Origin: Bacteroidales bacterium | GTDB taxonomy: Bacteria > Bacteroidota > Bacteroidia > Bacteroidales > UBA932 | DNA length: 50,301 nucleotides | Reading direction: 5' to 3' | Assembly: GCA_017412645.1 (NCBI GenBank) | Contig: JAFPWX010000006.1 | Location: forward strand, 1 to 50,301 | In this document: in pieces, positions 1 to 50,301 of the stretch | Layout: every line of letters begins with the position of its first letter | Numbering within the stretch: position 1 is the stretch's first letter | Notes under the pieces: model-generated | Databases searched by the model: none | What the model was told of the DNA's origin: nothing | What the model saw: the letters and a program-made list of their open reading frames with translations, nothing else | Program-made: the position numbers and the translations under genes

Positions 1-1602
1 ATTGTAAACTACCACCTGCGCCTTAAGGCCAGTCGGTTCAATGTTCTCACGGAAATGCGCCACAATATGTTCGCATACTTTCCGGATTCGATCTGGCGAA
101 GTGAATAGAGCCTCTGTGTTGGTCTTCTTGACCAGCATAACTTTATCCTCTTGGGAAATCTGGTCGGTGAGTGCATCAAACTCTGCATCCAGAGCAGCCC
201 TGTCAATATGGAGTTCGACCGGAACGGGCTCGAATTCCAATTTCAGTGTTGCTCCGTCCTTAATGGAATCCTGGAATGAATAACGGCTCATATAGCCGGA
301 CTTGTCTGACTCTGCACCAAATGTGGCAAAAGTATTGTGGTCCAACTTATTGATTGGAGTTCCCGTGAGACCAAAGAAGAATGCATTCGGAAGAGCCATG
401 CGCATCTTCTCCCCAAGTCCACCTTCCTGGGTACGATGAGCCTCATCGCACATGAGAATAATATTGCTGCGATCAGAGAGCTTCTCGCTAACATCACCAA
501 ATTTAAAGATCGTGGTAATGAGGATTTTTCTCTGGTCTTGTTTAAAGAAGTCAATAAGAGACTCTTTGCTATCGGCTCCGGCCAGGTTGGGAATATCCAC
601 ATTATTAAAGTCGGCCGTTATCTGGGACTCAAGGTCCAAACGGTCATCTACAATGACCACTGTCGGGGACTTCAATTCCGGTTGCATGCGGAGCTTCTGT
701 GCGGCAAAGACCATGAGCAGCGATTTACCAGATCCCTGGAAATGCCAGATGAGTCCCTTCTTCGGGAATCCGGTCTTAACACGCTCCACAATAGCATTTG
801 CACCCTCATATTGCTGATAACGGCAAACGACCTTGATTTTGCGGTGTTTCTTGTCCGTTGAATACAAGGTAAAGAAGCGCATGATATCCAGAATCTTTGC
901 AGGCTGCATCATCTGCGAGAACGAGCGTGCAACATCTTCAAGAGTTCCTTCAGTTTTCACCTCCCCTTCAAACCAGGGTCCCCACTTGGTAAGCGGAGAT
1001 CCGATACCGCCATAACGGAAGGTTTTACCTTCAGTGGAAAAATTGAAGATGTTCGGAACAAACATCTGCGGGATACTCTGCTCGTAGCTCAGGATATCGT
1101 TAGCGCCATCTGCCCATGTGATACTACTGCGTACAGGGCTTTTTGTCTCGCCTATGACCAACGGGATACCGTTGATGATAAAGACGATATCCAGACGCTT
1201 CCCATTTTGCGTGCTGGCTTTGTGGTACATCCACTGATGTGTAATCACGCAGTGGTTGTTATTGATATTCTTGAAATCAAAGAGTTTAACTGGGACATTC
1301 TCTCCGTTCTCTCCGAAGGGGTAACTGTTTTTTTCAAATACAAGATCTTTGAAACGTTCATTAGCAGTTACCAAATCGTGGGGTTGAACTGCCTGAATAG
1401 CGCTCCGTAGATGATAAATAACATCATCGGCATTTTCTGATTTAAGGTCGGGATTTAGTCTTAGGATTGCATCCTTTAACCATCCGCCGACGAGAACATC
1501 TTGAGTGTCACGAGGAATGCTGTCAGCTGGGACATACTCCCAGCCTATTTCTTGCGCAGTTGCAATCAGCATTTGCTCGATTGTGTTGTCTTCAGTAAAC
1601 AT
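1..1602 (-). CDS. hsdR: Type I restriction enzyme R subunit, C-terminal part outside window
   Basis: This is the ATP-dependent translocase and endonuclease subunit of a type I restriction-modification enzyme, acting on unmodified DNA with HsdM and HsdS. From the ATG at 1602 an uninterrupted frame of 534 codons reaches the window edge. Visible motifs are the N-terminal nuclease core (D138, then GETK with E152 and K154), a Walker A GSGKS near residue 290 and a DEAH box near residue 387, followed by TGTP of the helicase core. The usual length is about 900-1100 aa, so roughly half is missing. It lies 13 nt after the hsdS stop with no promoter between, so it is probably the last gene of the RM operon. 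Family assignment is secure. Confidence 0.93.
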   Translation of the reverse strand, partial: MFTEDNTIEQMLIATAQEIGWEYVPADSIPRDTQDVLVGGWLKDAILRLNPDLKSENADDVIYHLRSAIQAVQPHDLVTANERFKDLVFEKNSYPFGENGENVPVKLFDFKNINNNHCVITHQWMYHKASTQNGKRLDIVFIINGIPLVIGETKSPVRSSITWADGANDILSYEQSIPQMFVPNIFNFSTEGKTFRYGGIGSPLTKWGPWFEGEVKTEGTLEDVARSFSQMMQPAKILDIMRFFTLYSTDKKHRKIKVVCRYQQYEGANAIVERVKTGFPKKGLIWHFQGSGKSLLMVFAAQKLRMQPELKSPTVVIVDDRLDLESQITADFNNVDIPNLAGADSKESLIDFFKQDQRKILITTIFKFGDVSEKLSDRSNIILMCDEAHRTQEGGLGEKMRMALPNAFFFGLTGTPINKLDHNTFATFGAESDKSGYMSRYSFQDSIKDGATLKLEFEPVPVELHIDRAALDAEFDALTDQISQEDKVMLVKKTNTEALFTSPDRIRKVCEHIVAHFRENIEPTGLKAQVVVYN

Positions 1603-1615
1603 ATTGTGTTTTGTT

Positions 1616-2683
1616 TTAACTCAAATATTTTGATTTATCGGCCTGTTGAGCAATCTCTACGAAAACTTTCTGCTTATCTATAGTTCCCACCTCAATAGAG
1701 AACTCATACAACATGTCTTTGTTGATTGCCTTAAAAGTTGTTCCTGTTCCAAGGGCATCAAGATCCTTTTCTTTTAACTTAAGGGCATAATACAAGAATA
1801 ATTGTTCTACACCATTAGGTCGAATTGAGGCTAAACCTCTTCCGATACAACACTCTTCTTTAGTAATATTTACAGTTCCAACTGGAGCTCGAACAGACAT
1901 TAAGATATCATTGGGCTGGGCGATTCTTATTGGCTCGCTACAGTAGAGAGTCGCTTTGCCAATATACATATCACCGAACTCTGTCTTTCCTTGATAAAAA
2001 GGCAATCCAGAATTAGTCGTGTTATAATAATTTGAATCGGGTGATGCTCCCATAGTAATATTTGCGACATCGGACAACTTCCTTTGTAATGCGCATGAAA
2101 ACATCTCGATAAATTGCGATTTGAGACCATCAAATTTTGATTTATCAGCCTGCTTATAGAACTGCTCAAACTCGTCCTGTAGTTCTTTCGGGGGCACGGA
2201 AATCGATATTTGCTCTATTGCCTTCTTTGAGAGTTCCAAGAATGTAGATCCCGTACCCATCTTTTGCAATTCTGGATTATGAATCCTAAGCGTAAAAAAC
2301 AGATATACCGAGTTAATAGTATTGTCGCAAACGAAGTTCTTGAATCCTTGATTGCAGTACATTTCACATCCTGCTATGGCAGTTTTCCCTATTGGAGCCC
2401 TTGTAGAAAGGATTACTGTTCCAGCGGGGAACGGTTTCAGAGATGTCGACTTAACTCCCTCTTCAGTAATATGCCTTTCGGAATCATACAAATAGAAAGA
2501 GTCATCAGACAGTTCGGCGGGAGTAATCCATTTTACATCACCATCCCAAAACGCAACATTTGAAGAAGAAGGAGTACTCCCTAAAACTATCGTCGAGACT
2601 TCAGGTAATTTCTTGAATGTCCATCCTCGCTCGTTCTGGAAAGTATCTCCGAACATCTCGATAAATTGCGACTGTACTACCAT
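1616..2683 (-). CDS. hsdS: Type I specificity subunit, cassette-like (two TRDs, short ends)
   Basis: Specificity subunits choose the methylated and cleaved sequence through two target-recognition domains (TRDs). This 355-aa protein starts at the ATG at 2683, only 4 nt after the recombinase stop codon, so translation may be coupled; a longer in-frame start at 2761 would overlap the recombinase. It begins directly with the conserved spacer motif SQFIEMF, carries TRD one, a central ADKSKF-x-x-LKSQFIEMF spacer, TRD two, and stops after ADKSKYLS. It lacks the C-terminal helix seen in the fused HsdS at 3710-6439. These clean ends at repeated sequence suggest a shuffling cassette. It could still work as an independent S subunit; the sequence does not decide this. 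Confidence 0.85.
   Translation of the reverse strand: MVVQSQFIEMFGDTFQNERGWTFKKLPEVSTIVLGSTPSSSNVAFWDGDVKWITPAELSDDSFYLYDSERHITEEGVKSTSLKPFPAGTVILSTRAPIGKTAIAGCEMYCNQGFKNFVCDNTINSVYLFFTLRIHNPELQKMGTGSTFLELSKKAIEQISISVPPKELQDEFEQFYKQADKSKFDGLKSQFIEMFSCALQRKLSDVANITMGASPDSNYYNTTNSGLPFYQGKTEFGDMYIGKATLYCSEPIRIAQPNDILMSVRAPVGTVNITKEECCIGRGLASIRPNGVEQLFLYYALKLKEKDLDALGTGTTFKAINKDMLYEFSIEVGTIDKQKVFVEIAQQADKSKYLS
1622..1645. repeat. Direct repeat S, copy at end of cassette hsdS
   Basis: The stretch ATTTTGATTTATCGGCCTG (1627-1645) recurs at 3769-3787 at the matching place of the HsdM-HsdS fusion gene, and with one change at 2135-2152. It encodes the ADKSK spacer motif. All copies lie in the same orientation. 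Confidence 0.75.
2100..2153. repeat. Central repeat pair (R and S) inside cassette hsdS
   Basis: This contains both repeat types side by side. Repeat R, with core CTCGATAAATTGCGA, recurs at 2652-2671 (20 identical bases) and at 4295-4312. Repeat S, with core TTTGATTTATC, recurs at 1622-1645 and 3766-3787. Together they encode the central conserved spacer between the two target-recognition domains. Confidence 0.75.
2652..2671. repeat. Direct repeat R at start of cassette hsdS
   Basis: Twenty bases here, beginning AACATCTCGATAAATTG, are identical to 2100-2119 in the same orientation. They encode the first residues (SQFIEMF) of the cassette hsdS. The repeat lies just beyond the stop codon of the recombinase gene. 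Confidence 0.75.
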
Positions 2684-2687
2684 AGGA

Positions 2688-3695
2688 CTATCCGATGAAT
2701 TTGCGGTGAGACATCTTGACATTGGCCTGATTGACCATCGCATATTGGAGCGTAGTGTCAAGACTCTGATGACCGAGCAGATGTTGTACCTGCTCGATGG
2801 GCATACCTTTATCGATGGCCATTGTCGCCAATGTCCTGCGAAATTTGTGTGGATGCACCTTTGTCATATTCAAGTCTTTACCTATGTTCCTCAGGCGGAT
2901 TTCAACTCCGCTTATTTGGAGCCTGTTGTATGGCGCAAGTAACGTCACAAACAGAGCCTCGTTATCATCTTTTCTTTGCCGCAGATAGTTTTGAAGATGG
3001 ATCTTGGTCCGTGCATCAAAGTACACTATCCGCTGCTTGTTGCCTTTTCCGGTCACAATGCACTCCCTGTTTTGGAAGTCAATGTCATCCCGGTTCAGCT
3101 TCACCAATTCCCCGACACGCATCCCGGTTGAGGAAAGGATATCGATCATAGCCAAGTCACGTGCATTGTCGCAAGAATCCCTCATCATCTCCAGCGCCTC
3201 ATCCGTATAGGTTTCCTTCACGACCTTTCCGGTCTTGACTTTGTGAATCCGACGCACCGGGCTTTTTACAATGTAGAACTCTTCCTCCAGCCAGGCGAAG
3301 AAGCTGGACAGGATCCTGCGGATGTTATCAACTGTTACTCGGCTGGCGCCACTACGTTGCTGATAATTGTCCAGGTAATGCCGGAGGTCATCAGTAGAGA
3401 TATCCTTGATTCCTTTTCCAACTGCATTCAGAGCGTTCCGAATGGTACTGTCGTAGTAATTCATGGACTTCTCGGAGCAACCCTCCACACGCTTTGCAGC
3501 CAGGAATGTCTGGATGATAGAGAAATCTACATTCTCGGTGTCGGATTCAGTCTTTTCAATGAGCTCGACCTTTTCAAAGGTCTGTTGCAGAACGGATTTC
3601 AGCCGTTCTAACTGATTGCTTGAAAGAGAAGTCGTCATCTCCACAAGCACTTGGTTTATAAGTTTGGCTACCATATCGAATAATCTTTTCGACAA
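2688..3695 (-). CDS. Tyrosine-type recombinase within the RM operon
   Basis: A tyrosine recombinase/integrase of the kind found in phase-variable type I RM loci. The C-terminal catalytic domain shows the family residues in order: Arg in TGMRVGEL, HKFR (HxxR), LLGHQ, and the nucleophile Tyr in TLQYAMV; the N-terminal part is a SAM-like core-binding domain (VDFSIIQTFLAAKR onward). Length is 335 aa from 3695; a second ATG at 3674 (MVAKLINQVLVEM) matches the usual start of these RM-linked recombinases and may be the real one. It sits 14 nt after the HsdM-HsdS stop and 4 nt before the cassette hsdS. Inference: it exchanges TRDs between the repeats that flank the two specificity modules. Confidence 0.92.
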   Translation of the reverse strand: MSKRLFDMVAKLINQVLVEMTTSLSSNQLERLKSVLQQTFEKVELIEKTESDTENVDFSIIQTFLAAKRVEGCSEKSMNYYDSTIRNALNAVGKGIKDISTDDLRHYLDNYQQRSGASRVTVDNIRRILSSFFAWLEEEFYIVKSPVRRIHKVKTGKVVKETYTDEALEMMRDSCDNARDLAMIDILSSTGMRVGELVKLNRDDIDFQNRECIVTGKGNKQRIVYFDARTKIHLQNYLRQRKDDNEALFVTLLAPYNRLQISGVEIRLRNIGKDLNMTKVHPHKFRRTLATMAIDKGMPIEQVQHLLGHQSLDTTLQYAMVNQANVKMSHRKFIG

Positions 3696-3709
3696 AGTTA
3701 GCCAATCGG

Positions 3710-6439
3710 TTACTGCATCAGGGCTCGCATCACATTGTCAATCTTCTCGATGGCCTGTTTGAGTTCAAATTTTGATTTATCGGCCTGTCGACTCATTGAT
3801 ACAAACCTCTTCTGCGCCTCTATATTTGGGATCGGAATTGCAAGTGAAGTAATGTGGTCTGGTCTAATGTTTATAATATTTGTTCCGTTTCCCAATTCTT
3901 CGATAATACTTCTGTACATGTCAGAATTGAAATAGGCATTCAAATACTCTGAAGATAGGTTATCATTACATCTAATCCCTAAGCAGAAAGCACCAAAAGA
4001 GGTATTCCCATGCTCGCCTGTAAAGAGTCCTGCCTTACCGACTAATTTCTTGCTTCCATTTGATCCGCACATTACGATATCTCCAGACCGTAGATATTGC
4101 TTCTGGGACACGCATAAGTCGCTCACATATACAAGATCATCATAATTAATCTCTCCGTCGGAGATGTTATTTGAGCGCAATATGGTCACGCCATCTTCAG
4201 CAGATTCCTTGATGTCCGCAGGTTTGTACGACACACCTCGAATCACTGAGATAAATGGGCCAAGGTTTGTAGGCTCATATCGATTGAAATAGTCCTCGAT
4301 AAATTGCGATTTCACATATTCATCGACAGAACTAAGCATGGCCTTGTATGACATTTTCATGTCATATGATGCCCAGAGCAAATGGCTTATCTTTGTTTGT
4401 ACATCTTTAGGTGGAAGCAAAAACTCAAAACCAGCGAGTTGTTTCCACTTAATACGACGTGTTAAACCTCCGGTAGACTTTGAGACGATGAAATCCCACA
4501 GAGCCTTTGAGTATAGGATATTAATTAGATAACCATCGGCAATGAGTCTGGGATTCTCCCTGATTGTTATAATATCTGCAGAGCAGACACCATCGAATTG
4601 TGCACGAGGAGCCCTTTCCCGGAAATCACTCCCATACAGACTTCTACGAACAAGGAGATAGTCACCCACACAGAATTTTTTCTGAGCAGAAGTTACTTGA
4701 GAAGCTGGAGATGTTCTTTCAATCCGAAAATCGTATTGGTCTATACAATTGGAACCGATAAAATCATCATACTCCGATTCGCTTGGATTGTCGATCCTTT
4801 CAGAATACTCAGACGCGACATCTCCCAAACGCACCTTTATCCAATTAGATTTATTAAGCAAATCAATTGGGAATGATGGCATTGGCGGGTTGGGTTGATT
4901 TTGAACATTGAGTAGTCCAGATACAGATTCGGAGAGGCGACTCTGCACGGATTCTAATTCAACAAGGACAGAATTTACTTTTTCCTTTGAATCATCCTCG
5001 ATGGGATCTTCGGACTTTACATATAGCTTAATATTCAGATTACCATAGTTCAAAAGGATCTCCGAATTGTCAACAATTGCTGAGAAACCAGGTATATCGT
5101 CCTCGGTCTCAAATGCCGTCATTATTTTATCGATATCCTCTTTGAAAAGGTAGGCTTGACTCTTGATTTTATGAGTACACTTTTCAGCTTCTACAAATAG
5201 AATCTTACCAACGCGATTAATTGGTTTGTTCTTATTAAAAATAATGACACAGGACTCAAGGCCAGAATTATAGAACAGATTGCGGCCCAACCCGATAATA
5301 GCTTCAATAACATCATCTTCGACAATGGCTTGTCGTATAGATGCTTCTTCATCTCTGTTTAATACTCCATGTGGAAGAAGGACAGCACTACGCCCTTTTG
5401 CAGGATCAAGTGAGCATATGATATGTTGAATAAAAGCATAATCAGCCCTCGCTTGCGGAGGAACACCGTAATCATTCCGTCCATACTTGTCTGATGCAAA
5501 TGCAGCGCGATTCCATTGACTAATCGAGTATGGAGGATTGGCCAGAACGATATCAAAGCGTTGTAAATGACCATTTTGAATAAACGCGGGGTCACTCAAT
5601 GTGTCTCCATTTACGATAGAATACTCTTGGACACCATGAAGGAACAAGTTCATTCGGGCAATAGAGGCTGTCAAAGCATTCAACTCTTGACCGAAAACCT
5701 TCATGCCCCGCCATTCCTTTCCTTGGTCCCGGACTGCAGTCAAACATTTAATAAGCATTCCTCCGGAACCACATGTTGGATCATATATACTCTCTCCTGG
5801 TTGTGGTTTTAATATCCGGGTCATCAAATCGACCACGGTTCTATTGGTATAGAACTCTTGCGCAGTGTGTCCGGCGTCGTCGGCAAATTTGCCAACAAGG
5901 TACTCATATCCGGTTCCCATCTCATCGGCAGGACATGCAGCCAAAGAAAGATTGAGTTGGGAGAAATGCTCAAGAAGGTCTGAAATTAAACGATCTGGCA
6001 TGTTGGATTTATTTGTCCAGATTTGTTTAGGGCCAAAAATTCCAGATAGACCGCCAATTCTGCGTCCGTATAATTCAATAGGAGGATTTGCCTGCTCGAT
6101 GCGTGTTAGTGCTGTAACAAGAGCTTGCCCAATATTCTCGGTAACTTCACGCACATCATTCCAGTGTGCGCCAAAAGGAATGGTCGCAACACGCTGCTCT
6201 GCATCCAGCTTTGAATATTCGTCATCTCCATCACTTAAGACCATCGCGTCTGCGTAAGCCTCATCAAAAACATCGCACAAGCGCTTAAAAAACACCAGAG
6301 GGAAAATATACTCTTTATAGCTGGTAGCATCTATCTGCCCCCGAAGTAACACAGCAGCTCCCCATAGATACTTCTCGAGTTCATCGAGAGAAATGGGCTT
6401 TACTTCTTTGGGCTTGTTATCATAACCTGCAACTATCAT
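3710..6439 (-). CDS. HsdM-HsdS fusion: DNA adenine methyltransferase joined to specificity subunit
   Basis: A single 909-aa frame joins a type I modification subunit to a specificity subunit. Residues 1-480 are HsdM-like: N-terminal helical domain (LLRGQIDATSYKEY), SAM motif DPTCGSGG (220-227) and catalytic NPPY (301-304). A proline-rich linker follows (about 511-532). Residues 534-909 are HsdS-like: TRD one (534-690), spacer VKSQFIEDY (709-717), TRD two (722-880) and the tail ADKSKFELKQAIEK. The ATG overlaps the stop of the upstream hsdM (ATGA, 6436-6439). Type I methylases are normally M2S, so inference suggests free HsdM pairs with this M-S chain. No frameshift is visible and both methylase motifs are intact. 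Confidence 0.92.
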   Translation of the reverse strand: MIVAGYDNKPKEVKPISLDELEKYLWGAAVLLRGQIDATSYKEYIFPLVFFKRLCDVFDEAYADAMVLSDGDDEYSKLDAEQRVATIPFGAHWNDVREVTENIGQALVTALTRIEQANPPIELYGRRIGGLSGIFGPKQIWTNKSNMPDRLISDLLEHFSQLNLSLAACPADEMGTGYEYLVGKFADDAGHTAQEFYTNRTVVDLMTRILKPQPGESIYDPTCGSGGMLIKCLTAVRDQGKEWRGMKVFGQELNALTASIARMNLFLHGVQEYSIVNGDTLSDPAFIQNGHLQRFDIVLANPPYSISQWNRAAFASDKYGRNDYGVPPQARADYAFIQHIICSLDPAKGRSAVLLPHGVLNRDEEASIRQAIVEDDVIEAIIGLGRNLFYNSGLESCVIIFNKNKPINRVGKILFVEAEKCTHKIKSQAYLFKEDIDKIMTAFETEDDIPGFSAIVDNSEILLNYGNLNIKLYVKSEDPIEDDSKEKVNSVLVELESVQSRLSESVSGLLNVQNQPNPPMPSFPIDLLNKSNWIKVRLGDVASEYSERIDNPSESEYDDFIGSNCIDQYDFRIERTSPASQVTSAQKKFCVGDYLLVRRSLYGSDFRERAPRAQFDGVCSADIITIRENPRLIADGYLINILYSKALWDFIVSKSTGGLTRRIKWKQLAGFEFLLPPKDVQTKISHLLWASYDMKMSYKAMLSSVDEYVKSQFIEDYFNRYEPTNLGPFISVIRGVSYKPADIKESAEDGVTILRSNNISDGEINYDDLVYVSDLCVSQKQYLRSGDIVMCGSNGSKKLVGKAGLFTGEHGNTSFGAFCLGIRCNDNLSSEYLNAYFNSDMYRSIIEELGNGTNIINIRPDHITSLAIPIPNIEAQKRFVSMSRQADKSKFELKQAIEKIDNVMRALMQ
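3766..3787. repeat. Direct repeat S at the 3' end of the HsdM-HsdS gene
   Basis: The stretch with core ATTTTGATTTATCGGCCTG matches 1627-1645 exactly and 2135-2152 with one change, all in the same orientation. It encodes the ADKSK motif after the second target-recognition domain, and its position mirrors that of the copy at the end of the cassette hsdS. Confidence 0.75.
4295..4312. repeat. Direct repeat R between the two TRDs of the HsdM-HsdS gene
   Basis: Eighteen bases, CTCGATAAATTGCGATTT, are identical to 2105-2122 inside the cassette hsdS. They encode the central spacer KSQFIE. Same orientation, so recombination between them would delete or exchange material rather than invert it. Confidence 0.75.
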
Positions 6440-7944
6440 ATCGTGCTTCCTCCTGCTATTAAGAGTTCTCTAAACTTGGCTTCTGCGGCCACCATGTTCT
6501 CATAGGCCTGCTTGAATTCGGCTTTTACTTCCTCATAGGGCTTTACCTCTGCGGCCTTGCGCTCAATGTAACGGTTAACTGAGAGAATGTAATCCTTCTC
6601 CTCTATCTCCCGAAGAGTGATAACTTTCGCAGTCTCCTCTACATCGGCATAATCGGCATAGAGTTTATAAATCTGGTCTACATTCTCCGGCGAGAGTTCA
6701 TTCTGGGCACGCTTGGCAGTGAAGATGGAGGAGGCGTCAATCATGAGCACCTTGCCAATTTTCTCAGCTGGCTTGCGGTCCCGGAATATCATCAGACATG
6801 CCGGAATACCTGCGCCGTAGAAAAGATTGTTTACCAGAGTTATGACGCACTCCAACTTATCGGTTTTGACAAGTTGTTTTCGCAGCTCATATTCTTTCTG
6901 TCCCCGGAATAAAACTCCCTGGGGGAGAACGACACCGATGCGCCCGGTGTCCGGTTTCATGGATGCAATCATATGCTGCACCCAAGCGTAATCTCCATTG
7001 GATGGAGGTGGAGTACCCCATGCATTGCGACCGAATTTGTCGGACTCCCACATGTCCGCACCCCACTTGTCCAGGGAGAATGGAGGATTTGCCAGCACAT
7101 TGTCGAATTGAGCGAGCTTGCCATTCTGGACAATCTTGGGATCCCGCAAAGTGTCTCCCTGCATTATGTTGAAATCGGCAGCGCCATGCAAGAACAGGTT
7201 CATTTTTGCAATGGCTGCATTGGTCACATTCTTTTCCTGTCCATACAAACGACCACAGCAGAGAGTCGAGTAGTGCATATAGTGCGCTGCTTCGATGAGC
7301 ATACCTCCAGATCCGCATGCGGGATCATAAATACTCTCACCAGGTTTCGGGTCCAGGATCCGTACCAGCAGCTTAACGATGGCTCGCGGAGTATAGAACT
7401 CACCAGCCTTTGCCTTGGAAAGATCGGCAAACTTCTTCAGCAGAATCTCATAGGCATCGCCCATAAGGTCGGCCGGATAATTGGAGTTTCCAAGTTTCAC
7501 CTTGGACATGTGCTCGATGAGATCTTTCAGGCGACTGTCTGTAAGAACCGTCTTGTCTGTCCACTGAGCCTTGGAGAAGGTACTGAGCACGCCATAAAGT
7601 GTCGTGGGATTGGCACGTTCTATCATGCGCATAGACTCGACAATCGCGGAGCCCAGGTTTTCTGTGCGCTCGCGAAGATCCTGCCAATGACAGCCTTCGG
7701 GGATAACAAATCGATGGAGCTCCGGGAGTGATGCATATTCCACATCCCCACCAGATTCGGCAAGTGCCTGTTCGGTCTCCTCATCCCATACGTCAGATAT
7801 TCTCTTGAAATAGAGAATTGGCGTGACGTACTCTTTGAAGCTATCTTGTCCAATTGGACCGCGCAGGATATTACAGGCCTCAAACAAAAAATTGAAGAGG
7901 TCCGACACGGAGTCTATCGACTTGGTCGTAACTATATTTGTCAT
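6436..7944 (-). CDS. hsdM: Type I DNA adenine methyltransferase subunit M
   Basis: A stand-alone modification subunit of 502 aa, the usual family length. It has the N-terminal helical HsdM domain (NILRGPIGQDSFKEYV, 25-40), SAM-binding motif DPACGSGG (207-214) and catalytic NPPF (286-289), giving N6-adenine methylation with a specificity subunit. It is the first RM gene behind a strong promoter at 7970-8000, with a leader of only about 20 nt, and overlaps the next gene by 4 nt. It is clearly related to, but different from, the HsdM half of the fusion, so the operon encodes two methylase modules. Confidence 0.95.
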   Translation of the reverse strand: MTNIVTTKSIDSVSDLFNFLFEACNILRGPIGQDSFKEYVTPILYFKRISDVWDEETEQALAESGGDVEYASLPELHRFVIPEGCHWQDLRERTENLGSAIVESMRMIERANPTTLYGVLSTFSKAQWTDKTVLTDSRLKDLIEHMSKVKLGNSNYPADLMGDAYEILLKKFADLSKAKAGEFYTPRAIVKLLVRILDPKPGESIYDPACGSGGMLIEAAHYMHYSTLCCGRLYGQEKNVTNAAIAKMNLFLHGAADFNIMQGDTLRDPKIVQNGKLAQFDNVLANPPFSLDKWGADMWESDKFGRNAWGTPPPSNGDYAWVQHMIASMKPDTGRIGVVLPQGVLFRGQKEYELRKQLVKTDKLECVITLVNNLFYGAGIPACLMIFRDRKPAEKIGKVLMIDASSIFTAKRAQNELSPENVDQIYKLYADYADVEETAKVITLREIEEKDYILSVNRYIERKAAEVKPYEEVKAEFKQAYENMVAAEAKFRELLIAGGSTI

Positions 7945-7969
7945 TAACGGGTTGTGTTTGCTAATCTAG

Positions 7970-8000
7970 CAAATATAGCATTTTTCATACTGAATTCAAA
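7970..8000 (-). promoter_or_regulatory. Promoter of the RM operon
   Basis: On the minus strand TTTG (8000-7997) is followed after 19 nt by TATATTTG (7977-7970), an exact match to the Bacteroidota TTTG-N19/20-TAnnTTTG consensus. It lies 26-56 nt ahead of the hsdM start, in the short gap after the DUF2971 gene. Confidence 0.85.
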
Positions 8001-8012
8001 TGCCTTATAGTA

Positions 8013-8804
8013 TTATGGTTTAATCAATTCTTCTTTAAGCCTAAAAGCATCCGGATCGACTGTCATTTGGTATATTTTAATACTCGGATTACACTGCCTG
8101 GCAATCGTTATCAGTTTCTCTTTCTTTTCGGGATCTATCTTTATCCCTAAATACAGAGATTCAAAGCACTCGCCCCCCAAACAAGGATAGGCTCTAACTT
8201 CTTTCCAGTCATACTCTTTCATTTTCTTTGCCTTGAACGGCAAAGTCATTGGTGCAAAGCAAGGGTGTTCTAATGTTCCAGTCGGAGTGGGATCCAAAAG
8301 TAACAGTCTCACTTCCTGTTCATGTTCCCATGCCTTTGCTTTAGTAGATAGTTGGTAGCGGAAAGAGTCCACAGCACCACGAAAACAATCTGGTTTGTCT
8401 ATCACATCCCGATATTGAACCTCCATTTCCATTGCGCCTACAAAGAGTTTGCAAAGGATTCTTGAAAGATATCCATTTACTTTTTCTTTATCCAGGCCAA
8501 TACATACTCCTTGATGGTTTCCGTAATAGCTCCACATTAGCAAGGAATCGTGCACTTTTGAAAGACTGCATATCCATGCGCTATTTCGCAAATTCTCTGC
8601 ATCATTCTTTTCTTTTTCAACTATAAACTCTTTTGGCGGCCAATTGTTTGGAGACTCAGGTACGTGAGAATAATCGAAAAGGGCAGGATGGCAATCAAAG
8701 GGATCGTTTAAGCGCGTAGCATTAGTAAACTGGAGGTTTTTATAATACAACATACTCGAGGCACCCGAAACATCCAGATACTTATACAGAAATTTCTCAT
8801 TCAT
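8013..8804 (-). CDS. DUF2971 family protein
   Basis: A 263-aa soluble protein. The opening LYKYLDV, then TNATRLNDPFDC and the central LLMWSYYGNHQGVCIGLD are the hallmarks of the DUF2971 family, whose biochemical role is not established; members are often found in accessory and defence regions. It lies directly upstream of the RM operon on the same strand, 68 bp from hsdM, which has its own promoter in that gap. It shares the low GC of the RM island, so it was probably acquired with it. There is no signal peptide or membrane segment. Whether it takes part in restriction cannot be told from the sequence. Confidence 0.85.
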   Translation of the reverse strand: MNEKFLYKYLDVSGASSMLYYKNLQFTNATRLNDPFDCHPALFDYSHVPESPNNWPPKEFIVEKEKNDAENLRNSAWICSLSKVHDSLLMWSYYGNHQGVCIGLDKEKVNGYLSRILCKLFVGAMEMEVQYRDVIDKPDCFRGAVDSFRYQLSTKAKAWEHEQEVRLLLLDPTPTGTLEHPCFAPMTLPFKAKKMKEYDWKEVRAYPCLGGECFESLYLGIKIDPEKKEKLITIARQCNPSIKIYQMTVDPDAFRLKEELIKP

Positions 8805-8831
8805 AGAATAATCGTATTAACGGTTAATCTA

Positions 8832-8867
8832 CAAATATAGGTAGATGTTTTGACAATTAGCGTCAAA
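8832..8867 (-). promoter_or_regulatory. Probable promoter of the DUF2971 gene
   Basis: TATATTTG (8839-8832) matches the -7 element. A TTTG lies at 8867-8864, but 24 nt away rather than the usual 19-21, so the -33 assignment is weak. The gene starts 27 nt downstream. Confidence 0.5.
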
Positions 8868-8902
8868 TATTATTTTATCTACGAAAAAATGGTTATTTCT
8901 CG

Positions 8903-9349
8903 TTACTCCACCCTCATCATCCCCTCACACCCCTCCAGAATATCCTGGAAGGCTTCTTCAAAATCCCCTGTGTACCAGGGGTCAGCGACGTCGCGGCCGG
9001 TGCCGGTGTAGGCCATCAGAAGATGGATCTTGCCGTCGGGATCGTCCGGAATGATGCGGCGGATGAGGCGCAGATTGGAGGAATCCATGCACACGATGCG
9101 GTCGAAGCGGGAATAGTCGGCCCTTGTGATCTGACGGGCGCGCTTGCCCGCATCGAACGGGACGCCGTGCTGGGAGAGGCAGCGCCTGGCGGGCGGATAG
9201 ATGGGATTGCCGATTTCTTCCGCCGACACGGCCGCGGACTCGATGTAATAGCGGTCTTCCATGCCGCGGGTGCGCACCAGGGCCTTGAGGATGAACTCGG
9301 CCATGGGGCTCCTGCAAATGTTTCCGTGGCAGACAAAGAGTATGCGCAT
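8903..9349 (-). CDS. Low-molecular-weight protein tyrosine phosphatase
   Basis: Cytoplasmic enzyme that removes phosphate from protein tyrosines, or arsenate reductase-like; the family often controls exopolysaccharide kinases. From the ATG at 9349 it is 148 aa, typical for the family. The P-loop CHGNICRS gives the CX5R motif (C7 to R13), with the general-acid Asp in ADPWYTG near residue 124. An ATG at 9358 (MNRMRIL) is also possible. The -7 element TATCTTTG at 9368-9375 is so close that the mRNA must have almost no leader. No kinase partner is present nearby. Confidence 0.93.
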   Translation of the reverse strand: MRILFVCHGNICRSPMAEFILKALVRTRGMEDRYYIESAAVSAEEIGNPIYPPARRCLSQHGVPFDAGKRARQITRADYSRFDRIVCMDSSNLRLIRRIIPDDPDGKIHLLMAYTGTGRDVADPWYTGDFEEAFQDILEGCEGMMRVE

Positions 9350-9367
9350 GCGATTCATAACCACGGG

Positions 9368-9375
9368 CAAAGATA
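9368..9375 (-). promoter_or_regulatory. -7 promoter element of the phosphatase gene
   Basis: TATCTTTG (minus strand) fits TAnnTTTG and ends 9 nt before the ATG at 9358 and 18 nt before the ATG at 9349. No convincing -33 element: the region upstream is the T-tract and stem of a terminator. Confidence 0.55.
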
Positions 9376-9378
9376 CTG

Positions 9379-9411
9379 AAAAAACAAAAAAGGGAGGGCA
9401 TCCGCCCTCCC
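9379..9411 (-). terminator. Rho-independent terminator
   Basis: On the minus strand an 8-bp perfect stem (GGGAGGGC with GCCCTCCC, 4-nt loop, 9392-9411) is followed by TTTTTTGTTTTTT. It would end a transcript coming from the small ORF at 9463-9609, which supports that region being transcribed. Confidence 0.85.
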
Positions 9412-9462
9412 CCGGGACCTCAGGTCGAATTAGCAGTTCTCAATTAGAAGAACCGTCGGCCA

Positions 9463-9609
9463 CTAAGCGCGTCTCCTAACGCGTCGATAGTGCGAACGGA
9501 CCTTCGTCACCTTATCTCTGTACTTGCGCACATGCGCCTTTACTTTGATAAGTTTGGGAGCTCCGAACTCTAAGTTTAGACTTACCCCCATGCGAATGAA
9601 CGTGTGCAT
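9463..9609 (-). CDS. Possible small basic protein with a repeated HxR motif
   Basis: A short frame ending in a strongly basic tail. Within 48 residues from the ATG at 9609 the segment KVKAHVRK is followed 14 residues later by KVRSHYRR, a visible tandem of KV[KR][AS]H[VY]R[KR]. The net charge is very positive, suggesting nucleic-acid binding, but I do not recognise a named family. The frame extends upstream to an ATG at 9675 and to 9705, but the latter lies inside a terminator hairpin, so the start is uncertain. It sits between an attenuator-like hairpin (9693-9726) and a strong terminator (9379-9411). It could also be non-coding. Confidence 0.42.
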   Translation of the reverse strand: MHTFIRMGVSLNLEFGAPKLIKVKAHVRKYRDKVTKVRSHYRRVRRRA

Positions 9610-9692
9610 AAAACAATAATAACAATACTCGTAACAGTTCTTCGGGGAGGTCAAGCAGTACTCCCTTGGTCCCATAGCGTGATTCGAGAATG

Positions 9693-9726
9693 AAAAAAAA
9701 GGCATTTCATTAGGAGCTGAAATGCC
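9693..9726 (-). terminator. Terminator or attenuator hairpin
   Basis: A perfect 9-bp stem with an 8-nt loop is followed on the minus strand by a run of eight T. It lies about 45 nt after the predicted transcription start and before the small basic ORF. Confidence 0.75.
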
Positions 9727-9772
9727 TTTGAGGTCGAGTATCGTTCCGCTTTCGCGGCTGGATTATTGTTTT
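9693..9772 (-). ncRNA. Candidate short leader RNA or sRNA, about 80 nt
   Basis: A promoter at 9779-9809 would start a transcript near 9772. The predicted RNA contains a CCGC-GAAA-GCGG tetraloop hairpin (9747-9758 region) and ends with a 9-bp stem (GGCATTTCA with TGAAATGCC, 9701-9726) followed by eight Us (9693-9700). This is the layout of a small terminated RNA, or of an attenuator leader for the small basic ORF downstream. No known RNA family recognised. Confidence 0.5.
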
Positions 9773-9778
9773 ACTTCG

Positions 9779-9809
9779 CAAAGGTAAAGATTATTCTTGA
9801 ATCTCCAAA
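9779..9809 (-). promoter_or_regulatory. Promoter of the short RNA / small ORF unit
   Basis: TTTG (9809-9806), 19 nt, then TACCTTTG (9786-9779), an exact fit to the Bacteroidota consensus. No long gene follows closely, which is why a short RNA is proposed. Confidence 0.7.
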
Positions 9810-9964
9810 TTATTATTTCAAATATCTTCAATCCATGCAGTTCAAAGGCTGCAAAGCGGCACGAAGATAAGTGATAAAATGGACTGTTCCAAACTTATTT
9901 GGGGGAGTAAAAAAATCTTTTTCTATTTCTTAATTTATTAAAGCTTTTATACGCTTTTTCTTTA
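9810..9964. other. AT-rich intergenic stretch without recognisable feature
   Basis: Between the promoter at 9779-9809 and the terminator at 9965-10010 I see only AT-rich sequence with runs of A and T. A lone TAAGTTTG (9897-9890, minus) has no -33 partner. Confidence 0.5.
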
Positions 9965-10010
9965 TGAAAAAACAGTCGCAGCAGCAGCCGTCCCCTTACC
10001 CGCTGCGACT
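9965..10010 (-). terminator. Terminator of the ruvX-to-ydeI gene run
   Basis: On the minus strand AGTCGCAG (10010-10003) pairs with CTGCGACT (9981-9974) across an apical region that can pair further, followed by TGTTTTTTC. It lies about 90 nt after the stop of the YdeI-family gene. Confidence 0.75.
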
Positions 10011-10039
10011 TTCAAAGGGGGTCGGTTGCGTTCAACTCG

Positions 10040-10056
10040 TGAGTCTGACTCACGAC
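10040..10056. repeat. 17-bp perfect inverted repeat
   Basis: CGTGAGTC-T-GACTCACG, 8-bp arms around one base, lies between the YdeI-family stop and the terminator. It resembles a tRNA anticodon arm but the rest of a tRNA is not there. It may be an operator or part of the 3' end structure. Confidence 0.5.
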
Positions 10057-10101
10057 TTCAAGTTCGAGGCTCCGGACAGCAAGCAGAATAGGATTGCCTG
10101 A

Positions 10102-10668
10102 TTATTCCAACCTTCCGAAATCGTTCCAGCCGCCCTGAAGCTTGCCGGCGTGGCAGTCGACGATGAACTTCTGCAGGGTGTGCTGGGCGTAGTCGTCGCG
10201 ACCGGTGCGGTGGTAGTGCTGAATGCGGTCGACCTTGATGCGGCGGTAGTTCTCCGGGCAGCGGAGGTAGAAGGCCCAGGCCTGGGCGTCGGCCCGGATG
10301 GCGTCGGTCACCCAGGGTTCGTACACGAAGTGGTCCGGGTCCAGGTCGGGGATGGCCGCGAGCCCGGCCGGAGTCATCTCCCCGAGGGCCACGAGCCGAC
10401 GGCATCGTACCAGATTCTGCTCGCACCAGTTGGAACGCTTGCGCCGAGGGGTGAAGTGCTGAAGGGGCTTGCCATCGTCGATACGCTTCATGGTGCTGTC
10501 GATCCAGCCGAAGCAGAGGGCCACCTCAACCGCATCCACGTATCGCACCACCCCGGGGCAGTCCGCTGCGGCCCGGTTTATCCGCAGCCAGAAGTCACTC
10601 ACCTTGTCGTGATTCTCCTCGTACCAGCGGTACAGTTCCTCCCGGGTATGAATATCTAATACTTCCAC
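10102..10668 (-). CDS. YdeI/OmpD-associated family protein
   Basis: A 188-aa cytoplasmic protein. The segment VEVALCFGWIDSTMKRID followed by FTPRRKRSNWCEQN is the signature of the YdeI/OmpD-associated (COG4430) family; members have been linked to bacteriocin tolerance, but the molecular role is unclear. The C-terminal part, with FYLRCPENYRRIKVDRIQ and YAQHTLQKFI, is the usual helical tail. It starts 9 nt after the cysE stop and is the last gene of a long minus-strand run closed by the terminator at 9965-10010. No signal peptide, so it acts in the cytoplasm. Confidence 0.85.
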   Translation of the reverse strand: MEVLDIHTREELYRWYEENHDKVSDFWLRINRAAADCPGVVRYVDAVEVALCFGWIDSTMKRIDDGKPLQHFTPRRKRSNWCEQNLVRCRRLVALGEMTPAGLAAIPDLDPDHFVYEPWVTDAIRADAQAWAFYLRCPENYRRIKVDRIQHYHRTGRDDYAQHTLQKFIVDCHAGKLQGGWNDFGRLE

Positions 10669-10677
10669 TTAATCAGT

Positions 10678-11412
10678 TTAAATTCCGGCTCCGTCGGAGA
10701 ACTGCTCTTCCACGCGTCCCTGAAGCACGCGGGCACCGGGAGGCACCGAATGGGTAAGCCACACGTTGCCTCCGATAATGGCTCCCTTGCCGATAGTCAC
10801 GCGCCCCAGAATGGAGGCGTTCGAATACACCGTCACTTCATCTTCGAGTATGGGATGGCGGGGCAGGTTGAGCGGCTTGCCGTCTTCTCCGTAACGGAAA
10901 CTCTTGGCACCGAGAGTTACACCCTGATATAGCGTCACGTTCTTGCCTATGATGGCAGTCTCGCCTATGACCACTCCAGTGCCGTGGTCTATCGCGAAGC
11001 CCTCCCCTATGCTTGCCCCCGGATGGATGTCGATGCCTGTGGCATTATGGGCATACTCGGTGAGCATTCTGGGTATTATGGGCACTCCAAGAAGGAGGAG
11101 TTCGTGAGCGGTGCGATAGTACAGCATGGCCGTTACCGCCGGGTAGCAGTAGACTATCTCCTTTTCGCTCTTCACGGCGGGGTCGTTATGCGCCAGAGCC
11201 TTTATGTCGGCACAGAGAAGACGCTTGATTTCCGGAATCCTGCCAATAAAGGCTTCGGCCGTCTCAGGAGAGGTGACCCCGCTGAGATTCTTCCTTATGC
11301 CGGCCATGGCATCGGCCTCCGGGACATCACTGTAAATGGGAAAGACGACATCCTTCATGAACGCCATGAGGCTCTTCAGATGGTCGATGGTTCTGGTCAG
11401 GCTAAGGCTCAT
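10678..11412 (-). CDS. cysE: Serine O-acetyltransferase
   Basis: Makes O-acetylserine from serine and acetyl-CoA, the first step of cysteine synthesis. From the ATG at 11412 it is 244 aa. The N-terminal helical domain is followed by the left-handed beta-helix hexapeptide repeats (GIDIHPGASIGEGFAIDHG, GVVIGETAIIGKNVTLYQG), with the catalytic DH pair in AIDHGTG and His in DIHPGA. A longer open frame to 11616 lies inside cysK and is not used. It begins 13 nt after the cysK stop, so the two enzymes of the cysteine pathway, which form a complex in other bacteria, are co-transcribed. Confidence 0.95.
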   Translation of the reverse strand: MSLSLTRTIDHLKSLMAFMKDVVFPIYSDVPEADAMAGIRKNLSGVTSPETAEAFIGRIPEIKRLLCADIKALAHNDPAVKSEKEIVYCYPAVTAMLYYRTAHELLLLGVPIIPRMLTEYAHNATGIDIHPGASIGEGFAIDHGTGVVIGETAIIGKNVTLYQGVTLGAKSFRYGEDGKPLNLPRHPILEDEVTVYSNASILGRVTIGKGAIIGGNVWLTHSVPPGARVLQGRVEEQFSDGAGI

Positions 11413-11425
11413 AAGCGTAAGGGAT

Positions 11426-12340
11426 TCAGGCAAAAAGGGTTGTGGACAGATAACGCTCGCCGGTATCGGGAAGAAGGGCGACGATGGTCTTGCCTTCGTT
11501 TTCGGGAAGACGGCTGAGCTGCAGCGCGGCAGAGAAAGCCGCCCCGGAGGAGATGCCAACCAGCAGGCCCTCTTTCGCCGCGAGCAGACGGGCTCCGCTG
11601 AAGGCGTCTTCGTCACTTACGGGAAGGACCGCGTCGACTGCGGCGGGATCGTAGGTGTCCGGCACGAAACCGGCTCCTATGCCCTGGATCTTATGCTTAC
11701 CGGGGACGCCTGTGGATAGCACGGCGGAACTTGCCGGCTCCACCGCCACGATTCTGACCTCGGGCTTATGCTTTTTAAGGCATCTTCCGGTTCCGCTTAC
11801 AGTACCGCCCGTGCCTACGCCGGCCACGAAGATATCCACCAGGCCGTCGGTATCGGCCCATATCTCCTCTCCGGTAGTCCTCTCGTGCACGGCCGGATTC
11901 GCCGGGTTCACAAACTGGCCCAGGATAACGGCTCCCGGGGTAGAGGCCTTCAGCTGCTCGGCCCGGGCGATCGCGCCCTTCATGCCTTCGGCGCCGGGGG
12001 TGAGCTCCAATTGCGCACCCAGGGCCTTGAGCAGGCTGCGACGCTCCTGGCTCATGGTCTCGGGCATGGTGAGGATGACCTTGTAGCCCTTGGAGGTGCC
12101 CACCCAAGCGAGCCCCACGCCGGTATTGCCGCTGGTAGGTTCTATGATGGTGGCGCCGGGCTTGAGTATGCCTTTTGCCTCGGCATCTTCGATCATAGCG
12201 AGCGCTATGCGGTCCTTGACTGAACCGCCGGGATTGAAGTATTCCAACTTCAGAAGAATGGTTGCCTTCTGGCCTTCGTAGCCTTCTACCTTAAGAAGGG
12301 GTGTCCTGCCGATAAGCTGGGAAAGGGAAGTATATATCAT
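11426..12340 (-). CDS. cysK: Cysteine synthase (O-acetylserine sulfhydrylase)
   Basis: PLP enzyme converting O-acetylserine and sulfide to cysteine. The 304-aa length is standard. The PLP lysine lies in GGSVKDR (K42), the substrate loop in PTSGNTG (68-74), the phosphate-binding loop in [13 protein letters not shown], and the C-terminal PLP serine in PDTGERYLS. The start is only 2 nt beyond the upstream esterase stop, so it belongs to the same transcript as the esterase and GH36 genes; that company seems functionally unrelated. Confidence 0.96.
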
Positions 12341-12342
12341 AA

Positions 12343-13200
12343 CTAGCGTATCTCAAAGTTTCTACTGGCGAACGGCAGAGCCAGGCGCAGCGCATAGTGC
12401 CAGTACTCCCAATCGTGCACGCCGTCGCGTACCAGAAGCTGCGCCGGGATCTGCGCGGCCTTCATGTTACGATAAAAGTCGAAGGTCTGATGCAGCAGGA
12501 AATCGTCGTCGCCGCAATCGATATACCAGGCCACGGTGCGGAGTTTCTTGCGCGTCGCCTCATTCGCGTTTGCCACAAAGTCGATGGCGGAATGCTCACG
12601 TACCGACCGGCAGGTAAGATCCAGATAGTCCTTCGCCTTGGAGTCGCCCTGCACCTCCGCCGACTTCTCGTCCAGCCAGGGGCTCATCGCGTAGCAGGCA
12701 ACGAACATGTCGGGATGCCTCTGGCAGTAGACGGTGCTGCCGCCTCCGCCCATGGAAAGGCCCATTATCGCCCGTTTGCCCTTGGCTCCGCCGCAGCGGT
12801 ACTTCTTCTCCACCGACGGGAGGAACTCTTTGAAAAAGTAGTCCTCATAGCTGTAGCCCGGCTGATTGTAATAGCCGTTGAAAGTGTTGTGAACATCCCA
12901 GCAGCCGGCGCCAGGCATTATTATCACCATGGGCACAGCTTCGCCCGAACGGAGAAGCTGATCGGTCACAACCTGCATCTGCCCCTTGTACTGCCAGGCA
13001 GTGTAGTCGTCGCTCAGGCCGTGAAGCAGGTACACCACGGGGTAGCGGGTCTTACCTTTTTCGAAGCCATCCGGCAGGTAAACATTATACTTCATCTGGG
13101 TTCCGAGAACCTTGCTGTAAAGGCTGTCGGTAACGATCTTTCCGGCCCGGGCGGGCAGGAAGGCAAGCGCCGCAACGGCGAGTAACAAAAACTTTTTCAT
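12343..13200 (-). CDS. Secreted alpha/beta-hydrolase, esterase D / feruloyl esterase-like
   Basis: A 285-aa hydrolase of the putative-esterase (PF00756) family. A signal peptide ([19 protein letters not shown]) sends it to the periplasm or beyond. The nucleophile is Ser149 in GLSMGG; a catalytic Asp in the CGDDDF region and His262 in GVHDWEYW complete the triad. An oxyanion-type segment VVYLLHG lies near residue 56. Family members hydrolyse acyl esters on xylan, mycolates or S-formylglutathione; the signal peptide and the GH36 neighbour 1 nt upstream favour de-esterification of plant or host glycans. The substrate is an inference. Confidence 0.88.
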
Positions 13201-13201
13201 A

Positions 13202-15433
13202 CTACTGAGCTTCTAACACAAACACTGCACTGGTATTGGCCTTCTCGAAGGCCGGATTGAATCCGCCGCCGGCAAGGAACGCTCCGGTGAAGGAACGCCC
13301 GTCGCCCCACCAGCAGGAGGAATCCACATTCTGCTCCGTCACCTTGTAACTGAGCGCCGGATCCAGGCCCTGAAGAAGGAAGGGATGCGTTGCGATGGAA
13401 CAGTTCTGGAAGCGCAGGCAGTAGCAGAACACCACGGCCCTGCGCTTATCGGGCGACACATACATAAGTGCATAAAAATCACCGTCATAGGGCGATGCCA
13501 GGCGGTAGAGGTCGCCGCCGAACACAAGTTCGCGGTAACCTTTGTACGAGCTGATGCAGCGGTCGGCAAGGGCACGCTCTTCGGCCGAGAGCGCCTTGGG
13601 CTGCAGCTCCATTCCGAGGCGGCCCGATGCGGCCACGTCGAAGCGGAACTTGAGCGGGGTGACATTTCCGGTCTGATGGTTGGGCACGGCCGAAACGTGG
13701 GCCGCCATCACGCAGGCGGGATAGATCAGAGAGGTGCCCCACTGAATGCGGGTGCGGGAGATGGCGTCGGAATTGTCGCTCGGCCACACTTCGTTGAAGT
13801 AACGCAGCGCCCCGTAGTCCACGCGGCTGCCGCCGGCGGAACAGCACTGCACAATCAGCTTCGGGTACTTCGCCCGCATGCGTTCGCAAACGCTGTACAG
13901 GCCCTGGATGTATTCTACATAGAAGCGGTCCTGCTCGGCGCCCAGGTACGGACTGCCGAACGACATCACGCGGCGGTTGCAATCCCACTTTATATAGTCG
14001 ATATTGGGCGAGAGCGACACGGTGCGGTCGAACACTCCGAACACGAAGTCCTGCACGGCCGGGTTGCTGAGGTCCAGGATCCACTGGTTGCGGCTCTGGT
14101 AGATCTCACGGCCGGGGCTCTGCACCACCCAGTCGGGATGTGCCTGCGCGAGGTTGGAATCGGGGTTAACCATCTCCGGCTCTATCCAGATGCCGAACTT
14201 GAGGCCCTTCGAATGGGCGTACGAGGCCACGTAGTCTATGCCTTCCGGGATCTTGCGGGTGTTGAGTTCCCAGTCGCCGAGGCCGGCGTTGTCGGAGTTG
14301 CGGGGATGCTGCATGCCGAACCAGCCGTCGTCCAGAACGAACATCTCGAGGCCCATGTCCGCAGCATCGTCTATCATGCGAAGCAGGGTCTCGGTGGTGA
14401 AGTTGAAGTAGGCTCCCTCCCAGCTGTTGAGCAGCGTGGGGTTCACCTGTCCGCCGTTCCACACTCCCCATTTGCGGGCCCAGCGGTGGAGGTTGCGCGA
14501 CGCTCCCCCGGCTCCGTCGGCACTCCAGGTGTAGATCATCTCCGGAGTGGTGAAGCTCTTGCCCGCAGCGAGCGGATAGTGAGAGGCGAAGGGACTGATG
14601 CCCGAAACTATGTTCAAGCGGTCGCTCTGGTCGAGCTCGAAGCTGATGCGGAAGTTGCCGCTCCACGCCAGGGCCCCCGCGATGGTGGCCCCGTCGGTCT
14701 CGCTGAAGGGATGGCCCAGGGAGAGTACGAAGCTGGGGTTGTTGCCCTGGGTGTTCTGGGTGCCGCGTCGGCTCTCCAGCACCTTGGTGTCGTGGGTGAG
14801 GAGCTCGCGGTCGATCTGCATCTCGGTGGCCCAGCCGCCGTAGAAATGGGTGAGCTCGAAGCTGTCGGCCGCAAGGTTGAGCGAGGCCGAGGCGAAGTTG
14901 CGCAGCCGAACGGGCTTCTTGCCTGGATTGCGGATGACGCTGTGCATGGCTATCACATCCTCCGCCTGATGGGCGTCGTATACCAGGTCCACTTCGAGGG
15001 CGGTCACATAGTCCTTCATGTGAAGGGTGGTGGTGACGATGCCTTCACGGCTGCTCACTTCGGAGCCGGTCAGATAGAGTTCGGTGTTCTGGCTGCCGTC
15101 GGGATACTCCACGTGCAGGGCCTCCTGGCCGTTGAAGCGTCCGCCTACCGTGGGATAGGCATTAGGGGCGCCGAAGTTGTGGTTGAAGCCGGTAAAAAAG
15201 TCGGTGAACTGGGCCGGATCGCCCACCGGGGCGCCGTAATGCACAGTGCGCACCTCGCCGCGGGAGTCTACCTGCAGCAGGAGCTGGGTTCCGGCGGTCT
15301 CGACCGCAATCACGCGGGCCTCAACGGCCGGGATGGCCACAGTCTCGTGGGTGAACTTTTTAGCCTTGCGCGCCTGCGCGGGAAGGACTGCGGCGGCGAT
15401 CAGCACCGCCAGTGCTATGGTTTTCAGTTTCAT
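13202..15433 (-). CDS. Alpha-galactosidase, glycoside hydrolase family 36
   Basis: A 743-aa secreted enzyme that removes terminal alpha-galactose from raffinose-type sugars or galactomannan. A signal peptide (to about residue 21, VLPAQA) is followed by the N-terminal beta-supersandwich and a (beta/alpha)8 barrel with FVLDDGWFG, the nucleophile Asp in YIKWDCNR (about 484) and the acid/base Asp in WPSDNSD (about 553), then a C-terminal beta domain. The layout and length fit bacterial GH36. It is flanked by an esterase and an M23 peptidase with nearly no gaps. No SusC/SusD pair is present, so this is not a classical polysaccharide utilisation locus. Confidence 0.95.
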   Translation of the reverse strand: MKLKTIALAVLIAAAVLPAQARKAKKFTHETVAIPAVEARVIAVETAGTQLLLQVDSRGEVRTVHYGAPVGDPAQFTDFFTGFNHNFGAPNAYPTVGGRFNGQEALHVEYPDGSQNTELYLTGSEVSSREGIVTTTLHMKDYVTALEVDLVYDAHQAEDVIAMHSVIRNPGKKPVRLRNFASASLNLAADSFELTHFYGGWATEMQIDRELLTHDTKVLESRRGTQNTQGNNPSFVLSLGHPFSETDGATIAGALAWSGNFRISFELDQSDRLNIVSGISPFASHYPLAAGKSFTTPEMIYTWSADGAGGASRNLHRWARKWGVWNGGQVNPTLLNSWEGAYFNFTTETLLRMIDDAADMGLEMFVLDDGWFGMQHPRNSDNAGLGDWELNTRKIPEGIDYVASYAHSKGLKFGIWIEPEMVNPDSNLAQAHPDWVVQSPGREIYQSRNQWILDLSNPAVQDFVFGVFDRTVSLSPNIDYIKWDCNRRVMSFGSPYLGAEQDRFYVEYIQGLYSVCERMRAKYPKLIVQCCSAGGSRVDYGALRYFNEVWPSDNSDAISRTRIQWGTSLIYPACVMAAHVSAVPNHQTGNVTPLKFRFDVAASGRLGMELQPKALSAEERALADRCISSYKGYRELVFGGDLYRLASPYDGDFYALMYVSPDKRRAVVFCYCLRFQNCSIATHPFLLQGLDPALSYKVTEQNVDSSCWWGDGRSFTGAFLAGGGFNPAFEKANTSAVFVLEAQ

Positions 15434-15439
15434 ATCGGG

Positions 15440-16081
15440 TTATTTGATGAGCATCTCGCGGCGGAGCATGAACTCCCGCGCGCGAAGGGTGCCTGTGGAA
15501 AAGTCAATGAGGAACTCCGGATCGAAGTGACGGCCGCAGTAGTTGGTTTCCAGATGAAGATGGGGGCCCGTGCTGCGGCCTGTGCTGCCGCTGGTGGCTA
15601 TGACCTGCCCGGCCTCGACCACGTCGCCCCGGCTCACGAGCCTCTTGTGCAGATGGGCGTAGCAGGTCTCGATGCCGCTGGGATGCCGTATTATCACCAC
15701 GTTGCCGTAGCCGTTGTGGTAGGCCGAAAGGCGCACGGTTCCGCCGAAGACCGCGGTTACCTTGGTTCCGGTGGGCACGGGGATGTCGACTCCCTTGTGC
15801 TTTCGTCCGCGGCGGCCTCCGAAACGCGAACGAAGCTCTGCTCCATAGGGGACGCTGGCATCTTCCGTGAAACGAAGGTGCGTGCGGGAAGGGATACTGT
15901 CGAGCGGGATGCGGTAGGAGTCGAGTTCGCGGTCCCACCAGCCTTCGACGATCCTCGCCGGCGCTTCCAGAGAATAGCAGGGAATGGCCCGCGGGGCGGG
16001 GATGGGTTCCGGCGTAACAACAGTCTGGCCGCCCCCCGCAGCGAGGGACAGCCAGATGCCTATTGCCAGAAAAGCCGTCAC
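15440..16081 (-). CDS. Secreted M23 (LytM) peptidase
   Basis: A 213-aa zinc endopeptidase of the lysostaphin type, probably cutting peptidoglycan cross-links. The GTG start at 16081 overlaps the upstream stop (GTGA). A hydrophobic N-terminus (MTAFLAIGIWLSLAAGG) is a signal peptide or anchor. Zinc and catalytic residues are all present: HKGVDI (H and D) and GPHLHLE (HxH), with AHL between. This contrasts with the second M23-like protein at 20179-20997, where one His is missing. It lies in the long minus-strand run between a phosphohexomutase and the GH36 gene. Confidence 0.9.
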   Translation of the reverse strand: MTAFLAIGIWLSLAAGGGQTVVTPEPIPAPRAIPCYSLEAPARIVEGWWDRELDSYRIPLDSIPSRTHLRFTEDASVPYGAELRSRFGGRRGRKHKGVDIPVPTGTKVTAVFGGTVRLSAYHNGYGNVVIIRHPSGIETCYAHLHKRLVSRGDVVEAGQVIATSGSTGRSTGPHLHLETNYCGRHFDPEFLIDFSTGTLRAREFMLRREMLIK

Positions 16082-17448
16082 GCGCGAACTCCGCCGAACT
16101 GTTCAACTATCACCTTCGCGGCTTCTTCTATCTTGCTCTGAAGCAGTTCCTTTGAGGACGCTTCGCAGATGAAGCGAAGGTAGGGCTCGGTGTTGGACGG
16201 GCGGATATTGAACCACCACTGCGGGAACTCCAGACGGTAGCCGTCGAAGTCCATCACCTTTTCGGGTTTCTCCCCCGCTTCGAAATGGGCCTTCACGGCC
16301 TCCATCGCCCCGGCCTTGTCTTCCACGCGGAAGTTGATTTCACCGGAGTTCTCGTAACGGGTGAGGCGGTCTATCTCTTCGGAAAGCTTGATACCCTGCT
16401 TTTTCAGGGCGCTCACGATGCGCAGCACGATGATGCTGGCGAGCATGCCGGAATCGGAATAGAAGAAGTCTTTGAAGTAGTAGTGGCCTGCGAGCTCACC
16501 TCCCCAGAGACCGTCGATCTCGCGGAGCTTTGGAGCGGCGAATGCGCGACCCACGCGCCAGGTGTGCACGTCGGCACCGTAGTTCTCCACCAGATACTCG
16601 GCCACTGCTTTGCTGGAGCGGATCTCCTGCAGCACGCGGGGCTTCTTTTCGCCGCGCTCGTCGCAGAAGTAACGCGCCATCATGGCTATTACCAGATCGG
16701 GGGCCACGAAGCGGGCGCGGTCGTCCACGAACATCACGCGGTCGGCGTCGCCGTCGTAGATAACTCCTATATCCGCCTTGCTCTTTGCCACCAGTTCGCG
16801 CAGCGGCTCCACGTTCTTGGGAACCAGCGGGTTGGGCTCGTGGTTCGGGAAGCTGCCGTCCATGGTGTCGAAGAGGAACTCGGCGTTCTCGCCCTTGTAG
16901 ATTTCCTTCGCGAAGAGGCAGCTCATGCCGTTCGAAAGGTCGAAGGCTATCTTGAGGTTGGAGTAGTCGCCCTTGTATTTGCGGAGGAAGGCGATGTAGT
17001 CCGGCTTTATGTCGATTTCGCGCACGGTTCCGGGCTTTGCCGCCTTCGGGGTGGGACGGCCTTCGTCGATCCAGGACTTAATCTGGCCGAGACCGGTGTC
17101 GAGTCCGACGGGAAGGGCGTTCTCGCGGGAGACCTTCATGCCGTTGTATTCCCTGGGGTTGTGGCTGGCGGTTATCTGCACCGAGGCCTTGTAGCCGTAG
17201 TTTGCGGTACCGAAGTACACCAGCGGGGTGCTGCTGAGGCCGATGTCGTCCACGTCGGCGCCGGCGTCGGTGATGCCCTGAAGCAGGGCGTCGTGAATCT
17301 CCTGCCCGGAAAGGCGGCAGTCGCGGCCCACCAGTACCTTGTCGGCCTTAAGCAGTTGCGGCAGGAAGTATCCTACCTTGTAGGCTGTGGTCTTGTCGAA
17401 ATCCACTCCGTAGATTCCGCGGATGTCGTATGCGTGAAATGCTCCCAT
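16078..17448 (-). CDS. Phosphomannomutase/phosphoglucomutase
   Basis: A 456-aa alpha-D-phosphohexomutase interconverting hexose 1- and 6-phosphates for nucleotide-sugar synthesis. The phosphoserine lies in TASHNP (Ser95), the magnesium loop in DGDADR (about 236-241), the sugar loop in GGELAGHYYFKD, and the phosphate loop in RPSNTEPYLRF, in the family order. The GELAGH form with manB-like sequence fits bifunctional PMM/PGM enzymes. It starts 7 nt after the upstream hydrolase stop and overlaps the next gene by 4 nt. Confidence 0.94.
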   Translation of the reverse strand: MGAFHAYDIRGIYGVDFDKTTAYKVGYFLPQLLKADKVLVGRDCRLSGQEIHDALLQGITDAGADVDDIGLSSTPLVYFGTANYGYKASVQITASHNPREYNGMKVSRENALPVGLDTGLGQIKSWIDEGRPTPKAAKPGTVREIDIKPDYIAFLRKYKGDYSNLKIAFDLSNGMSCLFAKEIYKGENAEFLFDTMDGSFPNHEPNPLVPKNVEPLRELVAKSKADIGVIYDGDADRVMFVDDRARFVAPDLVIAMMARYFCDERGEKKPRVLQEIRSSKAVAEYLVENYGADVHTWRVGRAFAAPKLREIDGLWGGELAGHYYFKDFFYSDSGMLASIIVLRIVSALKKQGIKLSEEIDRLTRYENSGEINFRVEDKAGAMEAVKAHFEAGEKPEKVMDFDGYRLEFPQWWFNIRPSNTEPYLRFICEASSKELLQSKIEEAAKVIVEQFGGVRA

Positions 17449-17455
17449 TGTGTTA

Positions 17456-19183
17456 TTATTTTAGTCCTATTGTTTCGTTGAGATAATCGCCTATGCGCTC
17501 CAGCCAGGTGTAGCTGCCCGTTCCGGGCGAGGCCTGGAACTGAAAGCAGTGCTGACGGAGTGCGAGGGTGTGAAGTTCGCTCTGGATTCCCATGGCGCGC
17601 ATCTTTTCCCAGGTCTTCACCGAGTTCATGGCCGCCCAGGGGTCGGAGTCGCCATGGATGAAGAGCATGGGTGCGGTGTCGGGATCGAAGCTGAACTCCG
17701 GAACCAGCACTGCGGAGTCGTCGTTGCCGCCTCCTGCATTGTGCCACTCTGCCCCGTCGGTGAGCGCGTAGGCCGGATAAATGCCTATTCCCCACTGCAC
17801 GTTGCAGGGCAGACGGTCGATATCATCTATCGGCAGATACGAACGGTGGCGCGAGGAAGTAACTCCCATGAGTGTGAGATGGCCTCCGGCCGATGAACCC
17901 ATGATGCCTATTCGCTCGGGATTGAGGCCGCGCTCCGCCGCTTCACTGCGGACGATGCGTATGGCGCGCTGCAGGTCCTGCCAGGCGGTGGTGTGCTTGG
18001 CGAGGCCTTCCGGTCGGGGGGTACGGTATTTCATGGTGACCACCGCCATGCCCTTCGCGTTCAGATAACGGCGGGCCGGGGCCACCTCGAATCCGTCGGG
18101 ATCATTGCCCTCGTAGCTGCCGCCGGAATAGATGATCTGTATTGCGTCGGTCTTGAGCTCTGCCGGGATGTGCCACTCCAGATAGGGGGTGCACTGATGC
18201 TCCTGCGCACAGGGCATCTTGCCTTCCGGCCACAGGTCTTCCTTGAAGTAGATTGCCCTGTCGGCATCGGAGCTGTAGCGGTCCATCAGGGGTACTTCCG
18301 GTTCAAGCTCACCGAGGAAGCCCATCTGGCGCATGAACTCTATTCCGCGCTCCAGGCCGAAGGCGCCGTGTTTCTTATTCGGATAAAGGTGCAGCTCGGC
18401 CGGAATGCCCATACGGCGCAACTGCCTGTAAATAAGGGTACTGCCGTTGGGAGAATAGGGATCGCGGCCGCCGTGGTGAAGGCTCAGCGGGCAGGTCTTT
18501 TCGTCGAATTTGAACACGCTGCTCAGGGCTACGTCGGGCCCGTAACCCTCCCGGGTGGCCTTGGTGCCGGCCTCGCCGTCGGTGGTTACGTATGCCGGAG
18601 CGTTGAGTATTCCCCAGTTGATGTGGCAGGGGACGGTGTCCAGTTTGTCTATGGGCTGGTAGGCCGGAGTCTGCGAGTTTGCCGCAAGCAGAAGGGCGAG
18701 GTGCGAGCCGGCCGACATGGAGATGACTCCTATCTTTTCGGGGTCGAAGCCGCGTTTGGCCGCCTCGCTGCGCACCATGCGCACCGCCCTCTGGCCGTCT
18801 TCCCAGGCCGTCTGGTAGATGGGCAGGCCTTCCGGGCGCGGCGTGCGGTACACGAAGTTCACGCACTGAATGCCGATGGCGGTGAGTTCCTTATGCCAGA
18901 GATCGATGAGTCCCACGTCGCAGGTGCTGTTGTAGCCGCCTCCGGAGATGAGTATCATGCACACGTCGTTGTCCACCTCCGCTGCGGGAGCCTCGAACCA
19001 CTCGAGATACGGGAAGCGGTGTTTGTCGGGCTTGAAACCGGGAGCCCTGGACTCGTCGGTCATGGCAGCTATCTGCCCCGGCTGGGCATCCGGCATCTTC
19101 TTCCTGGGCCAGATAGCCTCGCGCTCCCCTCCCCACGCCTGCAGGGAACTCAGAAGCAGTATCAGCAGAAGGACTCTTTTCAT
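17456..19183 (-). CDS. Secreted tandem-domain alpha/beta-hydrolase
   Basis: A 575-aa protein made of two homologous hydrolase domains behind a signal peptide (MKRVLLLILLLSSLQAWG). Each half carries the same blocks: a P-Y-LEW entry, GGGYN or GGSYEG oxyanion loop, YRTPRPEGL, then D-x-RA-RMVRSEA or RAIRIVRSEAAERGL. Domain one has SMSAGSH in place of the G-x-S-x-G elbow, domain two the canonical GSSAGGH. Acid and base residues appear in both (GGRDPYS with KKHGAFG; HGDSDPW with RQHCFQ). The closest family is acetyl-xylan esterase / BD-FAE-like lipase. It starts 3 nt after def. Substrate unknown. Confidence 0.88.
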   Translation of the reverse strand: MKRVLLLILLLSSLQAWGGEREAIWPRKKMPDAQPGQIAAMTDESRAPGFKPDKHRFPYLEWFEAPAAEVDNDVCMILISGGGYNSTCDVGLIDLWHKELTAIGIQCVNFVYRTPRPEGLPIYQTAWEDGQRAVRMVRSEAAKRGFDPEKIGVISMSAGSHLALLLAANSQTPAYQPIDKLDTVPCHINWGILNAPAYVTTDGEAGTKATREGYGPDVALSSVFKFDEKTCPLSLHHGGRDPYSPNGSTLIYRQLRRMGIPAELHLYPNKKHGAFGLERGIEFMRQMGFLGELEPEVPLMDRYSSDADRAIYFKEDLWPEGKMPCAQEHQCTPYLEWHIPAELKTDAIQIIYSGGSYEGNDPDGFEVAPARRYLNAKGMAVVTMKYRTPRPEGLAKHTTAWQDLQRAIRIVRSEAAERGLNPERIGIMGSSAGGHLTLMGVTSSRHRSYLPIDDIDRLPCNVQWGIGIYPAYALTDGAEWHNAGGGNDDSAVLVPEFSFDPDTAPMLFIHGDSDPWAAMNSVKTWEKMRAMGIQSELHTLALRQHCFQFQASPGTGSYTWLERIGDYLNETIGLK

Positions 19184-19186
19184 GGA

Positions 19187-19744
19187 TTATTTGACCAGTT
19201 TGGATTTGTAACGCGTCTGCACCTTTCCGGCGGAGATGCCGGTGAGTTTTTTCGCCACCAGCTTGCGGCGTATGGGGGCCACGAGGTCGGTGAAGAGCTC
19301 GCCCTCGAGGTGGCTGAACTCGTGCTCCACCATGCGGGCGGCGAAGTTGTCGAAGTCTTCCGTGAGCTTTTCGAACTTCTCGTTGTAATACTCCACCTTG
19401 ATGCTCTTTGGGCGCACCACGTCGCAGTAGATGCCGGGCACGCTGAGGCAGCCTTCGTTGTAGGTGACTTTCTCGTCGCTCGCTTCCAGCACCACCGGGT
19501 TGATGAAGGTGCGCTTGAAGCCCTTGAGGTACGGGTAGATGTCGGCCATCACGTCGCCGTCGACCACCACCACGCGCACGCTCTCCCCTATCTGGGGAGC
19601 CGCCAGGCCGCAGCCTTCCGAGGCCGCCAGGGTGTCCCAGAGGTCGGTCACGAGGCCTGTGATTTCTTCTTTCTTATTGAGGTCCGCCAGGGCCGCCTTG
19701 CGGCGGAGCACCTCGGATCCGTAGAGATAAATGGGTTTTATCAT
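19187..19744 (-). CDS. def: Peptide deformylase
   Basis: Removes the formyl group from nascent proteins. The 185-aa sequence has the three family motifs: GCGLAAPQ (44-51), EGCLS with metal ligand Cys99, and HEFSH (H141, E142, H145). The last is normally HExDH, so Ser at the fourth place is a mild departure that leaves metal ligands and the catalytic Glu intact. The start overlaps the ruvX stop (19741-19744), so the two are translationally coupled. Confidence 0.96.
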   Translation of the reverse strand: MIKPIYLYGSEVLRRKAALADLNKKEEITGLVTDLWDTLAASEGCGLAAPQIGESVRVVVVDGDVMADIYPYLKGFKRTFINPVVLEASDEKVTYNEGCLSVPGIYCDVVRPKSIKVEYYNEKFEKLTEDFDNFAARMVEHEFSHLEGELFTDLVAPIRRKLVAKKLTGISAGKVQTRYKSKLVK

Positions 19745-20157
19745 TTGTTCGTTCTGTCCAGATAGCTCTGCAAAATGATGGCTGCGCTGATGCGGTCGAC
19801 CGATTCCTTTTTGCGGCGCTCGCTCTTTTTCATGCCGCCGTCGATCATGGCTCTGTGGGCCAGCACTGAGGTGAAGCGTTCGTCTTCCTTCACTATCTCC
19901 ACCCCCGGGAAGGCCTTGGAAAGCTTTTTCAGGAAGCCTTCCACGTCGGAGAGGGCCTCCGCCGGACGGCCGTCCAGATTGAGGGGATATCCCACCACGA
20001 AGCGAATTACGTGCTCGCGCGAGGCGTAATTTTGCAGATATTCTATTATCTTTGCACTCGGCACCGTCTCAAGAGGAGAGGCAAACACCGCCAGAGGGTC
20101 GCTCACCGCAACTCCCACGCGGGCTCTGCCATAGTCTATGCCGACGGTTCTGTCCAT
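19741..20157 (-). CDS. ruvX: RuvX/YqgF-family Holliday junction resolvase-like nuclease
   Basis: An RNase H-fold protein of the YqgF family, implicated in pre-16S rRNA processing and perhaps junction resolution. From the ATG at 20157 it has 138 aa, the normal size. Acidic catalytic residues appear in GIDYG (Asp8), KEDERFTS and ESVDRISA, with VVGYPLNLDG between. The frame can be extended upstream with a TTG at 20175, but the -7 element TAACTTTG (20163-20170) overlaps that extension, so the ATG is preferred and the mRNA is nearly leaderless. It heads the long minus-strand run reaching 10102. Confidence 0.92.
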   Translation of the reverse strand: MDRTVGIDYGRARVGVAVSDPLAVFASPLETVPSAKIIEYLQNYASREHVIRFVVGYPLNLDGRPAEALSDVEGFLKKLSKAFPGVEIVKEDERFTSVLAHRAMIDGGMKKSERRKKESVDRISAAIILQSYLDRTNK

Positions 20158-20162
20158 ACTTG

Positions 20163-20170
20163 CAAAGTTA
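20163..20170 (-). promoter_or_regulatory. -7 promoter element of ruvX
   Basis: TAACTTTG fits TAnnTTTG and ends 5 nt before the ruvX ATG, implying transcription starts at or next to the start codon. It lies in the 21-bp gap to the divergent M23-like gene. No clear -33 element. Confidence 0.6.
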
Positions 20171-20178
20171 AGCAAAAA

Positions 20179-20997
20179 ATGGCAAAAAACACTGCTAAAC
20201 TATACAGGCTCACACTGAGCGACGACGCCTCCCACAAGAAGATACGCCTTTGGCGTTTTTCGCGCGTCTGGGGCATCGCCGTGGTGATTACCACGCTGGT
20301 GGTGGGCTTCGGCGTGAGCTACGCTCTCATCGCCCTCACCCCGCTCAAGAATGCCATCCCCGGCTATCCCGACGCCCACTTCAAGAAAGACGCTATCGCC
20401 AATGCCCTTAAGATAGATTCCCTCGAGAACGCCATGTTCCGCTGGACCCTCTATGCGGAGAACCTCTCCCGCATCCTGTCCGGCGAAGAGGCCCTTTCGG
20501 AGGCCGACAGCATCATCGCCGCCAACCCGTCGCGCTACCTGGAGACCGTCTCCCGCGAGGAGATGGCCCGCCGCGACTCAGTACTCCGCTCCACCGTGGC
20601 TGCGGAAGACCGTTTCGGCGTGGCAGGCGTGAAGCGTCAGCTGCCCCTCGAGGGCCTGCATTTCTTCACCCCGGTCAAGGGAGCGGTTTCCCGCGGATTC
20701 GATGCGGTACTGCATCCCGGAGTGGACATCACCGCCCGCGACGGTTCGGTGGTGTGCGCCGTGCTCGACGGCACCGTGATCAATGCGGGCTGGACAGACG
20801 AGGCCGGCTATTCGGTGATCATTCAGCATCAGGGCAATATCGTCACCTGCTACAAGAACAACCGTCACCTCCTCGTGAAGGAGGGCGACAAGGTTGCGGC
20901 CGGCAAGCCTCTGGCCGCCTCGGGAGGCGATTATCTGCATTTCGAAATCTGGCACGACGGCCAGGCGGTGGATCCCGTTCAATTCGTGAAGTTCTGA
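20179..20997 (+). CDS. Membrane-anchored M23-like protein, active site probably incomplete
   Basis: A 272-aa protein with one N-terminal membrane segment (about residues 32-52, WGIAVVITTLVVGFGVSYALI), an alpha-helical linker and a LytM domain at the C-terminus. The zinc-binding HPGVD and the HFE of the final motif are there, but the HxH pair reads YLH: the first His is Tyr, in a shortened loop (ASGGDYLHFE). This suggests a non-catalytic regulator like EnvC or NlpD rather than a working endopeptidase. It starts 21 bp from the divergent ruvX and leads a plus-strand run with dxr, rseP and a lipoprotein gene. An upstream in-frame extension to 20011 overlaps ruvX and is rejected. Confidence 0.88.
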   Translation: MAKNTAKLYRLTLSDDASHKKIRLWRFSRVWGIAVVITTLVVGFGVSYALIALTPLKNAIPGYPDAHFKKDAIANALKIDSLENAMFRWTLYAENLSRILSGEEALSEADSIIAANPSRYLETVSREEMARRDSVLRSTVAAEDRFGVAGVKRQLPLEGLHFFTPVKGAVSRGFDAVLHPGVDITARDGSVVCAVLDGTVINAGWTDEAGYSVIIQHQGNIVTCYKNNRHLLVKEGDKVAAGKPLAASGGDYLHFEIWHDGQAVDPVQFVKF

Positions 20998-21002
20998 TTT
21001 AG

Positions 21003-22157
21003 ATGGAAGGCCGCCGTCGCATAGCCATACTCGGTTCCACCGGTTCAATAGGCACCCAGACCCTGGACGTCATCGGCCAGCACCCCGACATGTTCGAGGT
21101 GGTGATGCTTTCCGCCTGGGGCAACTCGGAACTGCTTGCTCAGCAGGCCGTTCAGTTCGACGCCGACTCGGTGGTGATCTGCGATTCCTCAAAGTATTCC
21201 GCCCTCGCCGCCGAACTGCAGCCCAAGGGCATAAAAGTCTTCACCGGCACCGACAGCCTCTGCTCGCTCGTGGCCGGCGACAATGTGGACATAGTCGTGG
21301 GAGCGATGGTCGGATTCGCCGGTCTGCGTCCCACTCTGGCAGCCCTCGAAGCCGGGAAGATAGTGGCACTGGCGAACAAGGAAACGCTGGTGGCCGCCGG
21401 AAAGGTGGTTACCGACACCATGCGCGCCCATAAGGCCGTGATACTGCCGGTGGACTCGGAGCATTCCGCCATCTTCCAGTGCCTCATGGCAGCGGCCGAC
21501 AATCCGGCCGTACGACTGCATCTCACCGCATCCGGAGGCCCGTTCCGCACGTGGAGCCGCGAGCAGATCGCCCAGGCTACGGCCGCCCAGGCGCTCAAGC
21601 ACCCCAACTGGAACATGGGCGCCAAGGTCACCATCGACTCGGCCACCATGATGAACAAGGGTTTCGAGGTGATGGAGGCCCGCTGGCTCTTCGACATGCA
21701 GCCCTCCGACATCGAGGTTCTGGTGCACCCCGAGAGCATCGTGCATTCGATGGTGGAGTTCGAGGACGGCGCCGTCATCGCCCAGCTGGGCAATCCCGAC
21801 ATGCGCGAGCCGATTTCCTTCGCCCTGGCCTTCCCCTCCCGCATTTCCATTGGGGCCCGCAGGCTGGACCTGGGAGCGCTCGGCGCCCTTCATTTCGAGA
21901 AACCGGATCTCGACCGTTTCCCATGCCTTGCTCTCGCCTATGAGGCTCTCCGGCGTGGCGGGAACATGCCCTGTGCGCTCAACGCAGCCAACGAAGTTGC
22001 GGTGGCCGCTTTCCTTCAGGGGCGCATTCCTTTCTACGGAATTCCGCAGTTGCTTGAAAAAGTTTGCGCTGGCTTGAATTTTGCTGCAGATCCCTCGCTC
22101 GACGACATCTTCAGCACCGACGCCGAAGCTGCCGCCCGGGCCCGCGAACTGCTCTAA
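21003..22157 (+). CDS. dxr: 1-deoxy-D-xylulose 5-phosphate reductoisomerase
   Basis: Second enzyme of the MEP isoprenoid pathway, making MEP with NADPH. The 384-aa sequence opens with the NADPH motif GSTGSIGTQTLD (11-22), then ANKET, the metal ligands in VDSEHSA, the flexible loop at SGGPFRTW, and HPNWNMGAKVTIDSATMMNKG. Spacing is very tight: 5 nt after the M23-like gene, and its stop codon touches the ATG of rseP. UppS, which uses the products of this pathway, is encoded at 35820-36491. Confidence 0.97.
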   Translation: MEGRRRIAILGSTGSIGTQTLDVIGQHPDMFEVVMLSAWGNSELLAQQAVQFDADSVVICDSSKYSALAAELQPKGIKVFTGTDSLCSLVAGDNVDIVVGAMVGFAGLRPTLAALEAGKIVALANKETLVAAGKVVTDTMRAHKAVILPVDSEHSAIFQCLMAAADNPAVRLHLTASGGPFRTWSREQIAQATAAQALKHPNWNMGAKVTIDSATMMNKGFEVMEARWLFDMQPSDIEVLVHPESIVHSMVEFEDGAVIAQLGNPDMREPISFALAFPSRISIGARRLDLGALGALHFEKPDLDRFPCLALAYEALRRGGNMPCALNAANEVAVAAFLQGRIPFYGIPQLLEKVCAGLNFAADPSLDDIFSTDAEAAARARELL

Positions 22158-23486
22158 ATGGTTGCACTCATCAAAGCGCTGCAAGTAATCCTTGCACTCT
22201 CCATACTCATCCTGTTCCATGAACTGGGTCACTACACCTTTGCCAAGATCTTCCGGATAAAGGTGGATAAGTTCTTCCTTTTCTTCGACGCCGGCGGGAC
22301 TTTCCTTTTCAGCACCAAACGCTCGAAGTGGTTTACGAAGATCTGTCCCAGAGCCCTGGATTGGGAAACGGAGTACGGAATAGGCTGGCTGCCTCTGGGC
22401 GGCTATTGCAAGATCGCCGGCATGGTGGACGAGAGCATGGACCGCGAGCAGCTCGCCCAGAAGCCCAAGCCCTGGGAGTTCCGATCGCACGGCCCCTGGC
22501 AGCGCCTGCTGGTGATGGGTGGCGGAGTGCTCTACAATTTCATCTTCGCCGTGCTGGCCTTCGTGGCCATCGCCGGCATCTGGGGCGACAGCTACATCCC
22601 GGTGCGCGGCTCGCAGGTTTATCCTAGCGAGCTGGCGGTCGATCTGGGCTTCCGTCCCGGCGACGAGATCCTCGCCTTCGACGGCTGGGAGCCGGAGAAC
22701 TTCGGTATGCTGCAGGCCGACCTGGTGCGCCGGAAGGTGCGCGAAGCTACGGTTCTGCGCGACGGCGACACCCTGCGGCTCTACATCGACCAAAACTACA
22801 CCAAGGACGTGCTGAACGCCGATATGATGTTCGACCTGGCGGTGCCGTTCGTGGTGGATTCCGTGGCGGGGGCGAACACGGCCCTGCAGAAGGGTGACCG
22901 GGTGGTGGCCTTCGAGGGCACTCCGGTGCACTTCCTTCAGGATGCCCGGCCCGTGCTGGCAGGACTTGCCGGCCGGAGCGTTCACGCCGCCGTCGTCCGC
23001 GGAGCGGATACCCTTGCCGTGCCCGTTCAGGTGGACAGTGCCGGCCGGATCGGGGTATACATGCAGACTCCCCGGCCGGTGGTGCACCGCTACAGCTTCT
23101 GGCAGGCCTTCCCGGCCGGATGGAAGCTTACCGGAGAGATGCTCCGAGGGTATCTTCAGGACCTCCGTCTTCTCGTCACCCCCAGCTCCGGAGCGTATAA
23201 GAGCGTGGGCAGTTTCATCGCCATAGGGCAGATTTTCCCGGCGGTGTGGGACTGGTACCGCTTCATGTATATACTTGGTATGCTGAGCATTATGCTCGCC
23301 GTGATGAACCTCCTGCCCATCCCGGCACTGGACGGCGGGCACATACTCTTTACCATATTTGAGATTATTACCGGCCGCAAGCCCTCGGACAAGTTCATGA
23401 TGGCGGCGCAGTGGGTGGGCATGATCCTGCTGCTCGCTCTCATGGTCCTGGCTTTCGGCAACGACATATCACGATTAATCCATTAG
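22158..23486 (+). CDS. rseP: Site-2 intramembrane protease
   Basis: M50 metalloprotease that cuts membrane-bound anti-sigma factors or signal-peptide remnants. The 442-aa protein has HELGH (21-25) in its first membrane helix, a PDZ-like stretch after about residue 200 (VPFVVDSVAGANTALQKGD), and the second metal motif NLLPIPALDGGH near the C-terminus. The ATG follows the dxr stop directly. The dxr-rseP order is widely conserved in Bacteroidota. No anti-sigma gene lies in the window. Confidence 0.95.
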   Translation: MVALIKALQVILALSILILFHELGHYTFAKIFRIKVDKFFLFFDAGGTFLFSTKRSKWFTKICPRALDWETEYGIGWLPLGGYCKIAGMVDESMDREQLAQKPKPWEFRSHGPWQRLLVMGGGVLYNFIFAVLAFVAIAGIWGDSYIPVRGSQVYPSELAVDLGFRPGDEILAFDGWEPENFGMLQADLVRRKVREATVLRDGDTLRLYIDQNYTKDVLNADMMFDLAVPFVVDSVAGANTALQKGDRVVAFEGTPVHFLQDARPVLAGLAGRSVHAAVVRGADTLAVPVQVDSAGRIGVYMQTPRPVVHRYSFWQAFPAGWKLTGEMLRGYLQDLRLLVTPSSGAYKSVGSFIAIGQIFPAVWDWYRFMYILGMLSIMLAVMNLLPIPALDGGHILFTIFEIITGRKPSDKFMMAAQWVGMILLLALMVLAFGNDISRLIH

Positions 23487-23490
23487 CATT

Positions 23491-24483
23491 ATGAAAAAGA
23501 TACTCGGATTCCTGTTTGTGGCTCTTTCGCTCGTCAGTTGCGGCGGGCGCCGCGAGGCCCTTCTGCCCAACGTGAGCGGCAAGGCCGGCGAAGTTATCGT
23601 GGTGATGAAGAAGGCCGACTGGGAAGGTGCTCTCGGCAGCGTTACCCGCGACCTGCTCGCCTGCGACTGCCCCTGGCTGCCCCTTCGCGAACCCCTCTAT
23701 TCCCTGGTGAACATCGCTCCGGCAGACCTTTCGAACCTCTTCAAGGTGCACCGCAACATCGTGTACTTCGACATCGACCCGCAGGCAGTGGAGACCGGTG
23801 TGAAGTATGTGAAGGACCGCTGGGCCGCTACCCAGTGTTTCGTGTACGTGGCTGCCCACACTTCCGAGGAGGCCGTGGACTGGGTGAAGGTCCAGGGCAA
23901 TACCATCGCGGATTACATCGAGCAGGCCGAGCGCGACCGCGTGATTTCCAACACGCTGCATTACGAGAACCGCACCCTGGCCCCCCAGGTGCGTGAGATC
24001 TTCGGCGGTTCGCCGCACTTCCCCACCGGCTATTCTCTCAAGAAGAAGACCGCCGATTTCGTGTGGATTGCCGATGAGAAGCAGTACACGAACCAGGGAA
24101 TCCTGATCTACAGCTATCCCGCCGGTGACGATCCGTTCACCCTGGACAAGATCATCACCCATCGCAACGCCGCCCTCAAGGCCAATGTTCCCGGCATGTT
24201 CGAGAACACCTGGATGACTACCGGCGACTACCCCGCCCCGTATGTAGAGTACCTGAAGTACCGCGGACGCAGCTTCGCCCAGGTGCGCGGCTGGTGGGAG
24301 GTTGAAAACGACTATATGGCAGGTCCTTTCGTGTCGCAGAGTTTCTACAGCCGCGACGGATCCCGCATCATCGTAGCCGAGGCTTTCCTGTACGCCCCCA
24401 AGTACGACAAGCGCCAGTACCTGCGTCAGGTTGAATCGCTTCTGTATTCCTGGGATTGGGCAGAGGATTCTTCAAAAAAATAG
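23491..24483 (+). CDS. DUF4837 family lipoprotein
   Basis: A 330-aa lipoprotein. The signal ends in LSLVSC, a clear lipobox with Cys17. The mature part fits the Bacteroidota-specific DUF4837 family by its start (GKAGEVIVVMKKADW), the repeated-looking fold, GYSLKKKTADFVWI, and FVSQSFYSRDG near the end. Function unknown. It begins 4 nt after rseP, and in relatives it also follows rseP, which suggests a role in envelope maintenance. The promoter of tRNA-Glu starts right at its stop codon. Confidence 0.88.
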   Translation: MKKILGFLFVALSLVSCGGRREALLPNVSGKAGEVIVVMKKADWEGALGSVTRDLLACDCPWLPLREPLYSLVNIAPADLSNLFKVHRNIVYFDIDPQAVETGVKYVKDRWAATQCFVYVAAHTSEEAVDWVKVQGNTIADYIEQAERDRVISNTLHYENRTLAPQVREIFGGSPHFPTGYSLKKKTADFVWIADEKQYTNQGILIYSYPAGDDPFTLDKIITHRNAALKANVPGMFENTWMTTGDYPAPYVEYLKYRGRSFAQVRGWWEVENDYMAGPFVSQSFYSRDGSRIIVAEAFLYAPKYDKRQYLRQVESLLYSWDWAEDSSKK

Positions 24484-24513
24484 TTGTGATATCAGAAATT
24501 ATTTTTACCTTTG
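24484..24513 (+). promoter_or_regulatory. Promoter of tRNA-Glu and rpsT
   Basis: TTGT (24484-24487), 18 nt, then TACCTTTG (24506-24513). The tRNA begins 17 nt later. The -7 element is an exact match, the -33 is a variant. Confidence 0.6.
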
Positions 24514-24530
24514 CATCCCTTTTAGGATAA

Positions 24531-24602
24531 GGTGGGTTCGTATAACGGTCAGTACTCAGGATTTTCATTCCTGCAATAGGAGTTCGATTCTCCTACCCAC
24601 TA
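24531..24602 (+). tRNA. tRNA-Glu (UUC)
   Basis: A 72-nt cloverleaf. The acceptor stem GGTGGGT pairs with ACCCACT (one G-T at the top), the anticodon stem CAGGA pairs with TCCTG around loop TTTTCAT, giving anticodon TTC, and the T-arm is AGGAG-TTCGATT-CTCCT. CCA is not encoded. It is 28 nt upstream of rpsT, probably on the same transcript. Confidence 0.93.
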
Positions 24603-24630
24603 CGAAAAAAATAATAAAAAAGTAACAATA

Positions 24631-24885
24631 ATGGCAAACACAGCATCAGCAGAAAAGGCAGTGCGCCAGAATGAGAGGCGCCGCCTGCACAACCGCTACT
24701 ATGCGAAGACCACCCGTAACGCTATCCGGGCAATTCGCACCACTACCGACAAGAAGGCCGCCGAGGCAGATGCCCCCAAGGTCTATGCAATGATCGACAA
24801 GCTCGCAAAGATCGGAGTCATCCACAAGAACAAGGCCTCCAACCTCAAGAGCGGTATCCAGCTTTACATCAACAAGCTGTCGTAA
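24631..24885 (+). CDS. rpsT: 30S ribosomal protein S20
   Basis: An 84-aa basic protein binding the 5' domain of 16S rRNA. It matches S20 along its length: A[20 protein letters not shown] at the start, [10 protein letters not shown], and the ending [21 protein letters not shown]. It stands between two tRNA genes, downstream of the promoter at 24484. Confidence 0.97.
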
Positions 24886-24921
24886 TTTAAGGGCGCGGGG
24901 CAGTAGTCCTGCGTTTCTTTT

Positions 24922-24994
24922 CGGGATGTAGCGCAGTTGGTAGCGCACTACGTTCGGGACGTAGGGGTCGCTCGTTCGAGTCGAGTCATCCCGA
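24922..24994 (+). tRNA. tRNA-Pro (CGG)
   Basis: A 73-nt cloverleaf. Acceptor CGGGATG pairs with CATCCCG, D-arm GCGCAGTTGGTAGCGC, anticodon stem CTACG/CGTAG around TTCGGGA gives anticodon CGG, and the T-arm has GTTCGAGTC. CCA is not encoded. A strong terminator follows at once. Confidence 0.95.
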
Positions 24995-24998
24995 CAGC

Positions 24999-25028
24999 AA
25001 AAAAGGAGTTCTTCGGAGCTCCTTTTTT
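24999..25028 (+). terminator. Terminator after tRNA-Pro
   Basis: A 13-bp stem with one G-T pair, AAAAAAGGAGTTC with GAGCTCCTTTTTT around a TTCG loop. The A and T flanks make it able to work in both directions. Confidence 0.88.
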
Positions 25029-25077
25029 CGTAGGGCCCATTGAAGCCCTTGCCCACTGAGGCCCTTGCCCAACGGTT

Positions 25078-25159
25078 CGCCTACGAAAACGGGCGAAAAC
25101 GTAGGCGACCCCCATGAAAAAGAGGTGGTCACTTACGAAAATGGCCAAAAACGTAGGCG
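25078..25159. repeat. Dyad-symmetric element, copy 1 (82 bp)
   Basis: Outer arms CGCCTACG and CGTAGGCG (8 bp), then 21-nt A-tract arms on both sides, then a central stem GACCCCC/GGTGGTC with loop ATGAAAAAGA. Each A-tract arm has the form AAAA-N2-GGC-N-AAAA. The same plan recurs at 25340-25423 and 25444-25525. Confidence 0.75.
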
Positions 25160-25339
25160 AGCCTATTGGCTAGGGGCAGGCGGTCGGCGGCGGCGAGGAG
25201 GGTCCCCCCAACAACCCCCCGCAGCTGCCGCCGGGTACCGCCAGCAGGCCGGCCGGCGTATTTGCCGGCCTGCGGTGCCCCCCTCTCCTGCGATGCCGCC
25301 CTCTCCTGCGGTGCCTTCCTACTGGCTTCCCTCGGTGGT
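25160..25339. other. GC-rich spacer with a hairpin and short tandem repeats
   Basis: It contains a 10-bp perfect stem GCAGGCCGGC/GCCGGCCTGC with a 10-nt loop (25244-25273) and two near-identical copies of CCCTCTCCTGCGATGCC (about 25281-25316). Open frames across it are low-complexity and unlike proteins, so I call no gene. Confidence 0.6.
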
Positions 25340-25423
25340 GCCCTTGCAAAAATGGCCGAAATCGTCAGACCCCCATCCAAAAATCGAGGGGGGTCTTGCG
25401 AAAAACGCCAAAAACGTCAGGGC
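25340..25423. repeat. Dyad-symmetric element, copy 2 (84 bp)
   Basis: Outer pairing GCCCT/AGGGC, 20-nt A-tract arms on both sides (AAAAATGGCCGAAA and GAAAAACGCCAAAAA), and a perfect central stem GACCCCC/GGGGGTC (25368-25395) with an A5-containing loop. Confidence 0.75.
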
Positions 25424-25443
25424 AACTGCCAAACAGAGAGGCC

Positions 25444-25525
25444 AACCGTCAAAAACCGCCAAAAATGAAGGTATCCCCCCGAAAAATCAGGGGGATACCG
25501 ACAAAAAAGCCTCAAAATGACGGTT
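25444..25525. repeat. Dyad-symmetric element, copy 3 (82 bp)
   Basis: Outer arms AACCGTCA and TGACGGTT, 18-nt A-tract arms on both sides, and a perfect 10-bp central stem GGTATCCCCC/GGGGGATACC (25470-25499) with loop CGAAAAATCA. The central hairpin could also help end transcription of the porin gene. Confidence 0.75.
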
Positions 25526-25638
25526 AGGTGCCAGCGGCCAGAGGTGGCGGAAGCGAAATCGGCCGAAAATGCGTCCGCACCTATGACCGCGGCGGCGCAA
25601 AGCCTAAGCCAGGCCGGGTCCCAACCCAAGCCAGGCCC

Positions 25639-26706
25639 TTACCAGCGGACGTAGGTCTGGAACCAGATCTCGTTATAGCCGGGATTGGGCAGGAGCTGGT
25701 TCTCGTGGCGACGGTACTCGAGCTGGAAGTTCACGTTCTTGTGGAGACGGAAGTTCACAGCGGTGGAGTACATGTCGTGGCTGGTGGCAGAGGTTGCACC
25801 CTCACGGAACTCATCCCACTTCACAAAGACCTTAAGCCAATCGTAGAGAGGCACACCAACGGTCACATAAAGTGCATCGGAACCCACGTAATTCGGCCTG
25901 CCGGCATCCAGAATCTGCTGCTTTTCGCCGAAAACAGCTGTCGCATACTCAGCACGGACGGTCCAGTTGTCGCGGTCGAATTTGGCGCCTGCGCTTATAC
26001 GCCTGCGGGCGAATTCATCTCCGGAGGCATTCACCCAGCTACCCTTCCATCCGAAAGCACCTATATAGAGTCCCTTGATGGGCTGTACCTGGATGGTTCC
26101 GATGATGTCCTTTTCCTTGTTGGCGTCTACGGCGTTGATGCCCTGGCCGTTCCAGACACCCAGCTGGTAGTGGATCAGGCGGTATCCGTCTTCACCACCC
26201 ATGGGGATGAGGTCGCCCTGCACCTGGATACCCTGGTCGCGACCACCCATGTTGGCTTCGCCAAGACGGTCGCCCATTCCTGCGAATTTCTTTACCAGGA
26301 AAGAGAAGTCGCCGACACCCAAATCCCAGGGATTCATGGGATTCTCGAAGGTGAAAGCCCTTTTGAACTGACCTATCTTCACGGAGAACTCCTTGTACTT
26401 GACCCACTCGAGGAAGTAGTCCTTCACATGCGGAGTGCCGGAAGCGAACTGAATCTGAACACGGTATTTGAAATCATTGAAGATGGTGCCATCCATATAT
26501 GCACGGACGAGCCTGCATCCGAAACCAGGACCGTCATTGGCGCCTGCGAGATCGGAATACTTATAGGAACCGATGAAGTAGGCACCCAACTTGGGAGTGC
26601 TCATGAAGCCGGTCTGCTTGTAACCGTAATCGGAGGGAGTTGCTTCCTGCGCAAGAGCGCCAAGAGTCAGCATCGAAAGAGCCAGAACTGCAAATAGCTT
26701 TTTCAT
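25639..26706 (-). CDS. Phosphate-selective porin O/P-like outer-membrane protein
   Basis: A 355-aa outer-membrane beta-barrel. The signal peptide ends near residue 19 (LTLGALAQ); the body shows alternating strands with many Tyr and Trp, and the last residues FQTYVRW end in an aromatic residue as recognised by the Bam complex. Blocks such as FNDFKYRVQIQFASG, VKIGQFKRAFTFENPMNP and GRDQGIQVQGDL fit the porin O/P (PF07396) family. It follows the DASS transporter gene by 39 nt with a small hairpin between, so it may be the outer-membrane entry for the same anionic substrates; phosphate selectivity is not proven by sequence. Confidence 0.88.
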   Translation of the reverse strand: MKKLFAVLALSMLTLGALAQEATPSDYGYKQTGFMSTPKLGAYFIGSYKYSDLAGANDGPGFGCRLVRAYMDGTIFNDFKYRVQIQFASGTPHVKDYFLEWVKYKEFSVKIGQFKRAFTFENPMNPWDLGVGDFSFLVKKFAGMGDRLGEANMGGRDQGIQVQGDLIPMGGEDGYRLIHYQLGVWNGQGINAVDANKEKDIIGTIQVQPIKGLYIGAFGWKGSWVNASGDEFARRRISAGAKFDRDNWTVRAEYATAVFGEKQQILDAGRPNYVGSDALYVTVGVPLYDWLKVFVKWDEFREGATSATSHDMYSTAVNFRLHKNVNFQLEYRRHENQLLPNPGYNEIWFQTYVRW

Positions 26707-26720
26707 AATTATAAAGTGAA

Positions 26721-26738
26721 GCCCGACCGGAGCCGGGC
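26721..26738 (-). terminator. Weak hairpin between transporter and porin genes
   Basis: GCCCG pairs with CGGGC around an 8-nt loop that itself holds CCGG. On the minus strand it is followed by TTCACTTTAT, not a clean T-run, so it may slow or process the transcript rather than end it. Confidence 0.35.
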
Positions 26739-26745
26739 AAGGTTA

Positions 26746-28194
26746 TTATACGAACGGGAAAATCTTGGTGAGCCAGAAGAATCCGAAGATGAATCCTACC
26801 ACACCGATGATGATGCCCACCTTGGACATATCCTTGGTATCCACAAGACCGGTGGAAGATGCGATTGCATTCGGAGGAGTGGAGATCGGGAAGCACATGG
26901 CGATGGAGGCGCACACTGCGATGAAGGTGATCATGGCCTTGGTGCCGCCGAGAGCCATGAATGCGGCATTGTTGGCGGCAGCCGGATCCGCCATACCCTC
27001 CGCCACTACTATGAGGATAGGTATGAGCAGGGCTGCGGTAGCGGAATTACTGATGAAGTTGGAAAGGAAGTAGCACACCAGGCCGGCAATCACGAGTACC
27101 AGCACGACCGACATGCTGCCGAACGGGATGGCCTCGATGAGAACCTTTGCCAGACCGGTGCCCTGCAGCGCGGTGCCGAGGGCAAATCCTCCCGCCACCA
27201 ACCAGAGCACGCTCCAGTTGATCTTCTTGATGTCTTCCTTATCGAAGATGCCAAGCATGGTGAGAACTGCCAGAGGCACGAGAGCTACCACGTTGGAGTT
27301 GATCTTGTGAACCTGCTCGGTCATCCACAGGAGGATGGTCCCAAGGAACACTATCCACACGGTATAGTACTTCCAGTCCTTGGCCTTCTTGTTCTCAGGG
27401 ATTTCCAGTACGACCTCCTTGGCCTTGAAGGGGAAGAAGATCTGGAGGAGCACCCATGCGAACGCTATCATGATGATCACGTAGGGAACCATGTGCAGCA
27501 TCCATGAGCCGAAGCTGATGTCGGCGCCGGCCTCGGCCAGGAACTTCACGGCAGTGGCGTTCGGAGGCGTGCCTATGGGAGTGCCGATACCGCCGATGTT
27601 GGCGGCGATGGGGATGGCGAGAGCCAGGCCGACGCGGCCGCGGTCGTCCTTCGGAAGCACCGACAGCACGGGTGCAAGGAAGGCCAGCATCATGGCGGCG
27701 GTGGCGGTATTGCTCATGAACATCGAGAAGATGCTGATGACGATGAGGAAGCCCAGCAGCACGGCACGCGGCTTCTTGCCGAAGGGGGCCAGGAGCACGC
27801 GGGCAAGGGTGACGTCGAGGCCGTATTTCTCGGCCACGATGGCGAGCACGAAGCCGCCCAGGAAAAGCATCACGACCGGATCCGCGAAGGAGGCCATGAG
27901 GTCTTTATAATTCACCAGCTTGCCTGCCTCGGGGGTGCAGAGGAATCCTAATCCCTTGTTGGACACCATTAGCAGGGCCATTACGATGACCAGCAGCGAA
28001 GTGGTCCAGTTGGGAATAATCTCGAATATCCACATGAGGGCCGCGAAGACAAAGAGCGCGATAACCCTCTGCTGGGTGGCCGTGAGCGCAGCTATTCCGA
28101 AGAAAGAAGTGGGCACAGCCAGAAGGAACACTGTGATGATCAGCACGATTGGCAGAAGAACACAGAGTTTTAGGTTCAGTTTACGCTTTTCCAT
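26746..28194 (-). CDS. DASS-family sodium-coupled dicarboxylate transporter
   Basis: A 482-aa inner-membrane protein with about a dozen hydrophobic helices, of the SLC13/DASS family that imports succinate, fumarate or malate with sodium. The two inverted-repeat signature pairs are visible: SNTATAAMML with PIGTPPNATA, and SNSATAALLI with STPPNAIAS, which form the sodium and carboxylate sites. The ATG at 28194 is preferred over an upstream TTG. The gene is preceded by a -7 element and by a hairpin at 28214-28247. It lies downstream of gdhA and korBA, consistent with use of C4/C5 dicarboxylates. Confidence 0.92.
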   Translation of the reverse strand: MEKRKLNLKLCVLLPIVLIITVFLLAVPTSFFGIAALTATQQRVIALFVFAALMWIFEIIPNWTTSLLVIVMALLMVSNKGLGFLCTPEAGKLVNYKDLMASFADPVVMLFLGGFVLAIVAEKYGLDVTLARVLLAPFGKKPRAVLLGFLIVISIFSMFMSNTATAAMMLAFLAPVLSVLPKDDRGRVGLALAIPIAANIGGIGTPIGTPPNATAVKFLAEAGADISFGSWMLHMVPYVIIMIAFAWVLLQIFFPFKAKEVVLEIPENKKAKDWKYYTVWIVFLGTILLWMTEQVHKINSNVVALVPLAVLTMLGIFDKEDIKKINWSVLWLVAGGFALGTALQGTGLAKVLIEAIPFGSMSVVLVLVIAGLVCYFLSNFISNSATAALLIPILIVVAEGMADPAAANNAAFMALGGTKAMITFIAVCASIAMCFPISTPPNAIASSTGLVDTKDMSKVGIIIGVVGFIFGFFWLTKIFPFV

Positions 28195-28213
28195 ATTGAG
28201 GATTTGTATATGC

Positions 28214-28247
28214 AAAAAAGTAGTCGCCTTCCGGAGAAAGCGACTAC
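28214..28247 (-). terminator. Terminator of gdhA, or attenuator of the transporter gene
   Basis: On the minus strand GTAGTCGC pairs with GCGACTAC around a CCGGA-containing loop, followed by TTTTTT. It is 37 nt after the gdhA stop and 19 nt before the transporter ATG. Confidence 0.8.
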
Positions 28248-28254
28248 AAATGTA
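28247..28254 (-). promoter_or_regulatory. -7 element of the transporter gene
   Basis: TACATTTG fits TAnnTTTG. It abuts the hairpin at 28214-28247, so a transcript started here would begin with that hairpin. No -33 element seen. Confidence 0.5.
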
Positions 28255-28283
28255 GCAATAATTTCGGACCTGCGGATTGTCTT

Positions 28284-29630
28284 TTAGACAATACCTTCCT
28301 CCATCATGGCGGTTGCGACCTTCATGAAGCCTGCGATGTTGGCGCCCTTCACGTAGTCAACCTTACCGTCAGCCTGAGTGCCGTACTTGACGCACTGCTC
28401 ATGGATGGCGGACATGATGTGATGAAGCCTTTCGTCCACCTCGGCTGCAGTCCAACTGATGTGTTCGGCGTTCTGGGTCATTTCAAGACCAGAAGTCGCC
28501 ACACCGCCTGCGTTCACTGCCTTGCCGGGAGCGAAGAGCATGCCGCCTTCGTGCTGCATCCAGTGGATGGCGTCGGCCTGGCAGCCCATGTTGGAGATTT
28601 CGAACACTGCCCAGCAGCCGTTCGCCTTGAGTTCCTTGGCGTCGGCAAGGCTGAGTTCGTTCTGGAATGCGCTCGGGAAAGCGATGTCCACGGGAACGCT
28701 CCAGCTCTTCTTGCCAGCGGTGAACTTGGTCGCTGCGGGATACTTGACTGCCATGTCCTCAACCTTATTACGGTTGGAGGCGCGCATTTCAAGCATGTAG
28801 TCGATCATCTCGTCGGTGATTCCGTCAGGAATCTCGCAGACGCCGTCGGGGCCGCTGATAGCCACGACCTTGGCGCCGAGCTGCTTTGCCTTCTTGGCGG
28901 CGCCCCATGCCACGTTGCCGAAGCCGGAGAGGGAGACGCGCTGGCCCTTGAGGCTCTTGCCTATCTTCTCGAGTGCGAGCTGGGCGAAGTAAAGTGCGCC
29001 GTAGCCGGTTGCCTCGGGACGAAGGATGCTGCCGCCCCAGGTCATGCCCTTGCCGGTGAGAACACCGGTGTTGTACTGACGGGCGAGCTTGCGGTACATG
29101 CCGTCGAGGAAGCCGATTTCGCGGCCACCAACGCCCACGTCGCCGGCGGGAACGTCCTCGTCGGGACCGATGCAGTGCCAGAGCTCAAGCATGAAGGCCT
29201 GGCAGAAGCGCATGATTTCGTCGTTGCTCTTGCCCACGGGGTCGAAGTCGGAGCCGCCCTTGCCGCCGCCCATCGGGAGGGTGGTGAGGGCATTCTTGAA
29301 GGTCTGCTCGAAGCCGAGGAACTTGAGCATGGACGGGGTTACCGCCTTATGGAAACGGAGGCCTCCCTTGTAGGGACCGATGGCGCTGTTGAACTGGACG
29401 CGGTAGCCGAGGTTGGTCTGAACCTGGCCCTTGTCGTCCACCCAGGTGACGCGGAAGGTGTAGATGCGGTCGGGTTCGACCATGCGCTCTACGATCTTAG
29501 CCTGCTCGAATTCGGGATGCTGATTGTACACTTCCTCGATGCTTTCGAGGACTTCCTGCACAGCCTGCAGATACTCGCTTTCTCCAGGATGCTTTGCCTG
29601 GAGCATAGCCATGATTTCGTTGGTTTTCAT
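28284..29630 (-). CDS. gdhA: Glutamate dehydrogenase, NADP-type
   Basis: Interconverts 2-oxoglutarate plus ammonia and glutamate; the main ammonia entry in many Bacteroidales. The 448-aa length matches the hexameric small-subunit class. Substrate residues lie in GPYKGGLRFH and PMGGGKGGSDFDP (catalytic Lys), with the GVGGREIGF segment and the nucleotide site GFGNVAWGAAKKA. It starts 24 nt after korB, whose product handles the same 2-oxoglutarate, so the two form a carbon-nitrogen junction. Confidence 0.97.
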   Translation of the reverse strand: MKTNEIMAMLQAKHPGESEYLQAVQEVLESIEEVYNQHPEFEQAKIVERMVEPDRIYTFRVTWVDDKGQVQTNLGYRVQFNSAIGPYKGGLRFHKAVTPSMLKFLGFEQTFKNALTTLPMGGGKGGSDFDPVGKSNDEIMRFCQAFMLELWHCIGPDEDVPAGDVGVGGREIGFLDGMYRKLARQYNTGVLTGKGMTWGGSILRPEATGYGALYFAQLALEKIGKSLKGQRVSLSGFGNVAWGAAKKAKQLGAKVVAISGPDGVCEIPDGITDEMIDYMLEMRASNRNKVEDMAVKYPAATKFTAGKKSWSVPVDIAFPSAFQNELSLADAKELKANGCWAVFEISNMGCQADAIHWMQHEGGMLFAPGKAVNAGGVATSGLEMTQNAEHISWTAAEVDERLHHIMSAIHEQCVKYGTQADGKVDYVKGANIAGFMKVATAMMEEGIV

Positions 29631-29654
29631 TGTGTTATTAAAAGGTTTATGTGG

Positions 29655-30674
29655 TTATTTAACTTCCCATGTGCTGCCGCTGCGAAGCAGTTCGTCCACG
29701 GAGTGGATACGGGCCTTCGCGGTGACTTCCGCCACCTGGTCGGTAACGCCGTCGTCATAGGTGAGGTCGCGCACGTCGCGGATGACGCCGAGGGCTACCG
29801 GGAAATCCGGATACTTCATGTCGGCCAGCATCATCTGCACGCCCGCGTTCAGGCAGTGGGCGTCGTGCACCAGGATGTCGTCCATGGTGTAGCCGTCCTG
29901 TCCTATGGTTACGACCTTGAGGCCCATGCCGTCGAGCACGAGACCCTTGTCGCGGTTCTTGCCGAATATCATCTTCTCGCCGTGGCGGAGCACGATGGTA
30001 CGGTCGGCGCGCCACTCCGGATCGGAGATGTCGCGATGGGCGCCGTCGTTGAAGATCACGCAGTTGGTGAGCATCTCCATCACGGAGGTGCCGTCGTGAT
30101 CCACCGCAGCGGTCATGATCTCCTGGTTCAGGGCCAGCTCCACGTCGAGGCTCCTTGCGAAGAAGGTTCCCTTTGCGCCCAGCACGAGGCTACCCGGATT
30201 GAATGGGTGCTCCACAGTGCCGTATGGGCTGGTCTTGGTGATGGCTCCGAACTTGGAGGTGGGAGAATACTGCCCCTTGGTTAGACCGTAGATCTGGTTG
30301 TTGAAGAGGAGTATGTTTATGTCGATGTTACGGCGTATCGCGTGGATGAAGTGGTTGCCTCCAATAGCGAGGGCGTCACCATCGCCGCAGGCCTGCCATA
30401 CGCGAAGATAGGGGTTGGCGACCTTGATACCGGTGGAGATGGCGGTTGCCCTTCCGTGGATGGAATGGAAGCCGTAGGTCTCCATGTAATAGGGCAGACG
30501 GGACGAGCAGCCTATGCCGCTCACCACAACATAACGTTCCTTGCCGTAGCCGTGTGCTTCAGCAGCTACCGGGAGAGCCCTCTGAAGGGCGGCAAGCACG
30601 GCGTGATCGCCGCATCCCGGGCACCAGCGGACTTCCTGGTCCGACTTGAAATCCTTGAATGATAGTGTTGCCAT
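29655..30674 (-). CDS. korB: 2-oxoglutarate:ferredoxin oxidoreductase, beta subunit
   Basis: The thiamine diphosphate subunit of an oxygen-sensitive 2-oxoacid:ferredoxin oxidoreductase. It has 339 aa with cluster Cys in WCPGCGDH (18 and 21) and SGIGCSS, and the ThDP/magnesium motif GDGDALAIGGNHFIHAIRRN. The length and GLTKGQYSPT segment fit KorB rather than pyruvate enzymes. The start is 3 nt after korA, forming a tight pair. The enzyme makes succinyl-CoA oxidatively or fixes CO2 in reverse. Confidence 0.95.
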   Translation of the reverse strand: MATLSFKDFKSDQEVRWCPGCGDHAVLAALQRALPVAAEAHGYGKERYVVVSGIGCSSRLPYYMETYGFHSIHGRATAISTGIKVANPYLRVWQACGDGDALAIGGNHFIHAIRRNIDINILLFNNQIYGLTKGQYSPTSKFGAITKTSPYGTVEHPFNPGSLVLGAKGTFFARSLDVELALNQEIMTAAVDHDGTSVMEMLTNCVIFNDGAHRDISDPEWRADRTIVLRHGEKMIFGKNRDKGLVLDGMGLKVVTIGQDGYTMDDILVHDAHCLNAGVQMMLADMKYPDFPVALGVIRDVRDLTYDDGVTDQVAEVTAKARIHSVDELLRSGSTWEVK

Positions 30675-30677
30675 TGT

Positions 30678-32519
30678 CTAAATCTCCCTGTTAATTGCTT
30701 CTACAAGTTCATTCACGAGGAACGGCTGTCCCTGCACCTTGCCCATCGAGACGATGTTGGCCTTCGGGAAGAGTCCGCGCAGATATCGGGCGAACTGGCC
30801 GGAGTTGAGTTCGCACACCAGCACGGTGTCGAAGCTCTCCAGCACCTTCTGGGTGTTGCGGGGAACAGGCATCACATAGTCGAAGTGGGCGCGGGAAACT
30901 GTCTTGCCCGCCTCGCGCACTTCGTTCACTGCGGAGAGAATGTGGCCCATGGTGCCGCCCCAGCCCACTACGAGGAGCTTTCCGGAGGCGGGACCGTCGA
31001 CGGCCAGTTCAGGGATGAAATCGGCAATCTTCTGCACCTTCGCGGCCCTTTCATCCACCATCAGCTGATGGTTGGCGGGGTCGGAGGAGAGCACGCCGGC
31101 GTGATTCTTTTCCAGACCGCCGACGCGGTGTTCGAAGCCCTTGCGGCCGGGGATAGCCCAGCGGCGCACGAGGGTTTCCGGGTCACGCTCGAAGGGATGG
31201 AACTTGCCGTCGGCGCCGAGTTCGGTGGCGAAGGGCGGCTTGATTTCCGGATAATCGGCCATCGAGGGGATGCGCCAGGGTTCGCTGCCGTTGCCAAGGA
31301 AGCCTTCGCTCAGGAGGATGACGGGAGTCATGTGCTCAACTGCGATCTTGGCGGCATTGAAGGCTGCGTCGAAGCAGTCGCCCGGAGAATGGGCTGCCAC
31401 GATGGGTATGGGGCACTCGCCGTTGCGGCCGTAAAGGGCCTGGTCGAGGTCGGTCTGTTCAGTCTTGGTGGGGATACCGGTAGACGGGCCCGCACGCTGC
31501 ACATCCACTATCACGAGTGGCAGTTCGGTCATCACTGCAAGGCCGAGGGCTTCGCTCTTGAGCGAGAGGCCGGGGCCGGAAGTGGTGGTAACGGCCAGGC
31601 TGCCGGCGTATGCAGCACCTATTGCCGTGCAGATGCCGGCGATTTCGTCTTCCGCCTGCAGAGTCTTGGCGCCAAGGTATTTGTGGATTGCCAGCTCTTC
31701 CAGGATGGCGGTAGCCGGGGTGATGGGATAGGAGCCGCAGAAGAGGGGCAGGCCGCTCTTCTCGCTGGCTGCCAGCAGACCCCATGCCGTGGCCTGGTTG
31801 CCGGTGATGTTACGGTAGAGGCCGGGCTTCGGCTTTGCCGGCGCCACATGGTAGGTATTGGCCACCATCTGGAGGTTCGCGGCGTAGTTGAAGCCGTCTT
31901 TCAGAACCTTCTGGTTGGGGGCAATGACCTCGGGGTGCTTCTTCGCGAACTTCTTTTCCAGATAGTCCAGGATGTAGTCGAGCGGGCGCTCGAAGATGAA
32001 GCAGGCCATGCCGAGGGTGAACATGTTCTTGCACTTGTCCACCGCCTTCTTGTCCATACCGCTCTCCTTCAGGCTTTCTTCGGTGAGAGTGGTGATGGGG
32101 GCGACGATGAGATTACGGTCTTCCACTCCGAGTTCCGCGAAGGGGTTGTCGGTTTTGAAACCGGCCTTCTGCATGAGAGCCTCGGTGAAGGAGTCGGAGT
32201 CTACCAGGATGCTGGCTGTGCGCTTGCACCACTTGGCGTTGGCCTTGAGAGCCGCCGGGTTCATGGCGACAAGCATGTCGCAGAAGTCTCCGGGAGTGTT
32301 CACGTCGGAACTGCCTATGTGCACCTGGAAACCGGAAACGCCGGATACAGTGCCGTGAGGGGCGCGTATCTCGGCGGGATAGTCCGGGAAAGTAGAAAGG
32401 GAATTGCCAAGAAGGGCTGAGGTATTGGCAAAAAGAGTTCCGGTGAGCTGCATGCCGTCACCGGAATCTCCTGCAAACCTTATCACAACATCTTTGGCAT
32501 CGATTACCTTATGTTGCAT
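30678..32519 (-). CDS. korA: 2-oxoglutarate:ferredoxin oxidoreductase, gamma-alpha fusion subunit
   Basis: A 613-aa subunit joining the gamma domain (1-190, FAGDSGDGMQLTGTLF at the start) and the alpha domain (from about 220, GNQATAWGLLAASEKSGLPLFCGSYPITPAT), the usual Bacteroidota arrangement. It binds substrate with KorB and passes electrons to ferredoxin. It precedes korB by 3 nt and is followed by gdhA. It starts 38 nt after the skp stop; I see no convincing promoter in that gap, so transcription may come from upstream. Confidence 0.95.
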   Translation of the reverse strand: MQHKVIDAKDVVIRFAGDSGDGMQLTGTLFANTSALLGNSLSTFPDYPAEIRAPHGTVSGVSGFQVHIGSSDVNTPGDFCDMLVAMNPAALKANAKWCKRTASILVDSDSFTEALMQKAGFKTDNPFAELGVEDRNLIVAPITTLTEESLKESGMDKKAVDKCKNMFTLGMACFIFERPLDYILDYLEKKFAKKHPEVIAPNQKVLKDGFNYAANLQMVANTYHVAPAKPKPGLYRNITGNQATAWGLLAASEKSGLPLFCGSYPITPATAILEELAIHKYLGAKTLQAEDEIAGICTAIGAAYAGSLAVTTTSGPGLSLKSEALGLAVMTELPLVIVDVQRAGPSTGIPTKTEQTDLDQALYGRNGECPIPIVAAHSPGDCFDAAFNAAKIAVEHMTPVILLSEGFLGNGSEPWRIPSMADYPEIKPPFATELGADGKFHPFERDPETLVRRWAIPGRKGFEHRVGGLEKNHAGVLSSDPANHQLMVDERAAKVQKIADFIPELAVDGPASGKLLVVGWGGTMGHILSAVNEVREAGKTVSRAHFDYVMPVPRNTQKVLESFDTVLVCELNSGQFARYLRGLFPKANIVSMGKVQGQPFLVNELVEAINREI

Positions 32520-32557
32520 TATAGTTTAGGTATGTAACTGGTTATTAGTTTTGAATT

Positions 32558-33121
32558 TTACTGTTGTGTTGCCTGAGCCTGGGCCTGAAGTTCAGCCTGG
32601 AGGCTTTCGAGGGTGCGGTCTTCCGCTATGCCAAGGTCCTTGCGGGCGATGGGAGTGAGGTCGGTACTCTGGGTGTCGTCGATGAAGAGGATGCTCTGAC
32701 GGTCGAAGACATATACGTAACCACCTTCCTTGGCGAGCTTGCTAACGGCTTCCTGTGCCTTCTGGTAGATGGGAGCCATGAGCTGCTCCTGCTGCTGCTG
32801 GAGTTCCTGCTGGATATTCTGGTAGAATTCCTGGGCGCGGCGGTTCAGGTCCGTGAGCTCCTTTTCCTTGCTTTCGCGGATGGCGGGGCTCCAGGTGGAT
32901 ACCTTCTGCTCGTACTGGGTGTACTTGTTGTTGATTTCTTCCTGCATGGCCTGGAGGGTTTCCTGAGCCTCTTTGCTGGAAGCGGCCATGGTGGCACGGG
33001 CCTGGTCGGCCTCGGGCATGAGCTGGACGAGTTCGGAGAAGTTCACATGGGCGAACTTGGGCTGAGCCTGGAGGACGAAACCTGCCAGAATTGCCACAGC
33101 TGCGAGAACGATCTTTTTCAT
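32558..33121 (-). CDS. skp: OmpH/Skp-family periplasmic chaperone
   Basis: A 187-aa protein with a signal peptide (to LQAQ, residue 20) and a long Gln- and Glu-rich coiled-coil (about 60-130) typical of Skp, which carries unfolded outer-membrane proteins. The family opening FAHVNFSELVQLMPE and the ending VYVFDRQSILFID are present. It follows bamA, its functional partner, and has its own promoter at 33161-33192. A second Skp-like protein is encoded at 38150-38761. Confidence 0.93.
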   Translation of the reverse strand: MKKIVLAAVAILAGFVLQAQPKFAHVNFSELVQLMPEADQARATMAASSKEAQETLQAMQEEINNKYTQYEQKVSTWSPAIRESKEKELTDLNRRAQEFYQNIQQELQQQQEQLMAPIYQKAQEAVSKLAKEGGYVYVFDRQSILFIDDTQSTDLTPIARKDLGIAEDRTLESLQAELQAQAQATQQ

Positions 33122-33160
33122 ATTTTCAAGTGTTTGTTTTCAGTTATTATTATAATGATG

Positions 33161-33192
33161 CAAATGTACGCCAAAAAGTTTCAATTAGCAAG
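33161..33192 (-). promoter_or_regulatory. Promoter of skp
   Basis: CTTG (33192-33189), 20 nt, then TACATTTG (33168-33161). The -7 is an exact match and the -33 a variant. The skp ATG is 40 nt downstream. Confidence 0.6.
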
Positions 33193-33198
33193 TATTTC

Positions 33199-35817
33199 CT
33201 AGAATTGCTGACCTATCACGAAGTGGAACTGGCTTCCGCCCTTCGAGCCTCTCGCATCCTTGTCGAAGCCGTAGCCCCAGTCGATACCCAGAAGGCCTAT
33301 CATAGGCAGGAAGATACGCACGCCCACACCCGCTGAACGCTTGATCTGGAAGGGATTGAAGTCGCGTATGTCCTTCCAGCAGTTACCGCCTTCGAGGAAG
33401 GCCAGGGCGAAGATGGTGCTCTGCGGCTGGAGGATCACGGGATAGCGGAGTTCGATGGTGAACTTGTCGTAGAGGTTGCCCGCGTACGCGCTTCCGCCCG
33501 AGTTGTACTTGGTAGTGGTGTACTGGGTGAGCGAGTAGTTGGTGTAGCCTCGCAGCGGGATGATGTCGTTGCCGTAGGTGCTGTAGCCGCTCATGCCGTC
33601 GCCGCCAACAAGGAAGCCCTCGAAGGGAGAGTATCCCCAGTTGCGGTTGTAGTAGCCGAGGTAGCCGAACTGCACGCGGGTCATGAGCACCAGGTCGCCC
33701 ACCAGCTTGGTGTAGTTGGCGAAATTCATCTTCAGCTTCCAGTACTCAATCCACTTGTAGCGGTCCCCTGAACTCCAGAGCATGTTGCCCGAAGCGTCGG
33801 TGGCGTCGTAGTCGACATCCTTCCAGCTGTTCACGCGCACCTTTTTCCCAGAGGCGTCGTAGGTGTGACGGCGCAGCAGCGAGTAAGGCGGAGTGAGCTG
33901 CAGGTTGGTGGAGAAGTCGGAACCCTGACGGGGATATATCTGCTGGTCGGTAGAGTTACGCGCCAGAGTGACCTGGTAGCTGAAGTTGTGCGACAGACCG
34001 TCCTGGAAGAAGAAGTAACCCTGATACCAGTTGGTGAGCTTATAGGTCTGCCAGCTGAGGCCGTTGTAGAGCACGAAGTAGTTGTCGGGCCATTTGAGCC
34101 TGGTTCCCAGGGAGGCGGAGAAGCCGTAGATCTCGAGGATGCGGTCTACCGTGTAATTGTAGAAGTAGTTGTAGTAGCCGCTGGAGTTGCTGGCCGTCTG
34201 CCGGGTATAGTAGGCGGAGAGGTTCAGCGAGGTGGGCTTTTTGCCTGTGAGCCAGGGCTCGGTGAAACCGGCGCTGATGGCGGTGTAGTAGGAGCCGTTG
34301 GTCTGGAAATGGAACGACAGGTTCTGCGCGTCACCCAGTGGGACCGGCCTCCATGCGCCCTTTTCGAACATGCGGTGGGTGCTGAAGTTGTTGAAACTCA
34401 CGCCCGCGGTGGCAACGAAGGTATGGCCGCCCCAACCGCCGGAGAGCTCCAGCTGGCTGGAAGGCTTTTCGGTGACGTTGTAGATTATGTCCACCGTGTT
34501 GTTGATCTGGTTGGGGACGATGCTGTAGCCGGTGTTGGGATCTGCTATGGCTTCCTGGTCGAACTGGCCCAGGGAGGCGATTTCACGTATACTGCGTTCG
34601 AAGTCGGTCTGGCTGAAGAGATACCCCGGACGGGTGAAGATCTGACGGCGGACTATCTTTTCGCTGGTGAGGTCGTTGCCGTTGATCACTATGTTGTTCA
34701 GGGTTGCCTGCTTTCCTTCGGAGATGCGCATCTCGACGTCCACCGAGTCGTTCTGGATATTGGTTTCCACCGGGGTGACCTGGAAGAAGAGGTAGCCGTT
34801 GTCGCGATAGAGCTTGGACACGTCGTACTCGTTCTGCTTGCCACCGCCGAAGAGGCGCTTTTCCATGGAGACCACGTCGTATACATCGCCCTTCTTCACA
34901 CCAAGGATTTCGTTGAGAGCATCTGTGGTGTACACCGAGTTGCCCGTCCAGGAGATATCGCGGAAGAAGTACTGGTCGCCCTCTTCCACCGTAATGTCTA
35001 TGGCCAGGCGGCCGGGCTCGAGGTAGTACATTGTATCCTTTACGATGCGGGCGTCGCGGTAGCCGGCCTCGTTGAAGGCACTCAGAAGGGTCTTTTTATC
35101 GTTGGGGTACTCCTTGGCGTCGAACTTTTTGCTGTGGAAGAAATTGTACCATTTGTTACTCTTGGTCTTCTTCATGCTCTTGGCGAGCTTGTATTCCTTC
35201 ACATGTTCGTTGCCGATGAAGTTGATCTCTCGCACTTTTACCTTGTCGCCACGGTCCACCGCAAAGTTCACGCGTATGGCGTTACGGATAATGGAGTCTT
35301 CCTGCACTTCGGCATTGACCTCGCAGTTCAGGAAACCCTTTTCCGCGTAGAAACGCTTGATGATATCGGATGCTGTTTTTTCCACGTAAGCGGAGAATTC
35401 ACCGCCGCGGCGCAGGTTCAGACGGTCCTGCAGGTCTTTCTTTTCGCCGGACTTCACGCCGGAGAAGGTCCAGCGGGAAACCCTGGGACGCTCCGCGATG
35501 CGCACTTTCAGGAAGATGCTGTCACGCGCAGGGCTCAGGTGATCGATGTCCAGGGACACATCGTCGAAGAAGCGCTGGAGGGAGAGCCTCTTCACAATCG
35601 CCGACATTTCTTCGCTGGGAATAGTGACCTCCATTCCCTCCTGCAGGCCGGTGAGGCTGATAATCTGACTGGAGGAGAAATAATGGTTGCCTTCCACGGC
35701 AACTCCGCCAAGGATGTATTTCTGAGGACGGTTGTAGTCTACCTCCACTCCCCCTTCCTGGGCCAGAAGACCCAGCGGGAGCAAAACTGCTGCAAGAAGC
35801 GTCAGGAGTTTCTTCAT
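33199..35817 (-). CDS. bamA: Outer-membrane protein assembly factor BamA
   Basis: The 872-aa core of the outer-membrane insertion machine. It has a signal peptide (MKKLLTLLAAVLLPLGLLAQ), five POTRA-type repeats up to about residue 430 (for example VAVEGNHYFS, ISWTGNSVYT, IVINGND), and a C-terminal beta-barrel ending FHFVIGQQF. The GTG at 35823 overlaps the uppS stop, but the ATG at 35817 gives the standard signal peptide and is chosen. It stands between uppS and skp, as in most Bacteroidota. Confidence 0.95.
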   Translation of the reverse strand: MKKLLTLLAAVLLPLGLLAQEGGVEVDYNRPQKYILGGVAVEGNHYFSSSQIISLTGLQEGMEVTIPSEEMSAIVKRLSLQRFFDDVSLDIDHLSPARDSIFLKVRIAERPRVSRWTFSGVKSGEKKDLQDRLNLRRGGEFSAYVEKTASDIIKRFYAEKGFLNCEVNAEVQEDSIIRNAIRVNFAVDRGDKVKVREINFIGNEHVKEYKLAKSMKKTKSNKWYNFFHSKKFDAKEYPNDKKTLLSAFNEAGYRDARIVKDTMYYLEPGRLAIDITVEEGDQYFFRDISWTGNSVYTTDALNEILGVKKGDVYDVVSMEKRLFGGGKQNEYDVSKLYRDNGYLFFQVTPVETNIQNDSVDVEMRISEGKQATLNNIVINGNDLTSEKIVRRQIFTRPGYLFSQTDFERSIREIASLGQFDQEAIADPNTGYSIVPNQINNTVDIIYNVTEKPSSQLELSGGWGGHTFVATAGVSFNNFSTHRMFEKGAWRPVPLGDAQNLSFHFQTNGSYYTAISAGFTEPWLTGKKPTSLNLSAYYTRQTASNSSGYYNYFYNYTVDRILEIYGFSASLGTRLKWPDNYFVLYNGLSWQTYKLTNWYQGYFFFQDGLSHNFSYQVTLARNSTDQQIYPRQGSDFSTNLQLTPPYSLLRRHTYDASGKKVRVNSWKDVDYDATDASGNMLWSSGDRYKWIEYWKLKMNFANYTKLVGDLVLMTRVQFGYLGYYNRNWGYSPFEGFLVGGDGMSGYSTYGNDIIPLRGYTNYSLTQYTTTKYNSGGSAYAGNLYDKFTIELRYPVILQPQSTIFALAFLEGGNCWKDIRDFNPFQIKRSAGVGVRIFLPMIGLLGIDWGYGFDKDARGSKGGSQFHFVIGQQF

Positions 35818-35819
35818 TC

Positions 35820-36491
35820 TCACTTATTCACTTTTCCGAAACGGCGGTCGCGGGAGGAATACTCCTCGAGCGCCGCGCGGAAACTTTCCTTTCTAAAATC
35901 GGGCCAAAGCGTGTCGGTGAAGACGAATTCGCTGTAGGCCGCCTGCCAGAGCAGGTAATTGCTTATTCTCTTTTCCCCGGAGGTGCGAATTATGAGGTCG
36001 GGATCCGGGATGCCGGCAGTGACCAGGAACGGTTCCAGGTCGGACTCTCCTGCTGCCGCCATTTTGCAGGCCGCCTGCTGGATGTCCCACTTGCCGCTGT
36101 AGCTCATGAAGAGTATCATGGTGAGCTTGTCTCCACCTGCAGTGGCCTTTTCCAGATAGGCTATTTCCTCACGGAGGGTTCCGGAGAGCCTTTCCAGATT
36201 ACCCAGCACACGGAAGCGCACCCCATTCTTCAGGAAGGTGGGATATTCGTTGTGCATGCTCTTGAGCATGAGGCCCATGAGGGCTTCCACTTCTTCCTGC
36301 GGGCGCTGCCAGTTCTCCTCCGAGAAGGCGAAGAGCGACAGATACGGAATGCCCAGTTCCACGCATGCTTCCGTTACGGCGCGAACGCTTTCCACGCCTT
36401 CGAAATGACCGTAGATACGCTCTTTCCCGCGTTCTTTGGCCCAGCGGCCGTTGCCGTCCATTATGATGGATACGTGTTTGGGAAGATTCAT
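35820..36491 (-). CDS. uppS: Undecaprenyl diphosphate synthase
   Basis: Cis-prenyltransferase making the C55 carrier lipid for cell-wall and glycan synthesis. From the ATG at 36491 it has 223 aa. It shows MDGNGRWA (11-18, catalytic Asp12), FAFSEENWQRP, and the C-terminal RTSGEKRISNYLLWQAAYSEF with FTDTLWPDF. A longer open frame upstream lies inside nadK and is not used. It starts 2 nt after nadK. Confidence 0.96.
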   Translation of the reverse strand: MNLPKHVSIIMDGNGRWAKERGKERIYGHFEGVESVRAVTEACVELGIPYLSLFAFSEENWQRPQEEVEALMGLMLKSMHNEYPTFLKNGVRFRVLGNLERLSGTLREEIAYLEKATAGGDKLTMILFMSYSGKWDIQQAACKMAAAGESDLEPFLVTAGIPDPDLIIRTSGEKRISNYLLWQAAYSEFVFTDTLWPDFRKESFRAALEEYSSRDRRFGKVNK

Positions 36492-36493
36492 GG

Positions 36494-37312
36494 CTAGATA
36501 TGCATATTGCGGACGTCCTGCCCCCAGAACAGCCGGATGCGGAGGGCGTCGATGAAATTCTCCTGGCCCAGATCCACCAGGCGCAGTTTGAAGGGTGCGG
36601 TGCGTATGCTGATCTCCGTGTCGGAGGGGATTTCGTGGCGACGGTTGTCCAGACTCAGGGAGAGCCTGCCGCTGCGGGAGCTGCCCTTCATGGTGATGGC
36701 CTTGCCGGCCGGGACGACGAGGGGACGGAGGCCCAGGTTGTGCGGGGCTACCGGAGTGAGCAGCAGCACCTCGGCGTCCGGCAGGCATATGGGGCCTCCC
36801 GCGCTGAGGTTGTAGGCAGTAGAGCCCGAACTGGTGGCTGCCATGAGGCCGTCCGCCCAGTAGCTGGGGAGCTCCATTCCGCCAACGGTAGCCTGTATGC
36901 TTATGGTATCGGCTCCCGAACGGTACACCCCGGCCTCGTTGAGCGCGTAGGGCCAGAAATCTCCAGGCACTGGGCAGGGAGACGACACCTGTAGCATGGC
37001 CCTTTCCTTGATGGTGTAGCTACCCTCCAGGATGGGGGCGGCCACGAGCTCCGGCTTGTTCCCTGAAAGGAAACCCAGACGGCCGAAGTTCACACCGAGG
37101 ATGGGGATGCCGGCCTCGGCGACCATACGGGTGGTGCCGAGGAAGGTGCCATCGCCGCCGATACTGAGCACCATGGAGGTGCCAGGAAGAATGTCTTCCC
37201 TGGCTACGGCCGGGTAGAAATCCGCTCCCCCGCCACGCAGCGCTTCGCTCAGAGCCTTGAAGCGGGCGTCGCCGGGAATGGACGGATCTCCTATATGAAA
37301 TGCTATTTTCAT
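36494..37312 (-). CDS. nadK: NAD kinase
   Basis: Phosphorylates NAD to NADP. From the ATG at 37312 it has 272 aa. The catalytic GGDGT lies at 52-56, then GVNFGRLGFLS, the NE pair in LNEAGVYR, and the conserved SSGSTAYNLSAGGP. An upstream start at 37354 would lie before the -7 element at 37322-37329 and is rejected. It is first of the nadK-uppS-bamA run and diverges from pdxJ across 66 bp. Confidence 0.95.
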   Translation of the reverse strand: MKIAFHIGDPSIPGDARFKALSEALRGGGADFYPAVAREDILPGTSMVLSIGGDGTFLGTTRMVAEAGIPILGVNFGRLGFLSGNKPELVAAPILEGSYTIKERAMLQVSSPCPVPGDFWPYALNEAGVYRSGADTISIQATVGGMELPSYWADGLMAATSSGSTAYNLSAGGPICLPDAEVLLLTPVAPHNLGLRPLVVPAGKAITMKGSSRSGRLSLSLDNRRHEIPSDTEISIRTAPFKLRLVDLGQENFIDALRIRLFWGQDVRNMHI

Positions 37313-37321
37313 AATAGAAGG

Positions 37322-37329
37322 CAAAAATA
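37322..37329 (-). promoter_or_regulatory. -7 element of nadK
   Basis: TATTTTTG fits TAnnTTTG and ends 9 nt before the nadK ATG. No -33 match, so confidence is limited. Confidence 0.45.
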
Positions 37330-37363
37330 CCAATAATTTTAGGATTTTCCGCACGGTTTTTGC

Positions 37364-37371
37364 TACATTTG
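37364..37371 (+). promoter_or_regulatory. -7 element of pdxJ
   Basis: TACATTTG fits TAnnTTTG and ends 7 nt before the pdxJ ATG, implying a leaderless or nearly leaderless mRNA. No clear -33. Confidence 0.55.
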
Positions 37372-37378
37372 TAAAGAA

Positions 37379-38095
37379 ATGACCAGACTAAGCGTCAATA
37401 TCAACAAGATTGCCACCCTGCGCAATGCCCGGGGCGGCAATCTGCCCGATGTACTCAAGGCCGCCGTGGATATAGAATCCTTCGGAGCGGAGGGCATCAC
37501 GGTGCATCCGAGGCCCGATGAGCGCCACATTCGCTATGCCGATGTCCGTGCCCTCAAACCCCTTGTCCGCACGGAATTCAACATCGAAGGCAATCCTATA
37601 GAAAGTTTCTGCGACCTGGTTCTCGAAGTGGTTCCAACGCAGGTGACACTGGTGCCCGACGCGCACGATGCAATCACCTCGAATGCCGGCTGGAACTGCC
37701 TGGAACACAAGGAGTTCCTCTCCGAAAAGTGCCGGCTCTTCCACTCCCGCGGAATCCGGGTTTCCATCTTCATCGACCCGGATCCGGCCCAGGCCTTCGC
37801 CGCTGCCGCGTGCGGAGCCGACAGGGTGGAACTCTACACTGCCGCATATGCGGAGCAGTTCCCGCAGAATCCGGAGAAGGCTGTCGCCCCCTACCTTGCT
37901 ACCGCCAAAGCCGTAAAGGAAGCCGGCATCGGCCTGAACGCCGGGCACGACCTCAATCTGGACAACCTCCGCTATTATCTGCACACCATCCCCTGGACGG
38001 ACGAAGTTTCCATCGGCCATGCGCTCATCAGCGACGCTCTCTACCTCGGCCTGGAAGAAACCGTACGGCGCTATCTTCACGAAACCAAGGGTTAA
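37379..38095 (+). CDS. pdxJ: Pyridoxine 5'-phosphate synthase
   Basis: Last ring-forming enzyme of the DXP-dependent vitamin B6 pathway. The 238-aa TIM barrel shows [17 protein letters not shown] at the start, [26 protein letters not shown]-type segment TLVPDAHDA, and [13 protein letters not shown]. Divergent from nadK; the next gene begins 54 nt downstream with its own -7 element. Confidence 0.96.
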
Positions 38096-38106
38096 AAGTT
38101 TTTGAG

Positions 38107-38114
38107 TATATTTG
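38107..38114 (+). promoter_or_regulatory. -7 element of the Skp-like lipoprotein gene
   Basis: TATATTTG is an exact TAnnTTTG match 35 nt before the ATG at 38150. No convincing -33 element. Confidence 0.5.
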
Positions 38115-38149
38115 CACTTTCATCCGAATATTTAAAGTTTAATAATTAT

Positions 38150-38761
38150 ATGAAACGCACTACCTTATTCCTCGGCATACTTGCCATTGCCGGAATCCTC
38201 GCAGTCTCCTGCAACAACACTCCCAAGTCCGCCCAGGCCCAGGACGGTGAAGCCACCGAAACCGGCGCCTCCAAGGGCGATATCGTTTACTTCAACCTGG
38301 ACCGCGTGCTCGAAGAGTACGACATGGCCAACGACCTCCGTAGCGTTGTGGAAACCAAGGTCGGCAGCATCAACCAGGAAGTGAACCGCCGTGGCAGCAA
38401 GCTGGAGAAAGACATCAAGGCTTTCCAGGACAAGATCGACAAGGGTCTCCTTACCCGCAGCGTAGCTGAAGTTCAGAGCAACGACCTCCAGAAGCGTCAG
38501 AACGACTTCCAGCAGTACGCCGCCACCAAGCAGCAGGAAATCGCTGAGGAGCAGCAGGTCATGATGAACCAGATTGCCGACGCAATCCAGACCTTCCTCG
38601 TAAAGTACAATGAGGAGAAGCAGTTCGCCATGATTCTCACCACCCAGGGCAACATCCTCACGGCTCCCGTTACCGTTGCAGATCCCGCCCTCGACATCAC
38701 CGATGATATCCTCGCAGGCCTCAACGCCGAGTATATCAAAACCAAGGGAGAAAAGAAGTAA
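38150..38761 (+). CDS. OmpH/Skp-like lipoprotein
   Basis: A 203-aa lipoprotein. The signal ends with LAVSC (lipobox), followed by a short acidic linker and a Skp-like core: GDIVYFNLDRVLEEYDMANDL, a long Gln-rich helical hairpin (about 80-150), and FAMILTTQGNILTAPVTVADPALDITDDIL. The fixed lipid anchor distinguishes it from the soluble Skp at 32558-33121 and implies a membrane-tethered chaperone. The ATG at 38150 is chosen because it gives the lipoprotein signal; upstream codons cover the promoter. Confidence 0.9.
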   Translation: MKRTTLFLGILAIAGILAVSCNNTPKSAQAQDGEATETGASKGDIVYFNLDRVLEEYDMANDLRSVVETKVGSINQEVNRRGSKLEKDIKAFQDKIDKGLLTRSVAEVQSNDLQKRQNDFQQYAATKQQEIAEEQQVMMNQIADAIQTFLVKYNEEKQFAMILTTQGNILTAPVTVADPALDITDDILAGLNAEYIKTKGEKK

Positions 38762-38767
38762 TCTGTC

Positions 38768-39889
38768 TTGAGAATTGCCTTCCTTTCGTGCTTCTACCCC
38801 TATCGCGGCGGTATCTCCCAGTTCAGCGCCTGCATGATGCTGGAACTGGCGAAAGAGCATGAGGTCAAGGCTTTCAATTTCAGCAGACAATATCCTTCAA
38901 TACTATTCCCGGGCACCACTCAGTATGTGACGCCCGGGGATTTTGCTACCAAGGTGGAATCCGACCGGGTGCTGGACAGCGTGAATCCCTTCACCTGGAA
39001 GCGCACCGCACGCCGCATCCTGGAGTGGAAACCCGACGTGGTTTACATCTGCTGGTGGAATACCTTTTTCGGCCCCTCGATGGGTCGGGTGGCGCATTTC
39101 CTGAAGCGCCGCGGAGTGCGGGCGATTGGCATTCTGCACAATGTGCTTCCGCATGAACACCGCATCTGGGACAAGCCGCTGGTGAAGCATTTCCTCGGCG
39201 GATGTTCGGGCTTTGTGACCCTTGGAAACGAGGGCAGCGAATCGCTTGCCAGTCTGGGCGGTTTTAGCTTCACGGAGCTGTTCCATCCGGTATACAGCCA
39301 GTTCGGGGAGAAGCTCCCGCGGGCCGAGGCCGAGAAAAGGATGGGCATCCCGGCCGGCGGTAAGAACCTGCTGTTCTTCGGGCTCATCCGCCGCTACAAG
39401 GGGCTGGACATACTCATCCAGGCGTTCGGCCTGCTGCCGGAAGACTATCATCTGATTATCGCCGGCGAGCCCTACGGCGGGTTCGAGGAGTATCAGGCCC
39501 TTATTGACTCAAATCCCGGAGCCAGCCGCATCCACTGCTTCACAAAGTACATTGCCGACGAAGAGGTGAAGGACTACTTCTCCGCGGCCGACCTCTCGGT
39601 ACTCCCCTACCGCAGCGCCACCCAGAGCGGCGTTAGGGCGGTGAGCTACCATTTCGGCGTACCCATGGTGGTGACCGACACCGGAAGCCTCCGGGCCGAC
39701 ATCGAAGGCACGGGCACGGGACTTGTTGCAGCTGAAGCCACTCCGGAGGCAGTCGCTGATGCGGTGCGCCGCTTCTTCGACACCCCCGGCCTGGCCGATG
39801 AATGCCGCGCCAACATTGAAAAGGAAATGGACCGTCTGAGCTGGAAGAACTTCTGCTCGCGGCTCTTGAAATATACAGCAACGATATGA
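38768..39889 (+). CDS. GT4-family glycosyltransferase
   Basis: A 373-aa GT-B glycosyltransferase. The N-terminal domain opens FLSCFYPYRGGISQFSACM, and the C-terminal Rossmann half has FFGLIRRYKGLDILIQAF and the donor-site region LPYRSATQSGVRAVSYHFGVPMVVTD, typical of GT4. It probably adds a sugar to a surface glycan or glycolipid; acceptor unknown. The only sensible start is a TTG at 38768, since no ATG occurs before the essential first strand. It begins 6 nt after the lipoprotein gene and overlaps the next gene by 4 nt (ATGA). Confidence 0.9.
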   Translation: MRIAFLSCFYPYRGGISQFSACMMLELAKEHEVKAFNFSRQYPSILFPGTTQYVTPGDFATKVESDRVLDSVNPFTWKRTARRILEWKPDVVYICWWNTFFGPSMGRVAHFLKRRGVRAIGILHNVLPHEHRIWDKPLVKHFLGGCSGFVTLGNEGSESLASLGGFSFTELFHPVYSQFGEKLPRAEAEKRMGIPAGGKNLLFFGLIRRYKGLDILIQAFGLLPEDYHLIIAGEPYGGFEEYQALIDSNPGASRIHCFTKYIADEEVKDYFSAADLSVLPYRSATQSGVRAVSYHFGVPMVVTDTGSLRADIEGTGTGLVAAEATPEAVADAVRRFFDTPGLADECRANIEKEMDRLSWKNFCSRLLKYTATI

Positions 39890-41388
39890 AACGCTTTGCC
39901 GTCATAATGCTTCTCTGCATGGCCGTTCCCGCATTCGGCCAGCAATATCAGGTGCCTGAAATCACCGTCTCCAAGGACAAGGTCCGGGTAGACGGAAAGT
40001 CGTACTACGCCCACGTGGTCACGGCCAAGCAGACGCTCTACTCCATCGCCAAGGTGTACGGAGTGAGCCTTCAGGATATCTACGACGCCAACCGCAACCT
40101 CGACCTCGAGTCCAAGGGCCTGAAGGCCGGGCAGGTGCTGCTGATTCCGGTGGTAGCGGCAGTTCCGGCGGCAAAGATGGCCGAAAATGATTCCGCACCT
40201 GGCGGGGAGGGCATCGGAGGCACGCCTCTCGGAGGCGATGCCCTACCCGACCAGCCAGCACCCGAAGAGCAGGACGGCCGCTCGCTCTTCCCGAAACTTC
40301 GCGAACTCCTGGAAACTCTCGCCTCAACTCCCGGCGAGGACAGCACCTTCGTTGCCGACATCCCCGAAGTCATAAACGTCTCCATCCTCCTTCCCTTTGG
40401 GGCGGGAAGCATGGCCGACAGCAAGAGCGTGGATTTCTACAGCGGAGCGCTGCTGGCGGCAAGGGACCTTGGCAACAAGGGCATCAGGATGGAAATCAAC
40501 GCCTACGACATAGCCGGAGGAAAGCTCACTTATTCAATGGTGAACAATGCCGATGTGGTGCTCGGGCCGGTTTCCGAGGCCGACGTGATGGCTGCTGCCC
40601 GCATGGCGAACGTGGGGCGTTATGTCATCTCCCCGCTTGAACCCCGCACCGCCGGAATGGCCGACACGCTCCGCGTGATCCAGGCTCCCACTCCCGCTCG
40701 CGCACAGGCCGAAGATGCCGTCAGCTGGGCCATCTCCGACATGGCTCCCGGCGACTCGCTGGTACTCATCCGCGAGAAGGGCAAGACTCCAGGCGAAACA
40801 GCCCAGGCCCTCATCAAGGCGCTTAAGGAATCGGGACGGCGCTACGCTACCATCTCCTACGACCTTCTGGACGGCCTTCAGATACAGCCTGTGTTCGTGG
40901 ACAAATCCAGCCCGAACGGGACAACCCGCTATCTCATCGCCTCCGACGAGGAGTCGTTCGTGAACGACGCGGTGCGTAACATCAACCTGATGGCCTACAA
41001 GAAGCAGGCTGTGGCCCTTTACGGCCCGTCGCGCCTGCGCAGCTACGCCACCATCGAGACGGAGAACCTGCACAACGTTTGCAGCCACGTCTCCACTACA
41101 TACCAAACCGACTACATGTCGCCCTCCGTGCAGGCCTTCATCATGGCCTACAGGGCCCTCTACGGAGCCGAACCCAATCAGTTCGCCTTCCACGGCTACG
41201 ACTGTCTCACCTATTTCGTGACGATGTGCTCGCGCTACGGACGCAACTGGTTCCACCGCCTTCCCGCCGAGAGCGGCCGCGGGCTCCAGACCGACTTCTC
41301 CTTCGGCCTCGCTCCCCGCGCCGGACAGGTGAACCAGGCGGTTCGCCGCGTAGTCTACACTCCTGAATTCGAAACCGTTCTTCAGTAA
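39886..41388 (+). CDS. LysM protein with periplasmic-binding-like domain
   Basis: A 500-aa exported protein. After a signal peptide (to about residue 18, PAFGQ) comes a LysM domain (about 43-90: YYAHVVTAKQTLYSIAKVYGVSLQDIYDANR), which binds peptidoglycan, then an acidic linker, then from about residue 160 a domain like type I periplasmic binding proteins (ISILLPFG-like start, YDIAGGKLTYSMVNNADVVLGPV). There is no transporter nearby, so it is probably a cell-wall anchored structural or sensory protein. Translationally coupled to the glycosyltransferase gene. Confidence 0.85.
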   Translation: MKRFAVIMLLCMAVPAFGQQYQVPEITVSKDKVRVDGKSYYAHVVTAKQTLYSIAKVYGVSLQDIYDANRNLDLESKGLKAGQVLLIPVVAAVPAAKMAENDSAPGGEGIGGTPLGGDALPDQPAPEEQDGRSLFPKLRELLETLASTPGEDSTFVADIPEVINVSILLPFGAGSMADSKSVDFYSGALLAARDLGNKGIRMEINAYDIAGGKLTYSMVNNADVVLGPVSEADVMAAARMANVGRYVISPLEPRTAGMADTLRVIQAPTPARAQAEDAVSWAISDMAPGDSLVLIREKGKTPGETAQALIKALKESGRRYATISYDLLDGLQIQPVFVDKSSPNGTTRYLIASDEESFVNDAVRNINLMAYKKQAVALYGPSRLRSYATIETENLHNVCSHVSTTYQTDYMSPSVQAFIMAYRALYGAEPNQFAFHGYDCLTYFVTMCSRYGRNWFHRLPAESGRGLQTDFSFGLAPRAGQVNQAVRRVVYTPEFETVLQ

Positions 41389-41391
41389 ACC

Positions 41392-42627
41392 ATGAAACGA
41401 TTCATATGCATACTCGCGGCGGCTCTGCTCGTGAGCTCTATAGCGTTTGCACGGGGTTTCGGCGATAGTTTTACCGACGCCACGCTCCGCCTCGACTATA
41501 TCTTTTCCGGTAACGCCACCGAGTCTTCAATATCTTTCCTGCAGGCCTACCGCACTTCCGGATGGGCCGGACGCAGGGGCAATCTGGACAGCCTGCTTCT
41601 CGCGGGAAACGGCCGCATCGAGGTGCTGGATCCGGAAAGCGGCGAAGTGCTTTACTGCCAGTCGTTTTCCACCCTCTTCCAGGAGTGGCAGTGCACCGAG
41701 GAGGCCACGCACGTGACCAAGGGTTTCGAGAATTGTTTCCAGGTGCCATGGCCAAAACGCAAAGTTAACGTAAGAGTCACTCTTACAGACAATTACCACA
41801 GTGTGAAGGCGTCGCTCACCCACCCCGTCGACCCGTCCGACATACTCATCCGCCCGCTCAAGACCTCCTGCCCGTGGAGGCAGATACGCGGCGGCGGCAA
41901 CCATGCCGGCAAGGTGGACGTGGCGATTTTGGGAGACGGCTACGCCGAGAAGGACCTCCGCAAGTTCTGGAATGACGCCACCAAGACGGCCGAGGCCCTG
42001 CTCTCGCACGAGCCCTTCGCCTCCATGAAGGACAAGTTCAACTTCGTGGCAGTAGCGGCTCCTTCGGAAGATTCGGGAGTGTCGGTGCCGCACATGAACA
42101 GCTGGAAACGCACCGCCTTCGGCAGCCACTACGATACCTTCTACACCGACCGCTACCTCACCACATCCAACCAGAGGGCCATTTTCGACGCTCTGGCCGG
42201 AGTGCCGTTCGAGATCATGATCATCCTCGGCAACACCGACAAATACGGCGGCGGTGGCATCTACAATTCGGTTACGCTCGTTTCCGCCGGGCACCGCACT
42301 TTCCGCGTAGTTACGGTGCATGAGTTCGGCCACGCTTTCGCAGGCCTGGGCGACGAATACTACTACGACGACGATTATTCCGACAACTATCCCGACGGCG
42401 TGGAGCCCTGGGAGCCCAATATCACCACCCGCACCGACTTCGCCTCCAAATGGGAAGATCTTGTGAATGAAGGGGTTGCCGGCCTGTACGAGGGCGGCGG
42501 CTATCGATCCAAAGGCATATGGCGCCCGGCGGAGAACTGCCGCATGCGCACAAACGAATGCGAAGGCTTCTGTCCTGTGTGCACGAGGGCCATTATCCGG
42601 ATGACGGAATACCTCACGAAAAACTGA
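41392..42627 (+). CDS. M64-family metallopeptidase (IgA peptidase-like)
   Basis: A 411-aa secreted zinc peptidase. Signal peptide MKRFICILAAALLVSSIAFA, an N-terminal immunoglobulin-like domain, then the catalytic domain from about residue 180 (VDVAILGDGYAEKDLRKF). The zinc site is HEFGH (H310, E311, H314) followed by AGLGDEY, and the C-terminus has the Cys pair CRMRTNECEGFCPVC. The family includes an enzyme that cuts IgA, but most members have unknown targets. It starts 3 nt after the LysM gene. Confidence 0.9.
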   Translation: MKRFICILAAALLVSSIAFARGFGDSFTDATLRLDYIFSGNATESSISFLQAYRTSGWAGRRGNLDSLLLAGNGRIEVLDPESGEVLYCQSFSTLFQEWQCTEEATHVTKGFENCFQVPWPKRKVNVRVTLTDNYHSVKASLTHPVDPSDILIRPLKTSCPWRQIRGGGNHAGKVDVAILGDGYAEKDLRKFWNDATKTAEALLSHEPFASMKDKFNFVAVAAPSEDSGVSVPHMNSWKRTAFGSHYDTFYTDRYLTTSNQRAIFDALAGVPFEIMIILGNTDKYGGGGIYNSVTLVSAGHRTFRVVTVHEFGHAFAGLGDEYYYDDDYSDNYPDGVEPWEPNITTRTDFASKWEDLVNEGVAGLYEGGGYRSKGIWRPAENCRMRTNECEGFCPVCTRAIIRMTEYLTKN

Positions 42628-42636
42628 ACAAATAAA

Positions 42637-42668
42637 TTTGTTTTTCTCTGCGTTTGCTTGTAACTTTG
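42637..42668 (+). promoter_or_regulatory. Promoter of engB
   Basis: TTTG (42637-42640), 20 nt, TAACTTTG (42661-42668), then only 6 nt to the ATG at 42675. An exact consensus match that implies a leaderless mRNA. Confidence 0.85.
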
Positions 42669-42674
42669 TAAGTC

Positions 42675-43271
42675 ATGAAGATCAAAAAGGCGGCATTCGC
42701 AGGAAGCAGCACCCGGGTGGATCAGCGCCCGAAGCCCCGCCTGCCCGAATTCGCCTTCATCGGCCGCTCGAATGTGGGCAAAAGCTCGCTCATCAACATG
42801 CTCACGGGCAACGGCTCCCTCGCCAAAACTTCCTCCACTCCCGGTAAAACCCGGCTGGTGAACCATTTCCTCATAAACGACCGCTGGTATCTGGTAGACC
42901 TCCCCGGCTACGGCTTCGCCAAGATGCCGAACGCGGAGCGCAAGCAGCTCTCGGACACCATCAACGACTACCTGGACAACTCGGGCGAACTGGCACTTCT
43001 CTTCGTGCTGGTGGACTCCCGCCACGACATCCAGCGGAACGACCTCGAATTCATCGAAACGCTTGGCCGCGACGGCATCCCCTTCGCCATCATCTACACA
43101 AAGTGCGACAAAATGGGGCCCGAAGCGCTCAAGGCGCAGATGGAGCGCAACGCCGCCGCGCTGCTGGAGCAGTGGGAAGAGCTGCCGCCGGTATTCGTGA
43201 GCTCCGCCACCGCCGCATCGGGAAAGGAAGACATCCTGGCATACATCGACAACGTCCTAAAAAACCTATAA
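42675..43271 (+). CDS. engB: Ribosome-biogenesis GTPase EngB/YsxC
   Basis: A 198-aa essential GTPase for 50S subunit assembly. G1 is GRSNVGKSS (30-38), G2 is TSSTPGKT, G3 is DLPGYGFA, G4 is YTKCDK, and G5 is FVSSATAASG. It is the first gene of a run with prs and der behind the promoter at 42637-42668. Confidence 0.96.
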   Translation: MKIKKAAFAGSSTRVDQRPKPRLPEFAFIGRSNVGKSSLINMLTGNGSLAKTSSTPGKTRLVNHFLINDRWYLVDLPGYGFAKMPNAERKQLSDTINDYLDNSGELALLFVLVDSRHDIQRNDLEFIETLGRDGIPFAIIYTKCDKMGPEALKAQMERNAAALLEQWEELPPVFVSSATAASGKEDILAYIDNVLKNL

Positions 43272-43272
43272 A

Positions 43273-44262
43273 ATGAAACACGAGCACAGAATGATGGTCT
43301 TTAGCTGCAGCGCGTCCTTGGCGTTTGCAGAAAAAGTAGTCGAACATCTCAAGGGAATCGAAGAGCTTTCCGACGAAGACATTCACCTCGGCAAACTCGA
43401 TATCGTCCGCTTCAAGGACAACGAGTTCCAGCCTTACTTCCTGGAGAGCGTCCGCGGCGCAACGGTGTACCTGATCCAGTCCACCATCGCCCCGGCCGAC
43501 AATCTGATGGAACTCTTGCTTTGCATCGATGCCGCCAAGAGGGCATCGGCCAGCAAAGTGATAGTGGTAACGCCCTACTTCGGATGGGCCCGTCAGGACC
43601 GCAAGGACAAGCCGCGCACCAGTATCGGAGCAAAGCTTGTGGCCGACCTTCTCACCACGGCCGGAGCCGAGCGTGTGATGACCTGCGACCTCCACGCCGA
43701 CCAGATTCAGGGATTCTTCGACATACCGGTGGACCATCTGATGGCAAGCAACCTCTTCCTCGATGTAATTCAGGGCCTGAAGCTCAAGAACCTCGCAATC
43801 GCCTCCCCCGATATAGGCGGTTCCAAGAGGGCCAACTTCTACGCCAGCCGCCTCAAGAAGCGCGGCGGCACCGAGCCTCCCATCATCATCTGCCACAAGA
43901 CCCGTCCGCGTCAGAACCAGATCGGCAGCATCAAGGTAATAGGTGACGTTGAAGGTGCTGATGTAGTGATCGTGGACGACATCATCGACACCGCCGGCAC
44001 GCTCTGCAAGGCAGCCGACGAGCTCAAGCGCATGGGAGCCAGCAGCGTACGCGCATGCTGCACCCACGCAGTGCTCAGCGACCCGGCCGTGCAGAACATA
44101 CACGAGAGCGAGATCGACGAGGTGTACGTAACCGACACCATCGCCCATCCCGAGCTCGAAAACGACCCGAAGATACGCGTGCTCAGCATGACCGAACTCT
44201 TCGCCCGCATGATGGCCAAGGTGTTCCTGTACGAGCCCATCAGCGACGAATTCTTCAACTAG
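43273..44262 (+). CDS. prs: Ribose-phosphate pyrophosphokinase
   Basis: Makes PRPP from ribose 5-phosphate and ATP for nucleotides, His and Trp. The 329-aa sequence shows PYFGWARQDRK, the ribose-phosphate loop DLHADQIQGFF, and the PRPP motif VVIVDDIIDTAGTL. It starts 1 nt after engB. Confidence 0.95.
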   Translation: MKHEHRMMVFSCSASLAFAEKVVEHLKGIEELSDEDIHLGKLDIVRFKDNEFQPYFLESVRGATVYLIQSTIAPADNLMELLLCIDAAKRASASKVIVVTPYFGWARQDRKDKPRTSIGAKLVADLLTTAGAERVMTCDLHADQIQGFFDIPVDHLMASNLFLDVIQGLKLKNLAIASPDIGGSKRANFYASRLKKRGGTEPPIIICHKTRPRQNQIGSIKVIGDVEGADVVIVDDIIDTAGTLCKAADELKRMGASSVRACCTHAVLSDPAVQNIHESEIDEVYVTDTIAHPELENDPKIRVLSMTELFARMMAKVFLYEPISDEFFN

Positions 44263-44265
44263 TAA

Positions 44266-44526
44266 ATGAAGCTCTTTCTTGCCGTCCTCATCCTCGTTGG
44301 AATCTGTGTGCTGGCTATGTCGGTCGGCATCCTGGCGGGCAGAGGTTTTCCCAAGACGGATGTAGACGCCAACGAAGAGCTTCGAAAGCGGGGAATAAGC
44401 TGCTACAAACATGAGGACGCCCGCCTCCAGGCGGAGGGACGGAAAGGCGTGAAGGCAGCCGCCTCCTGCAACGGAACATTCAGCGACGCCTGCAAAGGCT
44501 GCTCGCTCTTTAATTTGGAAAAGTAA
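44266..44526 (+). CDS. Small Cys-containing single-pass membrane protein, NqrM-like
   Basis: An 86-aa protein with one N-terminal membrane segment (LAVLILVGICVLAMSVGILAG) followed by a soluble tail with Cys in GISCYKH, AASCNG and DACKGCS. The single helix plus clustered C-terminal Cys resembles NqrM (DUF539), which helps assemble sodium-pumping NADH:quinone reductase; the match is by eye only, and no nqr genes lie here. It sits 3 nt after prs and 3 nt before der, so it is co-expressed with them. Confidence 0.7.
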   Translation: MKLFLAVLILVGICVLAMSVGILAGRGFPKTDVDANEELRKRGISCYKHEDARLQAEGRKGVKAAASCNGTFSDACKGCSLFNLEK

Positions 44527-44529
44527 ATT

Positions 44530-45837
44530 ATGGCACTGGTAGCGATAGTAGGAAGGCCGAACGTGGGTAAATCCACCCTCTTCAACCGGCTGGTAGGAAT
44601 GAGACAGGCAATCGTGGACGACACCGCTGGTGTGACCCGCGACCGCCATTACGGACGCTCCGACTGGAACGGCCGCGAGTTTTCGGTGGTCGACACCGGC
44701 GGCTACGCGGTAGGCAGCGAAGACGTCTTCGAGGCGGCAATACGCCGTCAGGTGGCTATCGCCATCGATGAGGCCGACGTTATCATCTTCATGGTAGAGG
44801 CGGCCGCAGGCATAACCGACTACGATTCCGGCATCGCCGACGTGCTCCGGCGGAGCAAAAAGCCGGTTCTTCTTTGCGTGAACAAGGTCGACACCGGCGA
44901 AAAGATGTACGACGCCTACCAGTTCTACAGCCTCGGCCTGGGCGAACTCTACGCCATCTCGGCCGCCAACGGTAGCGGCACCGGCGAACTGCTGGACGCA
45001 GTTGTGGCGGCCCTGCCTGCCGAAGCCCATTCCGAAGATCCGTACGCCGGCATCCCCCGTATCGCCATCGTCGGAAAGCCGAACGTGGGCAAGAGCTCCC
45101 TTACCAACGCACTGCTGGGCGAGGAGCGCAATATCGTCACCCCGGTTGCCGGAACCACCCGCGACAGCATCGAGACCCACTATAACAAGTTCGGTCACGA
45201 GTTCATGCTGGTGGATACCGCAGGCATCCGCAAGAAGGGTAAGGTCTCCGAAGACCTTGAGTTCTATTCTGTGATGCGCAGTATCCGCGCCATCGAGCAC
45301 GCCGACGTGTGCGTGATGATGATCGACGCCACCACCGGAATGGAGGCCCAGGACATGAACATCTGGAATCTCATTCTGCGCAACCGCAAGGGCGCGGTGC
45401 TCGTGGTGAACAAGTGGGACCTGTTCATTAAGGATTCCAAGACGCTGAAGGAATATACCCAGGCATTGAAAGAGAGGCTCGCCCCGTTCGACGACGTGCC
45501 TATAGTGTTCACTTCAGTTGTGAAAATGCAGCGCATCCAGGACGTGCTGGACGCAGTGGCCCGTGTGAGCGAGAACTTCTCGAGACGCATCCCCACTGCC
45601 CGCCTCAACGAAGCGCTGCTGCCGGTCATCGAGCAGACTCCCCCGCCGGCCTGGAAGGGCAAGTACGTGAAGATCAAGTACGTCACCCAGCTACCCACCA
45701 AGTTCCCGGCATTCGCATTCTTCTGCAATCTGCCGCAGTACGTGAAGGACCCGTACAAGAGGTTCCTGGAAAACCAGCTGCGCGAGGCCTTCGACCTTAC
45801 CGGCTGTCCGGTGCAGATTTACCTAAGACAGAAATAG
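44530..45837 (+). CDS. der: Ribosome-assembly GTPase Der (EngA)
   Basis: A 435-aa essential GTPase with two G domains in tandem and a KH-like end. Domain one has GRPNVGKST (8-16) and DTGG; domain two has GKPNVGKSS (about 180-188), DTAGIRKKG and NKWD. The C-terminal KH-like part has [16 protein letters not shown]. It closes the engB-prs run, so two 50S-assembly GTPases are co-transcribed. The four palindromes starting at 45845 follow its stop and may help end transcription. Confidence 0.96.
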
Positions 45838-45844
45838 CCTCAGT

Positions 45845-45903
45845 CCGAAGATTTTCGGTCCACAATTTTGTGGTCCACAATTTTGTGGTCCACAATTTTG
45901 TGG
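45845..45903. repeat. Four tandem 15-bp palindromic repeats
   Basis: Units begin at 45845, 45860, 45875 and 45890. The last three are CCACAATTTTGTGG plus T or A; the first is CCGAAGATTTTCGG plus T. Every unit is itself a 14-nt inverted repeat, and the first differs by paired changes that keep the arms complementary. The last unit overlaps the -33 element of the next gene. Confidence 0.85.
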
Positions 45904-45927
45904 AATCGAAATAAAATACTATCTTCG
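45897..45927 (+). promoter_or_regulatory. Promoter of the ATPase gene, -33 inside the fourth palindrome
   Basis: TTTG (45897-45900), 19 nt, TATCTTCG (45920-45927), a close match to consensus. The ATG is 18 nt downstream. A protein bound to the palindromes would compete with RNA polymerase here. Confidence 0.7.
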
Positions 45928-45944
45928 CGGAAAATAAACTGCGT

Positions 45945-47072
45945 ATGGAAAAGCCCTTTGTTTACGGAACAACTGTATTTGGAGATAATTTCACTGACAG
46001 GAAGATAGAGACAAAGCGTCTCAAAATGAATTTTGAGGCAGGAGTCAATACTATTTTGATTTCTCCAAGGAGAACGGGCAAAACGTCATTGGTGTACCGT
46101 GCAATTGAACAGATAGCTGATCCATCCATCAAAGTGGTGATGATGGATATTTATGACTGCCGCGACGAATACGAGTTTTATGAGCGTTTTGCCACGGCAA
46201 TCTTCAAAGGCCTTGCATCAAAGGCGGAACAGGCGTTGAGCCTGGCAAAAAGTTACCTGTCGCGGCTGTCACCAAAAATTTCACTCTCTCCCGATCCCTC
46301 GCAGGATTTTTCCATCACTCTGGGTATAGGGCCAAAGACTGAAAGCCCTGATGAAATACTAAATCTTCCTGAAAAGATCGCCCAAAAACGAAATATCGAT
46401 GTGATTGTCTGCATAGATGAATTTCAGCAGATTGGAGAATTTCCGGATTCAGTCACCTTCCAGAAAAAGGCACGCGGAGCGTGGCAATTGCAGAAGCGGG
46501 TATCTTACTGCCTATTCGGAAGCAAGAAACACATGATGGAAAAACTGTTTCAGGATGAAAATATGCCTTTTTATCATTTTGGGGATCAATTCTTTCTTGA
46601 GTCTATACCAAGACAGGAATGGATAGATTATATAATCCAGCGTTTCGGAACCCGTAATATGGTCATTTCGAAAGAACTGGCCGGAGTAATCTGTGATAAA
46701 GTTGAACTCTATTCTTCTTACGTCCAACAACTGGCATGGAATGTAATGATTGAGGCGGATGGAGAAGTGACAGAGCAGGACGTGGAAAATGGCTATGAAT
46801 TGCTCCTGCGTCAGTCATCCGCATTGTTCGTCCGTCAACTGGCAGATTTGACGGCATATCAAATGAATTATCTCAAGGCGATAGACAGGGGTGTCCACGC
46901 TGGCTTTGCTTCTGCGGAGACACTTGAGGAGTTTCGCCTTGGAAGCAAATCCAATATTGCCAGGATAGAGAGCGTTTTGTTGGAAAAAGAGCTTATTGAC
47001 AAAAGGGCAGACGGAGTTTATTTTGCCGACCCGGTATTCGCATACTGGTTCCACAGGGAGTATTGTTCCTGA
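45945..47072 (+). CDS. AAA ATPase of the archaeal-type ATPase_2 family with C-terminal winged helix
   Basis: A 375-aa P-loop ATPase. Walker A lies at about 41-48 (PRRTGKTS), Walker B near 152-160 (VIVCIDEFQQI), sensor-like Ser in LFGSKKH, and the C-terminal part (AETLEEFRLGSKSNIARIESVLLEKELIDKR split over about 325-365) reads as a winged helix. The opening VFGDNFTDRKIE matches the ATPase_2 (PF01637) family common in Bacteroidota; function unknown. Its GC is far lower than der upstream, pointing to recent transfer. It is preceded by four palindromes and followed by a terminator, so it is a single-gene unit. Confidence 0.88.
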   Translation: MEKPFVYGTTVFGDNFTDRKIETKRLKMNFEAGVNTILISPRRTGKTSLVYRAIEQIADPSIKVVMMDIYDCRDEYEFYERFATAIFKGLASKAEQALSLAKSYLSRLSPKISLSPDPSQDFSITLGIGPKTESPDEILNLPEKIAQKRNIDVIVCIDEFQQIGEFPDSVTFQKKARGAWQLQKRVSYCLFGSKKHMMEKLFQDENMPFYHFGDQFFLESIPRQEWIDYIIQRFGTRNMVISKELAGVICDKVELYSSYVQQLAWNVMIEADGEVTEQDVENGYELLLRQSSALFVRQLADLTAYQMNYLKAIDRGVHAGFASAETLEEFRLGSKSNIARIESVLLEKELIDKRADGVYFADPVFAYWFHREYCS

Positions 47073-47085
47073 ATATACTGCTCAT

Positions 47086-47116
47086 GACGGTCCGCGGGAG
47101 GCTTTGACCGTCTTTT
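47086..47116 (+). terminator. Terminator of the ATPase gene
   Basis: A 7-bp perfect stem GACGGTC/GACCGTC with a 13-nt loop, then TTTT. It lies 13 nt after the stop codon. Confidence 0.7.
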
Positions 47117-47177
47117 CCCGGACGCCGTTGGCGAAGCGAACGATTGGAACGATTGGCATATTCAACGTAAATAATAG

Positions 47178-47208
47178 TTCGCTAAATGCAAAATAATGGC
47201 TACTTTTG
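47178..47208 (+). promoter_or_regulatory. Promoter of the LacI-family regulator gene
   Basis: TTCG (47178-47181), 19 nt, TACTTTTG (47201-47208), then 8 nt to the ATG at 47217. The -7 is exact and the -33 a variant. Confidence 0.65.
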
Positions 47209-47216
47209 CGGTAGTA

Positions 47217-48269
47217 ATGGCACAGCAACTGACAATAAAGCAGATAGCACAGCTTGCAGGAGTCTCTGCAGGAACCGTGGACAGGGTTCTCCACAATCGC
47301 GGAAAAGTTTCTCCGGAAGCGATGAAGGCCGTGCGCGGAGTTTTGTCGTCCCAGAATTACAAATACAATCTCCACACTTCTGCCGTCGCGTTCAGAAAAA
47401 CTAAAAAATCCCTCAAACTCATTATTTCCATTCCGTCGTCGGAAAAAGGAGAATACTGGGATCTCATCCGCACCGGCATCGACGAAGCATTGAGCGAATA
47501 CAACGACTTCGATATCGAAAGCAAATATGTCTTTTTCGATCAGTTCGATTCCGCTTCCTGCCGCGAGGCATTCGATTCCATTGCCGAAGCATCCTGCTCT
47601 GCCGTTATCATGGCCACTTTGTACGTTCCGGAAACGCAAGACCTATGTTCACGGCTTGACAAACATGGAATACCTTATGCATTCGTGGACGGAAGCGTGG
47701 AAGGAATTTCTCCAGTCGCATGTTTCAAGGCAGACCAGCATGCATGCGGGCGTCTGCTTGCAAGGCTAATGGATGGCTTTACGCCCAAAGGGAAGGAACT
47801 TGCACTTCTACTGCCTAGACGAACCGGAACGCAAATGTCGAACAACTCCGCCAGCCGAATGTCCGCATTCAAGGAGTACTTTACCGAAAGAGGAAAAGTT
47901 CGCACTATCCACGAGGCACAGTTCTCCGTCAGCAATGTGGAGGAAATCAACGCAGAAGTGTCCGGTTTTCTTAAAAACAACCCTCTGGTTGCCGGAATCG
48001 CCGTGGTCATTTCACACAGTTATGTGATTTCCGATGCACTGGCAGCCAGCGGCATTATTGGCATTGTGGTAGGCGGATTCGACGTAACTGCCGGTAACGC
48101 CCGCTGCTTGAGGGAGGGCACCTTGGACTTCCTCATAAACCAGCATCCGGAGCGCCAGGGCTTTTATGCAGTGGAGTCAATACTGCACTATCTGATGTAT
48201 GGTGCGTCGGACGATATGCTTAAAGAAAATCTCCCCTTGGACATAGTCCTCAGGGAGAATCTTCAATAA
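47217..48269 (+). CDS. LacI-family transcriptional regulator
   Basis: A 350-aa repressor-type protein. The N-terminal helix-turn-helix is TIKQIAQLAGVSAGTVDRVLHNRG, with the hinge helix segment at SSQNYKYNLHTSA, and from about residue 55 a periplasmic-binding-like sensor domain (LKLIISIPSS, GIDEALSEYNDF) as in regulators that sense sugars. An in-frame ATG at 47196 lies upstream of the -7 element at 47201-47208, so 47217 is chosen. It faces the SGNH hydrolase/ExuT pair tail to tail, 5 nt apart, and probably controls sugar-acid uptake genes; the ligand is inferred from its neighbours only. Confidence 0.9.
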   Translation: MAQQLTIKQIAQLAGVSAGTVDRVLHNRGKVSPEAMKAVRGVLSSQNYKYNLHTSAVAFRKTKKSLKLIISIPSSEKGEYWDLIRTGIDEALSEYNDFDIESKYVFFDQFDSASCREAFDSIAEASCSAVIMATLYVPETQDLCSRLDKHGIPYAFVDGSVEGISPVACFKADQHACGRLLARLMDGFTPKGKELALLLPRRTGTQMSNNSASRMSAFKEYFTERGKVRTIHEAQFSVSNVEEINAEVSGFLKNNPLVAGIAVVISHSYVISDALAASGIIGIVVGGFDVTAGNARCLREGTLDFLINQHPERQGFYAVESILHYLMYGASDDMLKENLPLDIVLRENLQ

Positions 48270-48274
48270 TACCA

Positions 48275-49357
48275 TTATCTAATACCGTATTTCCGCAGGA
48301 TTTTAATTATGGGTTTTTCAATGGAACGGGCCCAAATGTGATATCCGTAGTCGCCGGGGTGAATTCCATCCACTGACCATTCGTGAGAGCCATCGTCGCA
48401 TTCCGGTTGGATATAATAGACATCACTGTAGCGCTGGACGGCAATTCTCATCAAAGAGTCGGCCACGTGCTGAACCTGTGATTGATTGGCTTCGTGATGG
48501 TCGCAGAAGTTACGGTTCTCCCGCCGGATTGTTTGCTGGAAAATAAGCGGTTTGCCAGGATGGGCGGTCCGGAGCCTCTCGATGAAAGGGAAAAGGCGCT
48601 CCTTGATGGTTTCCGCGCCTGGATTTGAGAAGGTGTCAAAGACATAGGCGTCCGCCTCCACATCTACAAGGACATCGGCAAAATATGGTTGCATCTTGCA
48701 GTTTCCACTGCAGCCTAGAGGAAGCATCTGGATGCCGGTGTGGCGTGTGAACTGGGCTGGATAAGCCATTCCTGCACGCGACGTTGAAATACCTTGTGTA
48801 AAACTGGAACCATAGATGGCCACCTTATGACGGAAAGGAGGATCGACAGCTTCCAGAACGCTCCCCTCCTCTATGCCGATCTTCAATGATGAAAGCTCGC
48901 TATAAATGGGAAGGTACAGAAGACACTCTTTCATTGAGTTTCCCGTATGACTGATAAGGCGGATTTCCTTTTCAGGGTTATCCAGGTTTGCACCACGGCT
49001 GATAGCCCATACCCACTTGCCATTCTTTTTAATATATAGGTCATAACCGTGCATTGCATGTCCGGTGGTAGAGCTGCTCCTATGTGAGAAGTTGCCTATA
49101 TGACGGATACGGATAGACGGAGAATCCGTGCGGAAAGCAACTGCCATACCGGCGCAGCATCTTACCTGAAAGTTCTCGTGGGAGGTAAATCCTTTATATT
49201 CTACCGTATCCACCCTATGATAGGGATTGGGCGTATCCATGATTTTGCCGATAAGCGTCAGGTCAGATGCCTCTGTGAACACATAACCGGAAGCATCCTG
49301 AGCATGTAGGCCGAGGGAGGAAATCGATATAAGAACAACAATAAACAAACGTTTCAT
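48275..49357 (-). CDS. Secreted SGNH/GDSL hydrolase with GxDLY N-terminal domain
   Basis: A 360-aa exported esterase. After the signal peptide (to LHAQ, residue 20) comes a beta-sandwich with GYDLY (104-108), the hallmark of the GxDLY domain, then an SGNH hydrolase domain with nucleophile Ser in IYGSSFTQG (184-185) and the catalytic Asp/His in VDGIHPGDYGY near residue 330. Such enzymes take acetyl groups off carbohydrates. The ATG overlaps the transporter stop (ATGA), so the pair is co-translated, linking deacylation to uptake of a sugar acid. Confidence 0.9.
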   Translation of the reverse strand: MKRLFIVVLISISSLGLHAQDASGYVFTEASDLTLIGKIMDTPNPYHRVDTVEYKGFTSHENFQVRCCAGMAVAFRTDSPSIRIRHIGNFSHRSSSTTGHAMHGYDLYIKKNGKWVWAISRGANLDNPEKEIRLISHTGNSMKECLLYLPIYSELSSLKIGIEEGSVLEAVDPPFRHKVAIYGSSFTQGISTSRAGMAYPAQFTRHTGIQMLPLGCSGNCKMQPYFADVLVDVEADAYVFDTFSNPGAETIKERLFPFIERLRTAHPGKPLIFQQTIRRENRNFCDHHEANQSQVQHVADSLMRIAVQRYSDVYYIQPECDDGSHEWSVDGIHPGDYGYHIWARSIEKPIIKILRKYGIR

Positions 49358-50301
49358 AGCTCAATGAGTTTATATTTGGGAACAAGAGATTTCATTATGC
49401 CCCAGGCCAGTAGGTAAGCCAGGCCGCAGTAGCAGAACAGGATGAAATACCCTGCCGGTTTGCCTTCAAAGCCGAGGAACACGAATGCAGAGCCCTGAGC
49501 GTCAGCCCATGTAAACAGGGCGCCGGCCGCTTTCTGGACAATCATCGAGCCTATACCGCCAGCCATTGTACCGATACCAGTAATGGACGCAACGGCACTG
49601 CATGGGAACATGTCGCCGATGGTTGAGTAGATGTTGGCGCTCCAGGCCTGGTGCCCGGCACCGGCAAGACCGATGAAGATGGCCGGCCACCAGGGGCTGT
49701 TTGTACCCAAGGGCTGGGCTGCCAGAGCAACCAGCGGAAGGAAGGCAAAAAGGAGCATGGCCAGCATACGTCCGCCGTAGGGGTTCATGCCCTTCTTCTC
49801 TACAAAGAGCTTAGGCAGATAGCCTCCGACTAGCGATACCGTTGTAACGATAGCATACAGGGTAAAAATCAGTCCCTGACCCAGCGGAGACGATGCCGGA
49901 GCATTAAACTGGTCATGGAAGTACGCCGGGGCCCAGAAGAGGAAGAACCACCACACGCCGTCCGTAAGGAACTTGCCGGTGATGAAGCTCCAGGTCTGTT
50001 TGTACTTGAAGCACTGGAGAAATGGGATGTTCTTTTCTTCTTTTACAGGTCCATACTCTGCCGCGTCATCTTGATGTATGTATTCTAGTTCAGTCTCATT
50101 CACGTGTTTGGACGTCTCCGGCTTGTCGTACATGAACTGCCAGAAAAACATCCAAATGAAACCCAGGGCGCCGATAATGATGAATGCCCACTCCCAGCCG
50201 AGGTGCTTGGCCAACGGTGGTATCATCAGCGGGGCCGACAAAGCCCCCACAGAAGCTCCGGCATTGAAGATGGATGTAGCAAAGGCACGGTCCTTCTTTG
50301 G
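49354..50301 (-). CDS. MFS transporter, ExuT-like anion:cation symporter family, N-terminal part outside window
   Basis: The frame is open from the right edge, giving 315 residues of the C-terminal two thirds. PKKDRAFATSIFNAGASVGALSAPLM followed by GWEWAFIIIGALGFIW is typical of hexuronate/glucarate symporters of the ACS family. About eight membrane helices are visible (for example WWFFLFWAPAYF, GQGLIFTLYAIVTTVSLVGG). The missing part should add about 110 residues. Substrate prediction (galacturonate or glucuronate) rests on family resemblance. Confidence 0.88.
   Translation of the reverse strand, partial: PKKDRAFATSIFNAGASVGALSAPLMIPPLAKHLGWEWAFIIIGALGFIWMFFWQFMYDKPETSKHVNETELEYIHQDDAAEYGPVKEEKNIPFLQCFKYKQTWSFITGKFLTDGVWWFFLFWAPAYFHDQFNAPASSPLGQGLIFTLYAIVTTVSLVGGYLPKLFVEKKGMNPYGGRMLAMLLFAFLPLVALAAQPLGTNSPWWPAIFIGLAGAGHQAWSANIYSTIGDMFPCSAVASITGIGTMAGGIGSMIVQKAAGALFTWADAQGSAFVFLGFEGKPAGYFILFCYCGLAYLLAWGIMKSLVPKYKLIEL

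Follow-up and report, generated by a model that had tools for sequence, protein, structure and literature searches.

The palindromic elements E1-E4, located in the stretch of Bacteroidales DNA analyzed here (50,301 nucleotides; hereafter, the window), are probably copies of a REP-like family of a Bacteroidales genus that is part of a RAYT-type Y1 transposase system. In the genus, the genes of a RAYT clade have the same core at their flanks, again between palindromic stems, and the elements therefore look like the REPs of a Bacteroidales RAYT system. Our guess is that the host genus is Candidatus Cryptobacteroides; a scan with the RseP-like protein encoded in the window yielded 80 loci from rumen and gut MAGs, the closest two matching at 93% and 81%, with further matches at 62% in Candidatus Cryptobacteroides onthequi and 63% in a Rikenellaceae bacterium.

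Symmetric elements in the window and their dispersed relatives

Elements E1-E3 are located between convergent genes, and each can be drawn as one long hairpin that consists of an outer stem, two facing W4-NNGGCCN-W4 cores (W = A/T) 52 bp apart, and an inner stem (Table 1). The initial annotation of this DNA had reported three symmetric elements here, and they were recovered in the same place, and their stems, arms and A-rich loops agree with the description; its characterization of the arms as A-tracts holds in the sense that they are mostly A, but T-tracts occur in them as well. In some copies of the family, a T-tract faces an A-tract, and for this reason the idea that the A-tract arms have to be unpaired was dropped. 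E4 is a single unit, the core of which matches the core pattern with one mismatch; its sequence belongs to repeat family D1 and is absent from the matches of the covariance model described below. When the window was scanned against Rfam at gathering thresholds, two tRNAs were the only hits, with no match for the elements. Two further observations concern the window: an additional one-mismatch core match (CAAAGATGGCCGAAAATG) lies at 40172-40189, distant from E1-E4, and three 18-bp direct repeats, CCTGCGGTGCCCCCCTCT-like, occupy positions 25269-25322 between E1 and E2.

Table 1. Palindromic elements of the window, with their cores and stems
Feature	Position	Strand	Stems
E1, double unit	25078..25159	+	outer stem CGCCTACG/CGTAGGCG; central hairpin GACCCCC/GGTGGTC
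E1 cores	25084-25101, 25136-25153	+	
E2, double unit	25340..25423	+	outer stem GCCCT/AGGGC; central hairpin GACCCCC/GGGGGTC
E2 cores	about 25347-25364, 25399-25416	+	
E3, double unit	25444..25525	+	outer stem AACCGTCA/TGACGGTT; central hairpin GGTATCCCCC/GGGGGATACC
E3 cores	25450-25467, 25502-25519	+	
E4, single unit	25547..25578	+	palindrome GCGGA/TCCGC around core 25554-25571 (CGAAATCGGCCGAAAATG)

Six copies, namely E1-E3 and three others of the same genome (from two loci that a core pattern had picked out), were aligned as a seed. The alignment accommodates a 21-pair structure in which the outer and inner stems fall on a single antidiagonal and the A-rich arms are opposed. In this structure, which was read off the same six sequences it was scored on, 85.7% of the cells are paired, compared to a shuffle mean of 72.7%, and sliding the structure by 1-3 columns reduces the pairing to 36.1-50.4%. 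Changes on both sides of a pair are present in 11 of the 21 pairs as against 8.0 in shuffles (11 was reached in 14 of 500). Pairing and symmetry thus persist while the sequence differs, as the initial annotation had claimed, and the same trend was detected genome-wide in the 55 of the 64 copies (see below) that are at least 78 bases long. Pairing in the outer stems is 0.789 vs 0.574 in shuffled sequences (highest of 500 shuffles, 0.650), and in the inner stems, 0.741 vs 0.530 (highest of 500, 0.594). Each of the arms is itself an imperfect palindrome, so that local folding competes with the long hairpin; the local pairing within arms (0.614 and 0.652 vs 0.491 and 0.571 in shuffled sequences) shows a smaller excess than the stems of the long hairpin. 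In being folded and variable in their stems, the elements resemble bacterial integron attC sites, in which certain unpaired positions are conserved.

The covariance model built from the six copies, R1, which scores its own building sequences E1, E2 (match at 25341-25422) and E3 at 89.6, 79.9 and 90.8 bits, respectively, was run on the 1.8-Mb genome (26 contigs). It produced 87 rows at E<=1 and, with stricter filters, 62 rows at E<=0.01, both strands counted in each case; given the latter number, the elements are not a product of chance. In the stretches around the model rows, 86 rows at E<=0.01 were collapsed into 64 non-overlapping copies. A search of this kind had been put forward in the initial annotation as the way to find further copies, and it revealed 64 dispersed places with compensatory changes, so that copies do exist elsewhere in the genome. 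The dispersed copies have the layout core-hairpin-core and include the stem families AACCGTCA, CCCTTGCA, CGCCTACG, CGGAATCA, CTAGCACG, CTCGGTCA and others, all within a constant framework; the GGTATCCCCC hairpin accounts for 16 rows, that is, 8 places. Identical elements are found at two contig ends, C9:39-120 and C18:11-92 (loci L068 and L069), which suggests that the assembly breaks at these repeats.

The spacing of the two cores is nearly invariant across the 55 copies: 52 bp in 41, 53 bp in 11, 54 bp in 2, and 51 bp in 1. Fixed sequence windows placed over the tracts contain 104 A-tracts and 2 T-tracts in the in-gene copies (112 windows), and 91 A-tracts and 8 T-tracts in the copies outside genes (108 windows); these counts omit the 3 contig-edge copies and those shorter than 75 bases. 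Phased A/T tracts with a period of 52 bp, or about five helical turns, could curve or wrap DNA, and the elements might accordingly be sites for a nucleoid protein or gyrase that are kept for chromosome structure. The prevalence of the 52-bp spacing, the partial interchangeability of A and T tracts, and the 52-bp arrays found in other genomes are all in line with this explanation. However, bending alone requires neither covarying stems, nor in-frame placement in genes, nor the flanking of transposase genes, and we consider a purely architectural role distinctly unlikely; the period and the tracts are compatible with the nucleoid-protein or bending idea but do not need it.

In-frame copies in protein-coding genes

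Gene calls were made with our own codon-usage script, which missed both RAYT genes of this genome and may have missed or misplaced others; by these calls, genes contain 28 of the 64 copies, convergent gaps 23, and tandem gaps 10; divergent gaps contain none, and the remaining 3 copies are at contig edges. Because a RAYT gene was missed by the gene finder, one of the copies called tandem is really convergent. The intergenic plan laid out in the initial annotation thus applies to E1-E3, which do occupy a convergent gap, but as a purely intergenic picture of the family it is incomplete, given the 28 copies inside called genes.

This distribution bears on the possibility that the elements serve specifically to terminate transcription or to form mRNA 3'-end hairpins, bidirectionally between convergent genes. 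The location of the elements in the window fits, as does the minus strand of E3, which is terminator-like, with a hairpin followed by T-rich sequence; so does the preponderance of convergent over divergent gaps among the copies, compared to 34 convergent and 31 divergent among the 195 gaps of the fetched stretches, although this background is not independent because the stretches were chosen around the elements and partly overlap. The terminator explanation nevertheless appears very improbable to us. Among the 28 copies inside called genes, the A-strand is the sense strand in 26, and their transcripts therefore have no U-run after the stem; the A-strand is also the sense strand in 7 of the 10 gaps called tandem (6 of 9 once the really convergent one is removed), and the terminators predicted in the region are no more numerous than in shuffles (2 vs 1.9).

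The 28 in-gene copies are spread over 21 ORFs, and in 26 of them the A-strand coincides with the coding strand. A single frame, reckoned from the element's 3' end, is used in 23 copies (16 of length 82, 6 of length 83, and 1 of length 84). Judging by the sequence, each such copy adds about 28 amino acids and leaves the reading frame intact. The frames of the A-strand are hydrophilic, with mean GRAVY values of -1.24 to -1.34 as opposed to 0.02 to 0.40 for the T-strand frames, and 46 of 55 copies have no stop in the most-used frame. Among the 27 scored copies between genes (again, without contig-edge copies and those under 75 bases), the three A-strand frames are open in 19, 9 and 15 copies, and the T-strand frames in 12, 8 and 11; because frames other than the most-used one are often open in these copies, avoidance of stops alone cannot explain the strand and frame bias.

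The genes that carry elements encode known proteins. All 20 of the 21 element-bearing ORFs that were scanned against Pfam (L015 was omitted) match a family; they include AtpG, RsmE, ApbE, and an AroD-AroA fusion, with hydrophilic inserts. In AtpG, PDB homologues cover residues 1-54 and then, in pieces, about 101 to 372, and the element occupies residues 74-101. The AtpG ORFs of relatives (n=29, 25 of them from the genus) contain the element in none of the cases in the region printed; loop length varies here, the insert columns are filled by other long loops in two relatives, and genome G009 has an in-frame element of its own nearby. The same AtpG (L009:1282-2403) has a second long low-complexity stretch at about residues 135-213, which the PDB alignments shown do not cover. 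RsmE has two elements, at 83-111 and 232-259, and its homologue 3kw2 aligns with residues 2-49, 132-220, and 324-372. In the ApbE alignment, the second piece of which is weak (5.4 bits), the query jumps from 145 to 204 while the chain goes from 138 to 148, with the element at 169-196. The AroD-AroA fusion contains five elements, four of them in gaps between segments matched in relatives, and its ORF comprises 945 residues compared to mostly 655-798 in relatives.

Overall, 13 to 17 of the 28 in-gene copies are bounded on both sides by recognisable sequence; the range reflects cases with sub-cut-off Pfam matches or with a second stretch that was not displayed. For the homoserine dehydrogenase part, the stretch aligned with 1ebf (query 385-746, chain 3-353; the alignment itself was not displayed) spans the element at 434-461. 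For IspE, the PDB alignment ends before the element, and the evidence of in-gene location comes from Pfam; the in-gene placement in HydF, a Fer4 protein, and a C69 peptidase is uncertain, since the element falls among the first 37 residues and the start codon could have been set wrongly. As the frames stay open in usually essential genes, the proteins with inserts may well be functional.

A RAYT clade flanked by the same core

The Pfam family PF01797 (Y1_Tnp) has matches in 32 of 61 genomes of the genus and in three places in the genome studied here. By the flanks read, the Y1_Tnp genes of the genus are of at least two kinds, and in one clade, hairpin-core-hairpin elements or arrays adjoin the gene. 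This genome encodes two members of the clade. Next to the RAYT gene at C8:63047-63913, a hairpin-core-hairpin starts about 16 bases past the stop codon, and stems related to those of this element recur elsewhere in the genome within the same framework; 33 bases separate the second RAYT gene, C17:70397-71239, from the element match C17:70288-70363. The RAYT gene of L255 adjoins a tandem array with 52-bp steps. The RAYT flanks read are mostly hairpin-core-hairpin or arrays, unlike the core-hairpin-core of the dispersed copies. The other Y1 genes of L209, L212, L215, L222, and L225 (..HIYQR.. / ..HVCQQ.. type) have simple hairpins nearby, with no core in the flanks read; in L225, there is a loose core match upstream of the Y1 gene.

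A search of 200 genomes of the genus with three seed proteins of the clade produced matches at E<=1e-20 in 163, a count that probably includes other Y1 clades. For a test of the flanks, 30 RAYT loci were used, each the best match of one of 30 genomes among the 163. With the caveats that the three seeds are among the 30 loci and that the core patterns were written after several flanks had been seen, the strict core occurs within 350 bp of the gene (<=350 bp) in 17 of the 30 loci, compared to 2.3% of 3000 pieces of 700 bp taken at random from relatives' loci, and the loose core in 25 of 30, compared to 9.8% of 3000 such pieces; at 5 of the 30 loci, there is no core within 350 bp even by the loose pattern. 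Of 17 loci with other Y1 transposases in the genus, grouped as another clade from part of their proteins, 1 has the strict core and 4 the loose core. The 8 bases on each side of 37 flank cores from 21 loci pair at 5.97 of 8 positions vs 4.36 in shuffled sequences, that is, the cores beside the RAYT genes are also embedded in palindromic stems.

The proteins of the clade contain the HuH motif as NHVH (27 of 30), NHLH (2), or NHIH (1). The Y1_Tnp profile of Pfam matches all 3 seeds, among them the protein of this genome (27.8 bits, with a cut-off of 23). The NCBIfam profile REP_Tyr_transpos also matches all 3 seeds (best E 9e-11) and scores the protein of this genome at 27 bits, below the curated cut-off of 80. 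The Y...NP signature is matched by only 3 of the 30 proteins; the Y motif ends in NC in 23 of the 29 proteins scored, in NS in 3, and in NP in 3, and has the form Y..MN[C/S] in 25 of the 29, with one more protein containing YVQTNC. In 8 of the 29, a W precedes the Y motif by no more than 45 residues. A PDB sequence search with the transposase alignment produced no match at E<=0.01, and neither did a search of plasmid records with the transposase produce any.

Among the matches listed, no RAYT gene lies in the window or elsewhere on contig C1. At the loci examined, no RAYT gene was seen adjoining the main stem families AACCGTCA, CCCTTGCA, and CGCCTACG, and the GGTATCCCCC hairpin is absent from the 199 other genomes of the genus that were searched. 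Thus, the cognate enzyme of E1-E3 was not found. The link to a REP-type transposase that the initial annotation proposed to look for accordingly exists at the level of a clade flanked by the core-and-palindrome architecture, but no member with the window's own stems was found in these searches. It could be surmised from the same observations that E1-E4 are miniature elements and owe their movement to some other enzyme that has nothing to do with the RAYT clade, the shared core being due to convergence or to a common host-factor site. We find this unlikely: the core is found much more often next to the RAYT clade than in random pieces or with the 17 other Y1 genes, it lies between pairing stems there as well, and the copies with the stem type of the C8 RAYT share the framework of the family.

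The family among relatives and among known repeat systems

The covariance model has matches in 16 of 36 other genomes of the genus, whereas 24 genomes of other families have none. With at most one mismatch (<=1), the bare core CAAAANNGGCCNAAAATG is present in 42 of 61 genomes of the genus, including the one studied here, with 243 matches across the 61 genomes (65 of these in our genome) compared to 19 for the reversed control; exact matches, one per genome, were detected in 4 of the 294 genomes from elsewhere in the order. Species differ in their copies. Among the 80 loci around rseP in relatives, the model yielded 1 match, so the copies are not conserved at that place. In the orthologous region of the closest relative with sequence there (L081), the gene order changes after the tRNA-Pro terminator, and no empty site is seen; for the element on the rpsC side, the best-matching sequence stops short of the element, so that a clean empty site in non-coding DNA was not obtained. 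Two relatives (L086:8974 and L108:9024) have, just downstream of the orthologous tRNA-Pro, single palindromic W-tract/GGCC units that differ in their stems. In genome G081 of the same genus, the core palindrome and a second palindrome take turns along tandem arrays with 52-bp steps; in the arrays L181, L182, L183, and L185, the second palindrome is CCGTCAT..ATGACG, and some of these arrays adjoin further TTAAAGCAC hairpins.

As described in two publications on REP, BIME and REPIN repeats and their RAYT (TnpA-REP) transposases, the repeats are short dispersed palindromes, often double, in convergent or tandem gaps, with stems that vary while pairing is kept, and the RAYT genes are flanked by such units (PMC3733652, PMC6006769). 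By these descriptions, the elements analyzed here resemble REP, BIME, REPIN, and REPtrons: they are short, dispersed, often double, stem-variable palindromes, and transposase genes are flanked by the units. Unlike REPs, they mostly lack the GTAG tag and instead have the W4-GGCC-W4 core and the 52-bp period, and unlike the RAYTs of REP systems, the clade mostly has Y..MNC as the Y motif. On either strand and at any position, GTAG is found in 6 of 55 copies compared to 21.4 in shuffled letters, and GTGG in 7 of 55 compared to 26.0. Because tests for the GT[AG]G tag and for the Y---NP signature both came out negative, we do not file the family as canonical REPs.

A further parallel appears in PMC6006769, where TnpA-REP subclass 2.6 (Bertels RAYT group 5) is assigned to Bacteroidetes, with the Y motif YIH[QN]NP and the W motif WQ, and its genes have at their flanks 'atypical secondary structures' that lack GT[AG]G and recur elsewhere in the genome. 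The clade described here shares with that account the occurrence in Bacteroidetes, the flanking structures without GT[AG]G, and the copies elsewhere, but is set apart from subclass 2.6 by the published motifs, given Y..MN[C/S] in 25 of 29 proteins and a W before the Y motif in 8 of 29. By the published motifs alone, the clade could represent either a branch of 2.6 or a RAYT subclass not yet described.

Palindromic repeats in genes have a precedent, too: according to PMC3733652, Rickettsia palindromic elements (RPE) and other intragenic REPs lie in frame in genes of known proteins, with dimers or groups that encode 20-30 residues, and the CGTC repeats, which include RPE-4 and RPE-6, had no linked transposase in that 2013 survey. 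The in-gene copies analyzed here are similar to the RPE so described, being palindromic repeats in frame within genes of known proteins, but differ in phylum and sequence and in the existence of a linked transposase clade in the genus. The tetranucleotide CGTC, as distinct from the stem-loop-tail format of the CGTC repeats, occurs on either strand of 42 of 55 copies vs 25.9 in shuffled letters. A literature search by title and start of the abstract, with most subscription journals outside its scope, retrieved no other description of the family among the papers listed.

Taken as a REP-like system, the family would have as its module the core C-R-W4-NNGGCCN-W4-Y-G between palindromic stems, repeated at 52 bp, with stems that differ by lineage and keep their pairing. 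The RAYT would recognise a folded single strand, hairpins and core together, for example during replication, cut it, and rejoin it elsewhere in trans. Many copies would survive in convergent or tandem gaps; in genes, survival would be expected of copies with the A-rich strand as sense strand, as these yield a stop-poor, hydrophilic insert of about 28 residues, harmful insertions presumably having been removed by selection. We infer that the elements are mobile. The reading as a REP-like or mobile repeat, one of several offered in the initial annotation, gains from the further copies with compensatory changes and from the flanks of the RAYT clade; a transposase with the window's stems was not found.

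REPs, RAYTs, and intragenic REPs are already described in PMC3733652 and PMC6006769; the family analyzed here is distinguished from the known ones by its core, by the 52-bp period, by the heavy invasion of genes, and by a transposase clade in which most members lack Y---NP. Tentatively, and with somewhat less than even confidence, we picture a genus-wide REP-RAYT system in which the elements carry a built-in stop-poor, hydrophilic frame and persist as disordered inserts in essential genes, the RAYT subclass reads the W4-GGCC-W4 core rather than GTAG, and the whole is a transposase-linked counterpart of RPE. The entry and survival of palindromic repeats in protein genes have so far been hard to test. 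A single genus of gut bacteria here combines numerous stem lineages and in-gene copies with a linked transposase clade, so that the origin, targeting, and tolerance of such repeats become testable, and protein annotation in genomes of this kind can include element-derived segments.
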